Shown here one piece after another: positions 1-64,000 of a DNA stretch of 64,000 bases. Every line of letters starts with the position of its first letter. Positions within the stretch are counted from its first letter, which is position 1. The stretch comes from Paraeggerthella hongkongensis (GTDB lineage Bacteria > Actinomycetota > Coriobacteriia > Coriobacteriales > Eggerthellaceae): the NCBI RefSeq assembly GCF_003340345.1, contig NZ_PPTQ01000002.1, positions 62,001-126,000 of the forward strand, written 5' to 3'. Under the pieces are notes generated by a model. That model searched no databases. It had not been told where the DNA came from and worked only from the letters and a program-made list of their open reading frames with translations. A program made the position numbers and the translations under genes.

Positions 1-389
1 GCGCGGTCGATTGCGGCCATGCGCAAAGCGCTGAAAAGGCACAAGGTTGGGACGAATATCATGGGGACGTAGTACAGGTACCAGTACGCGATGGTCAGGG
101 ATTCGTTTGCGGTCCTGTATTTCACGAGCACTTCTCCCAGCCAGCATATAAGCAGAATCGCGATGATCACGAGGTAGCGTTTTGTGGCGGCATCCGAGCA
201 CCGCAGGCAAACCGAGAACGTCCAGACAACCAGCAGGGGAGCAAGAAGGATCATCGCGCCTGCTGCGTCGGCCGGTCCAAGGTTTGCTCTCGGCTGCGAA
301 GGCTCGGGCGCGGGCGCGTTCGAGAAGAGCTGCAGCGAAACGACTGCGGCCGCGAGAACGACCGCGCCGATGAGGGCGCACGCGCGCAC
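1..389 (-). CDS. Partial polytopic membrane protein, possibly a sensor kinase N-terminus
   Basis: Seen: the minus frame stays open from the window edge and reads as alternating hydrophobic segments. There is a first helix (about ALIGAVVLAAAVVSLQLF), then LLAPLLVVWTFSVCL, then YLVIIAILLICWLGEVLV, then a helix beginning YLYYVPMIFVPTLCLF. The start is unclear. GTG at 389 is the first plausible start codon. A purine-rich stretch (GGGGAGGTGAGGGG) lies about 60 nt further upstream, but no usual start codon follows it in frame. Inferred: this could be the sensor half of a histidine kinase or of a membrane-bound regulator; the catalytic part lies outside the window. Function not assigned. Confidence 0.6.
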   Translation of the reverse strand, partial: MRACALIGAVVLAAAVVSLQLFSNAPAPEPSQPRANLGPADAAGAMILLAPLLVVWTFSVCLRCSDAATKRYLVIIAILLICWLGEVLVKYRTANESLTIAYWYLYYVPMIFVPTLCLFSALRMAAIDR

Positions 390-496
390 GCGCCTGTCGA
401 AGCGGCTGCTTTCCGTTGCTCGTTTCCCCGTGGATGCGATGGTCCCCTCACCTCCCCGTATCCTGATAGCAGAATAATGGCTGATGCCCTTGCGGG

Positions 497-808
497 TTAC
501 AAGGCTTTCGGGTGCATTGTTGGAGTGTTGTCGACTTGAGGGCTCGAAGCGTTCGGCTTTCGAGTCCCGCTTTTCTTCGGGAGCGTTGCGTGGCGCACCG
601 GGGACGTGGTTCGCAAGGGCGACTGCGCCTGCAGGGCCTCTTTCTCTTTCGCGTTCACTTTGCGACGACGGTCGGCCGCCCGTTCCACCCAGGCGTCGCG
701 CGCCTTCTCGCTTTTGAATTCGTGCAGTACCGGCGACGTTTTCACGAACTTTTGCCCCATGCCCATTTCGTGACTGTCTTGGACCGCGTAATATGCCTTG
801 GCCTTCAT
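497..808 (-). CDS. Small hypothetical protein, 103 aa
   Basis: Seen: a soluble, charged protein starting MKAKAYYAVQDSHEMGMGQK. A basic central helix (residues about 33-58, rich in K, R, E and A) is followed by a low-complexity tail rich in T, S and P. The ATG has a GGAG about 8 nt upstream. There is no membrane segment or Cys cluster, and I do not recognise the family. A perfect palindrome of the GTTAG-N6-CTAAC type sits about 90 nt upstream (894-915). Inferred: it belongs to the same regulon as the AraC/ECF loci near 48-55 kb, which carry the same motif. Confidence 0.65.
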   Translation of the reverse strand: MKAKAYYAVQDSHEMGMGQKFVKTSPVLHEFKSEKARDAWVERAADRRRKVNAKEKEALQAQSPLRTTSPVRHATLPKKSGTRKPNASSPQVDNTPTMHPKAL

Positions 809-893
809 GACGCTGCTCCGATGCTCGTTGGAGAAGATGGGGCAGGGTGGAAGCGCCCTGCGGCCCGCACCTTCTGTAGGCGTTGCTTGTTTG

Positions 894-915
894 AAAGTTA
901 GTTTATACTAACTTT
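894..915. promoter_or_regulatory. Palindromic operator candidate, GTTAG-N6-CTAAC type
   Basis: Perfect 9-bp arms, AAAGTTAGT and ACTAACTTT, are separated by 4 nt. The core is GTTAG at 897-901 and CTAAC at 908-912. It lies between the end of the kinase gene and the start of the small hypothetical gene (both minus strand), about 90 nt upstream of that gene. The same core occurs at 48112, 49421 and 55324. Confidence 0.65.
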
Positions 916-951
916 GAGGAGATGCAAGAGCGTCCCATGCGCGCGGGGACG

Positions 952-2247
952 CTATGCGGGCTGCTGCTCCAGGGGAATGGCGATGCGGGCGACGAACGCG
1001 CCGCCGACGGTTTCGTACAGGGACATGCCCCCGTGCTTTTCCACGATGGCGTCCACGCTTTTGATGCCGAAGCCGTGTCCTTGTTCGGACGTCGTCGGTC
1101 TGTCGTTTTCCATGGTCACGGTCTTGCAGCAGGGGTTTTCGACAAGGACCAGCAACGTGCGGTCGTCGGCGCTCGTAATTGCCAGGCGAACCTCGCGGTT
1201 TCGACCGTCGTGCACGTTCGCGCAAGCGGTCACGGCGTTTTCCAGCAGGTTCGACAGCAGGGCGCACCACTCCGTGTCGCTTAGCGGCACGTGTCGGGAA
1301 AGGCTCGCCGTTACCTGCATCGACACGCCAAAGTGATGTGCCTTTGCGGAAAACGAGGACAGTATCAGGTTCGTCGTCTCGTCGTTGCAGAACCGCTGCG
1401 GAGTGATGTCGTCAAGGTCGGCTTCGATTTCCGCTAGGTACTCCTTGAGCTTTTCGGCGTTGCCTTCAGCAACCAAGTTGCTGACAAGCGCAAGGTGGTG
1501 GCGCATGTCGTGTCGGTAGGCTGCCGTTTGCGCGGTTGTCTCGCGCAATCGGCTGAGCTCGAGCTTGGCCTGGTCGAGCTGCGCTGCGGCGGCTTGCTGT
1601 TCCTGAAGCAGCACCTGCTTTTCGCGCGTGTTTTTGAATACGCGAAAGACCAGGTAGTACGACAGCACCGTAAGCACAAGGGGTACCAGGCGCGCGTTCA
1701 GCCCGGCAGGCAGGTCCGTGATGGAGAAGCTGCCCCGCGTTGAGAACGCGTACAGTTCGTACGTCAACGGAATCAGGGAGAACCGAGCGAAATCGCCGGG
1801 TTCGCCGTGCTTGAGCGCGTAGGCGACCAGGTTGCGGAATCCCTTTGCGGCCACAAGAAGCATCAGCGCGCACGTTGCGGCAAAGATGGCCAGCTCGGTC
1901 CAGGGCCCGGTTTCCCCGAATAAGCGCGCGACCGAATCCACGATAACGGGGACGGCGCAGGACACGAATGCGGTGAGGAACGCGAACGCCACCTTCCATC
2001 CACGATACGGGGAGATGATCGAGAATCCGATGAGAATCGGGACGTGCATGATCAGGGCGTATGCGTGCGCGTAGGCGGTGCGCCCGAACAGAAGGAACAC
2101 GGCGACGTTGACGATGATTGTGCCAAGGGCGAATGCGATCGCGATCTTCTTGCGCTGCGGCGGGATCTTGGCGGGCTGCACGTCGAGCAATACCCACATG
2201 AAGGCAACGGCGTAGACGGGCAGGATGAATACGGGTACGAGCGACAT
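952..2247 (-). CDS. Membrane sensor histidine kinase, AgrC/GHKL type
   Basis: Seen: 431 aa. Six or so hydrophobic segments fill residues 1-210. A coiled-coil-like linker rich in Q, A and L (about 211-240) leads to the phospho-acceptor motif RHDMRHHL (His near residue 246), an N box (LLSNLLENAVTAC) and a G box (GHGFGIKSVDAIVEKHGG). Known: this architecture belongs to the HPK10 kinases that pair with LytTR regulators and often sense peptides or membrane signals. The gene starts 4 nt after the stop of the response regulator gene, so the pair is one operon. The ligand is unknown. Confidence 0.92.
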   Translation of the reverse strand: MSLVPVFILPVYAVAFMWVLLDVQPAKIPPQRKKIAIAFALGTIIVNVAVFLLFGRTAYAHAYALIMHVPILIGFSIISPYRGWKVAFAFLTAFVSCAVPVIVDSVARLFGETGPWTELAIFAATCALMLLVAAKGFRNLVAYALKHGEPGDFARFSLIPLTYELYAFSTRGSFSITDLPAGLNARLVPLVLTVLSYYLVFRVFKNTREKQVLLQEQQAAAAQLDQAKLELSRLRETTAQTAAYRHDMRHHLALVSNLVAEGNAEKLKEYLAEIEADLDDITPQRFCNDETTNLILSSFSAKAHHFGVSMQVTASLSRHVPLSDTEWCALLSNLLENAVTACANVHDGRNREVRLAITSADDRTLLVLVENPCCKTVTMENDRPTTSEQGHGFGIKSVDAIVEKHGGMSLYETVGGAFVARIAIPLEQQPA

Positions 2248-2251
2248 GCCG

Positions 2252-2974
2252 TTACGCCATTTCCGCCTGCATGAACAACCGCTTCAAGTAGGCGGCTTTG
2301 ACCTCGCCGAACAGTCTGCGCGATACGGGGACTGACTCGTCCGAGAACGTGCGCAGGCTTAGCTTCTCCAGCCCTTGAATCTGATCAAGATTGACGATGA
2401 ACGCCCGGTGGGTTCGGATGAATTCGGGTCGGCTGAGAAGCTGCGGCTCGTAGTCCGAAAGCGACCCGGCAACTTCTCGCACGCTCTTGTCGGTCAGGTG
2501 GAAGCGTACGGTTCGGTTGAGCACTTCGACATAGGCCATGCGCGCGAATGGGATGTTGGCGGCCCCGCTCTTGAGCTTAACAGCCAGCCCCGCGTCGTGC
2601 CCTTCGATGTGCAGCCGCAGCTTGTCGAGCATGGGGAGCAGCTTGTCGTAGCTCACGGGTTTCAGAAGGTAATGGAACGCGTCGACCTCGTAGCTTTGAA
2701 CGGCGAATTCGGGTGATGAGGTGAGAAACGCAATCTTGACGTTTTCGTCGAACTCTCGGATTTCCCGAGCGATCTGCATACCGTCGACGAAAGGCATCAT
2801 GACGTCGAGCAGCAGTAGGTCGAAAGCCTCGTTGCGCACGTCATCGAATAGTGCAACGCCGCTGGTGTAAGCGGCGAGGGAGAGGCTGGCTTTCGTTTCC
2901 CGACGGTATCTGTCGAGCAAGTTCGCGAGCACCGCCAGGTCTTTGGGGTTGTCTTCGCAGAGTGCGATGCGCAC
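2252..2974 (-). CDS. LytTR-family response regulator
   Basis: Seen: 240 aa. An N-terminal receiver domain has the acidic pocket (CEDN near residues 6-9), the phospho-acceptor Asp about residue 57 in LLLLDVMMP, and Lys in LLKPVS. The C-terminal part (about 140-240) matches a LytTR DNA-binding domain, including FIRTHRAFIVNLDQI and VSRRLFGEVKAAY. Known: such regulators bind direct repeats upstream of their targets. It is first in an operon with the kinase gene and divergent from the surface-protein gene at 3163. Two ACSGTTTGYG-like repeats lie in the shared intergenic region. Confidence 0.95.
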   Translation of the reverse strand: MRIALCEDNPKDLAVLANLLDRYRRETKASLSLAAYTSGVALFDDVRNEAFDLLLLDVMMPFVDGMQIAREIREFDENVKIAFLTSSPEFAVQSYEVDAFHYLLKPVSYDKLLPMLDKLRLHIEGHDAGLAVKLKSGAANIPFARMAYVEVLNRTVRFHLTDKSVREVAGSLSDYEPQLLSRPEFIRTHRAFIVNLDQIQGLEKLSLRTFSDESVPVSRRLFGEVKAAYLKRLFMQAEMA

Positions 2975-3076
2975 GGTGTTGCCTTTCTGGCCGGTGTTGA
3001 GTTCCTTGGGGTATCGTCGTTGAACGCAACTGGAAACGTCACCGCTTTTCCCGTTCCGTTCATGTTTGAAAATCTT

Positions 3077-3102
3077 ACCGTTTGTGCAGAAAACGGTTTG
3101 CG
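3077..3102 (+). promoter_or_regulatory. Candidate LytTR direct-repeat site
   Basis: Two similar decamers, ACCGTTTGTG (3077-3086) and ACGGTTTGCG (3093-3102), are 16 nt apart start to start in the divergent region between the LytTR regulator and the surface-protein gene. They resemble the family half-site built around GTT. The usual start-to-start spacing is nearer 21-22 nt, so this is only a candidate. Confidence 0.35.
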
Positions 3103-3162
3103 TATTGAATTATATGACATGATTGCCCTCAAAATGCATGAAATTAAACGAAAGGAAAGCCG

Positions 3163-4971
3163 ATGGGTAAACGATGGGCGAGCGCGTTTGCGGGAGCGGT
3201 CCTGCTGCTTGCTTTGATGCCGGTGGCGGCGTTTGCGGCGGAACCCGCTGCGTCGTTTGGCGGCGGCACCGGGTTGGAGGACGATCCGTACCTGATCGAG
3301 AACGAGGCCCAGTTGCGCGCCATGGGAGCCGGACTGAACGACGGCACCCTCTCGAACGCGAGTTTCAAGTTGACGGCGAACATCGATCTCGCTGAGGCTT
3401 GGGATGCTCCTTGCGGGACGTATTCCGGCACCTTCGATGGAGGCGGGAGGACGATCTCCGGCTTGGTTGTCAACGGCGGCGCTTCGCAGGCGTCGTTGTT
3501 CGGCATGGTGAAGGGCCGTATCGTGAATCTGGGGTTGGCGGACGTTGCTGTGACCGGGGGGAACTACGCTGGAGCTTTGGCGTCGGAGTTGCGGGGAGGC
3601 GTCGTTTCGCGTTGCTTCGTTTCGGGTGCGGTCAGCGGCAATGACTCCGTGGGCGGGTTGGTCGGCGCTGCTACCGGCCGCGCGCTTATCGAGAATTGCT
3701 ACAGCACGGCTTCCGTGACCGGATCGGCAAGCTCTATTGGCGGCATTGCGGGCTTCGTGCGCACGGGTGTCAATATCTCGTATTCCTATAGCACGGGCAT
3801 GGTGCAGGGGAAAGAGGTGGTCGGCGGCATCGTGGGCAACGTGGACAACTACCAGGGCGAGAATACCATCAAGAATTGCGCCGCGCTCGGTTCGTCCGTT
3901 ATTGCGACGAGCGGTGCCTCGTCGGCAGGTCGCGTCTGGGGCAACGCTGTAAATGAAAACGTATTTACAGCTTCGAATAATTATGGGTTTGCGGGCATGA
4001 GCGTTGGCATTGGGTCGTCTGATATCGCGCCTGAGAAGGGTGCCGAGACGAAGGACGGCGCGGATGCATCCGCAACGGACATCGTCGACGCATCGTGGTG
4101 GCAGCGTCAAAACGGACTCGGGTTCATGGCGGCTCCTCTGGGCGCTTGGACGTTTTCCTCTGGGAACCTGCCTGTGCTGATGGGCGAGAAGAACCCGATT
4201 CCCACTCATATTGCGTCCGAGGCCGTGTGCACCGTTTCGTTCGACGTTGCTGGCGGCAGCGCCGTGGAACCCCAAACGGTTAAGGCCGGATCGAAGGTCG
4301 CCAAACCGGTCGACCCGGTAAAGAGCGGCGCGACGTTCGGCGGATGGTGCAAGGATTCCGCATTGACGGTTCCGTGGGATTTCGAAAGCGATACGGTTGC
4401 CTGCGATACCACGTTGTACGCGAAGTGGACGGCTTTGGCGCCGGTGTACGTCGACCGCACCATCGTGGACGAAAAGAGCTTGGTCCAGGTGAGTGGGAAG
4501 CTGACCGAGGGCGCTGTGCTCGAAGTGGCGCCCTTGTCCTCGGGCGCTGCGTACCAGGCGGTTTTGGCGCAGGCCGGCCGTGAGGGGCACGACGTGCTTT
4601 CCGCGTACGAGGTGCGCTTGACGGGCGGCTCGTACGAGGGCGCGTTGCGGCTGTCGTTCCCTTTGGATAGGAAGCACGATGGGGAAACGGTCACGGTTCG
4701 CCATCTGAAGGCGGATGGGACCTTGGAGACGATGACGGCCGAATGCGCGAACGGGAAGGTGCTGGTCAGCGTGGGCGAGCTTTCATCTTTCGCCTTGACG
4801 GTGCCAAAGGACGTGCAGGACGGCAAGATCGTGTCGGCGGCTGAGGCTCAGCCTAAGACGTTGGTTAAAACGGGAGATACGTCGAACATGATAGCTATGG
4901 CCTTGATCGCGTGCGTTGCGTTCGGCGCCGTTGCGCTGGGCGCGGTTGGTGTACGCAAGCGCAGCGAATAA
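3163..4971 (+). CDS. Sortase-anchored surface protein with GLUG and InlB-type repeats
   Basis: Seen: 602 aa. There is a signal peptide (residues 1 to about 25, ending AFA-A), then GLUG-like repeats (GGLVGAATG, GGIAGFVR, GGIVGNVD; about 120-240). An InlB B-repeat/Listeria-type module follows, with a VSFDVAGGSAVEPQTVK core and a GGWC...LYAKW ending (about 347-425), then a beta-rich region. The C-terminus is LVKTGD, a hydrophobic helix and RKRSE, a variant LPxTG sorting signal. AAAGGAAA precedes the ATG. Inferred: an adhesin-like cell-wall protein, perhaps controlled by the divergent LytTR system. Confidence 0.9.
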   Translation: MGKRWASAFAGAVLLLALMPVAAFAAEPAASFGGGTGLEDDPYLIENEAQLRAMGAGLNDGTLSNASFKLTANIDLAEAWDAPCGTYSGTFDGGGRTISGLVVNGGASQASLFGMVKGRIVNLGLADVAVTGGNYAGALASELRGGVVSRCFVSGAVSGNDSVGGLVGAATGRALIENCYSTASVTGSASSIGGIAGFVRTGVNISYSYSTGMVQGKEVVGGIVGNVDNYQGENTIKNCAALGSSVIATSGASSAGRVWGNAVNENVFTASNNYGFAGMSVGIGSSDIAPEKGAETKDGADASATDIVDASWWQRQNGLGFMAAPLGAWTFSSGNLPVLMGEKNPIPTHIASEAVCTVSFDVAGGSAVEPQTVKAGSKVAKPVDPVKSGATFGGWCKDSALTVPWDFESDTVACDTTLYAKWTALAPVYVDRTIVDEKSLVQVSGKLTEGAVLEVAPLSSGAAYQAVLAQAGREGHDVLSAYEVRLTGGSYEGALRLSFPLDRKHDGETVTVRHLKADGTLETMTAECANGKVLVSVGELSSFALTVPKDVQDGKIVSAAEAQPKTLVKTGDTSNMIAMALIACVAFGAVALGAVGVRKRSE

Positions 4972-5047
4972 CGAAGAAGGAAGCGAGGGATCTGCTGGCA
5001 GCAAGCGTTGCCTTGTTTGGGTCCTTTCCAAGAAAATGGAGGATGAC

Positions 5048-5488
5048 ATGGAAAAGAGCGGGTCTCAGAAGGTTCTCAAGGTTATTTCGATCATCATGAT
5101 TGTGCTGGGCGTCCTGGGGGTTGTATCGGGGGCGTTGCTGCTGGCCGGAGGCGGTGCTTTGGGCGTATCGGGTATCGATACGGCAAACGACGATGCCGCC
5201 GTTGCGGGTGGATTGACTATGATCGTTGGGTTCGGCTTGCTTTTGTCGTCCGCTTTCAACCTGGTCATCGGCATTTTCGGTCTGCGTGGGGCGAACAACC
5301 CCAGCAAGATCGGCGCGTTTTTCGTTCTGGCGGTTCTGGGCGTGGTGTTCGGCGCGCTCAACCTAGTAGGCACGTTTCTCGGCGGCGCGGAGCTCTCGTC
5401 CATCGTGAGCGCGATCGTGTCCCTGGCTCTGCCCATTGCGTGCGTGATGCTTGCGAACAACATCAAGCATCGGGAAATGCGCTGGTAG
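5048..5488 (+). CDS. Small four-helix membrane protein, 146 aa
   Basis: Seen: four hydrophobic segments rich in G, A, V and L, for example VISIIMIVLGVLGVVSGALL and IGAFFVLAVLGVVFGALNLV, with a short charged C-terminus (NNIKHREMRW). The start at 5048 (MEKSGSQK) is chosen because GGAGG lies 5 nt upstream; the frame is open further upstream but without a site. It may be co-transcribed with the surface protein 76 nt before it. The layout resembles small DUF4064/DUF308-like membrane proteins, but no function can be assigned. Confidence 0.75.
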   Translation: MEKSGSQKVLKVISIIMIVLGVLGVVSGALLLAGGGALGVSGIDTANDDAAVAGGLTMIVGFGLLLSSAFNLVIGIFGLRGANNPSKIGAFFVLAVLGVVFGALNLVGTFLGGAELSSIVSAIVSLALPIACVMLANNIKHREMRW

Positions 5489-5500
5489 AAAACTGCTTTC

Positions 5501-5548
5501 AACTGCGGGGTCGTATGCGGTTCGTGCGGCCGCATAAGCCCCGCAGTT
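5501..5548 (+). terminator. Hairpin terminator candidate
   Basis: Arms AACTGCGGGG (5501-5510) and CCCCGCAGTT (5539-5548), with a further inner stem (TATGCGG/CCGCATA). It lies just after the small membrane protein gene. There is no T-run. Confidence 0.5.
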
Positions 5549-5694
5549 CGCATTTCATCGGTTATTTCGCCGCTCGTGCTTTCGCGCGGGCGGTTTTTTC
5601 GTATGATGGTTCCGCCCGTTCGGCCGAGGCATGTGCGCCTGGTCGGGGCATCTTCATTCCGACACTGTTACATGAATCAAAAGGTGGGTTCGTT

Positions 5695-7275
5695 ATGACG
5701 AAGAAGGTGCTGGTTTCCGAGAAGCTGGCCGAAGCCGGCCTTGCGGTGCTGCGCGACAAGGGCATCGAGGTCGACGTCAAGCTGAAAATGACGCCCGAAG
5801 AGCTGCTTGCGGCCATTCCCGAGTACGACGGGCTCATCGTGCGGTCGGCCACGAAGGTCACGCGCGAGGTGATCGAGGCTGGCGGCAAGCTGCGCATCAT
5901 CGGGCGCGCGGGCGTAGGCGTGGACAACGTCGACGTGGAGGCCGCAACCGAGCGCGGCGTCATCGTATGCAACGCGCCGACGTCGAACATCGTGTCGGCC
6001 GCCGAGCACACCATGGCCCTCATGTTGGCATGCGCGCGTAACATCGCGCCTGCGAACGCGTCCATGCATGCGGGCGTGTGGGAGCGCGCCAAGTTCACGG
6101 GCGTCGAGCTGTACGAGAAGACGCTGGCCATCTTCGGCCTGGGCCGCATCGGTGGCTTGGTCGCCGAGCGAGCCCGCGCGTTCGGCATGAAGCTGATCGG
6201 GTACGATCCGTACTGCAGCCCCGAGCGTGCCGAGCAGCTGGGCGTGACGCTGTACGACGACGTGAACGCCATCGTTCCGCTGGCCGATTTCATCACGGTT
6301 CACCTGCCCAAGACCAAAGAGACCATCGGCATGTTCGGGCCGGAGCAGTACGCCGCCATGAAAGACGGCGTCATCTTGGTCAACGCTGCGCGCGGCGGCA
6401 TCTTCAACGTCGATTCGCTGGCCGATTTCCTGGCGGCGGGCAAGATCGGCGCGGTGGGGCTTGACGTGTACGAAACGGAGCCGTGCCGCGAGAGCCCGCT
6501 GCACGAGTTCGAGAACGCCATCCTCACGCCGCATCTGGGTGCGAGCACGCTCGAGGCTCAGCTGCGAGCGGGCGTGCAGACGGCCGAGTACGTGGCGGCC
6601 GGCCTGGAGGGGTCCATCGTTCCCACGGCGCTCAACATGGCTCCCGTGCCGCCCGAGGTCATGGACACGGTGGGACCCTACGTTCCCGCCTGCCAGATGA
6701 TGGGCAGCATGTTGTCCCAGATTCACGGCGAGGTTCCGCAGTTCTTGAAGCTGACGGCGGCGGGCGCGCTGGCGAACGCCGACCTGTCCATTCTGGTTGC
6801 CGGCATGCTCAAGGGGCTGCTGTCCTACCAGAACACGGCAACGGTCACCCCGGTGAACGCCGAGGCCGTAGCGAAGCGCCACGGCATTCGCATCGATACG
6901 CTGTCGAACGCCGACGCCGCCGGGTACGCTTCCACGGTGTCCATCGTGGCCGACGGCACCGAGGTTGCGTGCACGCTGGCCGGCGAGGCGCAGGCGGCGC
7001 GCCTGGTGTCGCTTTTGGGGTACAAGATGGACATCGCCCCGGCGTCGCAGTCGCTCGTGTTCGAGTACGAAGACGCGCCGGGTCGCGTGGGCACCATCGG
7101 GACCATCTTGGGCGAAGCGGGCATCAACATCACCACGATGCAGATCGGCACGAAGTCGGAGGAGCGCTGTGCGCTTGCATACATGAACGTGGAGGGTTCG
7201 GTCGACGAGGACGTGCTGGCGAAGCTGCGCGCGGGTTTGGCCGACCTCAAGAACCTCTGGTACATCAAGCTGTAA
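5695..7275 (+). CDS. serA: D-3-phosphoglycerate dehydrogenase
   Basis: Role: NAD-dependent oxidation of 3-phosphoglycerate to 3-phosphohydroxypyruvate, the first step of serine synthesis, in the cytosol. Seen: 526 aa, the long form. There is a substrate-binding half ([18 protein letters not shown]), a Rossmann motif FGLGRIG near residue 145, LVNAARGG, the catalytic PHLGAST region, an intervening domain (about 320-450) and a C-terminal ACT domain (ITTMQIG). The frame is open upstream, but [10 protein letters not shown] at 5695 fits the family N-terminus and is preceded by AAGGTGG. Known: the ACT domain in this form often carries serine feedback control. Confidence 0.97.
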
Positions 7276-7282
7276 GATCGGG

Positions 7283-7330
7283 GGGAGAAGTTGCAGCGGT
7301 GCTTCAGAGAAGCGCCGCTCGCCTCCCTTT
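7283..7330 (+). terminator. Hairpin after serA
   Basis: Inner arms AGCGGTGCTT and AAGCGCCGCT (one wobble pair) sit inside outer GGGAG/CTCCC arms, followed by TTTA. This is a plausible terminator separating serA from the leuA promoter. Confidence 0.55.
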
Positions 7331-7373
7331 ACGGTCGGTTTCCCGGAATTGACCGGAGCTCGAAGAATCCCAA

Positions 7374-7402
7374 TTGAATCGGTTGGCTTAATTAGCTATG
7401 AT
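7374..7402 (+). promoter_or_regulatory. Sigma70-type promoter for leuA
   Basis: -35 TTGAAT at 7374-7379, a 17-bp spacer, and -10 TATGAT at 7397-7402. Transcription would begin near 7409, giving a leader of about 78 nt before the leuA ATG at 7487. Confidence 0.65.
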
Positions 7403-7422
7403 TATCAAACCAATTTGAGCAG

Positions 7423-7462
7423 CCTGCCGCCCGCGGCGCCTTTCGGCGAAGCGGGCGGCAGG
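7423..7462 (+). promoter_or_regulatory. Strong hairpin in the leuA 5' leader
   Basis: Perfect 12-bp arms CCTGCCGCCCGC (7423-7434) and GCGGGCGGCAGG (7451-7462) close a 16-nt loop that itself holds a short stem. It starts about 14 nt after the predicted transcription start and ends about 9 nt before the GGGAAGGA ribosome-binding site. There is no T-run and no T-box sequence. Confidence 0.6.
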
Positions 7463-7486
7463 CGTATGACGGGAAGGAATGAGCAC

Positions 7487-9016
7487 ATGACGCGCAAGAT
7501 CGATATCTTCGACACCACGCTGCGCGACGGCGAGCAATCGCCGGGCGCATCCATGAACACCGAGGAGAAACTGGTGGTCGCGCGTCAGCTGCTACGTCTG
7601 AACGTCGACGTCATCGAGGCGGGTTTCCCCATTTCGAGCCCGGGCGATTTCGAGAGCGTCCGCCGCATCGCCGAGCTGGCGGGCGATCAGGCCGTCGTGT
7701 GCGGTTTGACGCGCGCGGTCGAGAAGGACATCGATTCGGCAGCCGACGCGCTTCGCTACGCCAAGCGCCCGCGCATTCACACGGGCATCGGCGTGAGTCC
7801 GAGCCATTTGCGCGACAAGCTGCGCATCACCGAAGAAGAGTGCATCGAGCGCGCGGTCAAGTGCGTGAAGTACGCGAAAAAGTACGTTGAGGACGTGCAA
7901 TTCTACGCCGAGGACGCGGGCCGTTCCGACTACGATTTCCTGGTGCGCGTGATACAGGCCGTCGTGAACGCGGGCGCCACCGTGGTCAACATCCCCGACA
8001 CGACGGGCTATTCGCTGCCCGAAGAGTTCGGACAGCGCATCAAGTACCTGGTCGACGGCGTGAACGGCATCGAGAACGTGAAGATCGCCGTGCATTGCCA
8101 CAACGATCTGGGCATGGCCACGGCGCTTGCCATGGCCGGCGTGAGAAACGGCGCCCGCCAGGTCGAGTGCACCATCAACGGCCTGGGGGAGCGTGCGGGC
8201 AACACGGCCATGGAGGAAGTGGTCATGGCCATCAGGATGCACGAAGAAGAGCTGGACGCGCACACCGACGTGAACACGCGCGAATTCGTGAAGGCCAGCC
8301 GCTTGGTGTCGTCCATCACCGGCATGAACGTGCAGGCCAACAAGGCTATCGTGGGCGCGAACGCGTTCGCGCACTCCTCGGGCATTCACCAAGACGGCGT
8401 GCTGAAGAAGCGCGACACCTACGAGATCATCGATCCGGTGGACGTGGGCGCGGGCCAGAGCCAGATCGTGCTGACGGCGCGTTCGGGCCATGCGGCGCTC
8501 AAGCATCGCCTGGAGGAACTGGGCTACGACTTCGAGGGCGAGGCGCTCGATCAGGTGTACGAGGCGTTCCTCAACCTGGCCGACAAGAAGAAGGAAGTCT
8601 ACGACGAAGACCTGGAGAGCCTGATCAACGAGCGCGATCGCAACGAGCGCGCGCTGTACACGCTCGAAGCCATTCAGATCAGCTGCGGTTTCCCGCTCAC
8701 CCCGACCGCAACGCTCACGCTGCGCGATGCCGAGGGCGAGGTTCGCACGGTGTGCGAGTACGGAACCGGCCCCATCGACGCCGCGTTCAAGGCCGTGGAC
8801 AAGATCGTGCAGGTGGGCAACGACCTGACCGAGTTCACGGTGACCTCCGTCACGCGCGGCATCGACGCCTTGGGCGAGGTGACCGTGCGCGTGACGGCCG
8901 AGGGCGGGGACGCCTATACCGGCCGCGGGGCGGACGGCGACATCATCGTCTCGTCGGCGAAGGCGTACCTGAACGCCTTGAACCGACTGCTTTTGGACAA
9001 GCAGCAGCGCGCGTAA
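7487..9016 (+). CDS. leuA: 2-isopropylmalate synthase
   Basis: Role: condenses acetyl-CoA with 2-ketoisovalerate, the committed step of leucine synthesis. Seen: 509 aa. The HMGL-like TIM barrel begins [17 protein letters not shown], with metal-site motif HCHNDLGMA and [13 protein letters not shown]. The C-terminal part (about 380-509) matches the LeuA allosteric domain. The ATG at 7487 is preceded by GAAGGA. The frame runs further upstream, but that stretch crosses the predicted promoter and is not coding. The gene stands alone; leuBCD are not in the window. Control may involve the leader hairpin. Confidence 0.96.
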
Positions 9017-9050
9017 GCGTTTCGGCTGCGTGCAAGCTGCTGGCAAGGAC

Positions 9051-9092
9051 CGACGAGGGGTGCGCTGACGAAGGTTGGCGCACCCCTCGTCG
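9051..9092 (+). terminator. Hairpin after leuA
   Basis: Perfect 14-bp arms CGACGAGGGGTGCG and CGCACCCCTCGTCG with a 14-nt loop. No T-run. The rest of 9017-9384 holds no convincing gene. Confidence 0.6.
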
Positions 9093-9384
9093 CGTTGCTG
9101 GGGCGCGGGCGTGCCGGGGTGCGTTGCGCTCGATGCGACGCTTGCGCGCCGGACTCCCGGTTTCCGCGGCTGGCTTCCCGATCGGTTTTTTCGCCTTTCG
9201 TCTTGGAACAGCTTCCGTTCGCCTGTAATTGACACCTGATCACCCACGTTTACGGACCGTTGACGATTCTTCATGAGAAGACGACTGACAGTTCTGCTGC
9301 TCGCGGGGTATGCTAGAGAAAGCGATCGAGGTGAATCGCTATCCTGAACGCATCGCATGCGCTTCCAAGAGAAAGGATGCACAA

Positions 9385-10869
9385 ATGAACAATCCTGCTC
9401 AGGAATCCTATCAACTCTACATCGGGGGCCAGTGGGCCGACGCGTCCGACGCCGCGACGCTCGATGTCTACTGCCCTGCAAACGGAGAGAAGCTCTCCAC
9501 GATTGCCGACGCTTCGAAAGAAGACGTCGAGCGCGCCGTCGACGCCGCATGGAAGGCTTTCGAGACCTGGGGCAAGACCGACAAGGCCGAGCGCGCGATC
9601 ATTCTGAACAAGATAGCCGACGTCATCGAGGAGAACGCAGAGCATTTCGCCCTGCTGGAAACCCTTGACAACGGAAAGCCCATCCGCGAGACGCGCGCCA
9701 TCGACGTGGCTTACTCCGTCGACCACTTCCGTTACTTCGCCGGCGTGCTTTTGGCCGACACGGGCGAGGCCGACATGCTGCCGGGCAACATGATGTCGCT
9801 TGTGGTCCACGAGCCTATCGGCGTGGTGGGCCAGATCGTGCCGTGGAACTTCCCCTTCCTCATGGCCGCCTGGAAGCTTGCTCCGGTGCTGGCTGCCGGC
9901 GACTGCACGGTGTTCAAGCCGTCTTCTACTACGTCGTTGACCGTGCTCGAACTGGCTCGCTTGACCCAGGACATCATTCCCGCCGGCGTGTTCAACGTGG
10001 TGACGGGCCGCGGCTCCAAGTCCGGCCAGTACATTCTGGACAACCCCAAGATCAGCAAGCTGGCGTTCACCGGCTCCACCGAGGTCGGTCGCGACGTCGC
10101 CCGTGCGGCGGCCGAGCGCCTTATTCCGGCTACGCTCGAACTGGGCGGCAAGTCCGCGAACATCATCTTCCCCGATTGCAAGTGGGACATGATGCTCGAC
10201 GGCGTGCAGCTGGGCATCCTGTTCAACCAGGGTCAGGTATGCTGCGCCGGCAGCCGAATCTTCGTGCACGAGGACGTCTACGATAAGTTCGTCGAAGATG
10301 CCGTCAAGGCGTTCGAGAACGTGCGTGTTGGCTTGCCGTGGGAAGACGACACCCAGATGGGAAGCCAAATCGACGAGCGCCAGATGAACAAGATCCTGGA
10401 GTACGTCGAGATCGCCAAGCAGGAGGGCGGCAAGGTGCTCGTGGGCGGCGAGCGAGCTACGGAAGGCGAGCTGGCAAAGGGCGCGTTCCTCAAGCCGACG
10501 CTGCTGGAGGTGCCGAACAACTCGTGCCGCGTGGCTCAGGAGGAGATCTTCGGGCCGGTGGCCGTGGTCATCAAGTTTAAGGACGAGCAAGAGGTCATCG
10601 ACATGGCCAACGACTCGGTCTACGGCCTGGGCGGTGCCGTGTGGACTCGCGACATCAACCGCGCGTTCCGTGTTGCCCGAGGCGTGAAGACGGGCCGCAT
10701 GTGGGTGAACACCTACAACCAGATTCCGTCGGGCGCGCCGTTCGGCGGCTACAAGCAGTCCGGCATCGGTCGCGAGACCCACAAGGTGATGCTCGAGCAC
10801 TACACGCAAACGAAGAACATCATGATCAACCTGGGCGAAGAGCCGAGCGGCTTCTATCCCCAGAAGTAA
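9385..10869 (+). CDS. NAD(P)-dependent aldehyde dehydrogenase
   Basis: Role: oxidises an aldehyde to its acid; the substrate cannot be read from sequence. Seen: 494 aa, full family length. Motifs are PWNFPFLMAAWKLAPVLAAG, FTGSTEVG (cofactor binding), LELGGKSANIIF (general base Glu near 252), NQGQVCCAG (catalytic Cys near 286) and EEIFGPV. AAAGGA lies upstream of the ATG at 9385, and the extra upstream frame lacks a site. Closest by motif to the betaine/phenylacetaldehyde dehydrogenase branch. It is monocistronic between two hairpins. Confidence 0.93.
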   Translation: MNNPAQESYQLYIGGQWADASDAATLDVYCPANGEKLSTIADASKEDVERAVDAAWKAFETWGKTDKAERAIILNKIADVIEENAEHFALLETLDNGKPIRETRAIDVAYSVDHFRYFAGVLLADTGEADMLPGNMMSLVVHEPIGVVGQIVPWNFPFLMAAWKLAPVLAAGDCTVFKPSSTTSLTVLELARLTQDIIPAGVFNVVTGRGSKSGQYILDNPKISKLAFTGSTEVGRDVARAAAERLIPATLELGGKSANIIFPDCKWDMMLDGVQLGILFNQGQVCCAGSRIFVHEDVYDKFVEDAVKAFENVRVGLPWEDDTQMGSQIDERQMNKILEYVEIAKQEGGKVLVGGERATEGELAKGAFLKPTLLEVPNNSCRVAQEEIFGPVAVVIKFKDEQEVIDMANDSVYGLGGAVWTRDINRAFRVARGVKTGRMWVNTYNQIPSGAPFGGYKQSGIGRETHKVMLEHYTQTKNIMINLGEEPSGFYPQK

Positions 10870-10900
10870 GCGCTGCAAGCGGTTCGCGCTTCAACCTTCG

Positions 10901-10931
10901 AAGGGGTCCGGCATTGCGTCGGGCCCCTTTT
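10901..10931 (+). terminator. Rho-independent terminator after the aldehyde dehydrogenase
   Basis: Arms AAGGGGTCCG and CGGGCCCCTT (one wobble pair) end in TTTT. Confidence 0.75.
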
Positions 10932-11033
10932 GCGTGGTGCGCCAACGGTTGGCGAGCGGTCGGATCGGGCGCGCTCTTCCTGCGAGCGAGGGCTTTCGGC
11001 GCGCGTTTGCTTCCTCGCAAGCCGGCTTGCGCG

Positions 11034-11229
11034 CGAAAAACCGCCGTCGCTGGCAGGTTTTGACGGTTAGAGGTTGTCGTTCTCGTCGTTGCGTGCGCCG
11101 CTGCTCGGAACGTATTTTGTTTTGCCAGGTCACAGCTTTGGTCTGCGGTATTGCCTTTTCTCGGGCGCGCGTCTTGCCCGGTTCGACGACCCCAAACCGT
11201 CAAAACCTGCCAGCGACGGCGGTTTTTCG
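11034..11229. repeat. Long perfect inverted repeat, 35-bp arms
   Basis: Arms at 11034-11068 (beginning CGAAAAACCGCCGTCGCTGG) and 11195-11229 (ending GCGACGGCGGTTTTTCG) are exact reverse complements flanking 126 bp. The element fills much of the gap at 10932-11381, where I see no convincing gene. It could be a small non-autonomous mobile element or a duplicated extragenic repeat. No obvious target-site duplication was found. Confidence 0.8.
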
Positions 11230-11381
11230 TGCGCACGTGGTCTGCGGCGGCGGCGCCGTTGCCGGCTTGCCGTCTTGCGGGGTTCCGCAAGGGTTCACGG
11301 TGCACGCGATTTGCCCGTGTCGTCGGCGCGTGCGGGCCGCTACCATGAAACGCAGGCGATGGGAAGGGAAGGGCGAAAACG

Positions 11382-11867
11382 ATGGCTACCATGAATCCGG
11401 AACACGCGAGCGCGGTGATCGAGCTGATCAACCGCTCTCCTTACTTCGAGCTGCTTGACGTGAAGCTGGTGGAGCTGGGCGAGGGGTCGTGCGTCGCGTC
11501 GTGCGATCTTCAGCGCAAGCACATGAACGCATTCGGCGGGGCCCATGGCGGCGCGTACGCCTCGCTGCTCGATTGCGCTGCGTATTGGGCGGTGTACGGA
11601 TGGCTTGAAGAGGACGAGGGCTGCACGACGATGGACATCAGCGTATCGAACCTCAAGGCTTCGAGCGTCGGTCCCGTTACGGCGACGGGTCGCGTTATCA
11701 AGCGAGGTCGCACCATGTGCTTCTGCGAGGCTGAAGTGCGCAACGGGCAGGGTGCGCTGCTGGCGCATGCAACTTCGAAGCTTCTGGTAGGACCTCATCT
11801 TCAGCCTATGAGCGCGGCCGTGCGCGAACTGGGATCTGCCGCGTTGCCACCGAAGTTTCTCGCATGA
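11382..11867 (+). CDS. PaaI-family hotdog thioesterase
   Basis: Role (family): hydrolyses acyl- or aryl-CoA thioesters, often to free CoA from dead-end products. Seen: 161 aa. A single hotdog domain has the typical helix FGGAHGGAYASLLDCAAYWAV followed by TMDISVSNLKASSVGPVTATG and a strand ending in FCEAEVRNGQGALLAHATSK. The ATG at 11382 is taken; a second ATG nine bases later is possible. It fits the acyl-CoA-centred gene content of the region. Its substrate is unknown. Confidence 0.88.
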   Translation: MATMNPEHASAVIELINRSPYFELLDVKLVELGEGSCVASCDLQRKHMNAFGGAHGGAYASLLDCAAYWAVYGWLEEDEGCTTMDISVSNLKASSVGPVTATGRVIKRGRTMCFCEAEVRNGQGALLAHATSKLLVGPHLQPMSAAVRELGSAALPPKFLA

Positions 11868-11874
11868 GAAGCAC

Positions 11875-11923
11875 AGCGCCCCGAAGGAAGGCCGCGCAAT
11901 CCGCAGCCTTCCTTCGGGGCGCT
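11875..11923. terminator. Bidirectional hairpin terminator
   Basis: Perfect 18-bp arms AGCGCCCCGAAGGAAGGC and GCCTTCCTTCGGGGCGCT lie between the convergent thioesterase and TetR genes. Confidence 0.75.
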
Positions 11924-11929
11924 GAAAGC

Positions 11930-12583
11930 CTACAGGTTGCGTCGCAGCTGCGCTTCCTTGATCTGCATTTCAAGCGAGCTGTGGATGATGTTGGCGAAGG
12001 GGCCTGCCTGACCGGTTAAATGCTCGACAGTGGGCTGGTCGCACTTGCGGATGTAGTAGTACAGAAACGCGCAGGTGTAGAACTCGGCAAGGAACTGGAT
12101 GTTCTCGTTGGGAAGGTATCGGTTCGACAAAATGGTGTCGATGTCCGTGCGCAATGCGGGCAAGTACAGGTTGTACAGGTAGTTGCGCAGCGAATAAGGG
12201 CTGTTGTCCACGAGCGCTTGCGTGTAGAAGCGTCGCTTGGCCTCCAGCACGTTGCCGAAGCATTCGAAGAACTCGGAATGGTCGAGCGAGCGAACGCCGG
12301 ATTTCTGCAGGATGTAGTAGGGGAAGCGGGAGATGGAGTCGTTCGAGTTCTCTTCGTACACCAGCGCGCTTTCGGGGAAGCGCTTCTTGAGCTCCTGGCC
12401 TAAATCGTAGCGGAATATCCACGTGATGAGGCATTCTTTGTTTTCGAAATGGTAGTAGAACGTTTTGCGGTTCTTCCCAGTGCGCTCGATGATGTCGCTG
12501 ATCGACACTTTCTTCAAGGGCATTTCGTCGCAAAGCGCCACGAAGGTGTCGGCGATGAGGAGCATCGTGCTTAGCGCGTTCAT
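11930..12583 (-). CDS. TetR/AcrR-family regulator
   Basis: Seen: 217 aa. The N-terminal helix-turn-helix covers about residues 9-55 (VSISDIIERTGKNRKTFYYHF, with the family FYYHF recognition end). The C-terminal ligand domain is alpha-helical and Tyr/Phe rich, of the TetR_C_8/DhaS-like type. It is divergent from the OYE-type flavoenzyme gene at 12929; a 7-bp-arm palindrome in the gap (12683) is a candidate operator. Inferred: it represses the flavoenzyme/acyl-CoA dehydrogenase unit in response to its substrate or product. Confidence 0.9.
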   Translation of the reverse strand: MNALSTMLLIADTFVALCDEMPLKKVSISDIIERTGKNRKTFYYHFENKECLITWIFRYDLGQELKKRFPESALVYEENSNDSISRFPYYILQKSGVRSLDHSEFFECFGNVLEAKRRFYTQALVDNSPYSLRNYLYNLYLPALRTDIDTILSNRYLPNENIQFLAEFYTCAFLYYYIRKCDQPTVEHLTGQAGPFANIIHSSLEMQIKEAQLRRNL

Positions 12584-12682
12584 AGGGCTGCCTCGCTCTC
12601 GGATTGTACGGCCTGCGGTGAACGCTTGCAGTATAGCGTGTGCTGCCGGCTATTTCTAGGACAAAATAAAAAAAATGTGCAT

Positions 12683-12699
12683 GTTTGCAGTTTGCAAAC
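12683..12699. promoter_or_regulatory. Palindrome, candidate TetR operator
   Basis: GTTTGCA (12683-12689) and TGCAAAC (12693-12699) are separated by 3 nt in the divergent gap at 12584-12928. The gap is AT-rich next to its neighbours. It also holds a GCCCA/TGGGC hairpin near 12731 and a possible promoter for the flavoenzyme (TCGTCA near 12809, 17 bp, TACAAT at 12832). Confidence 0.45.
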
Positions 12700-12928
12700 C
12701 CCCAGAATTGGGATAACTATGCCCTAAAAAGCCCACTAAATGGGCAATTTGTACCAGCAATGTTGGGCTAAACACCCCGAATAACCAACAATCTAATCTA
12801 TCTGTCCATCGTCAGCCTAAAAGTCAGCGCGTACAATGACGATCAAGAGGTCGGGCAAGACGAGTCGCCCTCTTGGCGTATCACGTGAATGAACGCTTGG
12901 CAAACGCAAAGCGGAAAGGGGTTGTAAC

Positions 12929-15010
12929 GTGGCAAAGTATCAGAAGCTGCTCGAGCCGTTCTCGATCGGCAACGTCGAGCTGAGGAACCGGTTCGTCATG
13001 CTGCCGATGACGATCGAGAAGGTCGACAACTATCACATTTCGGACGATTTGGTGGACTTCTACGAGCAGCGCGCTAAGGGCGGCGTGGGCCTGATCGAAG
13101 TGGGCAGCGCGTACATCTGCGATTGCTTCAACACGGAGCCGAAGTACCACACCACGACGGGCGCATGCGGCATCTGGGCCGACGAGTTCAATCCCGGTTG
13201 GCAGCGCATCGCCGAGGTTTGCCACAAGCACGGTTCCAAGGTGGCCGCTCAGCTGCAGCTGTGCTACGAGTGGCGCGCCTCCGGCGACGATCCGCTGCTG
13301 TCCTACGCTCCCTCTAAGGACGTTCCCAGCGGTCCGTTCGTGGGCATGCCCGAGCGCGAGTACACCAAAGAAGAGATCGCCATCGTGGTGAAGCAGTACG
13401 GCGAAGCTGCCAAGCGCGCCAAAGACAGCGGCATCGACATCATCGAGATCCATGCCGGTATCGGCTACATGGTCATGCGCTTTTTGTCCAAGTACTCCAA
13501 CCATCGTACCGACGAGTACGGCGGAAGCGCCGAGAACCGCGCTCGCTTCCTCTGCGAGATCGTCGACGAGATCCACAAGACCTGCGGCGACGACATGCCC
13601 ATCCTGGTGCGCATCTCCGCCGACGACTTGATGCCGAACGGCAACCGCATCGAGGACACCCTTGAGATCATCCCGATCGTCGAGAAGCACGGCGTGGACG
13701 CCTGGAGCGTGCAGGCCGGCTTCCACGAGGCTCCGCGCCCGGTCGCGAACCAGATCGTTCCCGAAGGCGAGTTCATCGACCTTGCCAAGCAGGTGAAGAC
13801 CGTTACGAACAAGCCCGTCTTCCCCGGCACTCGCATCAACACGCTCGACATGTGCGACAAGGTTGTCACGCAGGGCTATGGCGACGCCGTGGGCATGGCG
13901 CGCCAGTTCATCGCCGATCCCGATACGGCTGCCAAGGTTGCCGCCGGCCATCCCGAGCAGGTTCGCCCCTGCATCGTGTGCAGCCGCTGCCTTGACAACA
14001 TCTTCATCGGCAAGCCGTGCCAGTGCTCCGTCAACGCCAACGTGTGGGAAGGCGTCAAGGTGGGCCTGCCCGAGGAGAAGCCGGCCGAGGCTCAGAAGCA
14101 CGTCGTCGTCGTGGGCGCTGGCCCCGGTGGCCTGGAAGCTGCTCGCGTTGCGGCCGTCCGCGGCCACAAGGTGACCGTGCTCGACAAGTCCGATCGCGTT
14201 GCCGGCCTGCTGGGCATGGCGCAGGTGCTCAACGCCAAGATCGAGCCGCTGGTGTCCTACTGGAACGAAGAGATGAAGCTGCATCCGAACATCGAGGTCA
14301 AGCTCAACACCTACGTGGACGCCGACACGGTGAAGGCTCTCAACCCCGACGAGGTCATTGTATCTCCCGGCGGCGGCATCATCAGCCTTGACGTTCCCGG
14401 CATCGACGGCAAGAACGTCGTGAAGTCCGAGGACATCAAAGAGATGTGCTCCGGCAAGGTTCCCGAGGGCAAGGGCATGCTGTGGAAGGCTGCCGTCGCG
14501 GCCATCAAGGCGCAGGGCGGTACCGTGGGCTTCATGCGCATGGGCCTGAACATGGCGTCCGGCCCCACCGCTATCGTGGGCAAGCGCGTCGTGGTCGTGG
14601 GCGGCGGATTCGCCGGCTTGGAAGTTGCCGAGGCGATGTGCGAGAACCGTGAGATCACGGTCATCGAAGAAGCCAAGAAGATGGGCAACGGCATCGGCAT
14701 CATCGACAAGAACCCCACCATCAACTTGGTGAAGTCCAAGGGCGTGAAGCTCATGCCGCTGACCCGCCTGGTCGAGGTTACGAAGAAGGGCGCGAAGGTT
14801 CAGAACGTCGAGACCGGCGAAGAGCAGCTTATCGAGTGCGATACCGTTCTGACGTCGCTCGGCGTCGAGCAGAACACCAAGCTCTACGACGAGATCGCCA
14901 AGGTGTTCCCGAACGCCAAGCTCATCGGCGACGCTACCACGCCGGCCGGCAAGGTCTACCGTACGCTCGAGGCTGTCAAGGGCGGCTACGCAGCGTCGAT
15001 GACCCTGTAG
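12929..15010 (+). CDS. OYE/2,4-dienoyl-CoA reductase-type flavoenzyme (FMN, 4Fe-4S, FAD)
   Basis: Role (family): NAD(P)H-dependent reduction of C=C bonds in enoyl or dienoyl compounds; relatives include FadH and bile-acid BaiCD/BaiH. Seen: 693 aa. An N-terminal TIM barrel (1 to about 340) has TDEYGGSAENRARF. A Cys cluster starts CIVCSRC near 349 and continues past GKPCQCSVN. An FAD motif is VVVGAGPGGLEAA near 391, and a second dinucleotide motif is VVVGGGFAGLE near 553. It is followed by an acyl-CoA dehydrogenase and preceded by a divergent TetR gene. The real substrate is unknown. Confidence 0.92.
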   Translation: MAKYQKLLEPFSIGNVELRNRFVMLPMTIEKVDNYHISDDLVDFYEQRAKGGVGLIEVGSAYICDCFNTEPKYHTTTGACGIWADEFNPGWQRIAEVCHKHGSKVAAQLQLCYEWRASGDDPLLSYAPSKDVPSGPFVGMPEREYTKEEIAIVVKQYGEAAKRAKDSGIDIIEIHAGIGYMVMRFLSKYSNHRTDEYGGSAENRARFLCEIVDEIHKTCGDDMPILVRISADDLMPNGNRIEDTLEIIPIVEKHGVDAWSVQAGFHEAPRPVANQIVPEGEFIDLAKQVKTVTNKPVFPGTRINTLDMCDKVVTQGYGDAVGMARQFIADPDTAAKVAAGHPEQVRPCIVCSRCLDNIFIGKPCQCSVNANVWEGVKVGLPEEKPAEAQKHVVVVGAGPGGLEAARVAAVRGHKVTVLDKSDRVAGLLGMAQVLNAKIEPLVSYWNEEMKLHPNIEVKLNTYVDADTVKALNPDEVIVSPGGGIISLDVPGIDGKNVVKSEDIKEMCSGKVPEGKGMLWKAAVAAIKAQGGTVGFMRMGLNMASGPTAIVGKRVVVVGGGFAGLEVAEAMCENREITVIEEAKKMGNGIGIIDKNPTINLVKSKGVKLMPLTRLVEVTKKGAKVQNVETGEEQLIECDTVLTSLGVEQNTKLYDEIAKVFPNAKLIGDATTPAGKVYRTLEAVKGGYAASMTL

Positions 15011-15025
15011 TTCTTATGGCACGAC

Positions 15026-15088
15026 CCGGAGGCGCGGTGACGCTGCGCCTCCGGAAGCGGATGCCGTCTGCTGCAACGGCGGCATCCG
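15026..15088 (+). terminator. Tandem hairpins between flavoenzyme and acyl-CoA dehydrogenase
   Basis: First: CCGGAGGCGC/GCGCCTCCGG (15026-15054). Second: CGGATGCCG/CGGCATCCG (15058-15088). Neither has a T-run; they may reduce rather than stop read-through. Confidence 0.5.
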
Positions 15089-15148
15089 ATTACCAAGGTT
15101 CAAGCACGCAAGTGTTTTGAATAGAGACCGTCCTTTGAAGGAGGAAAC

Positions 15149-16333
15149 ATGGATTTCAGCTACACCCCGGAACAGCTCGAGATCAAGAAGGGTATTCGCG
15201 AGTGGTGCAAGGAGCACCTGACCGAGGAAGTCATCGCTGCCGGTTACAAGAACCGCGGCATCGCTCCCGAGGTTGCCAAGGCTTGGGTTGACGACGGCTG
15301 GGGCATGTACGGCCTGCCCGCGGAGTACGGCGGAAAGCCGGTCGACCATGTGACCATGGCCATGATCATCGAAGAGCTCAACCATGCTGGCGGCAACATC
15401 CCCATGGCTCCCAACCTGCTCATCATGTTCGACATGTGCGAGTTCGGTAACCCCGAGCAGGTCAAGTACGCTATCGACTACTACAAGGAGAACGGCTATC
15501 CTCCGTACTGCCTGGCCATCTCCGAGCCCGGTGCCGGTTCCGACAACCAGGGCATGGAAACCTGCGCCACCAAGGATGCCGACGGCAAGATCCACATCAA
15601 CGGCACGAAGACCTGGGTGACCTCGGGCGAGAACTCCGGCGGCTTCATCGTTGTCTGCAAGGACGAGGATCCGTCCCGCGACAACAAGGAAATGTCCATG
15701 TACCTGGTGGCTTCCGACGCTCCCGGCGTGACCATCGAGCCGCTCAACAAGATCGGCATGCAGATCATGCCGTTCTCGATGATCCACTTCGACGACGTCG
15801 TGGTCGAGGAAAGCGCGCTGCTGGGCATCAAGGGCAAGGGCTTCTACCAGCTCATGAAGAACTTCGAGTGGGAGCGCTGCGTGCTTCTGGCCGAGCTTCT
15901 GGGCGAGGCTCAGGCTGCCATGGACGACGCCTGCGCATGGACCAACGAGCGTCTGCAGTTCGGCAAGGGCATCAAGACGTTCCAGCTGGTTCAGGAGCAC
16001 ATCGTCGAGATGCAGATCGAGCTCTCCAACACCCGTAACTTCCTGTATCGCACCTGCTGGAAGCTTGACAACGGCATCCCCGTCAACAACGACGCCGCCA
16101 TGCTCAAGCGCTACGGTGCTCCCGCGATGACCGACTGCTGCTCGCGCGCTCTGCAGCTGATGGGCGGCCTGGGCTACACCGACGAGACCCGCGTGTCCCG
16201 CCTCATGCTCGACTGCCGCGGCTTCCAGATCGGTGGCGGCACCGTCGAGATCATGGTGCACATCTCCGGTCGCGGTATCCTCAAGGAGTACGCGAAGGCC
16301 GTGGAGGATCCGGATCACCTGTACACGATCTAA
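15149..16333 (+). CDS. Acyl-CoA dehydrogenase, isovaleryl-type catalytic site
   Basis: Role: FAD-dependent interconversion of acyl-CoA and 2-enoyl-CoA with an electron-transfer flavoprotein. Seen: 394 aa with the usual N-helical, beta and C-helical domains: ISEPGAGSDNQGM, TKTWVTSG, ERLQFGKGIKTFQLVQ and LMGGLGYTDE. The C-terminal position usually holding the catalytic Glu reads IGGGTVEI, without Glu. FEWERCVLL carries a Glu where isovaleryl-CoA dehydrogenase has its catalytic residue. GAAGGAGG precedes the ATG. It probably acts with the flavoenzyme just upstream. Confidence 0.93.
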   Translation: MDFSYTPEQLEIKKGIREWCKEHLTEEVIAAGYKNRGIAPEVAKAWVDDGWGMYGLPAEYGGKPVDHVTMAMIIEELNHAGGNIPMAPNLLIMFDMCEFGNPEQVKYAIDYYKENGYPPYCLAISEPGAGSDNQGMETCATKDADGKIHINGTKTWVTSGENSGGFIVVCKDEDPSRDNKEMSMYLVASDAPGVTIEPLNKIGMQIMPFSMIHFDDVVVEESALLGIKGKGFYQLMKNFEWERCVLLAELLGEAQAAMDDACAWTNERLQFGKGIKTFQLVQEHIVEMQIELSNTRNFLYRTCWKLDNGIPVNNDAAMLKRYGAPAMTDCCSRALQLMGGLGYTDETRVSRLMLDCRGFQIGGGTVEIMVHISGRGILKEYAKAVEDPDHLYTI

Positions 16334-16386
16334 GTTCCACCTACCCGTCGGATCGTCTTTTCTGGGACGTTTCCGAAAGCGATGCG

Positions 16387-16412
16387 GAAGCCCCGGTGCA
16401 AGCCGGGGCTTC
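16387..16412 (+). terminator. Hairpin after the acyl-CoA dehydrogenase
   Basis: Arms GAAGCCCCGG and CCGGGGCTTC with a 6-nt loop, 53 nt after the stop codon. Confidence 0.65.
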
Positions 16413-16470
16413 TCGCCGTTTACAGGGGCGCTCCGGATCGATTGCGGGCGCGAATGGGGGGTGCGACGTC

Positions 16471-16501
16471 AAAGCCCTGCGCGTTGCATGCGCAGGGCTT
16501 T
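16471..16501 (-). terminator. Hairpin after the B12-activation-like gene
   Basis: Perfect 12-bp arms AAAGCCCTGCGC and GCGCAGGGCTTT with a 7-nt loop, downstream of the minus-strand gene ending at 16535. Confidence 0.65.
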
Positions 16502-16534
16502 GCGGGAGGCGTTCGTTGTTGCAAGAAGAGGAGC

Positions 16535-17389
16535 TTAGAGGTTCTTGAAAGATCCCTTGCTTCCGTGGCAGTTCATGCCGATGGCGCGAATGGAGCAAAA
16601 GGAGCGGTACTTGCAGCGTCCGCACGCGCGCCTGCGGCCTTTTTGCGTGGGGTCGTACATGCCCACGACGCCAACCGTGCTGAAGGGAGGGTCGAACGCT
16701 CCGTCGGCGTTCAGCTTCAAGCCCAGGCGCTGCTCGGACTGCGTGTAGAACACGAACTGCGAACGGGATTCCAGCGGGAAGTCGCCGACGCCGGGGCAGA
16801 GCCGGTCGTCGGTGTAGAGCTCTTCGTCCAGGGCGGTTTTCACGATGTCGGCGTTCACGTGGTCGGCCGTGCTCTCCACCAAGGCCAGCGCGCATGCGCG
16901 TGCGATGGCGCGATCGAGGTCGTCCGCGTTTGCGGGCAGCGCTTCGGGCCGCTCGGGCCCGATGGTTGCGGCCATGAGCGCGCAGTGCGTGGCGCGACGC
17001 AGTTTCTCGTAGGAGCTTTGCCCGTGGAACACCATCATGGTGCCGACCAGCTTGATGGCAGGCTCGACGTATTTGGGAGGCAGCGTGCAGATAGCGGGGT
17101 TGAACACCTTGTAGGCTCCGCGCGGTTCGTATGCGGCTAGGCAGGCGGCGATGGCGCGGTCGATGCGATGCGCGGCATCTTCGGAAAGCGCGGGCTCGTA
17201 CGGCTCGTCGGCCACCTCGTCCGGATCGCCCGATGCGGACTCTTCCTCGGTTGAGGGTTCGTCGAGTTCGGACGGATCGACGTCGAGCGCAGCCAGCGCG
17301 TCGTCGTCCAGCTGGCGCAGTACGTCAAGACGTGAAAGCGCGTCTATCTCGCACGGCACTTCGATGATCTGCCGAAGCTGGACGGCCAT
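16535..17389 (-). CDS. Protein resembling corrinoid/MetH activation proteins, C-terminal Cys cluster
   Basis: Seen: 284 aa. An acidic stretch (about 30-70) precedes a helical domain with AIKLVGTMMVFHGQSSYEKL and GVGDFPLESRSQFVFYTQSEQRLGL. The C-terminus is basic and Cys-rich: CGRCKYRSFCSIRAIGMNC, a CxxCxxxxxC pattern typical of an FeS ligand set. Known: anaerobes have stand-alone proteins like the methionine synthase activation domain that end in such clusters and reactivate corrinoid proteins. That assignment is by resemblance only. No corrinoid methyltransferase is nearby. There is no strong alternative. Confidence 0.6.
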   Translation of the reverse strand: MAVQLRQIIEVPCEIDALSRLDVLRQLDDDALAALDVDPSELDEPSTEEESASGDPDEVADEPYEPALSEDAAHRIDRAIAACLAAYEPRGAYKVFNPAICTLPPKYVEPAIKLVGTMMVFHGQSSYEKLRRATHCALMAATIGPERPEALPANADDLDRAIARACALALVESTADHVNADIVKTALDEELYTDDRLCPGVGDFPLESRSQFVFYTQSEQRLGLKLNADGAFDPPFSTVGVVGMYDPTQKGRRRACGRCKYRSFCSIRAIGMNCHGSKGSFKNL

Positions 17390-17785
17390 AGTGGTTCTCC
17401 TTTGCGGGCTTGCTTGCGCCTTGCGTTTTCCGGGCGCAATTCAAATGATCTCTCAGTGTGATGATAGCGCGTCGGAGGTTGATGCGACCCGGTCATTTAC
17501 TTTCCTGTGTGCAGTTTTCGCGCATGCGTATCGGGGCAGAATTCGCAGCTTACCCAATCGGACTTGACTGCGCATGTGCAAGGAAGGAACAGAACCAAAT
17601 CTTTGGCCAGCAATGATGCTCATTCCGTTTGTTTTGACCGTAGGCATACCTTGGTGACGCTCTATCATGAAAGTAATCAGTGGGAAAGGAATACGCCGTT
17701 GCAATCGCTTGTGGGCGATTCGACCTGTATGCGGCGGCCTCCTGCTATCAATCCTCGATCAAAGCACGATAAGGGAAGGGGTCCC
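17390..17785. other. Intergenic region, no gene seen
   Basis: This separates divergent genes (B12-activation-like and acyl-CoA dehydrogenase). No convincing reading frame or strong promoter can be named. AAGGGAAGGGG just before 17786 is the ribosome-binding site of the next gene. Confidence 0.5.
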
Positions 17786-18925
17786 ATGTACGAACTAACG
17801 CAAGAGGAGCGCATGATCCTCGCGATGGTGGACGATCTGTGCGTCGACGTTGTGTCGCAGCGTGCTGCCGATATTGACGAGGAGGACGAGTTCCCCGAGG
17901 ACATCTACGAGCTGTTCGTGGAGCAGGGGCTGTTCGCGCTTGCGTACGGCGAGGAGCACGGCGGCGTCGAGGTGAGCATGCACTGCTGGGTGCAGGTGAT
18001 CGAGCGCATTGCACGGGAGTCTCCGGCCGTGGCGCTGATGATCCTTATCTCGGCTATCGGGTCCGACGCGTTGGTGTTTTCCGGCACCGACGAGCAGAAG
18101 GAGTCCATCCTTCCCGCGCTGGCCGCAGGCGAAGCCAAGATCTGCTTTGCGCTGACCGAGCCCAATGCCGGCTCCGATATTTCCTCCATCGCGACAACGG
18201 CTCTGCCCGACGGGGACGGCTACGTGATCAACGGCAGCAAGATATTCATCACCAACGGCGCCGTGGGGGATTACTTCACCGTGTTCGCGCGCGTCAACGA
18301 GGACGGCGAATCGAAGCCTTCGTGCTTCATCGTGCATAAGGACACACCGGGCCTGATCATCGGCCGCAAAGAAGACAAGATGGGGCTGCGCGGTTCCGTG
18401 ACGTCGCAGCTGTTCTTCGAGAACATGCACGTGGGCCCCGAAACCGTGGTGGGCAACGTGGGCGACGGCTTCGAGATCGCTCACCACACGCTCAACCGCG
18501 GTCGCTTGGCCGTTGCCGCGCTTGCCACGGGCGTGACGGCCGCATCGCTTGCGGCGGCGGCAGCGTACGCGAAGGACCGCATCCAATTCGGCAAGCATAT
18601 CGCCGATCTACAGGCCATCCGCTTCATTCTGGCCGATATGGAAATATCCTTGGAGGCTTCGCGTCTGCTGCTCGACCAGGCGTCGTCCGCGTTCGGCGGC
18701 GACATCCAGACCATGATGAAAACCGCTTCGGTGGCCAAGGTGTACTGCTCCGAGGCGGCGGTGAAGGCGTCGGAAACGGCGGTGCAGATCTTCGGCGGCT
18801 ACGGCCTGTGCAAGGACTACCCGGTCGAGCGCTATTACCGCGATGCAAAATCGTTCACCATCGTCGAGGGAACCAGCCAGGTTCAGCGTTCCCTTATTGC
18901 GAAATCGGTTCTGAAGGAGTATTAG
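17786..18925 (+). CDS. Acyl-CoA dehydrogenase, MCAD-type catalytic site, first gene of the etf operon
   Basis: Role: oxidises a saturated acyl-CoA, or reduces the enoyl-CoA, with EtfBA as partner. Seen: 379 aa. It has LTEPNAGSDISSI, GSKIFITNG, DRIQFGKHIADLQAI, IFGGYGLCKDYPVERYYRD and FTIVEGTSQVQ, with the usual catalytic Glu in the EGT motif. The position used by isovaleryl-type enzymes reads LNRGRLAVA, without Glu. The start at 17786 has a purine-rich site; the longer upstream frame has none. EtfB follows 51 nt later, and etfA and an EtfD-like gene come next. Confidence 0.95.
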   Translation: MYELTQEERMILAMVDDLCVDVVSQRAADIDEEDEFPEDIYELFVEQGLFALAYGEEHGGVEVSMHCWVQVIERIARESPAVALMILISAIGSDALVFSGTDEQKESILPALAAGEAKICFALTEPNAGSDISSIATTALPDGDGYVINGSKIFITNGAVGDYFTVFARVNEDGESKPSCFIVHKDTPGLIIGRKEDKMGLRGSVTSQLFFENMHVGPETVVGNVGDGFEIAHHTLNRGRLAVAALATGVTAASLAAAAAYAKDRIQFGKHIADLQAIRFILADMEISLEASRLLLDQASSAFGGDIQTMMKTASVAKVYCSEAAVKASETAVQIFGGYGLCKDYPVERYYRDAKSFTIVEGTSQVQRSLIAKSVLKEY

Positions 18926-18976
18926 GAAGCGTTGTGCCGCCGCGCGCGGCGCGATGACTACGAAGGGGGGCTGCCC

Positions 18977-19768
18977 ATGAACGTTGCAGTCTGCATCAAG
19001 CAAACCGTCGACACCGAGGCGGAGGTGCGCGTCGATTCCGAGGGACGCGTGTCGACCGAGGGCCAGACGCTCGTTATCGATCCGTACAGCGAGTTCGCGG
19101 TCGAGCGGGCGGTGCAGTTGAAAGAGGAGCACGGCGGGGAGGTCTTCGTCGTGTGCGTAGGCGGGGACGAATCGATGCCCGCCGTTCGCCATGCGCTGTC
19201 CATGGGCGCGGATGCGGGGTACCTCATCGACGACCCGGCTCTTTCCGGCGTGGACGGTGCGGCGAAGGCGCGCGTGCTGTCCGCCGCCCTTGAACGCCTG
19301 TCCGTGGATCTGATCTTGGGCGGGTGCAAGTCGGCCGATACGTCGAGCGCACAGACCATGCCGCGCGTTGCCGAGCTTCGCGGCTTGCCGTGCGTGCAGG
19401 TGGTCACGGAGCTGACGGTTGACGTAGCGGGAGCAACGGTGCACGCCACGCGCGAGATCGACGACGGCGTTGCCCTGGTCGACGTTGCCTTGCCCGCCGT
19501 GGTGACGGCGCAGCAGGGCCTGGCCGAGCCGCGCTATCCTAACGTTCGGTCGATCATGCAGTCGAAGAAGAAGCCCGTCACGGTGTGGACGCTTGCCGAT
19601 ATAGGCGTTGATCAGGCGGAAGTGGTTGAGGTGGAGCCCCGGACCCGCGTGCTGCGCTATCGCGAGAAGCCCGCTCGTCAGGGAGGGCGCATCGTCGAAG
19701 GCGAAACGACTGCCGAGGTGGTTCGCGCCACGATGGATTTGCTGGCTAGCGAAGCCAAGGTCTTGTAG
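18977..19768 (+). CDS. etfB: Electron transfer flavoprotein beta subunit
   Basis: Role: with EtfA, takes electrons from acyl-CoA dehydrogenases. Seen: 263 aa, starting MNVAVCIKQTVDTEAEVRVD. It has the conserved DPYSEFAVERAVQLKEEHGG, CGADxSS-like GGCKSADTSSAQ, LPCVQVV and LPAVVTAQQGLAEPRYPNV. The start at 18977 has GAAGGGGGG upstream. It lies between the acyl-CoA dehydrogenase and etfA (18 nt gap). With a membrane EtfD-like partner next door it is more likely a non-bifurcating Etf feeding menaquinone. That is inference. Confidence 0.96.
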   Translation: MNVAVCIKQTVDTEAEVRVDSEGRVSTEGQTLVIDPYSEFAVERAVQLKEEHGGEVFVVCVGGDESMPAVRHALSMGADAGYLIDDPALSGVDGAAKARVLSAALERLSVDLILGGCKSADTSSAQTMPRVAELRGLPCVQVVTELTVDVAGATVHATREIDDGVALVDVALPAVVTAQQGLAEPRYPNVRSIMQSKKKPVTVWTLADIGVDQAEVVEVEPRTRVLRYREKPARQGGRIVEGETTAEVVRATMDLLASEAKVL

Positions 19769-19786
19769 GACGAAAGGGGATCACCG

Positions 19787-20779
19787 ATGGCAGGAATCTG
19801 GGTTTACGCGGAGCCGAAAGACGGTTCGTTTCCGCGCGTGACGTTTGAAATGCTGGCGGCTGCGCGCTCGATGGCCGCCGAGGGCGACGGCAGCGTGACC
19901 GCCGTGGTTCTGGGCAGCGGGCTTGCCGATGTTTCGCTCGATTGCCTTGCCCATGCGGGCGCCGATGCGATTGCCGTGCTGGACGATGCGGCGTTGGCGA
20001 CGTACACCACCGATGCGTACGCGTCGGCGCTTCAAGCGTTGGCGGAGCAGCAACGCCCCGATGCCGTGCTGTTCGCGGAGGGGGCGACGGGACTTGATCT
20101 GGCTCCCGTGCTTGCTCAGCGGCTCAACACCGGCTTCGTGGCCGATGTGGTGGCGATCACGCGCGACGAGGAAGCGGGCTTCGCGTTCACGCGCGAGCCG
20201 TATTCGGGAAAGGTCCAGGCCGACGTCGTTTTCGCAGCCGATGCGCGCCCCATGCTGGCCACTGTGCGTCCGAAGGCGTTCGAGCCCCTTGAGACAGACG
20301 AGCAGCGGACGGCTTCCGTTGTCATGCAACAGGTGGACGGCTTCGGCGACGTGCGCCAGACGGTGGCCGATGTGGTGCGCCGGGCGTCGGGCCGCGTGGA
20401 GCTGACCGAGGCCGATACGGTGGTGTCGGGCGGGCGCGGCACGAAGGGCGCGGAGGGATTCGCGCTGATCGAAGAGCTTGCCGACGTGCTGGGCGCCGCG
20501 GTCGGCGCATCGCGGCCTGCGGTCGACGAGGGGTGGACCGACATCCAGTTCCAGGTTGGGCAGACGGGCAAGACCGTTGCGCCTTCGCTCTACATCGCGT
20601 GCGGCATTTCGGGTTCCATCCAGCACATGGCAGGAGCTGCGGGTTCGAAGTGCATCGTGGCGGTGAACCGCGATCCCGAAGCGGACATTTTCAAGGTGGC
20701 CGATTACGGTATCGTGGCCGACCTGTTCGAAGCCGTTCCGCTTTTGACCGAGGCGTTCCGCGCCAGCAAGGCATCGTAG
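19787..20779 (+). CDS. etfA: Electron transfer flavoprotein alpha subunit
   Basis: Seen: 330 aa. The N-terminal adenine-nucleotide-hydrolase-like domain is followed by the C-terminal FAD domain with [46 protein letters not shown] and [29 protein letters not shown] precedes the ATG. The stop is 1 nt before the GTG of the EtfD-like gene, so the two are probably translationally coupled. It forms the heterodimer with EtfB. Confidence 0.97.
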
Positions 20780-20780
20780 C

Positions 20781-22895
20781 GTGGACGCGGCGGTTCCCTC
20801 TCGCGAGGCTTTGTGGAACATCGAGGGTTCATGGATCATGTACCCGTGCTTTTTGCTGGTGCTGGCCGTAGCCGCTTACTGTTTCTGGCGGCGCTACCGC
20901 TTATGGAAGGTGGGGCTTCCGGCTGATCGGACTGACAACCCGCGCGAGCGCTTGAAAGGCGCGTTCGTCGATGCGGTCCTGCAGGCTTCGGTGCTCAAGG
21001 GGCGCGGGGCGGGCATCAAGCTTGCTCACCTGGGGATGTACGTGGGCATGGCCGTTATGGCAGTGTCCACCGTTACCTATGCAGCTCAGGTTGACCTGGG
21101 GCTTGATATAGCAAAAGGGGATTACTACCTGTACTTTCTGGCCTTCGCCACCGACGTCGCAGGGCTTGCGTTCTGCATCGCGATGGTCGCCTGCATCGTT
21201 CGCCGCGTTTCAGGGTCGAACCCTTCGCTGGATACGAAGCCGGCCGATATCGTCGTGCTGGTGTGGCTTTTGGTCATCGGCGTGTCGGGCTTCTTCGTCG
21301 AAGGCCTGCGCATCGTGGGGACGAGCGATCCTTGGGCGGCGTTCTCGCCGATAGGAAACCTGTTCGCGCAGCTGTTCGCCACCTGGAGCGCAGAGCAGAT
21401 CTCGTTTGTCCACCGGGTTCTCTGGTGGGGCCACATGGCCGTGGCTTTCGGCATCCTGGCGTACTGGGTGTATTCCAAACTGGCGCACGTGCTGCTGGTG
21501 CCCGCCACGGTGTACTGCCGTTCCTTGGAGCCGAAGGGCACGCTGCCTTACGTCGACCTGGAGGACGAGGACCTGGAGGAATTCGGCGTTGGAAAGCTGG
21601 AGGACTTTACCTGGAAGGATCTGCTCGATGCGCAGGCGTGCGTCAGGTGCGGGCGCTGCGAGCTTATGTGTCCCGCCCATGCAAGCGGAAAGCCGCTGTC
21701 CCCGAAAGATCTCATGCAATCGCTCGATGCTCATCTGAGCGAACGCGGGCCGATCGTGCTCGCCCAGCGCAAAGCCGAGGCGGCGCAGGCGAAGGTGGCG
21801 GGTTCCGAATCGGGGTCGAAGGAGGGCGGCGCTCCGGCGGTCGCGTTCGAGCCGACCGAGCAGCAGCAGGCGGTGTTGGACAAGGCGCTGGTGGGCGATG
21901 TGATTTCTCCCGAAGCGCTTTGGTCGTGCACGACGTGCGGCGCGTGCATGGAGGCTTGCCCGGCGCTTCTGGAGCACGTTCCGAAGACGGTCGGCATGCG
22001 CACATACCAGGTGTCGATGGAAAGCGCGTTTCCCAGCGAGGCGACTTCGACGTTCCGCAGCTTGGAGACCAACGGAAACCCGTGGGGCTTGGGATGGCAG
22101 AGCCGCTTGTCCTGGGCCGAGGGGCTGGAGGTGCCGACGTTGGCCGATGTTCCGGATGCCGAGTACGTGTACTGGCCCGGTTGCGCTGGGGCGTACGATG
22201 CGCGCAACCGCAAGGTGTCGCGCGCTCTGGTGGCGCTCTTGCAGCATGCTGGCGTGAGATTCGCCGTCATCGGAAACGAAGAGAAGTGCTGCGGCGATGC
22301 CGCGCGGCGCCTGGGCAACGAGTTCGTGTACTACCAGCTGGCTACCGAGAACATCGAAACGCTCAAGGCGTACGGAGCGAAGAAGATCATCGTGCAGTGC
22401 CCGCACTGTGCGCACGTGATCGAGCGGGACTATCCGCAGCTGGGCGGCACGTTCGAGGTGGTGCGGCACGTCGAGCTGCTGGAGCGCCTGGTGAGAGAGG
22501 GCAAGCTGGGCTGCACCGCCGGCATGAGCTCGCGACTGCCGTTCGAGTACGTTACCTATCACGACTCGTGCTATCTGGGTCGCTATGCGGACGTGTACGA
22601 AGAGCCGCGTGCATTGGTGACCGCCAGCGGCGCGCGCGTGGTGGAGATGGAGCGCACGCGCGAACAGAGCTTCTGCTGCGGCGCGGGCGGCGGGCGCATG
22701 TGGCTCGAGGAGCGAGAGGGCCAGCGCATCAACGCCATGCGAACCGACCAGGCGCTTGCTACGGGCGCGGATGCGGTGGCAACGGCGTGCCCGTTCTGCC
22801 TTGCCATGTTCGAGGACGGGTTGGCGGCACGCGACGCCGACGTTCCCGCAAGAGACGTGGCGGAACTTCTTGCCGAGGCTCTTCGATTGATATAG
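20781..22895 (+). CDS. etfD: Membrane FeS oxidoreductase, EtfD-type (Etf:menaquinone link)
   Basis: Role: moves electrons between reduced EtfBA and menaquinone at the membrane. Seen: 704 aa. Five hydrophobic helices (about 15-240) resemble NarI-type cytochrome b, with His in LAHLGMYVG and in [14 protein letters not shown]. Two ferredoxin-type clusters follow ([24 protein letters not shown]). Two CCG domains come last ([10 protein letters not shown] with CPHCAHV, and HDSCYLGRY with [12 protein letters not shown]), as in heterodisulfide-reductase-like proteins. Known: mycobacterial EtfD has this layout. GTG start, 1 nt after etfA. Confidence 0.92.
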
Positions 22896-22961
22896 CGTGT
22901 CGTCGACGCCGCCGCATTCTGCTTGCGGCGGCGTCGGGGCGTATGCGGGAAGGAGTTCGCG

Positions 22962-23798
22962 GTGAATGCGTGGCGCTCAGGGGAACTGCTGGAAGTGCCG
23001 ATGGGCGAAGCGCTTTCGGAGATGCTTCGCTCGTACGTCGCGTCGGGCGCTGACCCCGCGCCTCCGCGCCTTGCCGCCACGGTTATGCTGGTGCGCGGCC
23101 CGCGCGAAGTGTTCATGCTGCGCCGCGCGAAAACCATGGCGTTCGTTCCCGATGCGGTGGTGTTTCCCGGCGGGGGAGTGGACCCTCGCGACGCTGACGA
23201 GCGCCTTCCTTGGGCGGGCCCTTCGCCTGCCGTCTGGTCTCGGCGCATGGGCGTAGACGAGGAAACGGCGCGGCGGGTGGTGACGGCGGCGGCCCGCGAG
23301 GTGTTCGAGGAGTGCGGCGTGCTGCTGGCGGGACGGGATCACGGCGCCGTGGTTGAGCAGGTGGGCACCTCCGAATGGGCTGAAGAGCGGCAGCGTCTTG
23401 CCGAGCACGAGTCGTCGTTCGCGGAGGTTCTGCTTCGCCATGGGCTTGTGCTGCGCGCCGATCTTCTAGGGTTGCGTTCCCATTGGCTGACGCCCGAATT
23501 CGAGCCGCGTCGCTACGATACGTACTTTTTCGCCGCGCTTGCTCCGCAGGGGCAGGTTCCCGATGACCGTACAAGCGAAGCGAACGGCGCTGGTTGGATT
23601 GATCCGGTCGACGCGCTGGAGAAAGGCGCTCGGGGCGAGATGCGCCTTGTGCCTCCGACGGTGTACAACTTATCCCATCTTGCGTATGCCGAAAGCCCTG
23701 AGTCTTTCGCGGCGGGCGTCGATGGCGCTCAGCGCATCATGCTCGAGCCGTGCAAGCACGAACCCGAAGGGGCGGTGCTGCGATGCGTGCTTCCGTAG
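22962..23798 (+). CDS. NUDIX hydrolase, NUDT19/CoA-diphosphatase-like
   Basis: Seen: 278 aa. The Nudix signature is split. VVFPGGGVDPRDAD is followed by an insertion of about 40 residues before AAREVFEECGVLLAG, as in NUDT19-type CoA diphosphatases. HWLTPEFEPRRYDTYFF is also typical of that group. The GTG at 22962 is chosen because AAGGAG lies 6 nt upstream. Inferred: trims CoA or acyl-CoA, consistent with its place in an acyl-CoA/Etf operon. Its end overlaps the next gene by 16 nt. Confidence 0.85.
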   Translation: MNAWRSGELLEVPMGEALSEMLRSYVASGADPAPPRLAATVMLVRGPREVFMLRRAKTMAFVPDAVVFPGGGVDPRDADERLPWAGPSPAVWSRRMGVDEETARRVVTAAAREVFEECGVLLAGRDHGAVVEQVGTSEWAEERQRLAEHESSFAEVLLRHGLVLRADLLGLRSHWLTPEFEPRRYDTYFFAALAPQGQVPDDRTSEANGAGWIDPVDALEKGARGEMRLVPPTVYNLSHLAYAESPESFAAGVDGAQRIMLEPCKHEPEGAVLRCVLP

Positions 23799-24649
23799 CT
23801 GCGTGCGAGCGCGAGCTTCCCCGGCCCGCTCCGGGCACCGTGCCTGCCGATCGGGCTACGTGGCGCGGCGGGCGCTTCTCTGCGCGGGCGCGCTGCATTC
23901 TAGCCGACAATCCTTCGCCGCTCACGTATGTGGGAACCAACACCTGGGTGCTTTCGGAACCGGGTTGCACGGGGTGCGTCGTGGTCGATCCCGGTCCTGC
24001 GCTGCCCGTGCACCTCGATGCCGTTCATGCCGCGTGCGAAGAGGACGGGCTGCGTGTTGCGGCGGTGGTCCTCACGCACGACCATTACGACCATGCCGAA
24101 GGCGCGCAGCAGTTCGCACGACGGGCGAAGGCGCCCCTGCTCGGGCGTCGTGCTCAGACGCTTTCGGAGGGTCCTCTTGACCTGGGGGCAGATGCTCCTG
24201 CGCTCGAAGCGGTGTTTTTGCCGGGTCATTCGAAGGACTCCATCGGGCTCGTGTTTCCCAAGGACGGGTCCGTTGTGACGGGCGATCATGTGTTCCGCCA
24301 GAGTTCCACGCTCATCTGCTGGCCGGACGGCACGCTGTCCGACTACCTAGTCAGCCTGGAGCGCTTGAGGCGCATCGTTCGAACGCGGCGCATACGCGTG
24401 CTGCTGACTGCTCACGGATTGCCGATCGACGATCCCTTGGGCTTGATCGACCGACAGACGGCGCACCGCCTGAGCCGTCTCGACCGCGTGAGGAAGATCG
24501 TCGCGGCGGGGGCGGGGTTCGATGTCGATCGTATTCTGGAAACGGTGTACGACGACGTTGATGCGCGTCTGAATCCCGCTGCGCGCGTCAACGTTCAAGC
24601 GCAGATCGCGTACTTGCAGGAAGAGGCTGCTTCCTCGACCCGTATTTAA
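23783..24649 (+). CDS. Metallo-beta-lactamase-fold hydrolase (LACTB2-like)
   Basis: Seen: 288 aa. Zinc motif HDHYDH near residue 95, further ligands in LPGHSKDSIG, VTGDHVF and LTAHGLP, then a C-terminal winged-helix-like tail (HRLSRLDRVRKIV...). Known: LACTB2-like proteins hydrolyse esters, thioesters or RNA. The start at 23783 overlaps the NUDIX gene and has AAGGGG upstream, which suggests coupling. Inferred: a thioesterase-like partner in acyl-CoA metabolism. Last gene of the operon before a strong hairpin. Confidence 0.85.
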   Translation: MRASVAACERELPRPAPGTVPADRATWRGGRFSARARCILADNPSPLTYVGTNTWVLSEPGCTGCVVVDPGPALPVHLDAVHAACEEDGLRVAAVVLTHDHYDHAEGAQQFARRAKAPLLGRRAQTLSEGPLDLGADAPALEAVFLPGHSKDSIGLVFPKDGSVVTGDHVFRQSSTLICWPDGTLSDYLVSLERLRRIVRTRRIRVLLTAHGLPIDDPLGLIDRQTAHRLSRLDRVRKIVAAGAGFDVDRILETVYDDVDARLNPAARVNVQAQIAYLQEEAASSTRI

Positions 24650-24720
24650 GGGCGCCCCGCATCGCCGTCATGCGATCAGGTCCGTAACGGTTGACGCGCG
24701 CTTCGGTCTTCGATAGCGCG

Positions 24721-24778
24721 AAAGACCCCCGTACCGTGGAGCTCGCACGTTGTGCGCTCCTTGGTACGGGGGTCTTTT
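24721..24778. terminator. Bidirectional terminator between convergent genes
   Basis: Perfect 15-bp arms AAAGACCCCCGTACC (24721-24735) and GGTACGGGGGTCTTT (24763-24777), then T. A smaller stem lies in the loop. Confidence 0.85.
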
Positions 24779-24809
24779 AGCTGCCTTTAGAGCCGTTTTC
24801 GAACGACCT

Positions 24810-26438
24810 TTACGCTTGCATGCGCTTGGCAAGCTCCTGTGCCAGCTCGAAGCGCTTCACCTTGCCGGTCGCCGTCTTCGGGATGGCGTCGATGTACTCC
24901 ATGCGCTCGGGCCACAGGCGCTTTGCGACATGGCGCTCGGCCAGGTAGGCCGTCACGTCTGCCACGGTGGGACGGCGGTCGTCGGTGGGCACGGCAAAGG
25001 TGCAGATGCGTTCGCCAAGGCGTTCGTCGGGCATGCCGATGGTGGCCGTTTCGCCGATGCCGGGGCAGCCGATCAGGTCGTCGTCGATTTCGCGAGCGCA
25101 AATGTTCTCGCCGCCGCGGATGATGATTTCCTTCTTGCGACCGTTGATGCGAATGCGTCCCTGTTCGTCCATGTATCCCAAATCGCCGCTGTAGAACCAG
25201 CCGTTGTCGTCCAAGGCGCGGGCGGTGCGCTCGGGCGCGTTGAGGTAGCCGACGAACTGATGGGGCCCACGCGAAATCTCCTCGCCTTGCTCTCCCAAGG
25301 GCACGTCGTTGCGGTCCATGTCCACGATGCGCACTTCGATGCCGGGGAAGGGCGTTCCCGACCACGATCCGTTCCATTCGCGGCAAGCCGCAGGCGGAAC
25401 GAAAATGTGCGGGCAGCTTTCCGTGGAACCGTAGACCTCGCAGAGCATGACGCCGTGGTTGGCGGCGCACTGCACGAGCGAACCGGGAACCGGCGCGCCT
25501 CCGCACAGGAACAGTTCGAGCGTTTCGATCTGCGGGCCGCCTTCGTGCTCGATGCACTTGAGCATGTCGTAGATGAACGGCGTTGCGCCCATCGACCACG
25601 TGCACTTCTCGCGGTTCATCTGCTCGATGGCCTGAGCAGGGCGGAAATCCTGCTGCAGCACCGTGCGCCCGCCCAGGATCATGGGGGAGATAAGGCCGTG
25701 GTAGAAGCCGGTGGCGTGGTTGAGCGGGGAGGCCATGAACATGACGTCGTCCGAAGTGCGCTCGGTGCCCTTCACGAAAGAGCTTTCTGAGAAGATAAGG
25801 TTGTTGTGCGTGAACAGAACCGCTTTGGGCTTGCCCGTGGTCCCCGAGGTGGACAGGATGCACGCGATGTCGTCGGACGTGATGGCCGGCCGCTTCGACA
25901 AAGGCTCGTACTGCGAGCAGATCTCGCTCAAGGCGGGCAGATCGGAATGCTTGGGCTCCACTTTGTCGACGAGCGCCACCGGGCCGAGCGAGGGGATCTG
26001 GTCGACGATGCTCAGGATCTGCTGCTCGAAATCAACCTTGCCAGCCCTCGTCGGGCAGATGAACGCCTTCGATTCGACAAGGTTCATGCCGTACACCAGG
26101 TCGGCGTCGTTGAAGTTGCGGGGCAGCGGATGCATGACCGCACCTGCCTTGAGCGCCGCTACGTAGACGATGCAGAATTCCGCCCAGGTGGGCATTTGGA
26201 ACGTCACGACGTCTCCGGGCTGCACACCCTGTTCGACCAGCCATGCGGCCAGACGCGATGCTTTGTCGTCAATCTCCCCGTACGTGTAGCGCGAGCCCTG
26301 GTCGTCGCACACGTATTCGCGTTCCGGATGGCTGGCCACCCGCTCGCTCCAAAGATCCCCCAGTGTTTTCTCGGTCCAATACCCCTGCTCGTAGTAGTGC
26401 CGCTTGCGATCTTCGTTGATTTTTAGATCGGTTATCAT
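24810..26438 (-). CDS. Acyl-CoA ligase (AMP-forming), FadK/AliA-like
   Basis: Role: ATP-dependent activation of a carboxylic acid to its CoA thioester through an acyl-adenylate. Seen: 542 aa, full length. P-loop STSGTTGKPKAV, YGSTE motif (EVYGSTESCPH), GWFYSGDLGYMDEQG hinge region, and the catalytic Lys end PKTATGKVKRF. Closest by motif to medium-chain and cyclic-acid ligases. The acid is unknown. It is divergent from the enoyl-CoA hydratase gene across 640 nt. Confidence 0.94.
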   Translation of the reverse strand: MITDLKINEDRKRHYYEQGYWTEKTLGDLWSERVASHPEREYVCDDQGSRYTYGEIDDKASRLAAWLVEQGVQPGDVVTFQMPTWAEFCIVYVAALKAGAVMHPLPRNFNDADLVYGMNLVESKAFICPTRAGKVDFEQQILSIVDQIPSLGPVALVDKVEPKHSDLPALSEICSQYEPLSKRPAITSDDIACILSTSGTTGKPKAVLFTHNNLIFSESSFVKGTERTSDDVMFMASPLNHATGFYHGLISPMILGGRTVLQQDFRPAQAIEQMNREKCTWSMGATPFIYDMLKCIEHEGGPQIETLELFLCGGAPVPGSLVQCAANHGVMLCEVYGSTESCPHIFVPPAACREWNGSWSGTPFPGIEVRIVDMDRNDVPLGEQGEEISRGPHQFVGYLNAPERTARALDDNGWFYSGDLGYMDEQGRIRINGRKKEIIIRGGENICAREIDDDLIGCPGIGETATIGMPDERLGERICTFAVPTDDRRPTVADVTAYLAERHVAKRLWPERMEYIDAIPKTATGKVKRFELAQELAKRMQA

Positions 26439-27078
26439 GCCCCTGATGTCCTTTCCTGATCGACTTTTGCCCGCCTATGCCCTTGAACTGTCGATGCGCT
26501 TTGCAGCAAAGCGGGTTGAAGCTGGTTCAGTGCCGATGGTGTATGACTTGCCTGTGCGGGGTGGCCTCCTCGTGTTCGAGATGCGGACTGCGATGCCGCG
26601 CTTGTGCGGCCTTTTGCATGGATCATGTGCGTTGCGGCCATTGTATGATGCTGAAGGTATGATTTGTCGGTGAAATGCTTCGGGACCTATCGGTAGTTCC
26701 TATGAAACGATAGGGAGCGCCTATAATCCCAGGCGAGCGGTGCGAGCGTCCGGTTAGCGGCGGGGCCTGCCAGCAGGGCGGCGGGCGGCATGGACGCGCC
26801 CGCGATTGAGAACGAGCCCGATTCGGCCGACGTGATGCGTGCTGCGGCAATGCGGGAAGCGCAGGCGCCCGACCGCTTTCGTCGGCAGATCCCCTTTAGA
26901 TTCCGGTCATTATTTGAAATGTGTTACCAATAGGGCTTACAAAATCAACAATACTATTGAATTGTCCGTGGTGTATGCCGGGGTAGCATGTGACTATAGT
27001 ACCAGCCTGTGTGCGTTAAAAAAATCGTATGGATCAAAACGTAAAAATGAGGAACACAGGGAAAGGGGCTTGAAACCA
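26439..27078. other. Divergent control region between ligase and hydratase genes
   Basis: No convincing gene. It holds an inverted repeat CCTATCG (26686-26692)/CGATAGG (26708-26714), a TATAAT at 26722-26727 without a good -35, and a possible hydratase promoter (TTGAAA 26914-26919, 17 bp, TTACAA 26937-26942). The part after 26880 is AT-rich. Confidence 0.45.
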
Positions 27079-27957
27079 ATGAGCGTATATCAGGAAAGCT
27101 ATCATCTGCCGGAGTTCGACTACGAGTACGAAAAACTGCTGATCGAGAAGCGCGGTCCGGTTTACATCTGCTCGTTTAATGACGCGGGCAACCTCAATGC
27201 CATGTCGTACAAGCAGATGAGCGAGTTCAACGACTTCCTTATCAAGGTTCGCCTGGACAAGGATTGCCGTGCTATCGTTTTGACGGGCGAAGGCAAGTCC
27301 TTCTGCGCCGGCTTCAACCTCAACGACCTGGCTCTTGATCCGCCCGAGGACATGGGCCGCATCCAGCGCGACTTCTACATCATGCAGCGCATGTGCTCCG
27401 ATCAGATCATCAACATGCGTCGTTGCGAGCAGCCCATCATCGGCGCGCTCAAGGGCTACGCTGTGGGCGGCGGCCTGTCCATCTCCTGCGCATGCGACAT
27501 GCGCTTCCTGGGCGAGTCCTACAAGATGAACGCTGGCTACCTGTCCATCGGCTACACCGGCACCGACATGGGCGGCGCGTTCTTCCTGCCCAAGATCGTG
27601 GGCTATGCTCGCGCTTGCGAGATCCTCATGAACCCCAACCGCTTCGGCGCCGAGAAGCTGCTCGAGTGGGGCTTCGCGAACAAGGTCGTTGCCGACGACG
27701 ACGTGGTTGAAGAGGCTGTTGCCTTCGCTCAGCAGATGTGCGATGCCACGGCTCCGTTCGGCCTGCGTCTGACGAAGGAATGCCTGCAGGCTTCCTTGGA
27801 CGGCACCAGCTTCGAGAACGTCATCAAGATGGAGAACCGCAACCAGGTGCTGGCCTCCAACACCAACGACGGCATCATGGGCACCCTCAAGATGAACCCG
27901 AAGAACAAGCAGGACGTCAAGGACAACCCGGACAAGTACGCGTTCCACAACATGTAA
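27079..27957 (+). CDS. Enoyl-CoA hydratase/isomerase (crotonase fold)
   Basis: Role: hydrates a 2-enoyl-CoA or isomerises it. Seen: 292 aa. Crotonase motifs are GEGKSFCAGFNLND (oxyanion hole), KGYAVGGGLSISCACDMRFL, YTGTDMGGAFFLPKIVGYARACEIL (general acid/base region) and EWGFANKVV. The start at 27079 (MSVYQESYHLP) has AAAGGGG upstream; the much longer open frame upstream is not coding. The C-terminal tail after about residue 240 is longer than usual. It probably serves the same substrate as the divergent ligase. Confidence 0.93.
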   Translation: MSVYQESYHLPEFDYEYEKLLIEKRGPVYICSFNDAGNLNAMSYKQMSEFNDFLIKVRLDKDCRAIVLTGEGKSFCAGFNLNDLALDPPEDMGRIQRDFYIMQRMCSDQIINMRRCEQPIIGALKGYAVGGGLSISCACDMRFLGESYKMNAGYLSIGYTGTDMGGAFFLPKIVGYARACEILMNPNRFGAEKLLEWGFANKVVADDDVVEEAVAFAQQMCDATAPFGLRLTKECLQASLDGTSFENVIKMENRNQVLASNTNDGIMGTLKMNPKNKQDVKDNPDKYAFHNM

Positions 27958-28052
27958 GAACGCGTCAAGCGTAACGTTCGAATGCTTTGCAGTGCCCTCG
28001 TGCCCTTTGGCGCGGGGGCACTGTCCTATACCGAGGCGGAGAAAGGAATCGC

Positions 28053-28676
28053 ATGAAAATCATCGGTGTAAACGGAAGCCATCGAAGCGGAAAGGGCACG
28101 TCGCATCTCTTGGCGGCGGTTCTTGACGAGGCATCGGCGGCAGGCGCGCAGGTTGAGCTTGTGGAGTTAGCTGACCTCGACATCCAGTACTGCGTGGGGT
28201 GCAACGCGTGCCTTGCGAAGCCTGCTTGCGCGCTCTCGGGGGACGACATGGCGGCGCTTGTGGAAAAGCTCTTGGCTGCGGACGGCATCGTGCTGGCCTC
28301 TCCCGACTACTTCTCGAGCGTTTCGGCTCGCATGAAGACGTTCATGGAGCGCACGCGCCCTCAGCACATGGTGGCCAACGCCTTCAAGGGCAAGGTGGGC
28401 GGCATGGTGGCTACCGCCGGGTTGAGCGATTGCGGCGTGGAGGAGACGCTTGCCGCCATGGACCGCTGGTTCGCTACGCAGGAGATGCTCGTGGTGCATC
28501 CTCGCCCGGAAGGTCCGGTGCTCGGGTCCGGAGCTGCCGCCACCCAGTATGCCGGCTTCAACGCCGAGAAGGGGCGCGTTCAGTGGCGTCGCGTCGAGGA
28601 CGACCAGGTGGCCTTCGATGTCGCTCGTCAGCTGGGACGCGATATGGTAGAGCTGCTGGAGCGCTTGGGAGCGTAG
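28053..28676 (+). CDS. Flavodoxin-fold NAD(P)H-dependent oxidoreductase / iron-sulfur flavoprotein
   Basis: Seen: 207 aa. GVNGSHRSGKGTSHLL binds FMN phosphate. CVGCNACLAKPAC (residues about 47-59) is a CxxCxxxxxC set as in iron-sulfur flavoproteins. SPDYFSSVSARMKTFMERT is the flavin-binding loop. GAAAGGA precedes the ATG at 28053. It follows the hydratase gene by 95 nt with a weak hairpin between (27990-28023). Inferred: an FMN electron carrier or reductase for the neighbouring acyl-CoA chemistry. Confidence 0.88.
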   Translation: MKIIGVNGSHRSGKGTSHLLAAVLDEASAAGAQVELVELADLDIQYCVGCNACLAKPACALSGDDMAALVEKLLAADGIVLASPDYFSSVSARMKTFMERTRPQHMVANAFKGKVGGMVATAGLSDCGVEETLAAMDRWFATQEMLVVHPRPEGPVLGSGAAATQYAGFNAEKGRVQWRRVEDDQVAFDVARQLGRDMVELLERLGA

Positions 28677-28737
28677 CGCTGCCAGGTGTTCGAACCTGCG
28701 CCAGGCTGCGATCTGAGCAGTTTGACGCAGGTGGTTG

Positions 28738-28763
28738 AAAGGGAGCCCGGTTGGCTCCCTTTT
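28738..28763 (+). terminator. Rho-independent terminator
   Basis: Arms AAAGGGAGCC and GGCTCCCTTT with a 5-nt loop and a short T-run, after the flavodoxin-like gene. Confidence 0.8.
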
Positions 28764-28780
28764 GCGTGCCTGCGGCGGTC

Positions 28781-28836
28781 ATTGTCGATCCAAAAACACG
28801 TTTTCAGCCCGAAAAACGTGTTTTTGGATCGACAAT
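28781..28836. repeat. Perfect inverted repeat with 24-bp arms
   Basis: Arms 28781-28804 (begins ATTGTCGATCCAAAAACACG) and 28813-28836 (ends TTTTTGGATCGACAAT) flank 8 nt. It is AT-richer than its surroundings and sits between two ordinary terminators, so a terminator role is not needed. It may be a palindromic extragenic repeat or transposon-end remnant. Confidence 0.8.
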
Positions 28837-28912
28837 ACACTGGTATTGAGATCAAGCGATGCGACGGAGCTGCCCATGCGTTGACGTCATGGCATCTGCG
28901 CGCCCGAATGCG

Positions 28913-28938
28913 AAAAAGGAGCCCGAAGGCTCCTTTTT
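28913..28938. terminator. Bidirectional rho-independent terminator
   Basis: AAAAAGGAGCC (28913-28923) and GGCTCCTTTTT (28928-28938), loop CGAA. It serves the minus-strand CoA-transferase gene ending at 28964 and faces the plus-strand genes. Confidence 0.85.
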
Positions 28939-28963
28939 CTGAATCAATGCCCTGTTCAAGGAT

Positions 28964-30274
28964 TTAGAACTTGCACTCGACCTTGCCCTCGACCTGACGC
29001 TGGGACTTGAAGACCACGTCGGGAACCTCTTCGCCGTGGTAGCACTTGACAGCGCCGTTTGCTTCCAGTTCCGCGATCTGCTCGTCGGTGTAGCCGTACT
29101 TCTGCAGGTACTCGGCAGTGTGGTAGCCGATGGGCTTGGACAGCACTACCGGGGGATCGCCGAAGCTCGCATAGCGAATCGGGGTGGTGGGCAGCGCATG
29201 CTCGCCGAACGCCTTGTACTCGACCTTGCGGATAGCGTCGTTGACGTAGGCTTCCTCGTCCTTGATGATGTCGGTGAAGCGGAAGACCTTCTGGCTCGGC
29301 ACCTGCCACTCGGACAGGATGGGCAGCCACTCGTCCAGTTCCTTCTTCGCAAAGCCCTCTTCGAGGATATTGATGAGATCGGGCTGCAGGTTGTTGGCCT
29401 TGATGTTCTCGATGGTGGCGAAGTCCGGGCTGTCGACCAGGTCGTCGCGACCAATGATCTTCATCATGTCGTTGTAGTAGCGGTTGTGCTGCGGCTGGCA
29501 GATGTAGATCCACTTGTCGTCAGCGGTCTTGTACGTGTTGTTGAACGGGTTGGGGACGTTCGTGCGCGACTTCGGATAGTCGGCGCCGAACTGCTGGGCG
29601 CAGATACCGATGCTGCCGCCCCAGATGGCTGCGTGGTACAGGTTGACGACGACCTTGTCGCCCTTGCCGGTGCGCAGCTTGTTGACAAGCGCGCCCAGGA
29701 TGCCTGCGGCCATCATGATAGCCGTGTTGTAATCGCCGAACGCTTGAGGCGGGATGGCGGGAGAGGTGCCCTTCTCGCAGAAGGTACCGGCAACGCCGCC
29801 GCGTGCAGCCCAGCAGACCGCGTCGTATCCGGGAGCGTGCGCGAACTCGCCGTGCTCGCCGTAGCCGCGCATCTGAGCCCAGATCAGGCCCGGGAACTGC
29901 TCGGAAAGCGTGGGATAGTCCAAGCCCAGTTTCTCCAGGGCGGCCGTGCGCATGTTGTTCATGAAGATGTCAGCTTCGCCGATCATCTTCTTTGCGATGG
30001 CCAGGCCTTCCTCGGACTTCAGGTTGAGGGAGATCCAGTTCTTGTTCGTGTTGTTGAGGTCGATCGTGGGATCCTCGGTGTCGGTGAGCTCGCAGCCGAA
30101 GCCCGGGCCCTGAGTGCGCTGGATGTCGCCATCGAACGACTCGATCTTCATGATCTCGGCACCCATTTCGGACAGAACTCGAACAGTTGCGGGAGCCGCG
30201 ACGTACGTGCACATCTCGACCACTTTGATGCCCGCGAGCGGGCCGTAGCCATTGAGTTTCTCAGTGACGGTCAT
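28964..30274 (-). CDS. CaiB/BaiF-family CoA-transferase
   Basis: Role: moves CoA between an acyl-CoA and a free acid (family III transferase). Seen: 436 aa. GPLAGIKVVEMCTYVAAPATVRVLSEMGAEIMKIE and NKNWISLNLKSEEG are family hallmarks; GLIWAQMRGYGEHGEFAHAPGYD covers the middle of the fold. The start at 30274 (MTVTEKLNGYG) is chosen for AAAGGAG upstream, 18 codons into the longest frame. It faces away from the acyl-CoA dehydrogenase at 30760. Less like CaiB than the gene at 40604. Confidence 0.93.
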   Translation of the reverse strand: MTVTEKLNGYGPLAGIKVVEMCTYVAAPATVRVLSEMGAEIMKIESFDGDIQRTQGPGFGCELTDTEDPTIDLNNTNKNWISLNLKSEEGLAIAKKMIGEADIFMNNMRTAALEKLGLDYPTLSEQFPGLIWAQMRGYGEHGEFAHAPGYDAVCWAARGGVAGTFCEKGTSPAIPPQAFGDYNTAIMMAAGILGALVNKLRTGKGDKVVVNLYHAAIWGGSIGICAQQFGADYPKSRTNVPNPFNNTYKTADDKWIYICQPQHNRYYNDMMKIIGRDDLVDSPDFATIENIKANNLQPDLINILEEGFAKKELDEWLPILSEWQVPSQKVFRFTDIIKDEEAYVNDAIRKVEYKAFGEHALPTTPIRYASFGDPPVVLSKPIGYHTAEYLQKYGYTDEQIAELEANGAVKCYHGEEVPDVVFKSQRQVEGKVECKF

Positions 30275-30759
30275 ACGACGGTTCTCCTTTCTTTTGCGGT
30301 CGGTGATTTCTCCTGTCGTTATACTCACATGTTCTTGTTTTTGTTGCTATGGACAATTGCTAATACTTGATGGACTTTTGCAATTAATATTAAATTTGCC
30401 GGAAATACTCACATGCAACGCTATTTGTTTACCAGATGCGCCTTCTGCGTACACAGATCTATTGATTCGTCCGGGCGATGTGCTTCTATATGCTTCAGCC
30501 CGAAGCTAGCCTGCTTCGGTTTGCGACGGGCCGAGCGACTGCGGTCTTGGACTGCTCCATGATCGCAAACGGCATGGGTTTTTGTCGGTTAGGAAGCGTT
30601 TTGCCGTTTGACATGGTTGAATTCGCTAAACTGGGGGTAACGGCGGGGCAGATGCCCGCTATACTTTTTAGAGAAGATCGGGCGCTTGAGCCAAAACGTG
30701 TCCTTGAAACGAGGGCGCACGAAAGCGTCTTGCCTATATATAGGAGAAAGGATCCCATC
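30275..30759. other. Divergent region between CoA-transferase and acyl-CoA dehydrogenase genes
   Basis: No convincing gene, although the dehydrogenase frame stays open through part of it. It includes a small GAAGC/GCTTC hairpin near 30500, TATACT near 30660 and a TATATATA stretch just before the AGGAGAAAGGA site. The stretch 30350-30450 is clearly AT-rich. Confidence 0.4.
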
Positions 30760-31914
30760 GTGGACTTCAGCCTGACGGAAGGTCAGCGCAAGCTCGTCGA
30801 GGCGTTTCGGACGTTCGGCGAAGAGCGCTTCAAGCCCGAGCTGGTGCATCAGTGGCGCCGCGACCAAGGACTGCCCGATGAGGTGGTCAAGGGATTCGTC
30901 GACCTGTATTTCGGGTTGGAGGATCTTGCGGACGGCGACGGCCCCGGCGCGTTCAGCTTGTGCTCCCAAGCTCTTATCATCGAGGAGCTTTCGCGCTGCT
31001 CGGGCGCGACGCTGCCGTTCCAGATCGACTTGTTCAATTTGGCGCTCATGGGCGAGTTCGCCGCGCAAAGCGAGTTCGACGCTATCGTCGACGACTACCG
31101 CAAGACGGGCCGCCTTATGTTCGCGCTTGCCATCTCCGAGCCGGAAGCCGGTTCGGACTCCATGAACATGCAGACGTACAACCGCACGGTCGACGGGCGC
31201 TTGATTTTGAACGGGTGCAAGACGTTCGTGAACAACGGGGAGTACGCGCCCTACATCCTTGTTGCGGCCATCGACCGCGATGCGGAGGGCTCGGACAAGT
31301 ACCCTGCGCTTACATTCTGGCTGGTGCCGCGCGATCTGAAGGGCATCCGCGCATATCCGGTGAACAAGATAGGACAGTCGATGCTGCCGTTTTCCACGGT
31401 GGTGTTCGAGAACGTCGAGTTACAGCCGGAATATCGTCTGACGGGACGCCACGCCGGCTTCCGTCAGCTGTTCCGCATGCTGGAGTTCGGGCGCGTGACA
31501 ACGTGCGCGGGCTCTTTGGGCATGGCGCGCGCGGCTATGGAGGACGCGGTCAAGCACGCGCGCAGCCGCAAGGCGTTCGGCGTGCAGATCGGGCGGTTCC
31601 AGCAGATCGAGCAGATGCTCGTGGACATGGAGGTGAGCATCTACAACATGCGCTCCATGCTGTATCGCGCCTGTCTTGCCGTGGACAACGGGGAAGACGA
31701 CGAGCGGCTGTCCGTGGCGCTCATGAAGCGCTACGTCCCGGCGGCTGCAACCGACGTGGCCAGTTCCGCCATGCAGATACTCGGCGGCATGGGCTATACC
31801 GAGCATGCGCGCGTCAGTCAAATTTGGCAGGATTGTCGCGGCAACCAGATTGCAGAGGGTACGGACCAGATCATGGTGTACATTGCCGCACCGCTTGTTC
31901 TGGACAAATACTAA
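30760..31914 (+). CDS. Acyl-CoA dehydrogenase, MCAD-type catalytic site
   Basis: Seen: 384 aa. ISEPEAGSDSMNMQT, GCKTFVNNGEY, SRKAFGVQIGRFQQIEQM and LGGMGYTEHARVSQIWQD. The catalytic Glu lies in IAEGTDQIM. The isovaleryl-type position reads LEFGRVTTC, without Glu. The GTG at 30760 (VDFSLTEGQRK) has GAAAGGA 7 nt upstream; the earlier frame is leader. A strong terminator follows. Probably acts with the divergent CoA-transferase and the MFS transporter downstream on one substrate. Confidence 0.92.
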   Translation: MDFSLTEGQRKLVEAFRTFGEERFKPELVHQWRRDQGLPDEVVKGFVDLYFGLEDLADGDGPGAFSLCSQALIIEELSRCSGATLPFQIDLFNLALMGEFAAQSEFDAIVDDYRKTGRLMFALAISEPEAGSDSMNMQTYNRTVDGRLILNGCKTFVNNGEYAPYILVAAIDRDAEGSDKYPALTFWLVPRDLKGIRAYPVNKIGQSMLPFSTVVFENVELQPEYRLTGRHAGFRQLFRMLEFGRVTTCAGSLGMARAAMEDAVKHARSRKAFGVQIGRFQQIEQMLVDMEVSIYNMRSMLYRACLAVDNGEDDERLSVALMKRYVPAAATDVASSAMQILGGMGYTEHARVSQIWQDCRGNQIAEGTDQIMVYIAAPLVLDKY

Positions 31915-31971
31915 GGGAAATTTCTTGCGTTGGGATGCGGCGCAAAGAGCATCCCTGTCCTGTGTTTTAAT

Positions 31972-32010
31972 GACCTGCAGAATGCGTTTTCGATTCTGCA
32001 GGTCTTTTTT
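31972..32010 (+). terminator. Strong rho-independent terminator
   Basis: Arms GACCTGCAGAAT and ATTCTGCAGGTC followed by six T. Confidence 0.92.
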
Positions 32011-32164
32011 GTATGTAATATCTACTCAAATATAGGCAATTGTCCATTGAGGAAGCATTTCCTCGGTCAGTTTCTCAAGTATGACCATTCTCACGTTTCG
32101 GCGAACGGGGGACAATGCTGCCCAGAGAGCCAGCTCTGTGTAGTATCGGTTCAGGGGCGCCGTT

Positions 32165-32195
32165 CCTTTTCGTGTGACTCAATTTCACGAAAAGG
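32165..32195 (+). promoter_or_regulatory. Leader hairpin before the MFS gene
   Basis: CCTTTTCGTG (32165-32174)/CACGAAAAGG (32186-32195) with outer GCGCC/GGCG pairing, about 29 nt before the TTG start at 32224. The rest of 32011-32223 shows no gene. Confidence 0.5.
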
Positions 32196-32223
32196 GGCGA
32201 CAGACATTCTTAGGAGGATCAAA

Positions 32224-33489
32224 TTGAGTACAACAGCAACGAAAGAGAAGATGAGCGTGCGCCACATGCTCGTCGTTCTCACGGGCATCATGATCACGTT
32301 CGGATGCTCGGCCTTGTGCTTCTCCACGTGGGGCCTGTTCCAGCCGGTCGTGGCTGAGGGCTTGGGGGTCGAAACTACCGCCTTCGCCATGTACGTCACG
32401 GTTATGTACCTGACGATGACCGTCGCTTCTCCGTTCATGGGCAAGCTTCTGCAGACCATGGACATCCGCATCATCTTGTCCGTCTCCGCTTGCTTGGTGG
32501 GCGGTGCGTTCTTGCTCATGAGCTTCTCGAACGAGATCTGGATGTTCTACCTGGCGGCCGTGCTGCTGGGCCTGGGCGAGATCTCCATCCTGTGGCTTGC
32601 CATCCCCACGCTCATCAACCGTTGGTTCGCCGCTAAGGCGGGTACGTTCATCGGTCTGTGCATGGCCTTCACGGGCATCGGCGGCGCTATCTGGTCTGCG
32701 GTGTTCACCGCGCTGCGCTCCGGCGGCATGGACTTCCACACCATCTACCTGATCTGGGCTGTTATCGCGCTTGTCACCTCGCTGCCGTTCACGCTGTTCT
32801 GCGTGCGCAACTCTCCTGAGGACTGCGGCCTTGCTCCGTACGGCGCTTCCGTCGCCGCCGGCCAGGCTCCTGCCAAGCCGATGGGCCTCTCTGCTGCCAA
32901 GGCTATGAAGACCCCCGCGTTCTACGCCGTCTGCGTGTGCGCCGGTATCATCAACATCGCCGTTCTCATCGCCATGCAGTTCCCCACCTACACCAAGTCG
33001 CTGACGGACGTCACCTTCGACGTGCTGGTGGTCGGCGGTCTCATGACCACGGTCATGATGGTTGGCCAGGCTATCTTCAAGATCATCCTGGGCGCGGTTG
33101 CCGACAAGAACTCCAAGGGCGCGCTCGTGTTCGCCTTCGTGTGCGGCGTTGCCGGTATCCTGCTGTGCTGGCTGGGCTTCGCTTCCGAGTACATGCTCTA
33201 CATCGGGTCGTTCATCTTCGGCGCCTTCTACGCCACCGCGGTCGTGCTCGTGCCGATCATCGTTCGCCAGTCGTTCGGCTCGCGTGAGTACTCGGTCATC
33301 TACTCCCGCGTCAGCACCGTGTTCAACCTGATCGCAGCGTTCGCGTCCATGATCTGGGCTTGGATCGGCTCTAGCTTCGGCTTCAACGTGGTGTTCATCG
33401 TCGGACTCGTGATGCTTGCTCTCATCCTGATGCTGGGCTTCTTCACCTTCTCAAACGCCAAAAAGTTCAAGAGCCAGTGGACTGAATAA
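32224..33489 (+). CDS. MFS transporter
   Basis: Seen: 421 aa with about 12 hydrophobic segments. MSVRHMLVVLTGIMITFGCSALCFSTWG opens the first helix, a central cytoplasmic loop lies near residues 205-225, and the C-terminus is short and basic. The TTG at 32224 is chosen because AGGAGG lies 6 nt upstream and no better start exists before the first helix; an ATG ten codons in is less well placed. Resembles the oxalate:formate-antiporter-like branch. Inferred: takes up the acid, or swaps acid and product, for the neighbouring CoA-dependent enzymes. Confidence 0.9.
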   Translation: MSTTATKEKMSVRHMLVVLTGIMITFGCSALCFSTWGLFQPVVAEGLGVETTAFAMYVTVMYLTMTVASPFMGKLLQTMDIRIILSVSACLVGGAFLLMSFSNEIWMFYLAAVLLGLGEISILWLAIPTLINRWFAAKAGTFIGLCMAFTGIGGAIWSAVFTALRSGGMDFHTIYLIWAVIALVTSLPFTLFCVRNSPEDCGLAPYGASVAAGQAPAKPMGLSAAKAMKTPAFYAVCVCAGIINIAVLIAMQFPTYTKSLTDVTFDVLVVGGLMTTVMMVGQAIFKIILGAVADKNSKGALVFAFVCGVAGILLCWLGFASEYMLYIGSFIFGAFYATAVVLVPIIVRQSFGSREYSVIYSRVSTVFNLIAAFASMIWAWIGSSFGFNVVFIVGLVMLALILMLGFFTFSNAKKFKSQWTE

Positions 33490-33529
33490 CGTCTCGAGAA
33501 AAAGGGGCGGCTCTTCTGAAAAGCTTCAC

Positions 33530-33562
33530 GGGGGATCCGGTTTTGCGGATCCCCCTTTTTTT
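33530..33562 (+). terminator. Strong rho-independent terminator
   Basis: GGGGGATCCG/CGGATCCCCC with a 6-nt loop and seven T. Confidence 0.95.
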
Positions 33563-33578
33563 CGGTATATGGGAAGTC

Positions 33579-33607
33579 TTGTCGGGGGGGGGGGGGCTTC
33601 TTATATC
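33579..33607 (+). promoter_or_regulatory. Predicted lysR promoter with a 13-G tract in the spacer
   Basis: -35 TTGTCG (33579-33584), -10 TATATC (33602-33607), spacer 17 bp. The G tract runs 33584-33596, so most of the spacer is poly-G. Gain or loss of one G would change the spacer to 18 or 16 bp. The hexamers are weak matches, so promoter identity is inference. Confidence 0.55.
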
Positions 33608-33636
33608 ATTGCTTCGAGGCGAACGAGGGGGAAATC

Positions 33637-34572
33637 GTGAACTTATCGCAGTTGTACTACTTTAAGAAGTTGGCGGAACTGCAGCACTACACGCGGGCGG
33701 CGAAGGAGCTGTACATCACGCAACCGACGCTGTCCGACGCTATATCCTCGCTCGAAAAGGAACTGGGGCTTCCTCTTTTCCAGCGAGACGGACGATCTAT
33801 TAAGCTTACGCCGCACGGTGCGGAATTCTACGAGTACGTGCGCGCTTCGTTGCGCCAGCTTGACGAGGGCGTTGCCGCCATGGAGGCGCGCAAGGGAGAC
33901 TTGCACGGCCTTGTCAATCTGGGGATGATCTTTACCGTGCAGGACGACTACCTGCCGGCGCTCTTGCGCGCCTACCAGGCGGAATTCGGCTCCAACGTGA
34001 GCATCGAGATCCATCAGGCGTTCACGAACTACCTGACGCAGAACCTGCACAACGAAACCTTGGACTTGGCGTTTTGCGGGAAACGGGAAAACGAGCCCGA
34101 CATAGCCTACTTTCCGGTGCTGAACCGTCCGCTCGAGCTGTGCGTTCGGTCCGGTCATCCGCTTTCGCGGCGCTCCTCGGTGACGTTCGACGACTTGCGC
34201 GGCATGCGCCTTATCACGTATCGACGGGGAATTCCCATAGGCGAACAAGTTGAAAAGCTGCTCGAAGAAGCGGCTCTTGAAGGCGTTGTGCAAAACTACG
34301 ACGACGACATCTCCATGGCTTCGGTGATCTCGATTGACGGTGGTACCGGCGCGCTCATGCTGAACTCGGTTGGGATCAAGCTGTTCTCGGACATCACGAT
34401 GATTCCCATCGAAGGCGTTCCCCGCGATTTTTACTGGGTGTACCTCGCGTGCAGCAAGAAGCATTACAAAAGCGGGGCAGTTCGCTCGTTCATCGATTTC
34501 GTCAAGCGGTTCGATTCAGATGATGTGGATTTCGGCCATTGGCCCGAAGGGCGGCCTGTCTCTACGTCCTAA
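33637..34572 (+). CDS. LysR-family transcriptional regulator
   Basis: Seen: 311 aa. The N-terminal winged helix-turn-helix (MNLSQLYYFKKLAELQHYTRAAKELYITQPTLSDAI is the typical opening) is followed by a linker helix and an effector-binding domain (VNLGMIFTVQDDYLPALLRAY). GTG start with GAGGGGG upstream. It lies downstream of the MFS gene behind a terminator, so it has its own promoter, which contains the G tract. Its end overlaps the convergent gene at 34562 by 11 nt. Target unknown; the adjacent acyl-CoA genes are likely. Confidence 0.95.
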   Translation: MNLSQLYYFKKLAELQHYTRAAKELYITQPTLSDAISSLEKELGLPLFQRDGRSIKLTPHGAEFYEYVRASLRQLDEGVAAMEARKGDLHGLVNLGMIFTVQDDYLPALLRAYQAEFGSNVSIEIHQAFTNYLTQNLHNETLDLAFCGKRENEPDIAYFPVLNRPLELCVRSGHPLSRRSSVTFDDLRGMRLITYRRGIPIGEQVEKLLEEAALEGVVQNYDDDISMASVISIDGGTGALMLNSVGIKLFSDITMIPIEGVPRDFYWVYLACSKKHYKSGAVRSFIDFVKRFDSDDVDFGHWPEGRPVSTS

Positions 34573-35152
34573 GGGTTTCTGCGTGGACGGCTTGGTCGAT
34601 CAAGCCTAGGCCGTCCAGGTAGGCGTACAGGTGAAAGCCGCGCTTGCAGCGGAACGTGCAAGCGCGGCATGGATCCTCGTTGCAGTACGCGTAGGCGTCC
34701 TCGTCTGCAAACGCGAATACGAGCGGTGGCTTTTTCCCGGGCAGCACGTACTTCAGCTGCACGCCGGTGAACGTCTTGAGCGCGACCCAGCGCAGCGGAT
34801 GATCGCTCGTCGAGCTCCATCGAACGCGCAGCGCGTTCGCGTCGACTCCGCCTACCACTTCGTAGCCGATCGAGAAACCGGCGCGTTGGCCGTCGGGAAG
34901 CGGCTCCAAGCGCTCCATGATCCGTCCGCAGCACGAAGGGGCGAACGCGTTTCCGGCGAAGGGGAGCGTCGCGTCTTCGCGCCGCAGCGAGCGGTCGATC
35001 CGAAGATCCGCTGCGTCGTCGACGGCGCAGAGCACGGCGTGGCATTCGGTGCAGCGGAAAAACGGCAGGGAGTGGCTGCTTACGCCGGGCTTCCACGACG
35101 CGCGCGTGCGCGTCGGGCTCATGCGCTGCTCGGTTGCGTTCGCTTCCCCCAA
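34562..35152 (-). CDS. Desulfoferrodoxin/superoxide-reductase-fold protein
   Basis: Seen: 196 aa. The N-terminal part has CTECHAVLCAV and, further on, SCCGRIMERLEP, the CxxC...CCG pattern of a desulforedoxin-like iron site. The second part (HPLRWVALKTFTGVQLKYVLPGKKPPLVFAF then AYCNEDPCRACTFRC) follows the superoxide-reductase beta fold, but the iron ligands look incomplete and extra Cys are present. TTG start at 35152 with AGGAGG overlapping the stop of the LuxR gene; an ATG at 35122 is the alternative. Inferred: a redox or sensing role coupled to that regulator. Confidence 0.7.
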   Translation of the reverse strand: MGEANATEQRMSPTRTRASWKPGVSSHSLPFFRCTECHAVLCAVDDAADLRIDRSLRREDATLPFAGNAFAPSCCGRIMERLEPLPDGQRAGFSIGYEVVGGVDANALRVRWSSTSDHPLRWVALKTFTGVQLKYVLPGKKPPLVFAFADEDAYAYCNEDPCRACTFRCKRGFHLYAYLDGLGLIDQAVHAETLRT

Positions 35153-35160
35153 AACCCCTC

Positions 35161-36624
35161 CTAAAAGTCGCTGCGCTGCATATTAAGGTAGTTCAGCAGC
35201 TCGCTTCGTTTGTGTATCTGCATTTTCTCATAGATATGCCGCACGTGGGTGTTCACGGTGTACGGCGATATCACCAGCTTCTCGGCCATGTTGTTAGTGG
35301 TGTACCCGCGCGCGATAAGCACGAGGATTTCGCTTTCGCGACCCGACAGGCTGAACTCCTTCGCCACTTCGGCGCAAATCTCGTCGATTTCGGCCTTCGT
35401 GGGCGGGGCTGCGGTCAGGGCGATGATGTTGAACTCTTGGCGCACGAGCGGGATCAGCAATACCGCCAGCAAGCAGATAAGCGCAAGGCACGTTTCCGGC
35501 GTGATGGCCGCTGCCAGTTGCGGTGCGTGCTCGTAGCCTACGGCCCAGGTGTTGCCCACGGCGATGCCCGCCCGTACGAACCCGCCGGCGAACGCGAAGG
35601 CCATGGCGGGCGTGACGTAGCCCTTCGACGTCAAGATGCCGAAGTACATGATGAGCAGGATCTCCATGAGCGAAGAGATGCCCGTGGCCATGATGAACGA
35701 GGGGAAGTAGGTGACCGGGTCGGCCAGGAAAAGGCCGAACGCCGCTATCAGCAGCACGATCATCCACGGGAACATCTTGAATATGTTGGCCTTGTCCTTC
35801 GTGAGAAGAGCTATTCCGGCCAGCCCCAGCATGAGCACGGCTCCGCCTATGATGCCCAGGGTGAAGCTGAGGTCGTCGGTGGGGAGCACCTCCCAGGGAA
35901 TGATGGCGACCAGGAAGTAACAGGCGACGCTCGCTAGAAACGTGATGGCGCTGACGGCTACCATGTTCTTGAGCCCGCCTTGCGCCGCGCTTTTCGGCAG
36001 CAGGACGGGAAAGGACCGCTCGCCGTCGCGACGAGCCTGCACCAGCAGCACGCCGGATGCGATGGGCAGCGCGGCCACGAACACCGTGGTCACGTACGTC
36101 GGCAGCGCCCAGGCGATAGCGACGGTTGCCAGGACCGCCACGCCGAACGTCGTGCCGATGTGGCGCAGCGAGTAGTTCGCCTTCACGCACGCGTAGCGCT
36201 CGCCCCAGAGGATCCACATAGCCGATTCGGTTGCTCCCAGGAAAAACGAAAGCGCGTACGCCAAGCCCGGAACAGTGAACACCTGGGGGAGCAGGCAGAG
36301 CGTCAACGTGGCTGCCGCCGTCAGCGCGGGGGCAGCCACGTACATCCATTTATAGGATGAGAGGTGCTTCTTGCGTCCGAGCAAGAAGGCGAACGCTAAA
36401 AGAAAGAGGACGGTGGCCCCCAGGTTCACGAGCCAGGCGATTGTCACGCGTTCATCGAGCAGCTGAGTTTGCGCGAACATGTGGGGAACGAACCACAGCG
36501 CGTAGTGCCAGGCAAGAAGAAGCGCGAAACCCACGTACTTCAACGACGGGCGGGCCATGATGGATGCAAAAGCCTCGCGCGGTTCCGTTCCGGTGGCAGG
36601 AGATGCTGCCGTTTGGGGTGCCAT
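35161..36624 (-). CDS. LuxR-type regulator with a polytopic membrane N-terminus
   Basis: Seen: 487 aa. About 12 hydrophobic helices (residues 20-390) precede a cytoplasmic LuxR helix-turn-helix (FSLSGRESEILVLIARGYTTNNMAEKLVISPYTVNTHVRHIYEKM). Known: this architecture is widespread in Eggerthellaceae, usually next to transporters or oxidoreductases. The start at 36624 is preferred: the first ATG (36636) abuts its only ribosome-binding-like sequence. It is divergent from the MFS gene at 36928. Inferred: a membrane sensor controlling the transporter-esterase-cai cluster. Confidence 0.92.
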   Translation of the reverse strand: MAPQTAASPATGTEPREAFASIMARPSLKYVGFALLLAWHYALWFVPHMFAQTQLLDERVTIAWLVNLGATVLFLLAFAFLLGRKKHLSSYKWMYVAAPALTAAATLTLCLLPQVFTVPGLAYALSFFLGATESAMWILWGERYACVKANYSLRHIGTTFGVAVLATVAIAWALPTYVTTVFVAALPIASGVLLVQARRDGERSFPVLLPKSAAQGGLKNMVAVSAITFLASVACYFLVAIIPWEVLPTDDLSFTLGIIGGAVLMLGLAGIALLTKDKANIFKMFPWMIVLLIAAFGLFLADPVTYFPSFIMATGISSLMEILLIMYFGILTSKGYVTPAMAFAFAGGFVRAGIAVGNTWAVGYEHAPQLAAAITPETCLALICLLAVLLIPLVRQEFNIIALTAAPPTKAEIDEICAEVAKEFSLSGRESEILVLIARGYTTNNMAEKLVISPYTVNTHVRHIYEKMQIHKRSELLNYLNMQRSDF

Positions 36625-36672
36625 GAAGTCGACCATCCTTCCTATCGTGCGTTTGTGATAGATGATGATGCC

Positions 36673-36696
36673 GCTGAACTGCTCAGATTGTTCAGC
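36673..36696. promoter_or_regulatory. Dyad in the LuxR/MFS divergent region
   Basis: GCTGAAC (36673-36679)/GTTCAGC (36690-36696), plus a longer-range pair GTGATAG near 36655 and CTATCAC near 36737. Candidate LuxR-type binding sites. The rest of 36637-36927 shows no gene. Confidence 0.4.
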
Positions 36697-36927
36697 ACTT
36701 GCAGTGCATAGCTTCGCAATCGTTAGTATAGAAACCTATCACTAGTTCGTCATGAAACCCTCGCAAGAAATTAAGTATTCGCCTAATTAGTGGGCATTTT
36801 GCGATGCTAATTCGACCGCTCGAGGACAGAATGCACCCATCGGCTCGACTTGGCAGCCGGACGCCGAGGGAAAGCTACCGGCGGCCGGCCGCGAGGCCGG
36901 GCAAAGACAAGGAGAAAGGAATGAAAG

Positions 36928-38220
36928 ATGTCGTTGCTTGCCAAGAGCAAGGGAGAGGTTACCTATAAGGAACTCTCCACGCTGCACAAGTGGGCGCTCG
37001 TCGTGCTCATCTCCATGGGCTCGTCGATTATCTACGCGCCTATGTACCTGAAGAACGTGTTCTACGATCCCTTGATGCAGGCGCTCGGTGCCACCAACGC
37101 GGACCTCGGCTTGATGGTGTCCGCCTACGGCATCGCTGCCATGATCTGCTACCTGCCTTCCGGCATCGTAGCCGACAAGTTCCGGATGCGCACGTTGGCG
37201 TGGTTGGGCTTCCTGGCCACCGCAGTGCTCGTGTTCGTATACGCGACGCTGCCCTCCGTGCAGATCTGCTTGATCCTGTTCGTGCTCATGGGCGTTACCT
37301 CCATCCTGGTGTGGTGGGGCACGCGCTTCAAGGTGATCCGCCTGTGCTGCGAGGAGAACGAGTACGCCTCCAAGATCGGCGTCAGCTACTCCATCTACGG
37401 CGTGACCGGCTTGGTCATCGGCCTTATCAACGCCGGCATCATCGCTGCCATCTCCGGCTCTGCCGGTGTGCAGGCCATGCTCATCTTCCTGGGCGTCATG
37501 ATCGCCATCCTGGGCGTGGTCTCGTACTTCATCATCCCTGACTTCAAGGGCGAGATCAACAAGGACGCGAAGCTGTTCAGCGTGTCCGAGGCTCTGCAGG
37601 CCGTCAAGCACCCCGGCGTGATCTGGGCTTGCGTCGCCTACTTCTGCGTGTACGCCGTGTACCAGGGCGCTACCTACACCACCCCGTACCTGACGCAGGG
37701 CTTCAACGCCGACGGCAACCTGGTGAACGTGGTCGGCCTTATCCGCACCTATGGCATCGGCCTCATCGCCGGCCCGGTTATCGGCTACATCGCCACGAAG
37801 ATCAAGAGCCCCTCGAAGGCCATCCTGGGCGGCTTGATCCTCTCCGTCGCCGTGCTCGTCGGGTTCATCCTCTTCCCGCAGGATCCCTCCGGTGCCGTGA
37901 TCGCTTCCATCCTGGTGGTCGTGTTCGGCTTCACCACCTACGGCGCCTTCTCCATCGGCTCCTCCCCGCTGTCCGAGGTCAAGATCCCGATGTCCATCTT
38001 CGGTACCGCTACGGGCATCCTCTCGGTCGTCGGCTTCCTGCCTGACGTGTTCATCCACACCTGGTACGGCGGCATGATCGACGCTCAGGGCACCGCCGCC
38101 TTCAACATGATCTTCGGATTCGAAATCATGTTCGGCATCATCGGCTGCTTCTGCCTGGTCATGTTGCTCCGCACGGTCAAGAAGCACTTCGGTTCGACCG
38201 CTCAGGCCGAAGAGGCGTAA
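36928..38220 (+). CDS. MFS transporter
   Basis: Seen: 430 aa, about 12 hydrophobic segments, with the loop 2-3 motif GIVADKFRMRTLAWLG of the major facilitator superfamily and a basic C-terminal tail. AAAGGA lies 7 nt before the ATG. First gene of a plus-strand run with the esterase and the cai-like genes, though a strong hairpin separates it from the esterase. Inferred: importer or substrate/product antiporter, filling the place CaiT (BCCT family) has in carnitine operons. Confidence 0.92.
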   Translation: MSLLAKSKGEVTYKELSTLHKWALVVLISMGSSIIYAPMYLKNVFYDPLMQALGATNADLGLMVSAYGIAAMICYLPSGIVADKFRMRTLAWLGFLATAVLVFVYATLPSVQICLILFVLMGVTSILVWWGTRFKVIRLCCEENEYASKIGVSYSIYGVTGLVIGLINAGIIAAISGSAGVQAMLIFLGVMIAILGVVSYFIIPDFKGEINKDAKLFSVSEALQAVKHPGVIWACVAYFCVYAVYQGATYTTPYLTQGFNADGNLVNVVGLIRTYGIGLIAGPVIGYIATKIKSPSKAILGGLILSVAVLVGFILFPQDPSGAVIASILVVVFGFTTYGAFSIGSSPLSEVKIPMSIFGTATGILSVVGFLPDVFIHTWYGGMIDAQGTAAFNMIFGFEIMFGIIGCFCLVMLLRTVKKHFGSTAQAEEA

Positions 38221-38244
38221 TCCAAGCGCTGCGTTTACAGATCA

Positions 38245-38280
38245 CCGCGGAGGGCGACGGTTCGCCCGAGCCCTCCGCGG
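38245..38280 (+). terminator. Hairpin after the MFS gene
   Basis: CCGCGGAGGGC/GCCCTCCGCGG, followed by CTTT. Confidence 0.7.
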
Positions 38281-38313
38281 CTTTGCACCACCGATCGGAA
38301 AGGGAAGGCGAAC

Positions 38314-39309
38314 GTGAACAAGCTCGATGTACTGTCTCTGATCAATCCGCAGATGAACGCCGTGCTGGCGAAGGAAGACGAGCTGGCTGGCGACGCGAAC
38401 GACACGAGCGTGGGTTTCGAGAAGATGCGCGAGAACTACGTTGCCGGTCGCGCGTACTGGGTCGAAGGCGGCCCGGTCATGGCCGAAAAGCTCGACGCTG
38501 CCGTGGCGGGTCCGTACGGCGACATCCCGGTGCGCTACTACTATCCCACTGACGAGTCCGCCGCGGCGCGCGCCGCGAGCAAGCCTGAGACTCCGGCTAT
38601 CGTGTACGTGCACGGCGGCGGGTTCGTCCTGGGCAACCTGGACACGCACGACCGCATCTGCCGCGTGCTTGCTCGCAACGCCGGCGTTGCCGTGGTGGCC
38701 GTGGATTACCGGCTTTCGCCCGAAGCGAAGTTCCCGAGCGCGGTTCACGAGGTTGCGGCTGTTGCTGCGTACCTGCACGAGCACGGTGCCGAACACGGCA
38801 TCGACGGCGAGCGCCTGTCGTTCGCGGGCGATTCGGGCGGCGCGCATCTGAGCCTTGCGGCCACGATGTATCTGCGCGAGGAGCTGGGCGGTAGCGATTT
38901 CGTGAAGTGCTGCCTTTTGTACTACGGCTGGTTCGGGCTCAAGGATTCGTCTTCGATGCGCCTTCTGGGCGGCTCGTGGGACGGCTTGACCGAGGCGGAC
39001 TGGAAGTTCTACATGCAGATGTACGCGAACGATCCCGCCGAGCTGGAGGAAAGCCCGTACGCGAACCTGTTCCTCAACGACATGACGCGCGACATGCCTG
39101 CTTGCTATATCGCGGCGGCCGAGTACGACCCCTTGCGCGACGACAGCACCACGCTGGCGACGATCTGCGAGGAGTACGGGGTTCCGTACCGTTTCGAACT
39201 GTTCGAAGGCGTTATCCACGCGTTTCTGCACTACACCAAGATGCTTGACGAGGCGAACGACGCCCTTGAGCACGGTGCGACCTTCTATCGCCAGCAGATG
39301 GGCCTGTAG
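38314..39309 (+). CDS. Alpha/beta-hydrolase esterase, hormone-sensitive-lipase family
   Basis: Role (family): hydrolyses carboxylic esters. Seen: 331 aa. Oxyanion-hole motif HGGGFVLG near residue 98, nucleophile in GDSGGAHLSLA near 172, a DPLRDD Asp, and a late VIHAFLH His. GTG start with GGAAGG upstream. There is no signal peptide, so it is cytosolic. Inferred: it frees the acid that the next genes activate and reduce. The ester is unknown. Confidence 0.9.
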   Translation: MNKLDVLSLINPQMNAVLAKEDELAGDANDTSVGFEKMRENYVAGRAYWVEGGPVMAEKLDAAVAGPYGDIPVRYYYPTDESAAARAASKPETPAIVYVHGGGFVLGNLDTHDRICRVLARNAGVAVVAVDYRLSPEAKFPSAVHEVAAVAAYLHEHGAEHGIDGERLSFAGDSGGAHLSLAATMYLREELGGSDFVKCCLLYYGWFGLKDSSSMRLLGGSWDGLTEADWKFYMQMYANDPAELEESPYANLFLNDMTRDMPACYIAAAEYDPLRDDSTTLATICEEYGVPYRFELFEGVIHAFLHYTKMLDEANDALEHGATFYRQQMGL

Positions 39310-39379
39310 GCGAGAGATACATCATTCGGGTTTCAAAGCGGGAGGATCCCGCTGAACACATACAAAAAGGAGGATCGTC

Positions 39380-40531
39380 ATGGATTTCAAGTTGACGGAC
39401 GAGCAGGAGCTGATCGTCGATAGCTACCGCGAGTACATGGAAAGCGAGAACTGGGAGACCTACTTCCACGAGTGCGACGAAGCGCACGAGTACCCGCTTC
39501 GCTGGGTGAAGGGCCTGTGCGAGCTGGGCTTCGACCAGATCATGCTTCCCGAGAGCCATGGCGGTCTGGGCCTTGAGCAGCCGTGCGTGACGCTGATGGC
39601 CGTGTACGAGATCCTGGGCAAGTACGGCGCTCCCACCTACGTGCTGTATCAGCTGCCCGGTTTCGAGACCATCATCCGCGAAGGCACCGAAGAGCAGATC
39701 GAAGCCGTCATGTCCACGCTGGGCTCCGGCGAGCAGATCTGGAACTCCGCATGCACCGAGCCGGGCGCCGGCTCCGACGTGGGCGCGCTGGCCACCACGT
39801 ACAAGCGCGAGAACGGCAAGATCTACCTGAACGGCACCAAGACGTTCATCACCTCCTCCGCTGGCGTGAAGTACCTGGTCATCATGGCCAAGAACGCTGA
39901 CGACGAGTCCGTGTTCACCGAGTTCTTCGTCGACATGTCCAAGCCGGGCGTGAAGCTGTCCCCGCTGACCAAGCTGGGCCTGCGCATGGACAGCTGCTGC
40001 GAAGTCTACCTGGACAACGTGGAGCTTGAGGAAAAGGACATCTTCGGCAAAGAAGGCAACGGCTTCATGCGCGGCGTGTCCGACTTCAACTTCGAGCGCT
40101 GGCTCGTGGGCGCGTGCGACTACGGCACCGCTATCTGCGCGTTCGAGGATGCCATGGCGCATGCGAACTCCCGTATCGCCTTCGGCAAGCCCATCAGCCG
40201 CTTCCAGCTCAACCAGCTCAAGATCACCGAGATGTGCATCAAGCTGACCAACATGAAGAACATGCTGTACGAGGCTGCTTGGAACGCTGACAACAACGAC
40301 GGCAACTTCAACGCCGCAGCGGCCGCCATGTGCAAGTACTACTGCGCCAACGCCTCCTTCGAGGTGACCGACGACGCCATGCAGATCATGGGCGGCATCG
40401 CCGTGGCCAGCGAGCATCGCATCAACCGCATCTGGCGCGACCTGCGCGTCGACCGCGTTTCCGGCGGCACCGACGAGATGATGATCCTGGCCACCTCCAA
40501 GGGCGCTTCCATCAAGTACAAGCAGAAGTAA
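39380..40531 (+). CDS. caiA: CaiA-like acyl-CoA dehydrogenase/enoyl-CoA reductase
   Basis: Role: CaiA reduces crotonobetainyl-CoA, using an Etf. Seen: 383 aa, strongly like Cai[74 protein letters not shown]; and [15 protein letters not shown] close to the CaiA C-terminus. The EGT Glu is replaced by Gly (SGGTDEM), while FNFERWLVG carries the isovaleryl-type Glu. AAGGAGG precedes the ATG. It is followed by caiB- and caiC-like genes. The substrate may differ, since CaiD and CaiT homologues are absent. Confidence 0.9.
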
Positions 40532-40545
40532 CCTGCCGCTCGTCC

Positions 40546-40570
40546 ACGGGGGCGCGGATAGTGCCCCCGT
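40546..40570 (+). terminator. Hairpin between caiA- and caiB-like genes
   Basis: ACGGGGGC/GCCCCCGT with a 9-nt loop. No T-run; possibly a stabilising or attenuating structure inside the operon. Confidence 0.45.
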
Positions 40571-40603
40571 ATCCAGAAACCCATGCGAACAAGGAGGAAC
40601 AAC

Positions 40604-41818
40604 ATGGCAATTCCTACCGACAAGCCGTCCTACGGTCCCCTCGACGGCGTCAAGGTCGTCTACGCAGCAGTCGAGTTGGCCTGCCCGAAAGCAGCCGACC
40701 TCATGGCCGACTGGGGTGCCGACGTCATCTGGCTCGAGAACACCGGCGCGGGCGACACCATCCGCGACACCGCGTACGTGAAGCAGGCCGAGCGCCGCAA
40801 CCAGCGTTCCGTGGCTTTGAACTACTTCTCCGAAGAGGGCAAGAAGGTGTTCTTCGACCTGGTGAAGGATGCTGACATCTTCATGGAGGCATCGAAGGGC
40901 GGCACGTGGGCGCGCAAGGGCATCACCGACGACGTGCTGTGGGAGCTCAATCCGAAGATGGTCATCGTGCATGTTTCCGGCTTCGGCCAGGAAGGCGACC
41001 CGAAGATGGTCAAGCGCGCTGCGTACGACCTGACGGTGATGGCTTACTCCGGCATCATCATGCAGAACGGCACGGAGGAGCAGCCGATGCTGCCCGGACC
41101 GTACGCCGGCGACTACTTCAACACGCTCATGATCGCAAGCTCCGCGCTGGCGGCCCTCTACAAGGCCGAGAAGTCCGGCAAGGGCGAGAGCATCGATTTG
41201 GCCATGTACGAGACGCTGCTTGCCATCGGCCAGTACTACCTGGTGGACTACTTGAACGAGGGCATCAAGTGGCCCCGCCCTGGCGCGCGCAACCAGAACC
41301 TGTGCGGCATCGGCGAGTTCAAATGCAAGGACGGCTTCCTGGGCGTGTGCCTGTACGGCGTCGACCAGAACAAGTACTTCTTGGAGACCATCGGCCTGGG
41401 CCATCTGTGGGGTACCGAGGACATTCCCGAGGACACGTCGGGCCTGTGGCTGTCCAACCCGCACGCCGACGAGATCCAGAAGGCGTTCGAGGAGTACTGC
41501 CTGGCGAACTCCAAGTACGACATCGAAGAGGATTTCGCCGCGCACCGCATCGCTGCCCAGGTGGTCAACGACATGGAAGACCTCGTGAAGGAAGAGCACC
41601 TGAAGCTGCGCAACACGTGGGTTGACTGGGAGACCGTCGACGGCGAGACGTTCCACGGCTTGGGCGTGTTCCCCAAGTTCAAGAACAACCCGGGTCAGAT
41701 CTGGCGTCCGATGCCGCATCAGGGTGGCGACACCGTGGACATCATGACGAAGCTGGGCTACACGCCCGAGCAGATCAACGAGCTGGCCGAGGCCGGCGTC
41801 GTGAAGATCAGCGAATAA
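40604..41818 (+). CDS. caiB: CaiB-like CoA-transferase
   Basis: Role: CaiB moves CoA from the reduced product to the incoming acid. Seen: 404 aa, like CaiB along its length. YGPLDGVKVV; DIFMEASKGGTWARKGITDDVLW; HVSGFGQEG; GKGESIDLAMYE; and FPKFKNNPGQIWRPMP near the end. The ATG at 40604 has AAGGAGG 6 nt upstream. With CaiA and CaiC homologues on both sides this is a Cai-type activation and reduction module. The acid is not identified. Confidence 0.92.
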   Translation: MAIPTDKPSYGPLDGVKVVYAAVELACPKAADLMADWGADVIWLENTGAGDTIRDTAYVKQAERRNQRSVALNYFSEEGKKVFFDLVKDADIFMEASKGGTWARKGITDDVLWELNPKMVIVHVSGFGQEGDPKMVKRAAYDLTVMAYSGIIMQNGTEEQPMLPGPYAGDYFNTLMIASSALAALYKAEKSGKGESIDLAMYETLLAIGQYYLVDYLNEGIKWPRPGARNQNLCGIGEFKCKDGFLGVCLYGVDQNKYFLETIGLGHLWGTEDIPEDTSGLWLSNPHADEIQKAFEEYCLANSKYDIEEDFAAHRIAAQVVNDMEDLVKEEHLKLRNTWVDWETVDGETFHGLGVFPKFKNNPGQIWRPMPHQGGDTVDIMTKLGYTPEQINELAEAGVVKISE

Positions 41819-41833
41819 GGTCCATGCGTTTGG

Positions 41834-41994
41834 CGGGCGGCTTGCGATAGGCACGCCGCCCGTAGCGCGGTTCCGTTTTCAAGGGACCGCCGTCCGGTGA
41901 AACCGGATGCGGGTGCGCGGCCCGAACGTTCCGCGCACCCGCACGATGCCGCCTTCCGAAAGCGAAGCGCGGTCGAACGGCGGCATCGTGCGGG
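41834..41994 (+). terminator. Three hairpins between caiB- and caiC-like genes
   Basis: CGGGCGGC/GCCGCCCG (41834-41862), GGGTGCGCGG/CCGCGCACCC (41911-41940), and a perfect 16-bp stem CCCGCACGATGCCGCC/GGCGGCATCGTGCGGG (41938-41994). The second and third share bases, so only one of them can form at a time, an arrangement that could attenuate. Confidence 0.6.
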
Positions 41995-42038
41995 TAGGGG
42001 ATTGAACGAGGGGTCGAAGGACGAGAAGGGTGAGACGG

Positions 42039-43613
42039 GTGACCGACATCGTAGGAAACGAAACGCTGCGAAGCCTTTGGACGGGACTCGTCGACTCGTG
42101 CGGTGACCGCACGTTCCTCATCTTCCAGGATCGCGAGGGCGCGACGTGCGAGTTTTCCTACAGCGCGTTCGACCAGGAGATCAACCGAACCGCCAACCTG
42201 TTCCTCACGTTGGGCATCGAGGCGGGCGAGCGGGTGGCCGTGCAGATGCACACCTGCCCCGAGTTCATGATGTGCCTGTTCGGCTTGGCGAAGATCGGTG
42301 CCGTCATGGTACCGATGAACGAGCAGTACCTGGCCGAAGAGGCGGCGTTCGTGCTCGAGCGTACCGGCGCGTCGTGCGCAGTGGTGGAGGCGGATTTCGT
42401 CGGCCTGTACGACGGTTTGGCTGACGAGCAGGGCTATCTTGCCAAAGGCGTGTTCGTTGCGCGCGGTTCGGCAGATGCCGAAGCGGGCTTGCCCGCTTCC
42501 GTTCCGGTGCGCTGTTTCGACAAGGCGCGCGCGTGCGAGCCGACCGTGCTACGCGAGGAACGCCCCCTTGCCTCGGACGACCCGGTTGAGATCATCTTCA
42601 CGTCGGGCACGACGTCGTGTCCGAAGGGTGTTGTGCTTACGCATGCGAACATGCTGTTCAGCGGCTTGTATGGCGATTGGGAAGTGTCGCTTACGCGCGA
42701 CGACCGCATGCTTTCGACCATGCCTGCCTGCCATTCCAATTTCCAACTGGCGGCGCTCACCCCGGTGCTCACGGCGGGCGCTACGCTCATCGTGGTGGAG
42801 AAGTACAGCGCGAGCCGCTTCTGGAAGCAGATCCGCGACTATCGAGCCACGGTCGTGCAATGCGTGGCCATGATGCTGCGCACCCTGCTGCTGCAACCGG
42901 TCGATCCGAACGAAAAGGATCATTGCCTGCGCGAGATGCTGTATTTCCTGGCCGTTTCCGACGAGGAGAAGCGCACGTTCGAGGAGCGCTACGGCGTGCG
43001 CATCATGAACACGTACGGTTCCACCGAGTCGATCAGCTGGGTGCTTACCGACCCTCCGACCGGTCCGCGTCGTTGGCCGAGCGTCGGACGCCCGGGCTTG
43101 GGGTACGAGGTTCGCATTGCGGGCGACGACGGCGTGCAAGCCGCTGCGGGCGAATTGGGGGAGATCCAGGTCAAGGGCACGCGCGGGCGCACCATCATGA
43201 AGGAGTACTACAACGACCCCGAGGCTACGGCGCGCACGTTCACCCAGGATGGATGGCTGCGCACGGGCGACAAGGGCTACATGGACGAGGACGGCTGGTT
43301 CTTCTTCGTCGACCGCAAGGCCAACATGATCAAGCGAGCGGGCGAGAACATATCGGCCAGCGAGCTTGAAAGCGTGCTCATGCAGCATCCCGCCGTCGAC
43401 GAGGCCGCGGTGATCGGCGTGCCCGACCCTATTCGCGACCAGGCCGTCAAAGCCTTCGTGAAGCCGCGCGCGGGCGTCGAGATCACCGAAGGGGAGGTGC
43501 TGGCGTTTTGCGAGGAGCACATGGCGGGCTTCAAGGTCCCCTCGTTCGTCCAGATCGTCGACGACTTTCCGCGCACGTGCTCTATGAAGATCGAGAAGAA
43601 GTTGCTGAAGTAA
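42039..43613 (+). CDS. caiC: CaiC-like acyl-CoA ligase (AMP-forming)
   Basis: Role: ATP-dependent CoA activation of the acid, priming the CaiB cycle. Seen: 524 aa, like CaiC. TDIVGNETLRSLW at the N-terminus; INRTANLFLTLGI; FGLAKIGAVMVPMN; P-loop FTSGTTSCPKGVVLTH; NTYGSTE; GWLRTGDKGYMDEDGWFFFVDRKANMIKRAGEN; and the end SMKIEKKLLK with the catalytic Lys. The start is uncertain: the GTG at 42039 lines up with the CaiC N-terminus and has AAGG 9 nt upstream, while the GTG at 42030 is closer to it. Confidence 0.92.
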   Translation: MTDIVGNETLRSLWTGLVDSCGDRTFLIFQDREGATCEFSYSAFDQEINRTANLFLTLGIEAGERVAVQMHTCPEFMMCLFGLAKIGAVMVPMNEQYLAEEAAFVLERTGASCAVVEADFVGLYDGLADEQGYLAKGVFVARGSADAEAGLPASVPVRCFDKARACEPTVLREERPLASDDPVEIIFTSGTTSCPKGVVLTHANMLFSGLYGDWEVSLTRDDRMLSTMPACHSNFQLAALTPVLTAGATLIVVEKYSASRFWKQIRDYRATVVQCVAMMLRTLLLQPVDPNEKDHCLREMLYFLAVSDEEKRTFEERYGVRIMNTYGSTESISWVLTDPPTGPRRWPSVGRPGLGYEVRIAGDDGVQAAAGELGEIQVKGTRGRTIMKEYYNDPEATARTFTQDGWLRTGDKGYMDEDGWFFFVDRKANMIKRAGENISASELESVLMQHPAVDEAAVIGVPDPIRDQAVKAFVKPRAGVEITEGEVLAFCEEHMAGFKVPSFVQIVDDFPRTCSMKIEKKLLK

Positions 43614-43623
43614 CCTGTTGTCG

Positions 43624-43716
43624 GCGACGGGCGGCCCGGGCGGCATCCAGTCGCTCGAACAGTCCTCGCTTCGCTGCGGAACTCGCTTGGTGGATACCGC
43701 CCGGGCCGCCCGTCGC
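43624..43716. repeat. Perfect inverted repeat with 20-bp arms
   Basis: Arms 43624-43643 (GCGACGGGCGGCCCGGGCGG) and 43697-43716 flank 53 nt just after the caiC-like gene. Likely a transcription terminator of the long-stem kind seen elsewhere in the window. Confidence 0.75.
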
Positions 43717-43839
43717 TGCGAAGTCTCTTGAACGTGCTCGACTTTCGACGAGAGCGGGGAAAGGGGTCGGTGGACGGGGCGTACTTGAGAACCTGGTGAA
43801 TGGGTGCTGTTTTTCTGGTTGGGAGATAAGGAGAGGGTC

Positions 43840-44712
43840 ATGGCTATTAGCACTGAGATCGTGGGCAAGGAGTTCGGGCCGTTCGTGCGGGAGTACACGT
43901 TCAAGGATCTGGAGATTTGCGCGCTCGGCTGCAACGCGGGATTCGACGGCAAGACCGATCTTGAGTACGTGAACGAGCATGACGCGGAGAACCCGCAGCT
44001 CAAGGTGCTCCCCATTTTCGGCGTGCCGTTGACGGTGCACGAGGAGATGACGCGCACGCTTGACTACGGCTACAACTACGATGGCTCGCTGCATTACGGG
44101 TTCGAGATCAAGCTGCATGCTCCCTTCCCGATGGGCGACCGCATCGAGACGTTCGTGACGCAAGACGCGCTGTACGACCGCGGCGAGGGCCGCGGGTGCC
44201 TGTCGAAGCAGACGGGACGTTCCTTCGCCTCCGACGGGACGCTGTTGTGTGAAACCGAGACATGGGACGTGTGCATCTACGACGGTGGATGGGGCGGGCC
44301 CAAGCCGCCGAAGGACATCGTCGAGATGCCTGATCGTGCGCCCGATGCGGTGGTCGAGGAGACGATGCCGCTCAACATGCCGCTCATCTATCGTCTTATG
44401 GGCGATTGGCATCAGCAGCACATCGACTTCGCCTATACCGAGCAGACCGGCCTTGCGCGTCCGATCGCGCACGGCGTGAGTTTGGGCGGCTTCGCCATGC
44501 GCCACATCATCAGCTCGTTTTTCCCGGGCGAGCCTGAGCGCATGAAGCGATTCAAGACGAGGATCACTTCGCCGGTGCTTCCGGGCACCGCGCTTCAAAC
44601 TCGCATGTGGAAGGTGGGGGAGAAGGAGATCCGCTTCCAGTTGGTGGATGCGGACGTGGACGAGACGGGCGCGAAGCCGCACTTGAACTTCGGTATTTGC
44701 ACCTGGGAGTAG
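43840..44712 (+). CDS. MaoC-type double-hotdog enoyl-CoA hydratase
   Basis: Seen: 290 aa with two hotdog halves. The first has a MaoC_N-like PIFGVPLTVHEEMTRTLDYG. The second has YRLMGDWHQQHIDFAYTEQTG then PIAHGVSLGGFAMRHI. Known: hydratase-2 enzymes use Asp and His in a GDxNPxH motif. Here the motif reads GDWHQQH, keeping Asp and His but not Asn-Pro. The ATG at 43840 has AAGGAG upstream. Inferred: hydrates the enoyl-CoA of the cai-like pathway in place of CaiD; altered activity is possible. Confidence 0.85.
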   Translation: MAISTEIVGKEFGPFVREYTFKDLEICALGCNAGFDGKTDLEYVNEHDAENPQLKVLPIFGVPLTVHEEMTRTLDYGYNYDGSLHYGFEIKLHAPFPMGDRIETFVTQDALYDRGEGRGCLSKQTGRSFASDGTLLCETETWDVCIYDGGWGGPKPPKDIVEMPDRAPDAVVEETMPLNMPLIYRLMGDWHQQHIDFAYTEQTGLARPIAHGVSLGGFAMRHIISSFFPGEPERMKRFKTRITSPVLPGTALQTRMWKVGEKEIRFQLVDADVDETGAKPHLNFGICTWE

Positions 44713-44732
44713 CAGGTTCAACCGGGCGGGGT

Positions 44733-44810
44733 CGATCCTTGGGCTGAGGGTGCCTGAAAGACCGTTGCTTCGCTCCAAGGATATTTCAGGAACCCTCAGC
44801 CCAAGGATCG
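44733..44810. repeat. Long inverted repeat, 27-bp arms with one mismatch
   Basis: Left arm 44733-44759 (begins CGATCCTTGGGCTGAGGGT) pairs with right arm 44784-44810 apart from one base. Spacer 24 nt. It lies between the MaoC and MFS genes and is likely a terminator, with the MFS promoter directly after it. Confidence 0.75.
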
Positions 44811-44820
44811 CCTCCTGCGA

Positions 44821-44848
44821 TTGACGCGGGCGGAGCTGGTTTTAGCAT
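44821..44848 (+). promoter_or_regulatory. Sigma70-type promoter for the MFS gene
   Basis: -35 TTGACG (44821-44826), 16-bp spacer, -10 TAGCAT (44843-44848), 17 nt before the ATG at 44865. Confidence 0.5.
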
Positions 44849-44864
44849 GTGAGGAGACGAGAGC

Positions 44865-46280
44865 ATGGATGATGTGAAGCAGATCACGCAGGTGACGAGC
44901 CCGACAATGGGCGAGGCGATGGACGGTGCCAAGCAGATTGGCGAGGGTATGGTGGGCAAGGTGAAGAAGTCCGCCAAGAAGACCATGGACGACGTTGCCA
45001 TGACCCCGTTTTTGCGCAAGATCACGTTTTTCTCGAGCGGCGGCTCGTTTTTGGACGGGTACGTGCTTTCCCTGATCGGCGTGGCGCTTACGCAGATCAC
45101 GCCGCTGTTCAACCTGACGGGCGCCTGGAGCGCCGCTATCGGCGCGTCGGTTCTGCTGGGCATCTTCGTGGGCACGATTCTCGGCGGTTACCTGACCGAC
45201 CGCATCGGGCGCAAGAAGATGTTCATCGTCGACATCGTGGCTATCGGCCTGTTCTCTATCTTGAGCGTGTTCTGCGCCGACCCGTTCCAGCTGGTTTTGG
45301 CGCGCTTTTTCATCGGCGTGTTCGTGGGCGCGGACTATCCTATCGCCACGTCGCTCATTGCCGAGTTCACCCCCAAGCAGCATCGATCCATTTCGATGGG
45401 CATGGTGTCGGCTGCGTGGTATCTGGGCGCTACCGTTGCGGCGTTCGTGGGCTACTTCCTGTACAGCGTTCCCAACGGATGGCAGTGGATGCTCGGGTCG
45501 GCGGTGGTTCCCTGTATCATTTTGCTGATCGGCCGTCACGACATTCCCGAATCGCCCATGTGGCTGGCGCAGAAAGGGCGCACCGCCGAGGCCGACGAGG
45601 TCATGCGTCGCGTCTTCGGCGAGGGCGTGGAGCTTGAGCTTGAGGAGCCGGGCGAGAAGACCAGCCTGCGCAAGGTGTTCGCGGGCGGCTATGCCAAGCG
45701 CATCGTGTTTCTGGGCATCTTGACGCTGTGCCAGGTGGTGCCTATGTACGCCATCTACACGTTCGGTCCCGAGATCATGACAGCGTTCGGCTTGGGCGAG
45801 GGGCACGAGGCCATCTTGGGCGAGAGCGTGGTCAGCTTGTTCTTCTTGATCGGGTCTATTCCGGCGATGTTCTGGCTGAACTCGATGGGTCGCCGCCCGC
45901 TGCTCATTCGTTCGCTGGCGCTTATGGCCGTGGGCTTGGTTATCCTGGGCCTGTTCCCCGATGCTCCCGTGTACGTGATCATCGTGGCGTTCGGTTTGTA
46001 CGCATTCTTCAGCGGCGGGCCGGGCATTTTGCAGTGGCTCTATCCCAACGAGCTGTTCCCGACCGAAGTGCGCGCGTCGGCGGTGGGCGTGGCTATCGGT
46101 ATCTCGCGTATCGGCACCATCATCGCCACGTACGGTACTCCGCTGTTCTTGGCTGCATACGGCATAGGACCCACCATGCTTGTTGCGGCGGGGCTCGTGA
46201 TCCTGGGATTGGTGCTGTCGGTGCTTATGGCGCCCGAGACCAAGGGTAAGTCGCTTCTGGAGACGAGCTCGCTGGACTAG
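44865..46280 (+). CDS. MFS transporter, sugar-porter/SP-like
   Basis: Seen: 471 aa. A soluble N-terminus of about 50 residues (KQITQVTSPTMGEAMDGAKQ) is unusual for the family. Then about 12 helices with DRIGRKKMFIVD, RFFIGVFVGADYPIATSLIAEFTP, PESPMWLAQKGR and PNELFPTEVRASAVGVA, as in SP/AAHS-type porters for sugars or aromatic acids. GAGGAG lies before the ATG. Inferred: a second transporter for the cai-like cluster, perhaps for an aromatic or other organic acid. Confidence 0.92.
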   Translation: MDDVKQITQVTSPTMGEAMDGAKQIGEGMVGKVKKSAKKTMDDVAMTPFLRKITFFSSGGSFLDGYVLSLIGVALTQITPLFNLTGAWSAAIGASVLLGIFVGTILGGYLTDRIGRKKMFIVDIVAIGLFSILSVFCADPFQLVLARFFIGVFVGADYPIATSLIAEFTPKQHRSISMGMVSAAWYLGATVAAFVGYFLYSVPNGWQWMLGSAVVPCIILLIGRHDIPESPMWLAQKGRTAEADEVMRRVFGEGVELELEEPGEKTSLRKVFAGGYAKRIVFLGILTLCQVVPMYAIYTFGPEIMTAFGLGEGHEAILGESVVSLFFLIGSIPAMFWLNSMGRRPLLIRSLALMAVGLVILGLFPDAPVYVIIVAFGLYAFFSGGPGILQWLYPNELFPTEVRASAVGVAIGISRIGTIIATYGTPLFLAAYGIGPTMLVAAGLVILGLVLSVLMAPETKGKSLLETSSLD

Positions 46281-46447
46281 CGAGGCGCCGTGCTGCATCG
46301 GCACTCGGCACTAGGCGGTATCCGGTTAAAAAACAACCCTGCATTTGGGTTGGGCACGGTGGTATAGTCGAGGGAGTTCCATGACGGCTGCCGACGAGGG
46401 AGGGTGCCGCCCTTGTCGGGCGCGACCTTCTGGATTCAGGAGCGAGC

Positions 46448-47194
46448 ATGTTGGAAAATCCCAAAACCATAGACGAGCTTGTCGGCTTGCTTGATTCGTT
46501 GGGGGTGGAAACCCGCGGGCGTTCGGAGGAGCAGCTTTCCGGGGAGGGCTACTATGCGGCCCTGCCGCGCCAAGGGTACAGCTCCCGCTGCGAGATGTCG
46601 CTTCCCGATGGTCTTTCGGGCAAGCGCGTGCTGGATCTTTTGTGCCGTAGCGGCAAGGGCGCTTACAAAATTGCCGATCTGGTAGGGCCGGACGGGTTCG
46701 TTTTGGGAATCGATCCCGACGAGGATCGCATTGAGCACGCACGAGAGCAAGCGGCTCGCAATCATCCTCAAGGTGACGATTGGAGACGAACCCTTGCGTT
46801 CGCGCAGGGGTGTCCCGAGGATCTGTGGGCCGCCCGCGTCAAGGATGCGACGTTCGACGTGGTGGTTGTGAACAGCGCGCTCAACCTGGTGCGCGATCTG
46901 CCGTCTGCGCTGCGCGAGATCGCGCGCGTGCTCGTATCGGGGGGATTTCTGTACCACGCGGGCGTGTTCGCCGAGTCTCCTTTGTCGAAAGATCCGATGA
47001 GCCGGCTTGCTGCGCGCGGCAACGTGTTCGGCGCAGCACGCAGCAAGCGCACGTTCGAGCGCGCCGTCCGGGAGGCGGGTTTCTCGACGTGCGTGTTCGC
47101 CCCAGGCGATGGCGTGGCGCCGAGCGGCTTCGAGCTTGTTCCCGAGCTGGTCAACCGCAGGTTCCAAACGTCCGTCGTCCGCGCGAGCGTTTAA
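46448..47194 (+). CDS. Class I SAM-dependent methyltransferase
   Basis: Seen: 248 aa. Motif I reads VLDLLCRSGKGAYKIADLVG followed by VLGIDPDEDRIEHARE, and motif IV/V regions FDVVVVNSALNLVRDL and ALREIARVLVSGG are clear. The Cys of LLCRSGKG replaces the usual Gly. The domain order resembles ArsM/UbiE-type enzymes, but the Cys residues typical of arsenite methyltransferases are not evident. GGAGCG precedes the ATG. The substrate is unknown. Another methyltransferase gene follows convergently. Confidence 0.85.
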   Translation: MLENPKTIDELVGLLDSLGVETRGRSEEQLSGEGYYAALPRQGYSSRCEMSLPDGLSGKRVLDLLCRSGKGAYKIADLVGPDGFVLGIDPDEDRIEHAREQAARNHPQGDDWRRTLAFAQGCPEDLWAARVKDATFDVVVVNSALNLVRDLPSALREIARVLVSGGFLYHAGVFAESPLSKDPMSRLAARGNVFGAARSKRTFERAVREAGFSTCVFAPGDGVAPSGFELVPELVNRRFQTSVVRASV

Positions 47195-47234
47195 GGGGTC
47201 GCGGGCGGCATCGGAGGCAGACGACTTGCTTGCT

Positions 47235-47383
47235 GCACGATTCTTACTGCAATGTTGCGCTCGAAGGGCATGCAGAGCGACGATCTTCGGTGCGACTGTG
47301 CGTTTCACCTGGTCGGGGATGCTCATTGCCGACGAACGGGTTTCAATGTGCGCCCGAGCGCAACATTGGGAGCAGGATCGTGC
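47235..47383. repeat. Imperfect inverted repeat with a perfect 14-bp core
   Basis: Core CAATGTTGCGCTCG (47250-47263) and CGAGCGCAACATTG (47355-47368); the similarity extends outward to GCACGAT on both sides. It lies in the gap between convergent methyltransferase genes, where no gene is seen. Confidence 0.6.
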
Positions 47384-47411
47384 ATTCGGGCGTGGTTGAC
47401 GTGCCAGACGT

Positions 47412-48029
47412 CTAGGATTTCATTCCTATCAAGACGCATTCGGGGACAGGACCGCCTTCGACCAGATTGGCGCTGATCACATGGAAGCCGCAGTTTTGGA
47501 CGAAGGAAGCCAGTTCTTCGGACGTCCATTCGTGGAACGTCTTGAAGCCGACCGCCTCCATCAATCGCAGCCTTGCAGGGGATGCTACCCGGTCGTGGAC
47601 GAACGTCGGGGCCAGCAGGAAACCGCCCGGTTTCAGAACGCGATGCGCCTCGCGCAGTGCGAGTTCGGGTGCGGGCATGACGTGCAGCGCATTGGCGACG
47701 ACCACGGCGCCGAAGGACGCTTCGCGATAAGGAAGGCTCGTGGCGTCTTGCACGGAGAAAGAGACGCGGCTTTCAGGCGATCGCGTGCGAGCCTTTTCGA
47801 TCATGGCCTCAGAGAAATCGGTAGCCTCCCAAGAGCGGACTCTCCCTGCAAGCGCGAAGGTCAGCTGCCCGGTTCCACAGGCCAGTTCAAGCACGTCGAT
47901 GTCCCTTTCCAGCCAGTTTCTCAATTCTCGGCACAGCTGAGGGTAAGGCCCGTTGCGCCTTTCGACAAGGGGCGCGTACAGGGGCGCGACCTTGTCCCAG
48001 AACTTCTTGTTCGGTTCGCTGTTCGACAT
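47412..48029 (-). CDS. Class I SAM-dependent methyltransferase, 205 aa
   Basis: Seen: motif I VLELACGTGQLTFALAG, then ATDFSEAMIEKAR, FSVQDATSLPY, FGAVVVANALHVMPAP and ALREAHRVLKPGGFLLAPT, an UbiE/Methyltransf_11-type fold. The operator-like palindrome at 48112-48127 lies about 85 nt upstream of its ATG, the same motif that lies beside the AraC/ECF divergons. Inferred: co-regulated with them and possibly modifying the imported ligand or its precursor. Substrate unknown. Confidence 0.9.
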   Translation of the reverse strand: MSNSEPNKKFWDKVAPLYAPLVERRNGPYPQLCRELRNWLERDIDVLELACGTGQLTFALAGRVRSWEATDFSEAMIEKARTRSPESRVSFSVQDATSLPYREASFGAVVVANALHVMPAPELALREAHRVLKPGGFLLAPTFVHDRVASPARLRLMEAVGFKTFHEWTSEELASFVQNCGFHVISANLVEGGPVPECVLIGMKS

Positions 48030-48111
48030 AAAGCAGCTCCTGGTTGGGCGGGGAAGGGGGGTGCTTGCGACTTGTGCTTCGCGCGGCTTTCGATCCGTGC
48101 TTCAATTAGAA

Positions 48112-48127
48112 ATTAGCTATATCTAAC
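48112..48127. promoter_or_regulatory. Operator candidate, ATTAG-N6-CTAAC
   Basis: ATTAG CTATAT CTAAC, flanked by AA and TTT like the other copies. Upstream of the methyltransferase gene. Confidence 0.65.
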
Positions 48128-48233
48128 TTTGGATGCTACCGCTCGCGATGCTCTTTGTCAAACCGACGAGCCAATCTAGGCGGTCGGGTGGAAAACGGCA
48201 GACGGGACGGCAAAGGGCCGCATGGACCCTGCG

Positions 48234-49211
48234 CTAGCGCATTCGCTTGCCGCGCATGGCGCTTGGGGCTATGCCGGTATGGCGCCTGAACGCCTCGGCG
48301 AACGCCGCCGGTTTTCTATAACCGACCTTTGCGGCAATATCGGCCACGGGCATGTTGGTGGTCCGTAAGAGCTCGGCAGCTTCTTCCATGCGCGCTTCGG
48401 TAACGAAAGCGTTGGGGGATGCTCCGAAGTAGCTTTTGAACGTTGCCTTGAACTTCGTTTGGCCCATGCATGCGCGATGGGCCAGCACGTTGCAGGTAAG
48501 GTTCGCGCTCAGGTTGTTTCTAATGAAGCTACCGACGTTGTCAAGCGATTTCCGGTCGTCGAGCGGCGGCAAAGCACTTTCTCGTCCGGCATCCTCTTCT
48601 TCGATCTCGCTTGCTCGTTTGATGATGAGCGCCAGCGCTTCGGCTACGGCCCCTTCGTAAAACAAGTCAGCTGCCATGCCGGCGCCTCGATAGCGTTTGA
48701 TCTGCTTGAAGAGGGCGATAAGCTCCGGGCAGTCCGGTCTTCCGTCGACGAGCAGGAAAGCCTTGCGCATGTCGGGTATATTGCCGAACCGTTCATGCAG
48801 GTAGGTTCTGTAATAGTCCGGCGATACGGTGATCGACGTGGCCTGCACGGTCGAGCCAGGAGAAAAGCGCGCCACGTACTCGTTTCCTTCGCTTGCGATG
48901 TAGGTGGAGACCGTTCCGGGCCTCGGCGTGGCAGTGCGGGCTTTTGCGATCAAGCCGGCTTTGTCGTAGTAGCTAACTGAAAGGTGCTCGGTATGGCGAA
49001 AGCGCATGATGCCTTGGCTTTTGAACTCGATTCGAAAAGCACTGACGGCGAAGAAGTTGTCTCGAGAATAGACCCAGTATTCGCCCGACCCTTCTTCGTT
49101 GTCCATCCGGTACGAGCATCCGGCTTGCGCATAGGAGCGCTCCGATGCGACCGGCGTCATGTTCCATTGCTGAAACGCCTTGTCGTACAGGTCGCTTTTT
49201 ATATCGAGCAT
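48234..49211 (-). CDS. AraC-family regulator of the first ECF cassette
   Basis: Seen: 325 aa. The N-terminal sensing domain has no family name visible to me. The C-terminal pair of helix-turn-helix motifs (NLSANLTCNVLAHRACMGQTKFKATFK and MPVADIAAKVGYRKPAAFAEAFRRHTG) is standard AraC/XylS and resembles PchR/YbtA siderophore regulators. The start at 49211 (MLDIKSDLYD) has AAGGGA upstream; 15 further codons in frame lack a site. Divergent from the ECF S-component gene, with an operator-like palindrome between. Confidence 0.92.
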   Translation of the reverse strand: MLDIKSDLYDKAFQQWNMTPVASERSYAQAGCSYRMDNEEGSGEYWVYSRDNFFAVSAFRIEFKSQGIMRFRHTEHLSVSYYDKAGLIAKARTATPRPGTVSTYIASEGNEYVARFSPGSTVQATSITVSPDYYRTYLHERFGNIPDMRKAFLLVDGRPDCPELIALFKQIKRYRGAGMAADLFYEGAVAEALALIIKRASEIEEEDAGRESALPPLDDRKSLDNVGSFIRNNLSANLTCNVLAHRACMGQTKFKATFKSYFGASPNAFVTEARMEEAAELLRTTNMPVADIAAKVGYRKPAAFAEAFRRHTGIAPSAMRGKRMR

Positions 49212-49420
49212 GCTCGCGTTCCCTTTCCTTCGATTGCCGATGCCCTCTGTCGTCATCGCGAAAAAATCAAACAGCCGAAAGAACGCAAGGCTCCCGCTCT
49301 TTCGCGCACGGGCAAAGGCGTCGAAACGACGCAGCCTTGTCTGGTCGCCTTAATGCCGAAATCGGCCGGTTGTTGCTTGAGCTGTGTTTCCTTATGAAGT
49401 CATCGACTATTATAGCAAAA

Positions 49421-49436
49421 GTTAGCTAAAGCTAAC
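49421..49436. promoter_or_regulatory. Operator candidate, GTTAG-N6-CTAAC
   Basis: GTTAGCT-AA-AGCTAAC, 7-bp arms, in the AraC/ECF divergent region, 44 nt before the S-component ATG. No gene in 49212-49479. Confidence 0.7.
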
Positions 49437-49479
49437 CATAACCGATTGATAAGCCGTTGGCTTGAAAGGAGCGCTCGTT

Positions 49480-50136
49480 ATGTCGCAAGCGGTATACGAT
49501 CGAGGGGAAGACGCCTCGTCTTCTCAGTCCTCGAAACGAGGCGGGGGCTGGACTACCCATGACGTTTTAACCTTTGTCGTTTTCAACATCATCATTGTTG
49601 TTGTTACTATGGCGGCGAAAATGGTGGAGGACATGCTGCTATCGCCTCAGAATACTTTCTTCGTTGGGTCATGGCTGTTTCCGCTGCTCGCAACACCTTT
49701 TTACCTGGTTATGGCCGACCGTATAGGAAAACGCGGAGTGTTGAGCGCCTCGATCATCGTCTTCGGCATTTTCTACGCGATCATGGGCGGCTTGTATTGC
49801 ATTCCCGTGGCTATCGTCGGCGCGATCGTGGGCGAATTGCTTATGTGGGGGAAGGGTTCGTATCATAAGGTGAAACGCGTTGTGCTGGGCTACTACGTGT
49901 ACTGGGTTGCATTCGCCTTCTACGGAATAGTTCCGTATCTGCTGTTCAAAGAAGCTTACATGCAGCAGTTGGGTGCGTACTACAGCGCCTCTGACATCGC
50001 TGCGATGGTGGCTCAATATACCGAGCTGCCATGGATTGTTCTTATGCTGGCTATGTTCGCTGCCGGTACGTTCGCGGGTGGTTTTATTGGCGGCAAGTTC
50101 TTGAAAAAGCATGTCCGCAAAGCGAAGATCGCGTAA
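49480..50136 (+). CDS. ECF transporter S component, MptD/Trep_Strep family
   Basis: Role: membrane substrate-binding subunit of an energy-coupling-factor importer. Seen: 218 aa, about six helices. LVMADRIGKRGVLSASIIVFGIFYAIMGG and the end GGFIGGKFLKKHVRKAKIA are typical of the family. The ATG at 49480 has AAGGAG 8 nt upstream; six earlier in-frame codons are not needed. First gene of an S-T-A operon. The substrate of this family is not settled; iron-complex loci often carry it. Confidence 0.9.
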   Translation: MSQAVYDRGEDASSSQSSKRGGGWTTHDVLTFVVFNIIIVVVTMAAKMVEDMLLSPQNTFFVGSWLFPLLATPFYLVMADRIGKRGVLSASIIVFGIFYAIMGGLYCIPVAIVGAIVGELLMWGKGSYHKVKRVVLGYYVYWVAFAFYGIVPYLLFKEAYMQQLGAYYSASDIAAMVAQYTELPWIVLMLAMFAAGTFAGGFIGGKFLKKHVRKAKIA

Positions 50137-50146
50137 GGGTTTCGCT

Positions 50147-50953
50147 ATGGAGACGCCATTGGAAAACTGTACGGAGCCGTTTTCTCCTCCTTCCGCAGTG
50201 CGGCAGCGTATCGAGCCTGTTGCGGCTGGAAATGGGTCTGCGCACAAGGCGGCTTTCTTGCATGCCGATATGAAGGAGGGCGTTCTTGGGCTGGATCCCC
50301 GTACGCATCTGCTTGTCATCCTAGCTGCGGGCATGGCGGCTTTGGCTATTGTGGGGCTGCCCGAACTCGTCGGTCTCCAGATCCTCTGCGCGGCCTACCT
50401 TGCGGCGAACGGCAGGGCGAGGCTGGCTGCGAGGATGTGCGTAAGCTTCGCGGTGATCTGCGGGCTCAGCTTCGTTCCGCTGCCCGGACTTTACGGCGTG
50501 CTGTTCGTAAGTCTCATGCACATGATGCCGCCGATGTCGGCGGGAAGCGCGCTTTTCACCCTCTCGCCGTCGGCTATCATGTGCGCCTTGCGCAGGTGGC
50601 GCATGCCGAACCGCGCGTTGATCGGCGTATGCATGGTGTTTCGATTCGCCTCGATCCTTCCGTTCGAGTTCTCGTCCATAGTTCGCGGCCTTCGCATGCG
50701 AGGCGTGTTTCCTCGGGTTGTCGATGCGTTTCCCCATCTGGGGCTTGTGTACGAGTGCTTGTACACACCGCTTGTAATGCGCTGCTTGCGTTTGTCCTCC
50801 GAGCTTGCCGCATCGTCCGAATTAAGGGGGATTGACGTGCAGACAGGGCGTTCGTCGATATACCACGTGGGGTTCGCCGCGCGCGATGTCGTTGTTGTCG
50901 CGGTCTTCGCATGCGCATGCGCCCTCTTGTACGGAACGGGGTTTTACGTATGA
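50147..50953 (+). CDS. ECF transporter transmembrane T component
   Basis: Role: couples the ATPases to the S component. Seen: 268 aa. A hydrophilic N-terminus (about 45 residues) precedes LDPRTHLLVILAAGMAALAIVG. About five helices follow, with the cytoplasmic coupling motif FSSIVRGLRMRGVF and a second Ala-Arg-containing helix LAASSELRGID, as in CbiQ-type proteins. The ATG at 50147 has AAGGG upstream. Its stop overlaps the next start (ATGA). Confidence 0.9.
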   Translation: METPLENCTEPFSPPSAVRQRIEPVAAGNGSAHKAAFLHADMKEGVLGLDPRTHLLVILAAGMAALAIVGLPELVGLQILCAAYLAANGRARLAARMCVSFAVICGLSFVPLPGLYGVLFVSLMHMMPPMSAGSALFTLSPSAIMCALRRWRMPNRALIGVCMVFRFASILPFEFSSIVRGLRMRGVFPRVVDAFPHLGLVYECLYTPLVMRCLRLSSELAASSELRGIDVQTGRSSIYHVGFAARDVVVVAVFACACALLYGTGFYV

Positions 50954-52449
50954 GCGGGATGCCATGCCGGCGGACGGCTTCGGTGTTGCTGGAGAGCGCA
51001 TCGTTTCGCTACGTCGATCAGTCCGAGGCCGCCGACGGGGCAGCGTGCGATGCGCGTCACGGTGTAGCGGGGAGTTTCGTAGACGATATCTCGTTCGAGA
51101 TCAAACCGGGCGCCTGCACGGTTCTATGCGGGCGTTCGGGGGATGGGAAATCGACTGTCTTGCGCATGATCGATGGGCTTGCAGGTACGTTTTTCCCGGG
51201 ATGCCTTGAAGGGGTGGTTTGCGTTTGCGGAACCGATGTGCGAAAAGTGACCTCCTACGATAGGGCTTCGGGCATGGGCGTTGTGCTGCAGGACCCGCGG
51301 AGCCAGTTTTTCATGGGATTGGTTGGGGACGAGATCGCCTTCTCGTCCGAGAACTTGGGCGTCGATCCGGACGAAACCATCAGCAGGATCAACCGCGCTG
51401 CCGCATGGTGCGGTATCGACGCGCTTCTTGGAGAGCGGCTGTCCGAGTTGTCGAGCGGCCAGAAGCAGCGCGTCGCCCTTGCGGCTGCCATAGCATGCAA
51501 TCCCAAGGTGCTGATTTTGGATGAGCCGACGTCGAACCTGGACGCGCAGGGAACGGACGACCTCGAGAGTATCTTGATGCGTTTGAAGCAGGCGGGTGTT
51601 GCCATCGTGATTTCGGAGCATCGTCTGCATCGCATGCTGCCCGTAGCTGACGAGTTCGTTTGCCTGAAAGATGGCAGGATCGCGGCTCGATGGGATGCGC
51701 GGGCTTTCGCTGCTCTTTCGACGAGGGAAGCTGCTCGCTTTGGGCTCAGGCATCCTTCCATGGTCGCCGGGACTTTCTATGGACAGGAAAAAGCGGCGCG
51801 CAGGTTTTCCGCGAAAGCGAGCGAGCGTGCGGGCGAGGATTGGATCGTCGAAGATGTTTCGTATTTGTATCCATCTACCAAGCGCGGCATTGCATGCGTG
51901 AATGCCGTGTTCGCAAGCGGCAAGGTTACGGTTGTCGAAGGAGGGAACGGCGCGGGAAAAACAACGCTGGCAAAAGTGCTGTGCGGCGCCGCGAAGCAGC
52001 AGCGGGGATGCGTGGTGCGCGGCGGAAAGCCGCTGTCTCGTCGACAGAGGAGGCGGATGAGCTATTTCGTCATGCAAGACGCTGACTATCAATTGTATGC
52101 GGGAAGCGTGGCTGACGAAGTAGTGCTCGGCCGAAAAGTCGACGACGATTTGAAGGCGCGCGCGTGGGAGGCGCTTGATACGTTCGACCTGATCGATGTG
52201 GCGAATCGTCATCCAGCGAGTCTTTCGGGAGGCCAAAAGCAGCGTGTTACCCTTGCTGCGGCGTATTGCTCCGACGCGGAGCTCGTCGTGCTCGACGAGC
52301 CGACAAGCGGGCTTGACGGTCGCGGCGTGGCTGAGGTTTCCCTGTGGTGCAAGGAGCTGGCGCGGTCCGGCAAGACGGTGGTCGTCATCACTCACGATAG
52401 CCTGCTTGCCCGCTTGGCTGGCGATGCGGTTGTGAGCCTTGGGGAATAG
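50950..52449 (+). CDS. ECF transporter ATPase, two fused ABC domains
   Basis: Seen: 499 aa with two nucleotide-binding domains. First: Walker A GRSGDGKST, signature LSSGQKQRVALA, Walker B VLILDEPTSNLD. Second: Walker A GGNGAGKTT, signature LSGGQKQRVTLA, Walker B LVVLDEPTSGLD. This is the fused EcfA-EcfA' layout. ATGA overlap with the T-component gene. Completes the first S-T-A cassette and is paralogous to 56750-58225. Confidence 0.94.
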   Translation: MSGMPCRRTASVLLESASFRYVDQSEAADGAACDARHGVAGSFVDDISFEIKPGACTVLCGRSGDGKSTVLRMIDGLAGTFFPGCLEGVVCVCGTDVRKVTSYDRASGMGVVLQDPRSQFFMGLVGDEIAFSSENLGVDPDETISRINRAAAWCGIDALLGERLSELSSGQKQRVALAAAIACNPKVLILDEPTSNLDAQGTDDLESILMRLKQAGVAIVISEHRLHRMLPVADEFVCLKDGRIAARWDARAFAALSTREAARFGLRHPSMVAGTFYGQEKAARRFSAKASERAGEDWIVEDVSYLYPSTKRGIACVNAVFASGKVTVVEGGNGAGKTTLAKVLCGAAKQQRGCVVRGGKPLSRRQRRRMSYFVMQDADYQLYAGSVADEVVLGRKVDDDLKARAWEALDTFDLIDVANRHPASLSGGQKQRVTLAAAYCSDAELVVLDEPTSGLDGRGVAEVSLWCKELARSGKTVVVITHDSLLARLAGDAVVSLGE

Positions 52450-52461
52450 GGGCGCGGTGGG

Positions 52462-52597
52462 TGCTGGCTGTTGACGACTCGTTGGCAAGATGATGAGGCC
52501 ATCGACAGCCAGCATTGACGTTGTGAGTGGGCGATACCCCACCGGGCTTTGCCCAGTCTAAGTGTAAAGTGCGGCAGCTCCGATAACGGGTATCGCC
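52462..52597. terminator. Two long-range inverted repeats after the first ECF operon
   Basis: TGCTGGCTGT (52462-52471)/ACAGCCAGCA (52505-52514), and GGCGATACCC (52530-52539)/GGGTATCGCC (52588-52597). They lie between the convergent ECF operon and the EcsC gene. No T-run. Confidence 0.5.
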
Positions 52598-52650
52598 TAG
52601 CCTGATTCTACAGCGCAGAAATTTTCGGGAAAGACTTGATTCAGAGGTTT

Positions 52651-53553
52651 TTATGCTTCTGCGGGCGCATCGAGGGTGCATTCCTCAACTACGTTTTCGA
52701 CTCGGCCATCGATGAAGTGCTTGTATGCATTGTCTGCGATGATCTTCGTGGTAACGAAGTCGAAGCTGCCGCCAATCGCTATGCCGGCCAGGGGAATGAG
52801 CTTTCCTAAGTTGATAAGGCCTTTCTCCCCGAATTTGGTTACAAGTCTAAACGACACGGCTGCGTTGATCTTCTTGATTACCTCAAACGGGATCTTTTTG
52901 ATCCCCGCTTCGGCAAACTTTACGCCGATCTTTATGCCAGCATCTTTGAGGATCTCATTTGCGGCGTTACCCGCAAGGCAGACGTAGATAAGCGTTTGGA
53001 CCTTGTCGTTGCGAATATCGTATCCACCCATTTTCGCGAGACCTGCAACCATGCGGGTCTGAACATAAATCACGTTGGCGATGTTTGCGGGGATTGCCGC
53101 AAGGGTTGCAGGAAGCGTCAAAAAGCCTGCTGCTGCAGAAATAGCTCCGGATGTAGTGCACTTGAGCAATTGCATGCCGATGAAATCCTTAGCTGCTTCT
53201 TCGACGGTCTCATGCTTGGATAGATAGTCGCTTGCAAGTTCGTCGATCGGTTTGCTAGCACCGGGCACGCCGTCAACAGCCTTTTGGTAACACGTATCGA
53301 AGAGCTCCTGCATCTGCTCGGGAGACATCAGCTGCTTGCTGGCATTCTGCACTGCGTTTCCAGCAACTTGTGCACCATCAGAAACCGCCTTGCCGGCCGC
53401 CTGAGCACCGTCGGCAATAGTTTTTCCAGCTACTTGAGCGCTGTCCATTACTGCTTTCCCAGCAGTCTGCGCACCGTCTGCGACAGCCTTCCCAGCTGCT
53501 TGCGCCCTTTCCGCAACTGTCTTCCCTGCATTCGCAATCAGCTTGTCGAACAT
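52651..53553 (-). CDS. EcsC-family protein with N-terminal 11-residue repeats
   Basis: Seen: 300 aa. Residues about 12-70 consist of five to six repeats of 11 residues (AGKAVADGAQT, AGKAVMDSAQV, AGKTIADGAQA, AGKAVSDGAQV), an amphipathic pattern like LEA-type and lipid-binding helices. The rest matches EcsC: AAAGFLTLPATLAAIPANIANVIYVQ, then GIKIGVKFAEAGIKKIPFEVIKKIN and AGIAIGGSFDFVTTKIIADNAYKHF. The ATG at 53553 has AAGGTGA upstream. Base composition is clearly less GC-rich than the left part of the window. Function unknown; membrane-surface binding is likely. Confidence 0.85.
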   Translation of the reverse strand: MFDKLIANAGKTVAERAQAAGKAVADGAQTAGKAVMDSAQVAGKTIADGAQAAGKAVSDGAQVAGNAVQNASKQLMSPEQMQELFDTCYQKAVDGVPGASKPIDELASDYLSKHETVEEAAKDFIGMQLLKCTTSGAISAAAGFLTLPATLAAIPANIANVIYVQTRMVAGLAKMGGYDIRNDKVQTLIYVCLAGNAANEILKDAGIKIGVKFAEAGIKKIPFEVIKKINAAVSFRLVTKFGEKGLINLGKLIPLAGIAIGGSFDFVTTKIIADNAYKHFIDGRVENVVEECTLDAPAEA

Positions 53554-53926
53554 GGAGATCACCTTGTCTTTTGAGATTTGCTAGCATATAAGATGTGCTG
53601 CAATTCTTACAAGCAACTAATGATTACCAGTATACATATTTCTTATGAATCGCAAATACTTTGCGATGCGAGCCTGTCCTGGTTTTGTTAGGTCTGGAGT
53701 GAGGGGAGGTTGGCGATGGAGCCTTTGGTTACGGGTGGATTGACGCTACGGGCGTGATCTTCTTTTGCGGATCCTGCGATGGTGGGGCTGTGGACTTCCC
53801 CGCGGCTGTTCGAGTGGCGGCTGCGACGCTTCGCTGGGAGTCGGCAAGCTTCATAGGTCCGACCGTTGTCTGGGAGCATTGAAGGTGCGATACTATTTTT
53901 AGAGCTGACGCGCCCCCCGCTCTGCG
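53554..53926. other. Intergenic region before the decayed toxin gene
   Basis: AT-rich near 53590-53660, which should hold the promoter of the EcsC gene. A minus-strand frame of 142 codons covers 53688-54116 but has no recognisable content. Confidence 0.4.
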
Positions 53927-54112
53927 TCAAATTGCAAGATTCATTAAGTCTCGTGCTTGTTGGTAATGCCCTCGGCACGAGACGATAGATAGCGTGTCGC
54001 TGTTTTCGACCTTGTAGACTATGAGTTTGCTGATGCGTCTCGGCGTTTTCTTGTCCTGCGTTTGCCGATACGGGTAATCGCCCCAGGCTTTGTCGTTCCA
54101 GGGCTTTCTCAT
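53927..54112 (-). pseudogene. Decayed YoeB/Txe-type toxin gene
   Basis: Seen: KAWGDYPYRQTQDKKTPRRISKLI, then directly VYKVENSDTLSIVSCRGHY. Known: YoeB/Txe toxins (about 85 aa) read WEDYLYWQTQDKK near the start and end in SCRGHY, with about 35 residues between. That middle, including the catalytic Glu and one catalytic Arg of the family, is missing, while the terminal His-Tyr remains. Extra residues follow the normal end. An in-frame deletion is the simplest explanation. It adjoins the antitoxin remnant (TGA directly before ATG). Confidence 0.75.
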
Positions 54113-54204
54113 TCAACCTTCGATCAACTCACGTTCGGCTACCTGTTCATCTGTCATTGACGGGTAAATGCGATCCATTTCTTCAGTAAATTCCCGCTCG
54201 GTGG
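54113..54204 (-). pseudogene. Antitoxin C-terminal remnant
   Basis: The frame reads EREFTEEMDRIYPSMTDEQ then VAERELIEG and a stop directly before the toxin ATG. The N-terminal DNA-binding part is absent; upstream the frame becomes a Ser-Pro stretch and then meets a stop near the end of the AraC gene. Consistent with the antitoxin partner of the decayed YoeB-like gene. Confidence 0.6.
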
Positions 54205-54276
54205 GGACGGGGGGCGACGACGGCGAGGGGGAAGCCCCGGTGCGCTACGAACTGACGGGCGAATGCGCTCAGGAAA

Positions 54277-55305
54277 TCACCCTGCCTGCTCTCTCCTGTA
54301 TTCCAAGGGCGACATATTGTGTCGGCGCTTAAATGCGGCAGCGAATTTACTTTGGTTCTCGTAACCAACGTTCAGCGCCACGTCGGACACGCGCATTCCT
54401 CTATCTGACAATAGCAGGTCGGCGGCTGCTTCCATCCTGATTCTCCTGCGATAGTCGGATATGTTTTCCCCGTAGGCGCGCTTGAAGTAATCCTTCAAGC
54501 TGGTAGGGTTTGTTTGCAGCTTTTCGGCTATGCGGGCTATGGGATCCTTGTTGGTCAGGTCGTTTCGAATGATTCGCGCTGCGTCATGAGCAAGCTTCGC
54601 TTGGACTGAGGTTAGGTAATGCGAATGCTCCTCAGCATTTTTGTTCGACTGCTCTATCTCCACCAAAAGCAGAAGAGCCATGAGCCTTAGCCTGTCCAGA
54701 TTAGCAGAGGATCGCAAAGCCCAGATTTGTCTGAGCGTCGCCTCGAGGCTCCCCGACACCGAATGAATGAACAACTCGTCATCAAGAGACATTCGCTCAA
54801 CCAGGTCTGCGGGGCTTACCGCGAGGGTCGATAGGGCGGTAGAGGTGCCCGCGGCTACCTTGTCCAAGTCGATAAACAGCTCTATGCCCTCGTAATGCCC
54901 GCTGGGATAGGTGAATTGGCCGGATGCATACTGGGTGCCGATGGCGATATGGTCGGGCTCCATGAACAAGTGCATTCCCGTATCCAGATTCGTCTCGCAC
55001 CTGCCCTCTACGCAATAGTTCACCAGTAAGATATGCGAATTGCTTGGCATGACCGCGGGCAGAACACAGCTGTCGACTTGGTTGAAGCAAAGATCAAAAC
55101 CCTCAAATAGGTGGACTATCCGCATGCTTCCGCCGTCATTGGGAAACTGCATCGACGAAATGGAATCATCGATTGGGATGATTCGGAGGCCGATGTCCGC
55201 ATCGAGGTTCTGCTGCTGCCATTTTTCCGTGGCGAGAGGCAGCTGCTCTATTGTTCCGACGGATGGAGCTAAAGCGGACTGATGGAGTTGGAGAACGTCT
55301 GGCAC
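54277..55305 (-). CDS. AraC-family regulator of the second ECF cassette
   Basis: Seen: 342 aa. An N-terminal sensing domain is followed by two helix-turn-helix motifs (DPIARIAEKLQTNPTSLKDYFKRAYG and MRVSDVALNVGYENQSKFAAAFKRRHN), as in AraC/PchR-like proteins. The longest frame begins with TTG at 55323, abutting the operator palindrome and without a ribosome-binding site. GTG at 55305 has GAAAGG 9 nt upstream and is preferred. Divergent from the second ECF operon. Confidence 0.9.
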   Translation of the reverse strand: MPDVLQLHQSALAPSVGTIEQLPLATEKWQQQNLDADIGLRIIPIDDSISSMQFPNDGGSMRIVHLFEGFDLCFNQVDSCVLPAVMPSNSHILLVNYCVEGRCETNLDTGMHLFMEPDHIAIGTQYASGQFTYPSGHYEGIELFIDLDKVAAGTSTALSTLAVSPADLVERMSLDDELFIHSVSGSLEATLRQIWALRSSANLDRLRLMALLLLVEIEQSNKNAEEHSHYLTSVQAKLAHDAARIIRNDLTNKDPIARIAEKLQTNPTSLKDYFKRAYGENISDYRRRIRMEAAADLLLSDRGMRVSDVALNVGYENQSKFAAAFKRRHNMSPLEYRREQAG

Positions 55306-55323
55306 AGAGGGTAACCTTTCCAA

Positions 55324-55339
55324 GTTAGCTTAATCTAAC
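55324..55339. promoter_or_regulatory. Operator candidate, GTTAG-N6-CTAAC
   Basis: GTTAG CTTAAT CTAAC with flanking AA and TAA, 48 nt before the second S-component start and 19 nt before the preferred AraC start. Confidence 0.7.
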
Positions 55340-55386
55340 TAATCTATTGTCCCACACTGTTAAGGTGCTTTGAAAGGAAGATTTAC

Positions 55387-56001
55387 GTGTCTGAGCAAAC
55401 TATCCCATCGAAAACAACCTCGTCGAAGAAGCTGGAGGGCAAGGACCTCATCAATATCGGCATCTATGGAGCTATTTACTGCGTGCTGATGACCGCAATG
55501 GCCATGATTGGATTCATCCCCGTCCTCATGCCCCTTGTGTGCGTTCTCATTCCCTTGGTGTGCGGCATCCCTATGGTGCTCTTCATGACGAAGATAAAAA
55601 AGCCCGGAATGCTGCTGATCATGAGCCTGATCTTGGGTATCTACCTAGCAGTCACCGGCATGGGCTTCTGGGTCATCCTCATTGCTGCCATCACGGGCTT
55701 TCTGAGCGAGCTCGTCTTGAAGAGCGGCAACTACCAAAGCGCTTCGAAACTCATCTTGGCGCATGGAGTGTTTTGTATGTTTATCTGGGGAAACTTCCTG
55801 CCGATGTTCATCGATTCCGGCTATTATACCAATCTGCTTGCAGGAGGTTATACGCAGGAATACGTTGAAGTGCTCATGGGAATCTTCCCCATGTGGAGTG
55901 CTCCGATTTATCTGGTAGCTTGCTTCGTGTTTGGCATCATCGGCGGCTTTACCGGCAAGGCCATCTTGAAAAAGCACTTTGTCAAAGCAGGCATCGCATA
56001 A
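55387..56001 (+). CDS. ECF transporter S component, MptD/Trep_Strep family (second copy)
   Basis: Seen: 204 aa, about six helices, GTG start with AAGGAAG 6 nt upstream. FMTKIKKPGMLLIMSLILGIYLAVTGMGFW and the end GKAILKKHFVKAGIA match the family and the copy at 49480. Its stop codon overlaps the next ATG by one base. First gene of a five-gene operon with T, A and two ABC half-transporters. Confidence 0.92.
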   Translation: MSEQTIPSKTTSSKKLEGKDLINIGIYGAIYCVLMTAMAMIGFIPVLMPLVCVLIPLVCGIPMVLFMTKIKKPGMLLIMSLILGIYLAVTGMGFWVILIAAITGFLSELVLKSGNYQSASKLILAHGVFCMFIWGNFLPMFIDSGYYTNLLAGGYTQEYVEVLMGIFPMWSAPIYLVACFVFGIIGGFTGKAILKKHFVKAGIA

Positions 56002-56753
56002 TGCAGGTCTCGTCGTTTCAGGCTGCTTCCGAAGATCGCGGCTTGGTGCTTGATCCTCGAACCAAGTTGCTTGCGGTGCTTACCATGGCGCTGTTCGTTC
56101 TCGGCGGTATCCCCATGGCGGGTGCGGGATCGGTATTGATCCCCTGTTTGTGTATGGTGCCATTGGCTTTGTTGCTAAGTGCGAAGAAGTGGAAAGCAGC
56201 TGCCACCTACGTTGCTCTTTATGCAATTGCATACGCGCTGATGATTTTGGTCCTGCCGCATTTGACGGGCATCCTCAATTTCATCGTGTTAGGGTCAACG
56301 GGAATACTGACTCGGTTCCTGCCTACGATGACCATGGGCGTCTATCTGCTTACCACCACTACGGTAAGCGAGTTCACTGCCGCCATGCAACGGATGCATG
56401 TAAACGAGAAGATCACCATCCCCTTGTCGGTGATGTTTCGGTTCTTTCCGACGCTTGCGGATGAATGCAGCTCGATTAATGCGGCCATGAAGATGCGCGG
56501 CATCAGCTTTGCTGGAGGCAATCCTGCCGCCATGTTGGAATACCGTGTGGTTCCCATGATGTCCTGCTCGATAAAGATCGGCGAGGAACTCTCCGCAGCG
56601 GCTTTGACGCGTGGCCTAGGAGGCGACGTTCGACGTACGAACGTGTGCGCCATCGGTTTCAAAGCGCAAGACGTTATCGTTCTTGCGCTTTGCGCTGGCT
56701 TGTACTCATTCGCCATCTATGCATGTATCGTCCAGATGGCGGGTGCTGCATGA
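56001..56753 (+). CDS. ECF transporter transmembrane T component (second copy)
   Basis: Seen: 250 aa. LDPRTKLLAVLTMALFVLGG, the coupling region CSSINAAMKMRGIS, and a second Ala-Arg helix ELSAAALTRGLGG. It overlaps the S-component stop (TAATG) and the next start (ATGA), so translation is coupled. Paralogous to 50147-50953 but without its long N-terminal extension. Confidence 0.92.
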   Translation: MQVSSFQAASEDRGLVLDPRTKLLAVLTMALFVLGGIPMAGAGSVLIPCLCMVPLALLLSAKKWKAAATYVALYAIAYALMILVLPHLTGILNFIVLGSTGILTRFLPTMTMGVYLLTTTTVSEFTAAMQRMHVNEKITIPLSVMFRFFPTLADECSSINAAMKMRGISFAGGNPAAMLEYRVVPMMSCSIKIGEELSAAALTRGLGGDVRRTNVCAIGFKAQDVIVLALCAGLYSFAIYACIVQMAGAA

Positions 56754-58225
56754 TTGCTTTTAACGAAGTAACGCTCTCTTACCCAGGAGCGCAGGCTCCA
56801 GCATTGAAAGACGTCAGCCTTGACGTGCCCCCGGGGCAGGTGGTACTGGTGTGCGGCGCCTCGGGCTGTGGGAAAACCTCTTTGACGCGCGTCTTGAATG
56901 GGTTGGCGGTGCATTTCGATGAAGCTGATGTCCGGGGGAGCGTTCGCGTGAACGGTCATGACGTTCTTGCGGACCCCCTCTATAAAACCGGCCGAACGGT
57001 TGGCAGCGTCTTCCAGAATCCGCGCAGCCAGTTCTTCTGCATTGATACTACCTCCGAGATTGCCTTTGGCTGCGAGAACATGGGCATTCCTGTCAAAGAG
57101 GTAAACGAGCGGGTAAGGCAAGCTGCCTTCGCCATGGATGTCGATGCGTTGTTAGAGCGCGATATCTTCAAGCTTTCCGGTGGACAGAAGCAAAAGATCG
57201 CTTGCGCTTCGGTGGCGGCCATGCAACCGGATGTGTTCGTGCTCGATGAGCCCTCCTCAAACTTAGACGAAGTCGCCATGGGACAGTTGCGTGGCGTCAT
57301 TGAGCTTTGGAAGAGCGAAGGCAAGACGGTGATCCTGGCCGAGCATCGTTTCCGGTGGATTATCGATATATGCGATCGCGTTCTGGTGATGAAGGCTGGG
57401 CGTCTTGTCGCCGACATTGCGGCCGAGAAGTTTGCCTCGAAGCCTCCCGCATGGTTCAAGGAGCAGGGGCTGCGCCCTATGAACCTGGACGGGATCGCCT
57501 CTTTCCGCAAGCAGGCACATGATGCTGAAGATACGACGATTCTAAATAACTTCTCCTTTGCCTACGAGCGTGAAGGCAAGGTTTTGGATGTCGTCCGTGT
57601 TGAGGTTCCGACCCATGGCGCAATCGCGGTAATCGGCCGCAACGGTGCCGGGAAATCGACGTTCTCGCATTGCCTATGCGGGCTGAAGAAGCCCTTCAAA
57701 GGCACCGTGACAAGGCGCGGAGAAACGCTGAATCGCCGTGATTTGCTGCAGCGCTGCTACATGGTGATGCAGGATGTGAACCACCAGCTGTTCTGTGAAA
57801 GCGTGGATGAAGAAGTGCGGCTGGGCATGGACCCCAGCAAAGAGACGGAAGTTGCATCCGTCATGGAATCGCTCGACTTGGGCGGCCTGGCCGAAAAGCA
57901 CCCTCTTGCTCTTTCAGGTGGACAAAAGCAACGCGTGGCCATCGCTGTCGCATTGCTGGCTGGCAGGGACGTCCTGGTGTTCGACGAGCCGACAAGCGGC
58001 TTGGACCTGAAGAACATGGAAGCCTGCGCGCGGCTTATCAGCCGTATTGCCGAACGGGCCACGGTCTTCATCGTTACCCATGACCCTGAGTTCATCTTGT
58101 CGTGCTGCACGCATGTCATGCACCTGGAGGATGGAAACGTAGTAGCCAATCGCCCGCTTGATGAGCAGGGCATCCAATACATAAGCAAGTATTTCAACGA
58201 GGAGGTGAAAGGCGTTGGGCGATAA
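56750..58225 (+). CDS. ECF transporter ATPase, two fused ABC domains (second copy)
   Basis: Seen: 491 aa. First domain: Walker A GASGCGKTS, signature LSGGQKQKIACA, Walker B VFVLDEPSSNLD. Second: Walker A GRNGAGKST, signature LSGGQKQRVAIA, Walker B VLVFDEPTSGLD. It overlaps the T gene (ATGA) and the next gene by 11 nt. Powers the second ECF cassette. Confidence 0.95.
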   Translation: MIAFNEVTLSYPGAQAPALKDVSLDVPPGQVVLVCGASGCGKTSLTRVLNGLAVHFDEADVRGSVRVNGHDVLADPLYKTGRTVGSVFQNPRSQFFCIDTTSEIAFGCENMGIPVKEVNERVRQAAFAMDVDALLERDIFKLSGGQKQKIACASVAAMQPDVFVLDEPSSNLDEVAMGQLRGVIELWKSEGKTVILAEHRFRWIIDICDRVLVMKAGRLVADIAAEKFASKPPAWFKEQGLRPMNLDGIASFRKQAHDAEDTTILNNFSFAYEREGKVLDVVRVEVPTHGAIAVIGRNGAGKSTFSHCLCGLKKPFKGTVTRRGETLNRRDLLQRCYMVMQDVNHQLFCESVDEEVRLGMDPSKETEVASVMESLDLGGLAEKHPLALSGGQKQRVAIAVALLAGRDVLVFDEPTSGLDLKNMEACARLISRIAERATVFIVTHDPEFILSCCTHVMHLEDGNVVANRPLDEQGIQYISKYFNEEVKGVGR

Positions 58226-60023
58226 AACGGTTACGCAAGGAAAAGAAAAGCCGAAGCATTTTCAGCGGCTTATGGAGTATGCAGGCTCGCGCAGGGCGCT
58301 AACGTATGCATCGCTTGCACTTTCTGCCGTCTCCTCTCTTATTGCGCTCGTTTCCTTTGTCTGCCTATGGATCATCATCGACGGCGTAATCGTAGCGCGG
58401 GGTGATCAGGGCGCTATTGAAGGATTGACGACTTGGGCCTGGTGGGCGCTTGCGACTGCTGCGGCGGCATTGCTTATCTACACAGCAGGGCTTATGTGCT
58501 CGCACTTGTCGGCATTCCGCGTTGCCCGCAGCCTGCGCAGCGCGCTTATGCGCCATATCGCCACGCTGCCTCTGGGGGTCATCGAGAGCCGTGGGAGCGG
58601 TTCGCTTCGCAAGGTCGTCGATGAGTCGAGCGCGGCAACCGAGACTTACCTAGCGCACAGGCTGCCTGACAAGGCTGCTGCGGTTGTGACCCCAATCGGA
58701 CTGCTTGCCTTGATGCTGGTGTTCGATTGGCGTTTGGGGCTGCTGTCGCTCGTACCCGTTGCGCTATCGTTCGCCCTTATGATGCTGGCGATGGTCGGCC
58801 CTGGGTTCAAGGAGAAAATGAGCCAGTACAACGACGCTTTGCAGAGCATGTCGAACGAGGCTGTCGAATACGTTCGAGGTATGCCCGTCATCAAGACATT
58901 CGGCCAGACGGTATTCGGCTTCAAGCGCTTTAAAAACGCTATCGACCATTACGGCGCGTGGGCACTTGCCTACACCAAAGACCTTCGCACTCCCATGACG
59001 CTCTATACCACCATCGTAAACGGCGTGTTCGCGTGCTTGATTGCAGGCGCTCTATGGTTCGGCCAAGGAGGCACCGACCAGGTGTTCCTTACCAACCTCA
59101 TTTTCTACGTCATCATCACGCCCGTCATCGCCGTCACCATGAACAAGGTGATGTTCGCAAGCGAAGATGGCATGATTGTCGAAGACGCCCTTGCCCGCAT
59201 CGATGGCATTCTGGATCTGCAGCCATTGCCGCAGGCAACAGCGGGTCTTATTCCGGAAGATTCCTCGATCAATCTGAGCAATGTTTCGTTTCGCTATTCC
59301 GCAGAGGCCCCCAATGCGGTCGAGCAGGTTTCTTTACATGTTCCCGCAACTACGACCATGGCGCTGGTGGGTCCTTCCGGCAGCGGGAAGAGTACCATTG
59401 CCGCTTTGGTCTCGCGCATGTGGGACGTTGATAAGGGGTCTGTCGAGATTGGCGGCATCGACATACGCGATATTGAGGAAGATCGCCTGATGGACCAGGT
59501 TTCGGTGGTGTTTCAGGATAGCAAGCTGCTCAAGGCAAGTATTGCGGATAACGTCCGCTTGGGCAGGCCGGGAGCTAGCGACGAGGAAGTGCTGTCAGCG
59601 CTTCATGATGCGCGGTGCGACGACATACTCCAGAAGCTGCCGCAGGGCATGCATACCCAGGTTGGATCGAAAGGCGTGTATCTTTCCGGTGGCGAGCAGC
59701 AGCGCTTGGCACTTGCGCGCGCCTTCGTAAAGGATGCGCCCATTTTGGTCCTTGACGAGGCGACGGCATTTGCCGACCCCGACAACGAAACCCTGATGAT
59801 GCAGGCGCTTGAGCGCTTGTCAAAAGGCCGCACGGTGCTTAAAATCGCCCATCGCCTTTCTACGGTGACGTCTGCAGACTGCATAGCGGTCCTGCAGGAA
59901 GGCCGCATCGTACAGCAGGGAACGCATGACCAATTGCTCCAACAGGACGATTCCCTGTATGCGACCATGTGGAGTCATTATCTTACGAGTGCCGCCTGGA
60001 CGGTAAGCAGGGAGGCGATGTAG
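58215..60023 (+). CDS. ABC half-transporter, YbtP/YbtQ/IrtAB-like (first)
   Basis: Seen: 602 aa. An exporter-type membrane domain with about six helices (residues 25-320) is followed by an ATPase domain: Walker A GPSGSGKST, signature LSGGEQQRLALA and Walker B ILVLDEATAFAD, plus the H-loop IAHRLST. Known: in siderophore loci, paired half-transporters of this fold act as importers (YbtPQ, IrtAB). TTG start overlapping the ECF ATPase gene, with GGAGG upstream. Probably forms a heterodimer with the next gene product. Confidence 0.92.
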   Translation: MGDKTVTQGKEKPKHFQRLMEYAGSRRALTYASLALSAVSSLIALVSFVCLWIIIDGVIVARGDQGAIEGLTTWAWWALATAAAALLIYTAGLMCSHLSAFRVARSLRSALMRHIATLPLGVIESRGSGSLRKVVDESSAATETYLAHRLPDKAAAVVTPIGLLALMLVFDWRLGLLSLVPVALSFALMMLAMVGPGFKEKMSQYNDALQSMSNEAVEYVRGMPVIKTFGQTVFGFKRFKNAIDHYGAWALAYTKDLRTPMTLYTTIVNGVFACLIAGALWFGQGGTDQVFLTNLIFYVIITPVIAVTMNKVMFASEDGMIVEDALARIDGILDLQPLPQATAGLIPEDSSINLSNVSFRYSAEAPNAVEQVSLHVPATTTMALVGPSGSGKSTIAALVSRMWDVDKGSVEIGGIDIRDIEEDRLMDQVSVVFQDSKLLKASIADNVRLGRPGASDEEVLSALHDARCDDILQKLPQGMHTQVGSKGVYLSGGEQQRLALARAFVKDAPILVLDEATAFADPDNETLMMQALERLSKGRTVLKIAHRLSTVTSADCIAVLQEGRIVQQGTHDQLLQQDDSLYATMWSHYLTSAAWTVSREAM

Positions 60024-60025
60024 TC

Positions 60026-61741
60026 ATGATGAGAAGAATCCAGCACGCATGCGCTCTTTCACCCCAAGGCGCACGAGATTTGGTAAAGGCTTGTTTGATA
60101 TGCGCCCTTCACAACGTGGCGCTGATGATCCCCATCGGAGTTCTCTACTTCTTCGTTTGCGACTTCATGGATACCTCCCTCACGCCGCAGAGTGCAGGCA
60201 TGTACATCATGGCCGGCATGGGTTGCTTGGCGCTCATTGCCCTTACCTATTGGTGGCAGTACAACGCAACGTTTTTGGCAACCTATGTCGAATCGGGCGT
60301 CAGGCGCATCGCCCTTGCCGAAAAGCTTCGCTCTTTGCCGTTGTCGTTCTTCGGCAAGAAAGATCTATCCGACCTTACCAGCACCATTATGGCCGACTGC
60401 ACGTTCCTAGAGCAATCGTTCTCCCATTTCATCCCAGAGTTCGTAGGGGCCGTCATCTCAACCGTCCTCATGGCAATAGGCCTGTTCGTCTTCGACTGGC
60501 GCATGGCGCTCGTCTCTATCTGGGTCATACCGGTGTCCTTTGCCATCGTTGTTTTGAGCGTGAAGATGCGCGATAGGTGGGGAGCCCACGAGATGTCAGC
60601 TAAGATGGCTGCTGCCGACGGTATCCAGGAAGCGCTTGAAACCATGCGTGATCTACGTTCGTGCAATGCGCGCGAGGCGTACCTCGATGGTCTTGACGCA
60701 AAGTTTGAAGGCGTAGAGAAGCGTGCTGTCGTGACGGAATTCGGTAATGCGGCGTTTGTGGTGGGTGCTCAAATGGTTCTGAAGCTGGGCATCCCCTCCA
60801 TCGCCTTGGTCGGCTTGGTTTTGATGGCGCAAGGAAACTTGAGTATTCCGGCATTCTTCATGTTCCTGCTGGTGGCATCCAGGCTGTTCGATCCGCTGCA
60901 GATTACCCTGCAAAATCTTTCGGCCATCATTGCGACGCGAACCAACGTGGCCCGCATGAACGAAGTCTTGGACCACGAGGTGCAAGTTGGCAGCAAGACG
61001 CTTACCAACCAAGGCTTTGACATCGTTTTCGATCGCGTTGGATTTTCTTACAACGATGGAACCCAGGTGCTTGAAGATGTGAGTTTTGCGGCAGAGCAGG
61101 GCAAGGTTACTGCCCTTATCGGACCTTCTGGCGGCGGAAAGACCACGGTCTCTCGCCTCGCAGCACGTTTCTGGGATGCCTCGCTTGGCAGTGTGAGCCT
61201 AGGCGGAATGGACGTTACCCGGGCTGATCCCGAGCAGCTTTTGGGTTGCTACTCGATCGTGTTCCAAGATGTGACCCTGTTCAACAACTCCGTCTTGGAA
61301 AACATACGCATGGGCCGCAAGGGAGCCACCGATGAAGAGGTTATGCATGCGGCTGATCTGGCAAATTGCCCCGAGTTCGTGGATAAGCTGCCGCAAGGTT
61401 GGAGCACCGACATCGGCGAGAACGGCTGCGAGCTTTCCGGCGGGCAGCGTCAGCGCATCTCTATCGCGCGAGCCTTCTTGAAAAATGCGCCCGTGCTCCT
61501 TTTGGACGAAGCGACCGCATCTCTTGACGTTGACAATGAGATCTTGGTGCAGGAATCCCTATCGCGCCTGGCGCAGGGAAGGACTGTGCTGATGATCGCG
61601 CACCGCATGCGCACGATTGCCTCAGCCGACAAGATCGTAGTGCTCGCCGATGGCACGGTGGCTGAAGAAGGCAGCCCTGAAGACCTGCTGAAAACCAATG
61701 GCATTTACGCTCGCATGGCGCATGCGCAGGGTATAGCCTAA
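60026..61741 (+). CDS. ABC half-transporter, YbtP/YbtQ/IrtAB-like (second)
   Basis: Seen: 571 aa. A six-helix membrane domain (about 20-310) is followed by Walker A GPSGGGKTT, signature LSGGQRQRISIA, Walker B VLLLDEATASLD and H-loop IAHRMRT. Starts 3 nt after the first half-transporter, with GGAGG upstream; a second ATG one codon later is equally likely. Last gene of the operon. Inferred: heterodimer partner for uptake or handling of a metallophore-type ligand delivered with the ECF system. Confidence 0.92.
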   Translation: MMRRIQHACALSPQGARDLVKACLICALHNVALMIPIGVLYFFVCDFMDTSLTPQSAGMYIMAGMGCLALIALTYWWQYNATFLATYVESGVRRIALAEKLRSLPLSFFGKKDLSDLTSTIMADCTFLEQSFSHFIPEFVGAVISTVLMAIGLFVFDWRMALVSIWVIPVSFAIVVLSVKMRDRWGAHEMSAKMAAADGIQEALETMRDLRSCNAREAYLDGLDAKFEGVEKRAVVTEFGNAAFVVGAQMVLKLGIPSIALVGLVLMAQGNLSIPAFFMFLLVASRLFDPLQITLQNLSAIIATRTNVARMNEVLDHEVQVGSKTLTNQGFDIVFDRVGFSYNDGTQVLEDVSFAAEQGKVTALIGPSGGGKTTVSRLAARFWDASLGSVSLGGMDVTRADPEQLLGCYSIVFQDVTLFNNSVLENIRMGRKGATDEEVMHAADLANCPEFVDKLPQGWSTDIGENGCELSGGQRQRISIARAFLKNAPVLLLDEATASLDVDNEILVQESLSRLAQGRTVLMIAHRMRTIASADKIVVLADGTVAEEGSPEDLLKTNGIYARMAHAQGIA

Positions 61742-61999
61742 AGAATTGCGCGGGCGGCAGCGGCCGTCCGTCCTGCATAAGATAAAGAGCTATAGAGGGT
61801 GGACCAAGACCGAATAAATGCTGCGTTATCTGCAGTGTCCGGTGGCTTGCAGGGGAGGTGGGGAAGGTGGAGCAAAAAGCATCTGCCGATCGTTTTTTTG
61901 CTGGAGTGGCTTGCACCAGCTTCGAACCGCTCGGGAGTACTGTAGCTTAACCTGCGTTCCCGAGGTGTTTCGAAGCGATCCTGTCGGGCTTATTGTGGA
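61742..61999. other. Region after the ECF operon, no gene seen
   Basis: Only weak GC hairpins (GGGCGG/CCGTCC near 61751-61768). A half-site GTTAGCTTTAG near 62006 resembles one arm of the operator but lacks the other. Confidence 0.35.
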
Positions 62000-62194
62000 T
62001 TAAGAAGTTAGCTTTAGATCGCTATTCTTGAAGCTCCATACTAGAAGGTGCCTCATGGGCAAGAAGGGAGGGGTCGTTCCGAACGCGGCGGTGACGTCGC
62101 AGGTGGCAGCGGCGAAAACGTACTGGCGAAGCGGCATGTCGAAGAAGGCCGACTCGGTGTAGTCGTGTATCTCGCGATTGATCTTGATCTTCAT
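62000..62194 (-). pseudogene. PrgI-family conjugation protein, N-terminal remnant
   Basis: Seen: MKIKINREIHDYTESAFFDM followed by PLRQYVFAAATCDVT. Known: PrgI-family proteins of integrative elements begin with a motif like MxVKINKEIRDYxExxFFGLSLRQFxFS and then carry two membrane helices. Here the similarity ends soon after Arg-Gln and no helices follow, so the gene appears truncated or frameshifted. With the truncated ParA next door it marks a degraded mobile element. Confidence 0.6.
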
Positions 62195-62315
62195 ACATGC
62201 GAAGCCTCCCGTCCGGTTGCGGGTTCAAAAGACGCGAATCGCGCTGATCTTGTTAACTGTAGTTGCTCTATCGTTCATATTGAACCAAATAGGTTCCATG
62301 GGGGCTATTTGGTTG

Positions 62316-62400
62316 TCTCAAAATGGTCTCAAGAGCCGTTATCCTCACTACTCACACGGAATGGTATTCGGTCTCAAACGCACTTTCAGATGGTCTCAAA
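62316..62400. repeat. Phased TCTCAA direct repeats
   Basis: TCTCAA starts at 62316, 62327, 62372 and 62394, mostly as (T/C)GGTCTCAAA. Spacings of 11, 45 and 22 nt place them nearly on one face of the helix. A related TGGCCTCAAA is at 63425. Iteron-like or recombinase arm-type sites are possible. Confidence 0.5.
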
Positions 62401-62965
62401 TACCGCTTCTAGCTGGCACTTCAGTCATTATCTGTCTTTGGACGCGGGATACCGTCTTGATGAGCTGAGCCATGCCATTGGCGGGAAGGTACTGTGCCTG
62501 CACGGGAATGATCACGCTGTCGGCCGCGGCGAGGGCGTTGATCGTGAGCATTCCGAGGGGCGAGTTGCAGTCGACGATCACGCTATCGTAGGCATCTTTC
62601 ACCTTGGCTAGCCACAACTTCATAACGTGCTCCCGGCTCATGGCGTTCACCAGCCCTAATTCCATTCCCGACAATTCGATGTTTGCGGGCATGACGTCGA
62701 AGCCTTCTTCATGGCGCAAGACTCCGCTGGTGGGAGGGTACGGCTCGTCCTCGACTATTTTCGCCATGTGCGTGCCCAACGTGACGTTCAGCTCGTCTGG
62801 TCTTTTCCACCCAAGTGCTGTTGTCAGGTTGCCTTGAGGATCTGCGTCAACGAGCAGCACTTTCTTGCCCATTAAGGTTAATCCAGCACCTAGGTTGATA
62901 GCCGTCGTCGTTTTTCCCGTGCCACCCTTTTGGTTTAGGACGGCCACTGTCTTGCCTTGCGGCAT
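62396..62965 (-). pseudogene. Truncated ParA/Soj-family ATPase
   Basis: Seen: 189 aa. Deviant Walker A NQKGGTGKTTTAINLGAGL, then LVDADPQGNLTTALG, DVMPANIELSGMEL, DSVIVDCNSPLGMLTINAL and VIIPVQAQYLPANGMAQL. Known: family members are about 250-270 aa. The last 60-80 residues are missing and replaced by a short unrelated tail (QIMTEVPARSGI). The AAA core is intact, so residual ATPase activity cannot be excluded. No ParB gene is present. Likely left from an integrative element. Confidence 0.8.
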
Positions 62966-63481
62966 AGGCGATCGCGCTCCTTTCGAAATTTGGTTTGTCC
63001 TGCCCTGCAGTTGCTATGAGGGCTTTTGCAAGTAGGGGGGGCGGATGAAGGGGCCTTGCGAGCGAATGGCCCCTTTAATGGAGCCGCGTTGCGCTTGCGG
63101 CTATGCTCTTGACTGGCGTGCTGCAGTGACGAGGAAAGGCGTCTTATACCGACGCCCTTGTTGGGCCGATGCTGTACGCGAGGTCGGGTTGGAGTAGATG
63201 GGTGCGCGCATCTGGGCAGCCTGCTGATCGACGCAGGCTGAGTTGAACGTAGGTTTCCAGCAAGATCAATTTGGGTAGACGATCCTGCCAAGTGTTTGCG
63301 GTTTCCGGACTTTCTTGCGGACGACCTCACCCATGAAAGATGCCCCGGTTTAACCCGAGGCATCTGATAATCGAGAGATAGAATTTTCCTTATGACACCA
63401 ATATGGAACCAACGGAGCCGGGGATGGCCTCAAAAAGGCCGATTAACCTGCATAAACTTTCTCTGTGCTATCCGATTTGTA
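62966..63481. other. Region between truncated ParA and guaA
   Basis: No convincing gene. It holds a hairpin AGATGCC/GGCATCT near 63339-63366 and GGCC/GGCC around CTCAAAAA near 63427-63440, either of which could terminate guaA transcripts. A 7-G run is near 63037. As the boundary between chromosome and element it may contain an attachment site. Confidence 0.4.
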
Positions 63482-64000
63482 CTATTCCCACTCGATCGTC
63501 CCGATCGGCTTCGGGGTCAGGTCGTAGCACACGCGGCAGATGCCGGGGACCTCGGCCAGAATCCGCGTGGTGATCTTCTTGAGCAGCGACCAATCCAGCT
63601 CCGGCACCTCGGCGGTCATGGCATCCACCGTGTTGACCGCGCGGACGATCGCCGGCCACTCGAAGGCGCGCACGCCGTCGCGCACGCCGGTCGCGCGGAA
63701 GTCGGGCACCGTCACGAAGTACTGCCACACCTTGCCCTCTAAGCCGGCCGCCGCGAACTCGTCGCGCAGGATGGCGTCGGCTTCGCGCAGCGCCTCCAGG
63801 CGATCGCGCGTGATGGCGCCCAGGCAGCGCACGCCCAAGCCGGGACCGGGGAACGGCTGGCGCTCAACCATGCCTTCGGGCAGTCCCAGCTCGCGGCCGA
63901 TGACGCGCACTTCGTCCTTGTACAGCAGCTTGACGGGCTCGCACAGCTCGAACTGCAGATCGTCGGGAAGGCCGCCCACGTTGTGGTGCGCCTTCACGCC
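63482..64000 (-). CDS. guaA: GMP synthase, C-terminal part (cut by window edge)
   Basis: Role: glutamine-dependent conversion of XMP to GMP. Seen: the last about 170 residues. HHNVGGLP, LLYKDEVRVIGRELGLP, RQPFPGPGLGVRCLGAITRDRLEALREAD and the invariant end LTPKPIGTIEWE. The frame stays open to the window edge. Known: the guaA 3' end is an integration site for genomic islands. The coding end here is intact, as expected when an element restores it. The decayed mobile-element genes lie directly downstream. Confidence 0.97.
   Translation of the reverse strand, partial: GVKAHHNVGGLPDDLQFELCEPVKLLYKDEVRVIGRELGLPEGMVERQPFPGPGLGVRCLGAITRDRLEALREADAILRDEFAAAGLEGKVWQYFVTVPDFRATGVRDGVRAFEWPAIVRAVNTVDAMTAEVPELDWSLLKKITTRILAEVPGICRVCYDLTPKPIGTIEWE

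Follow-up and report, generated by a model that had tools for sequence, protein, structure and literature searches.

A palindrome upstream of a small Paraeggerthella gene as a candidate operator of a DtxR-family iron regulon

The small gene and its surroundings

The window, i.e. the whole stretch of 64,000 nucleotides that was analysed, carries at 497–808 of the minus strand a gene for a basic protein of 103 amino acids. The gene for a GHKL sensor histidine kinase lies upstream on the same strand (952–2247), and that for a LytTR response regulator follows at 2252–2974 (minus strand), so that the first-pass annotation had correctly placed the small gene beside a LytTR pair. Divergently from this pair, 3163–4971 encodes a protein that is predicted to be secreted and contains GLUG and Listeria-Bacteroides repeats. 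Downstream of the kinase stop codon falls a 22-bp palindrome, AAAGTTAGTTTATACTAACTTT (894–915, without strand assignment), in which the same annotation had seen the most perfect copy of an operator shared with ECF transporter loci. The palindrome is confirmed and is separated from the start codon of the small gene by 85 nt (809–893, minus strand), including a GGAG ribosome-binding site conserved beside the ATG. The palindrome contains a −10-like element (TAAACT/TACACT in the two Paraeggerthella species), located 16 nt downstream of TTGCAT/TTGTTT. This assignment was made by eye; a promoter scan showed no sigma-70-like promoter above threshold at 780–1000.

The 103-aa protein has a pI of 10.3 and a GRAVY value of −1.0, is free of cysteine and, by its composition, is predicted to be soluble. 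The fold model (two-row alignment, mean pLDDT 69.7) consists of a β-hairpin (residues 3–31), a helix (34–61) and a disordered tail. No confident structural relatives were returned (best Foldseek E 0.79; best VIA-align Z 2.9), and signatures of transport or enzymatic function were absent. Out of 138 Eggerthellaceae genomes, two gave convincing matches. The sole known orthologue is that of P. hongkongensis (G076, the one other genome of the window's genus in this search), with 88% identity over the aligned part and a shorter tail. Over codons 1–76 the two genes differ mainly at third positions (2, 3 and 13 differences at positions 1, 2 and 3) and dN/dS is 0.11. Judged from these comparisons, 497–808 is a true protein gene under selection and is restricted to the genus. 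A further match in G064 (E 1.5e-4) lies inside a protein that looked unrelated by eye and was rejected.

Searches at greater distance returned little more. A scan of the GTDB-220 genome collection, in which the window's own genome is possibly not contained, gave one named locus. When 396 genomes of the class were searched with a profile, the two genus members came up together with weak, scattered matches (best E 4.5e-4, then at least 0.0025). Some match at E ≤ 1 was present in 176 of the 396 genomes; these weak matches, with inconsistent query ranges and stops in many of them, were taken as probable chance. No distant relatives were found in PHROGs, plasmids, phages, viral contigs or PDB sequences. 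Weak local similarity to DUF6823 (PF20709) at residues 21–82 scored 17.4 bits, under the Pfam gathering cut-off of 25 bits; a search for this family in the 138 genomes gave zero matches, as did its controls, so that its absence is not settled.

In P. hongkongensis the orthologous kinase gene is likewise followed by the orthologous small gene. The kinase is itself restricted to the genus at E ≤ 1e-60 (2 of 60 genomes searched), and synteny of the small gene therefore cannot be traced beyond it.

The palindrome and its copies

The arms of the palindrome (894–902 and 907–915) form an inverted repeat of 9 bp with 100% complementarity and a 4-nt spacer, reading AAAGTTAGT-TTAT-ACTAACTTT. The 22-bp pattern AAAGTTAGTNNNNACTAACTTT, searched with up to three mismatches, has one match in the window and none in 100 shuffles. 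The shorter pattern GTTAGTNNNNACTAAC at the same tolerance gave eight matches in the window versus 6.9 expected, which is chance level; the statistical case is therefore made by the perfect copy and by the comparison between genomes. With AAAGTTAGN6CTAACTTT, up to two mismatches yielded six sites in the window genome and four in P. hongkongensis, versus none for the reversed control in either; at up to three mismatches the counts were 11 versus 1 and 8 versus 3. In both genomes the palindrome of the small gene is the sole copy with zero mismatches.

The P. hongkongensis orthologue carries AAAGTTAGGTTACACTAACTTT at nearly equal distance. The arms are identical at 16/16 positions, versus 3/6 in the centre and 74/120 in the remaining intergenic DNA (Fisher p = 0.0008). 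Whether orthologues keep the palindrome had been put forward as a check, and the answer is yes for the sole orthologue found, a thin sample of one. All eight P. hongkongensis sites listed at up to three mismatches precede genes with a matching site in the window genome: the small gene, the DUF3793-flavodoxin genes, an ABC pair with ECF genes, a periplasmic binding protein with FecCD, a NEAT-domain protein, a methyltransferase, a MATE transporter (whose counterpart in the window genome has four mismatches and is outside the three-mismatch set there) and a second ABC pair. Conversely, 7 of the 11 window-genome sites have a counterpart among these eight, those without being the two ECF copies of the window, C51:69920 and C53:106433.

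At up to three mismatches, one copy in the window genome precedes a NEAT-domain protein gene, after which a Shp-like protein for haem binding, a periplasmic binding protein and FecCD are encoded. Other copies lie before a second periplasmic binding protein gene, accompanied by those of FecCD and an ATPase, and at two loci where ABC half-transporters are encoded in pairs; one of these two also has Trep_Strep ECF genes of its own. We infer a resemblance of these half-transporters to YbtPQ; for the one tested, the nearest NCBIfam model was MsbA, below cut-off. Further copies in this set belong to the DUF3793-flavodoxin genes, to C53:106433, to the methyltransferase and to the two window ECF loci with AraC-type and Trep_Strep genes. 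The methyltransferase gene (47412–48029, minus strand) is a predicted regulon member with its copy, GAAATTAGCTATATCTAACTTT, at 48109–48130. A copy is also found before its P. hongkongensis counterpart (L133). At the ECF loci, AAAGTTAGCTAAAGCTAACCAT (49418–49439) lies between an AraC-type gene (48234–49256, minus strand) and a Trep_Strep ECF S-component gene (49462–50136, plus strand), and CAAGTTAGCTTAATCTAACTAA (55321–55342) between a second such pair (54277–55323, minus strand; 55387–56001, plus strand). The claim that these loci carry the same operator thus stood as far as two copies exist there, but they differ from the pattern at 2 and 3 of its 16 fixed arm bases.

Weaker copies, with 4–5 of the 16 fixed bases changed, were seen between feoA and feoB, upstream of a DtxR-family gene, at a third Trep_Strep gene, as a tandem pair before DUF6110 and P1B ATPase genes, and at the MATE transporter. 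Loose matching of the core across the genome (82 versus 199 for the control) was not above control, so each weak copy (feoB, dtxR, third Trep_Strep, P-type ATPase) taken alone is possibly due to chance; copies with 4–5 mismatches count only jointly with the other genomes. The exact TTAG-N6-CTAA is present in only 7 of 21 sites, hand-chosen by the author as likely regulon members.

The DUF3793-flavodoxin genes, which have the operator before them both in Paraeggerthella (L132 251–1522; C51:121515) and in another genus (G032, L045), are likely an iron-sparing switch. In both Paraeggerthella species, an operator copy lies in the region between divergent genes of an AraC-type protein and a MATE transporter (L056 4456–7026; L135).

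Across the family, 79 of 138 genomes contain a match at up to two mismatches; the reversed control also matches in many, and single matches therefore mean little. Among the 75 sites listed for G001–G066 (41 other family genomes), 13 are within 5 kb of a DtxR-family gene listed for those genomes, versus 0.44 expected, a proximity that partly reflects the adjacency of dtxR to feoB, itself a target. A homologue of a window-genome regulon protein was encoded at 17 of 30 site loci (one per genome, from the first genomes with a match) versus 1 of 18 control loci, these being loci of weak protein matches, unmatched in position relative to genes. With ABC-only loci removed (L026, L035 and L047; control L106), the counts were 14/30 and 0/18. 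The site loci include feoAB (six loci), P1B ATPase genes (three), DUF3793-flavodoxin genes (L045) and a dtxR gene (L046); AraC and Trep_Strep genes occur together at L040, L049 and L052. In G001 (L023), six of seven matches read AAAGTTGGGCCGTACCAACTTT in either orientation and the one examined adjoins a transposase-like gene and is probably the end of an insertion element. The six were kept in the DtxR-proximity counts.

Candidate regulators

DtxR-family proteins were found in 132 and FUR-family proteins in 75 of the 138 family genomes, and the window genome encodes two of each. Searches of 12 genomes from genera g2 and g3 found no FUR-family protein in any of them and DtxR-family proteins in all 12; the operator is nevertheless located at feo loci in G002, G003 and G007 and, judged by its distance to the DtxR gene, in G011.

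For IdeR/DtxR proteins of Actinobacteria, a 14-bp one-dimer consensus, TTAGGNNNNCCTAA, is proposed in PMC8464063. Positions 898–911 read TTAGTTTATACTAA, i.e. inverted TTAG...CTAA half-sites in a 14-bp frame with the half-site spacing of TTAGGNNNNCCTAA. The match is not full, as the inner bases are T and A, not G and C; according to the same text, some single changes to the site are tolerated while a double change is not. The 19-bp two-dimer form TTAGGTTAGSCTAACCTAA is not found either, TTAT and TTTG replacing TTAG and CTAA of the second half-site pair. As expected of a DtxR/IdeR-type operator, the copies are located before iron acquisition genes.

A candidate regulator is encoded at the feo locus (C23, L058:8051–8431). 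Its 126 residues contain Fe_dep_repress and Fe_dep_repr_C domains, both over cut-off, and the nearest models are those of MntR, under their cut-offs. By eye it combines an MntR-like N-terminal Asp with a DtxR-like Cys (EACLMEH), features that bear on whether the ligand set is of the Fe(II) or the Mn(II) type (PMC3672683). The presence of the operator at feo loci in g2/g3 genomes in which no FUR protein was found, the TTAG-N6-CTAA frame and the DtxR domains of the feo-linked protein together point to a DtxR-family repressor. The second DtxR-family gene of the window genome adjoins an FmdE gene and a FecCD permease gene (L084 1216–3168).

We regard it as likely that 894–915 is an operator of a chromosome-wide iron regulon, predicted as a one-dimer DtxR/IdeR-type iron box, most likely for one dimer of a short DtxR-family metalloregulator, the first candidate being the protein encoded downstream of feoAB. 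The iron regulons of Actinobacteria described in PMC8464063 share the half-sites and their spacing, iron uptake targets and a DtxR-family gene; they differ in that here the full 19-bp two-dimer site is missing, the centre deviates, and the candidate regulator has 126 residues and is nearest to MntR models. A second parallel is EqbA of the equibactin locus of Streptococcus equi, which PMC3672683 presents as a DtxR-like regulator that mixes features of MntR and DtxR and belongs to a locus for ABC-type siderophore import; the regulon described here, by contrast, extends across the chromosome.

Three other readings were weighed. The palindrome might be an iron operator of a FUR-family protein (Fur, PerR or Zur type), since one of the two FUR-family genes is encoded beside the site at C6:66259, divergent from an operator-bearing ABC/ECF locus. 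Its nearest NCBIfam model is a Bacillus Fur, far below cut-off, but the same gene adjoins a ZnuA/AdcA-like gene (L053 8260–10344), so that it may be a Zur. The persistence of the operator at feo loci in genera where the family was found in none of the 12 genomes argues against this reading, as does symmetry: that of the operator is even, unlike the Fur box with its odd 7-1-7 symmetry. We consider a FUR-family operator unlikely. Slightly less probable still is a target of AraC-type regulators such as those at the ECF loci, with the small gene in the regulon of such an activator. AraC-type genes do lie beside the operator at both window ECF loci and at L055, the third Trep_Strep locus. In both species one is divergent from the MATE gene, another accompanies the methyltransferase gene of P. 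hongkongensis, and more are found at operator loci of other genomes (L039, L040, L049 and L052). Relatives of the two window AraC proteins were, however, not found (E ≤ 1e-4) around the small gene, the first ABC/ECF locus and the periplasmic binding protein, nor around the feoB/dtxR, P-type ATPase, NEAT and flavodoxin copies, the stretches searched being L053, L054, L058, L059, L061, L062, L125, L126, L128, L130, L131 and L132. Moreover, AraC proteins usually bind direct repeats, and the site is palindromic. We read the AraC-type genes as co-regulators of their own loci.

Instead of binding a protein, the palindrome could also act as an RNA hairpin, for instance by terminating transcription of the kinase operon or by attenuating that of the small gene. 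Its position directly after the kinase stop codon would suit this, and the RNA folds to a 9-bp stem at −7.0 kcal/mol. The stem is AU-rich, though, a terminator scan found none, and Rfam gave no match at E ≤ 0.1 in 1–3200. The arms also recur before unrelated iron genes, some of them right at the ribosome-binding site, which makes a hairpin role very improbable.

Proposed role in the iron response

With a DtxR-family repressor as the preferred reading, the following model can be drawn. When iron is present, the Fe(II)-loaded repressor would sit on the palindrome and cover the probable −10 of the small gene's promoter, shutting it off. Its release under iron shortage would then allow the 103-aa basic protein to be made together with the products of the iron-uptake and flavodoxin genes. 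The protein is thus probably one made under iron starvation, as far as the operator allows a prediction. The first-pass annotation had proposed a regulon that includes this uncharacterised protein. That part is retained, as the operator is common to ECF loci and iron-uptake genes, but the ECF-specific framing proved too narrow: its distribution suggests an operator for iron genes in general, of DtxR-family type. The literature searched, on Eggerthella and iron regulation, contained no account of such an operator for any member of the Eggerthellaceae.

As for the protein itself, our tentative guess is that it assists the iron-starvation response as an accessory factor in the cytosol. More speculative is the idea, drawn by analogy, that it may be a newly evolved, genus-restricted effector that binds RNA or protein when Coriobacteriia spare iron, a functional parallel to Fbp of Bacillus with a DtxR-type repressor in the place of Fur. 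The Fur-regulated FbpA, FbpB and FbpC of Bacillus subtilis are small, basic and under the control of an iron repressor; in PMC7430163 they are suggested to aid the iron-sparing sRNA, without direct evidence of RNA binding. The likeness is one of size, charge and control, the last being predicted here; by comparison with that account, the repressor belongs to another family and no sRNA partner is known. No Fbp-type match of the 103-aa protein was seen in Pfam or NCBIfam.

If the reading is correct, the iron-responsive genes of a gut-bacterial family could be mapped by means of this operator, and an orphan protein of 103 residues would be tied to a testable condition, iron starvation.
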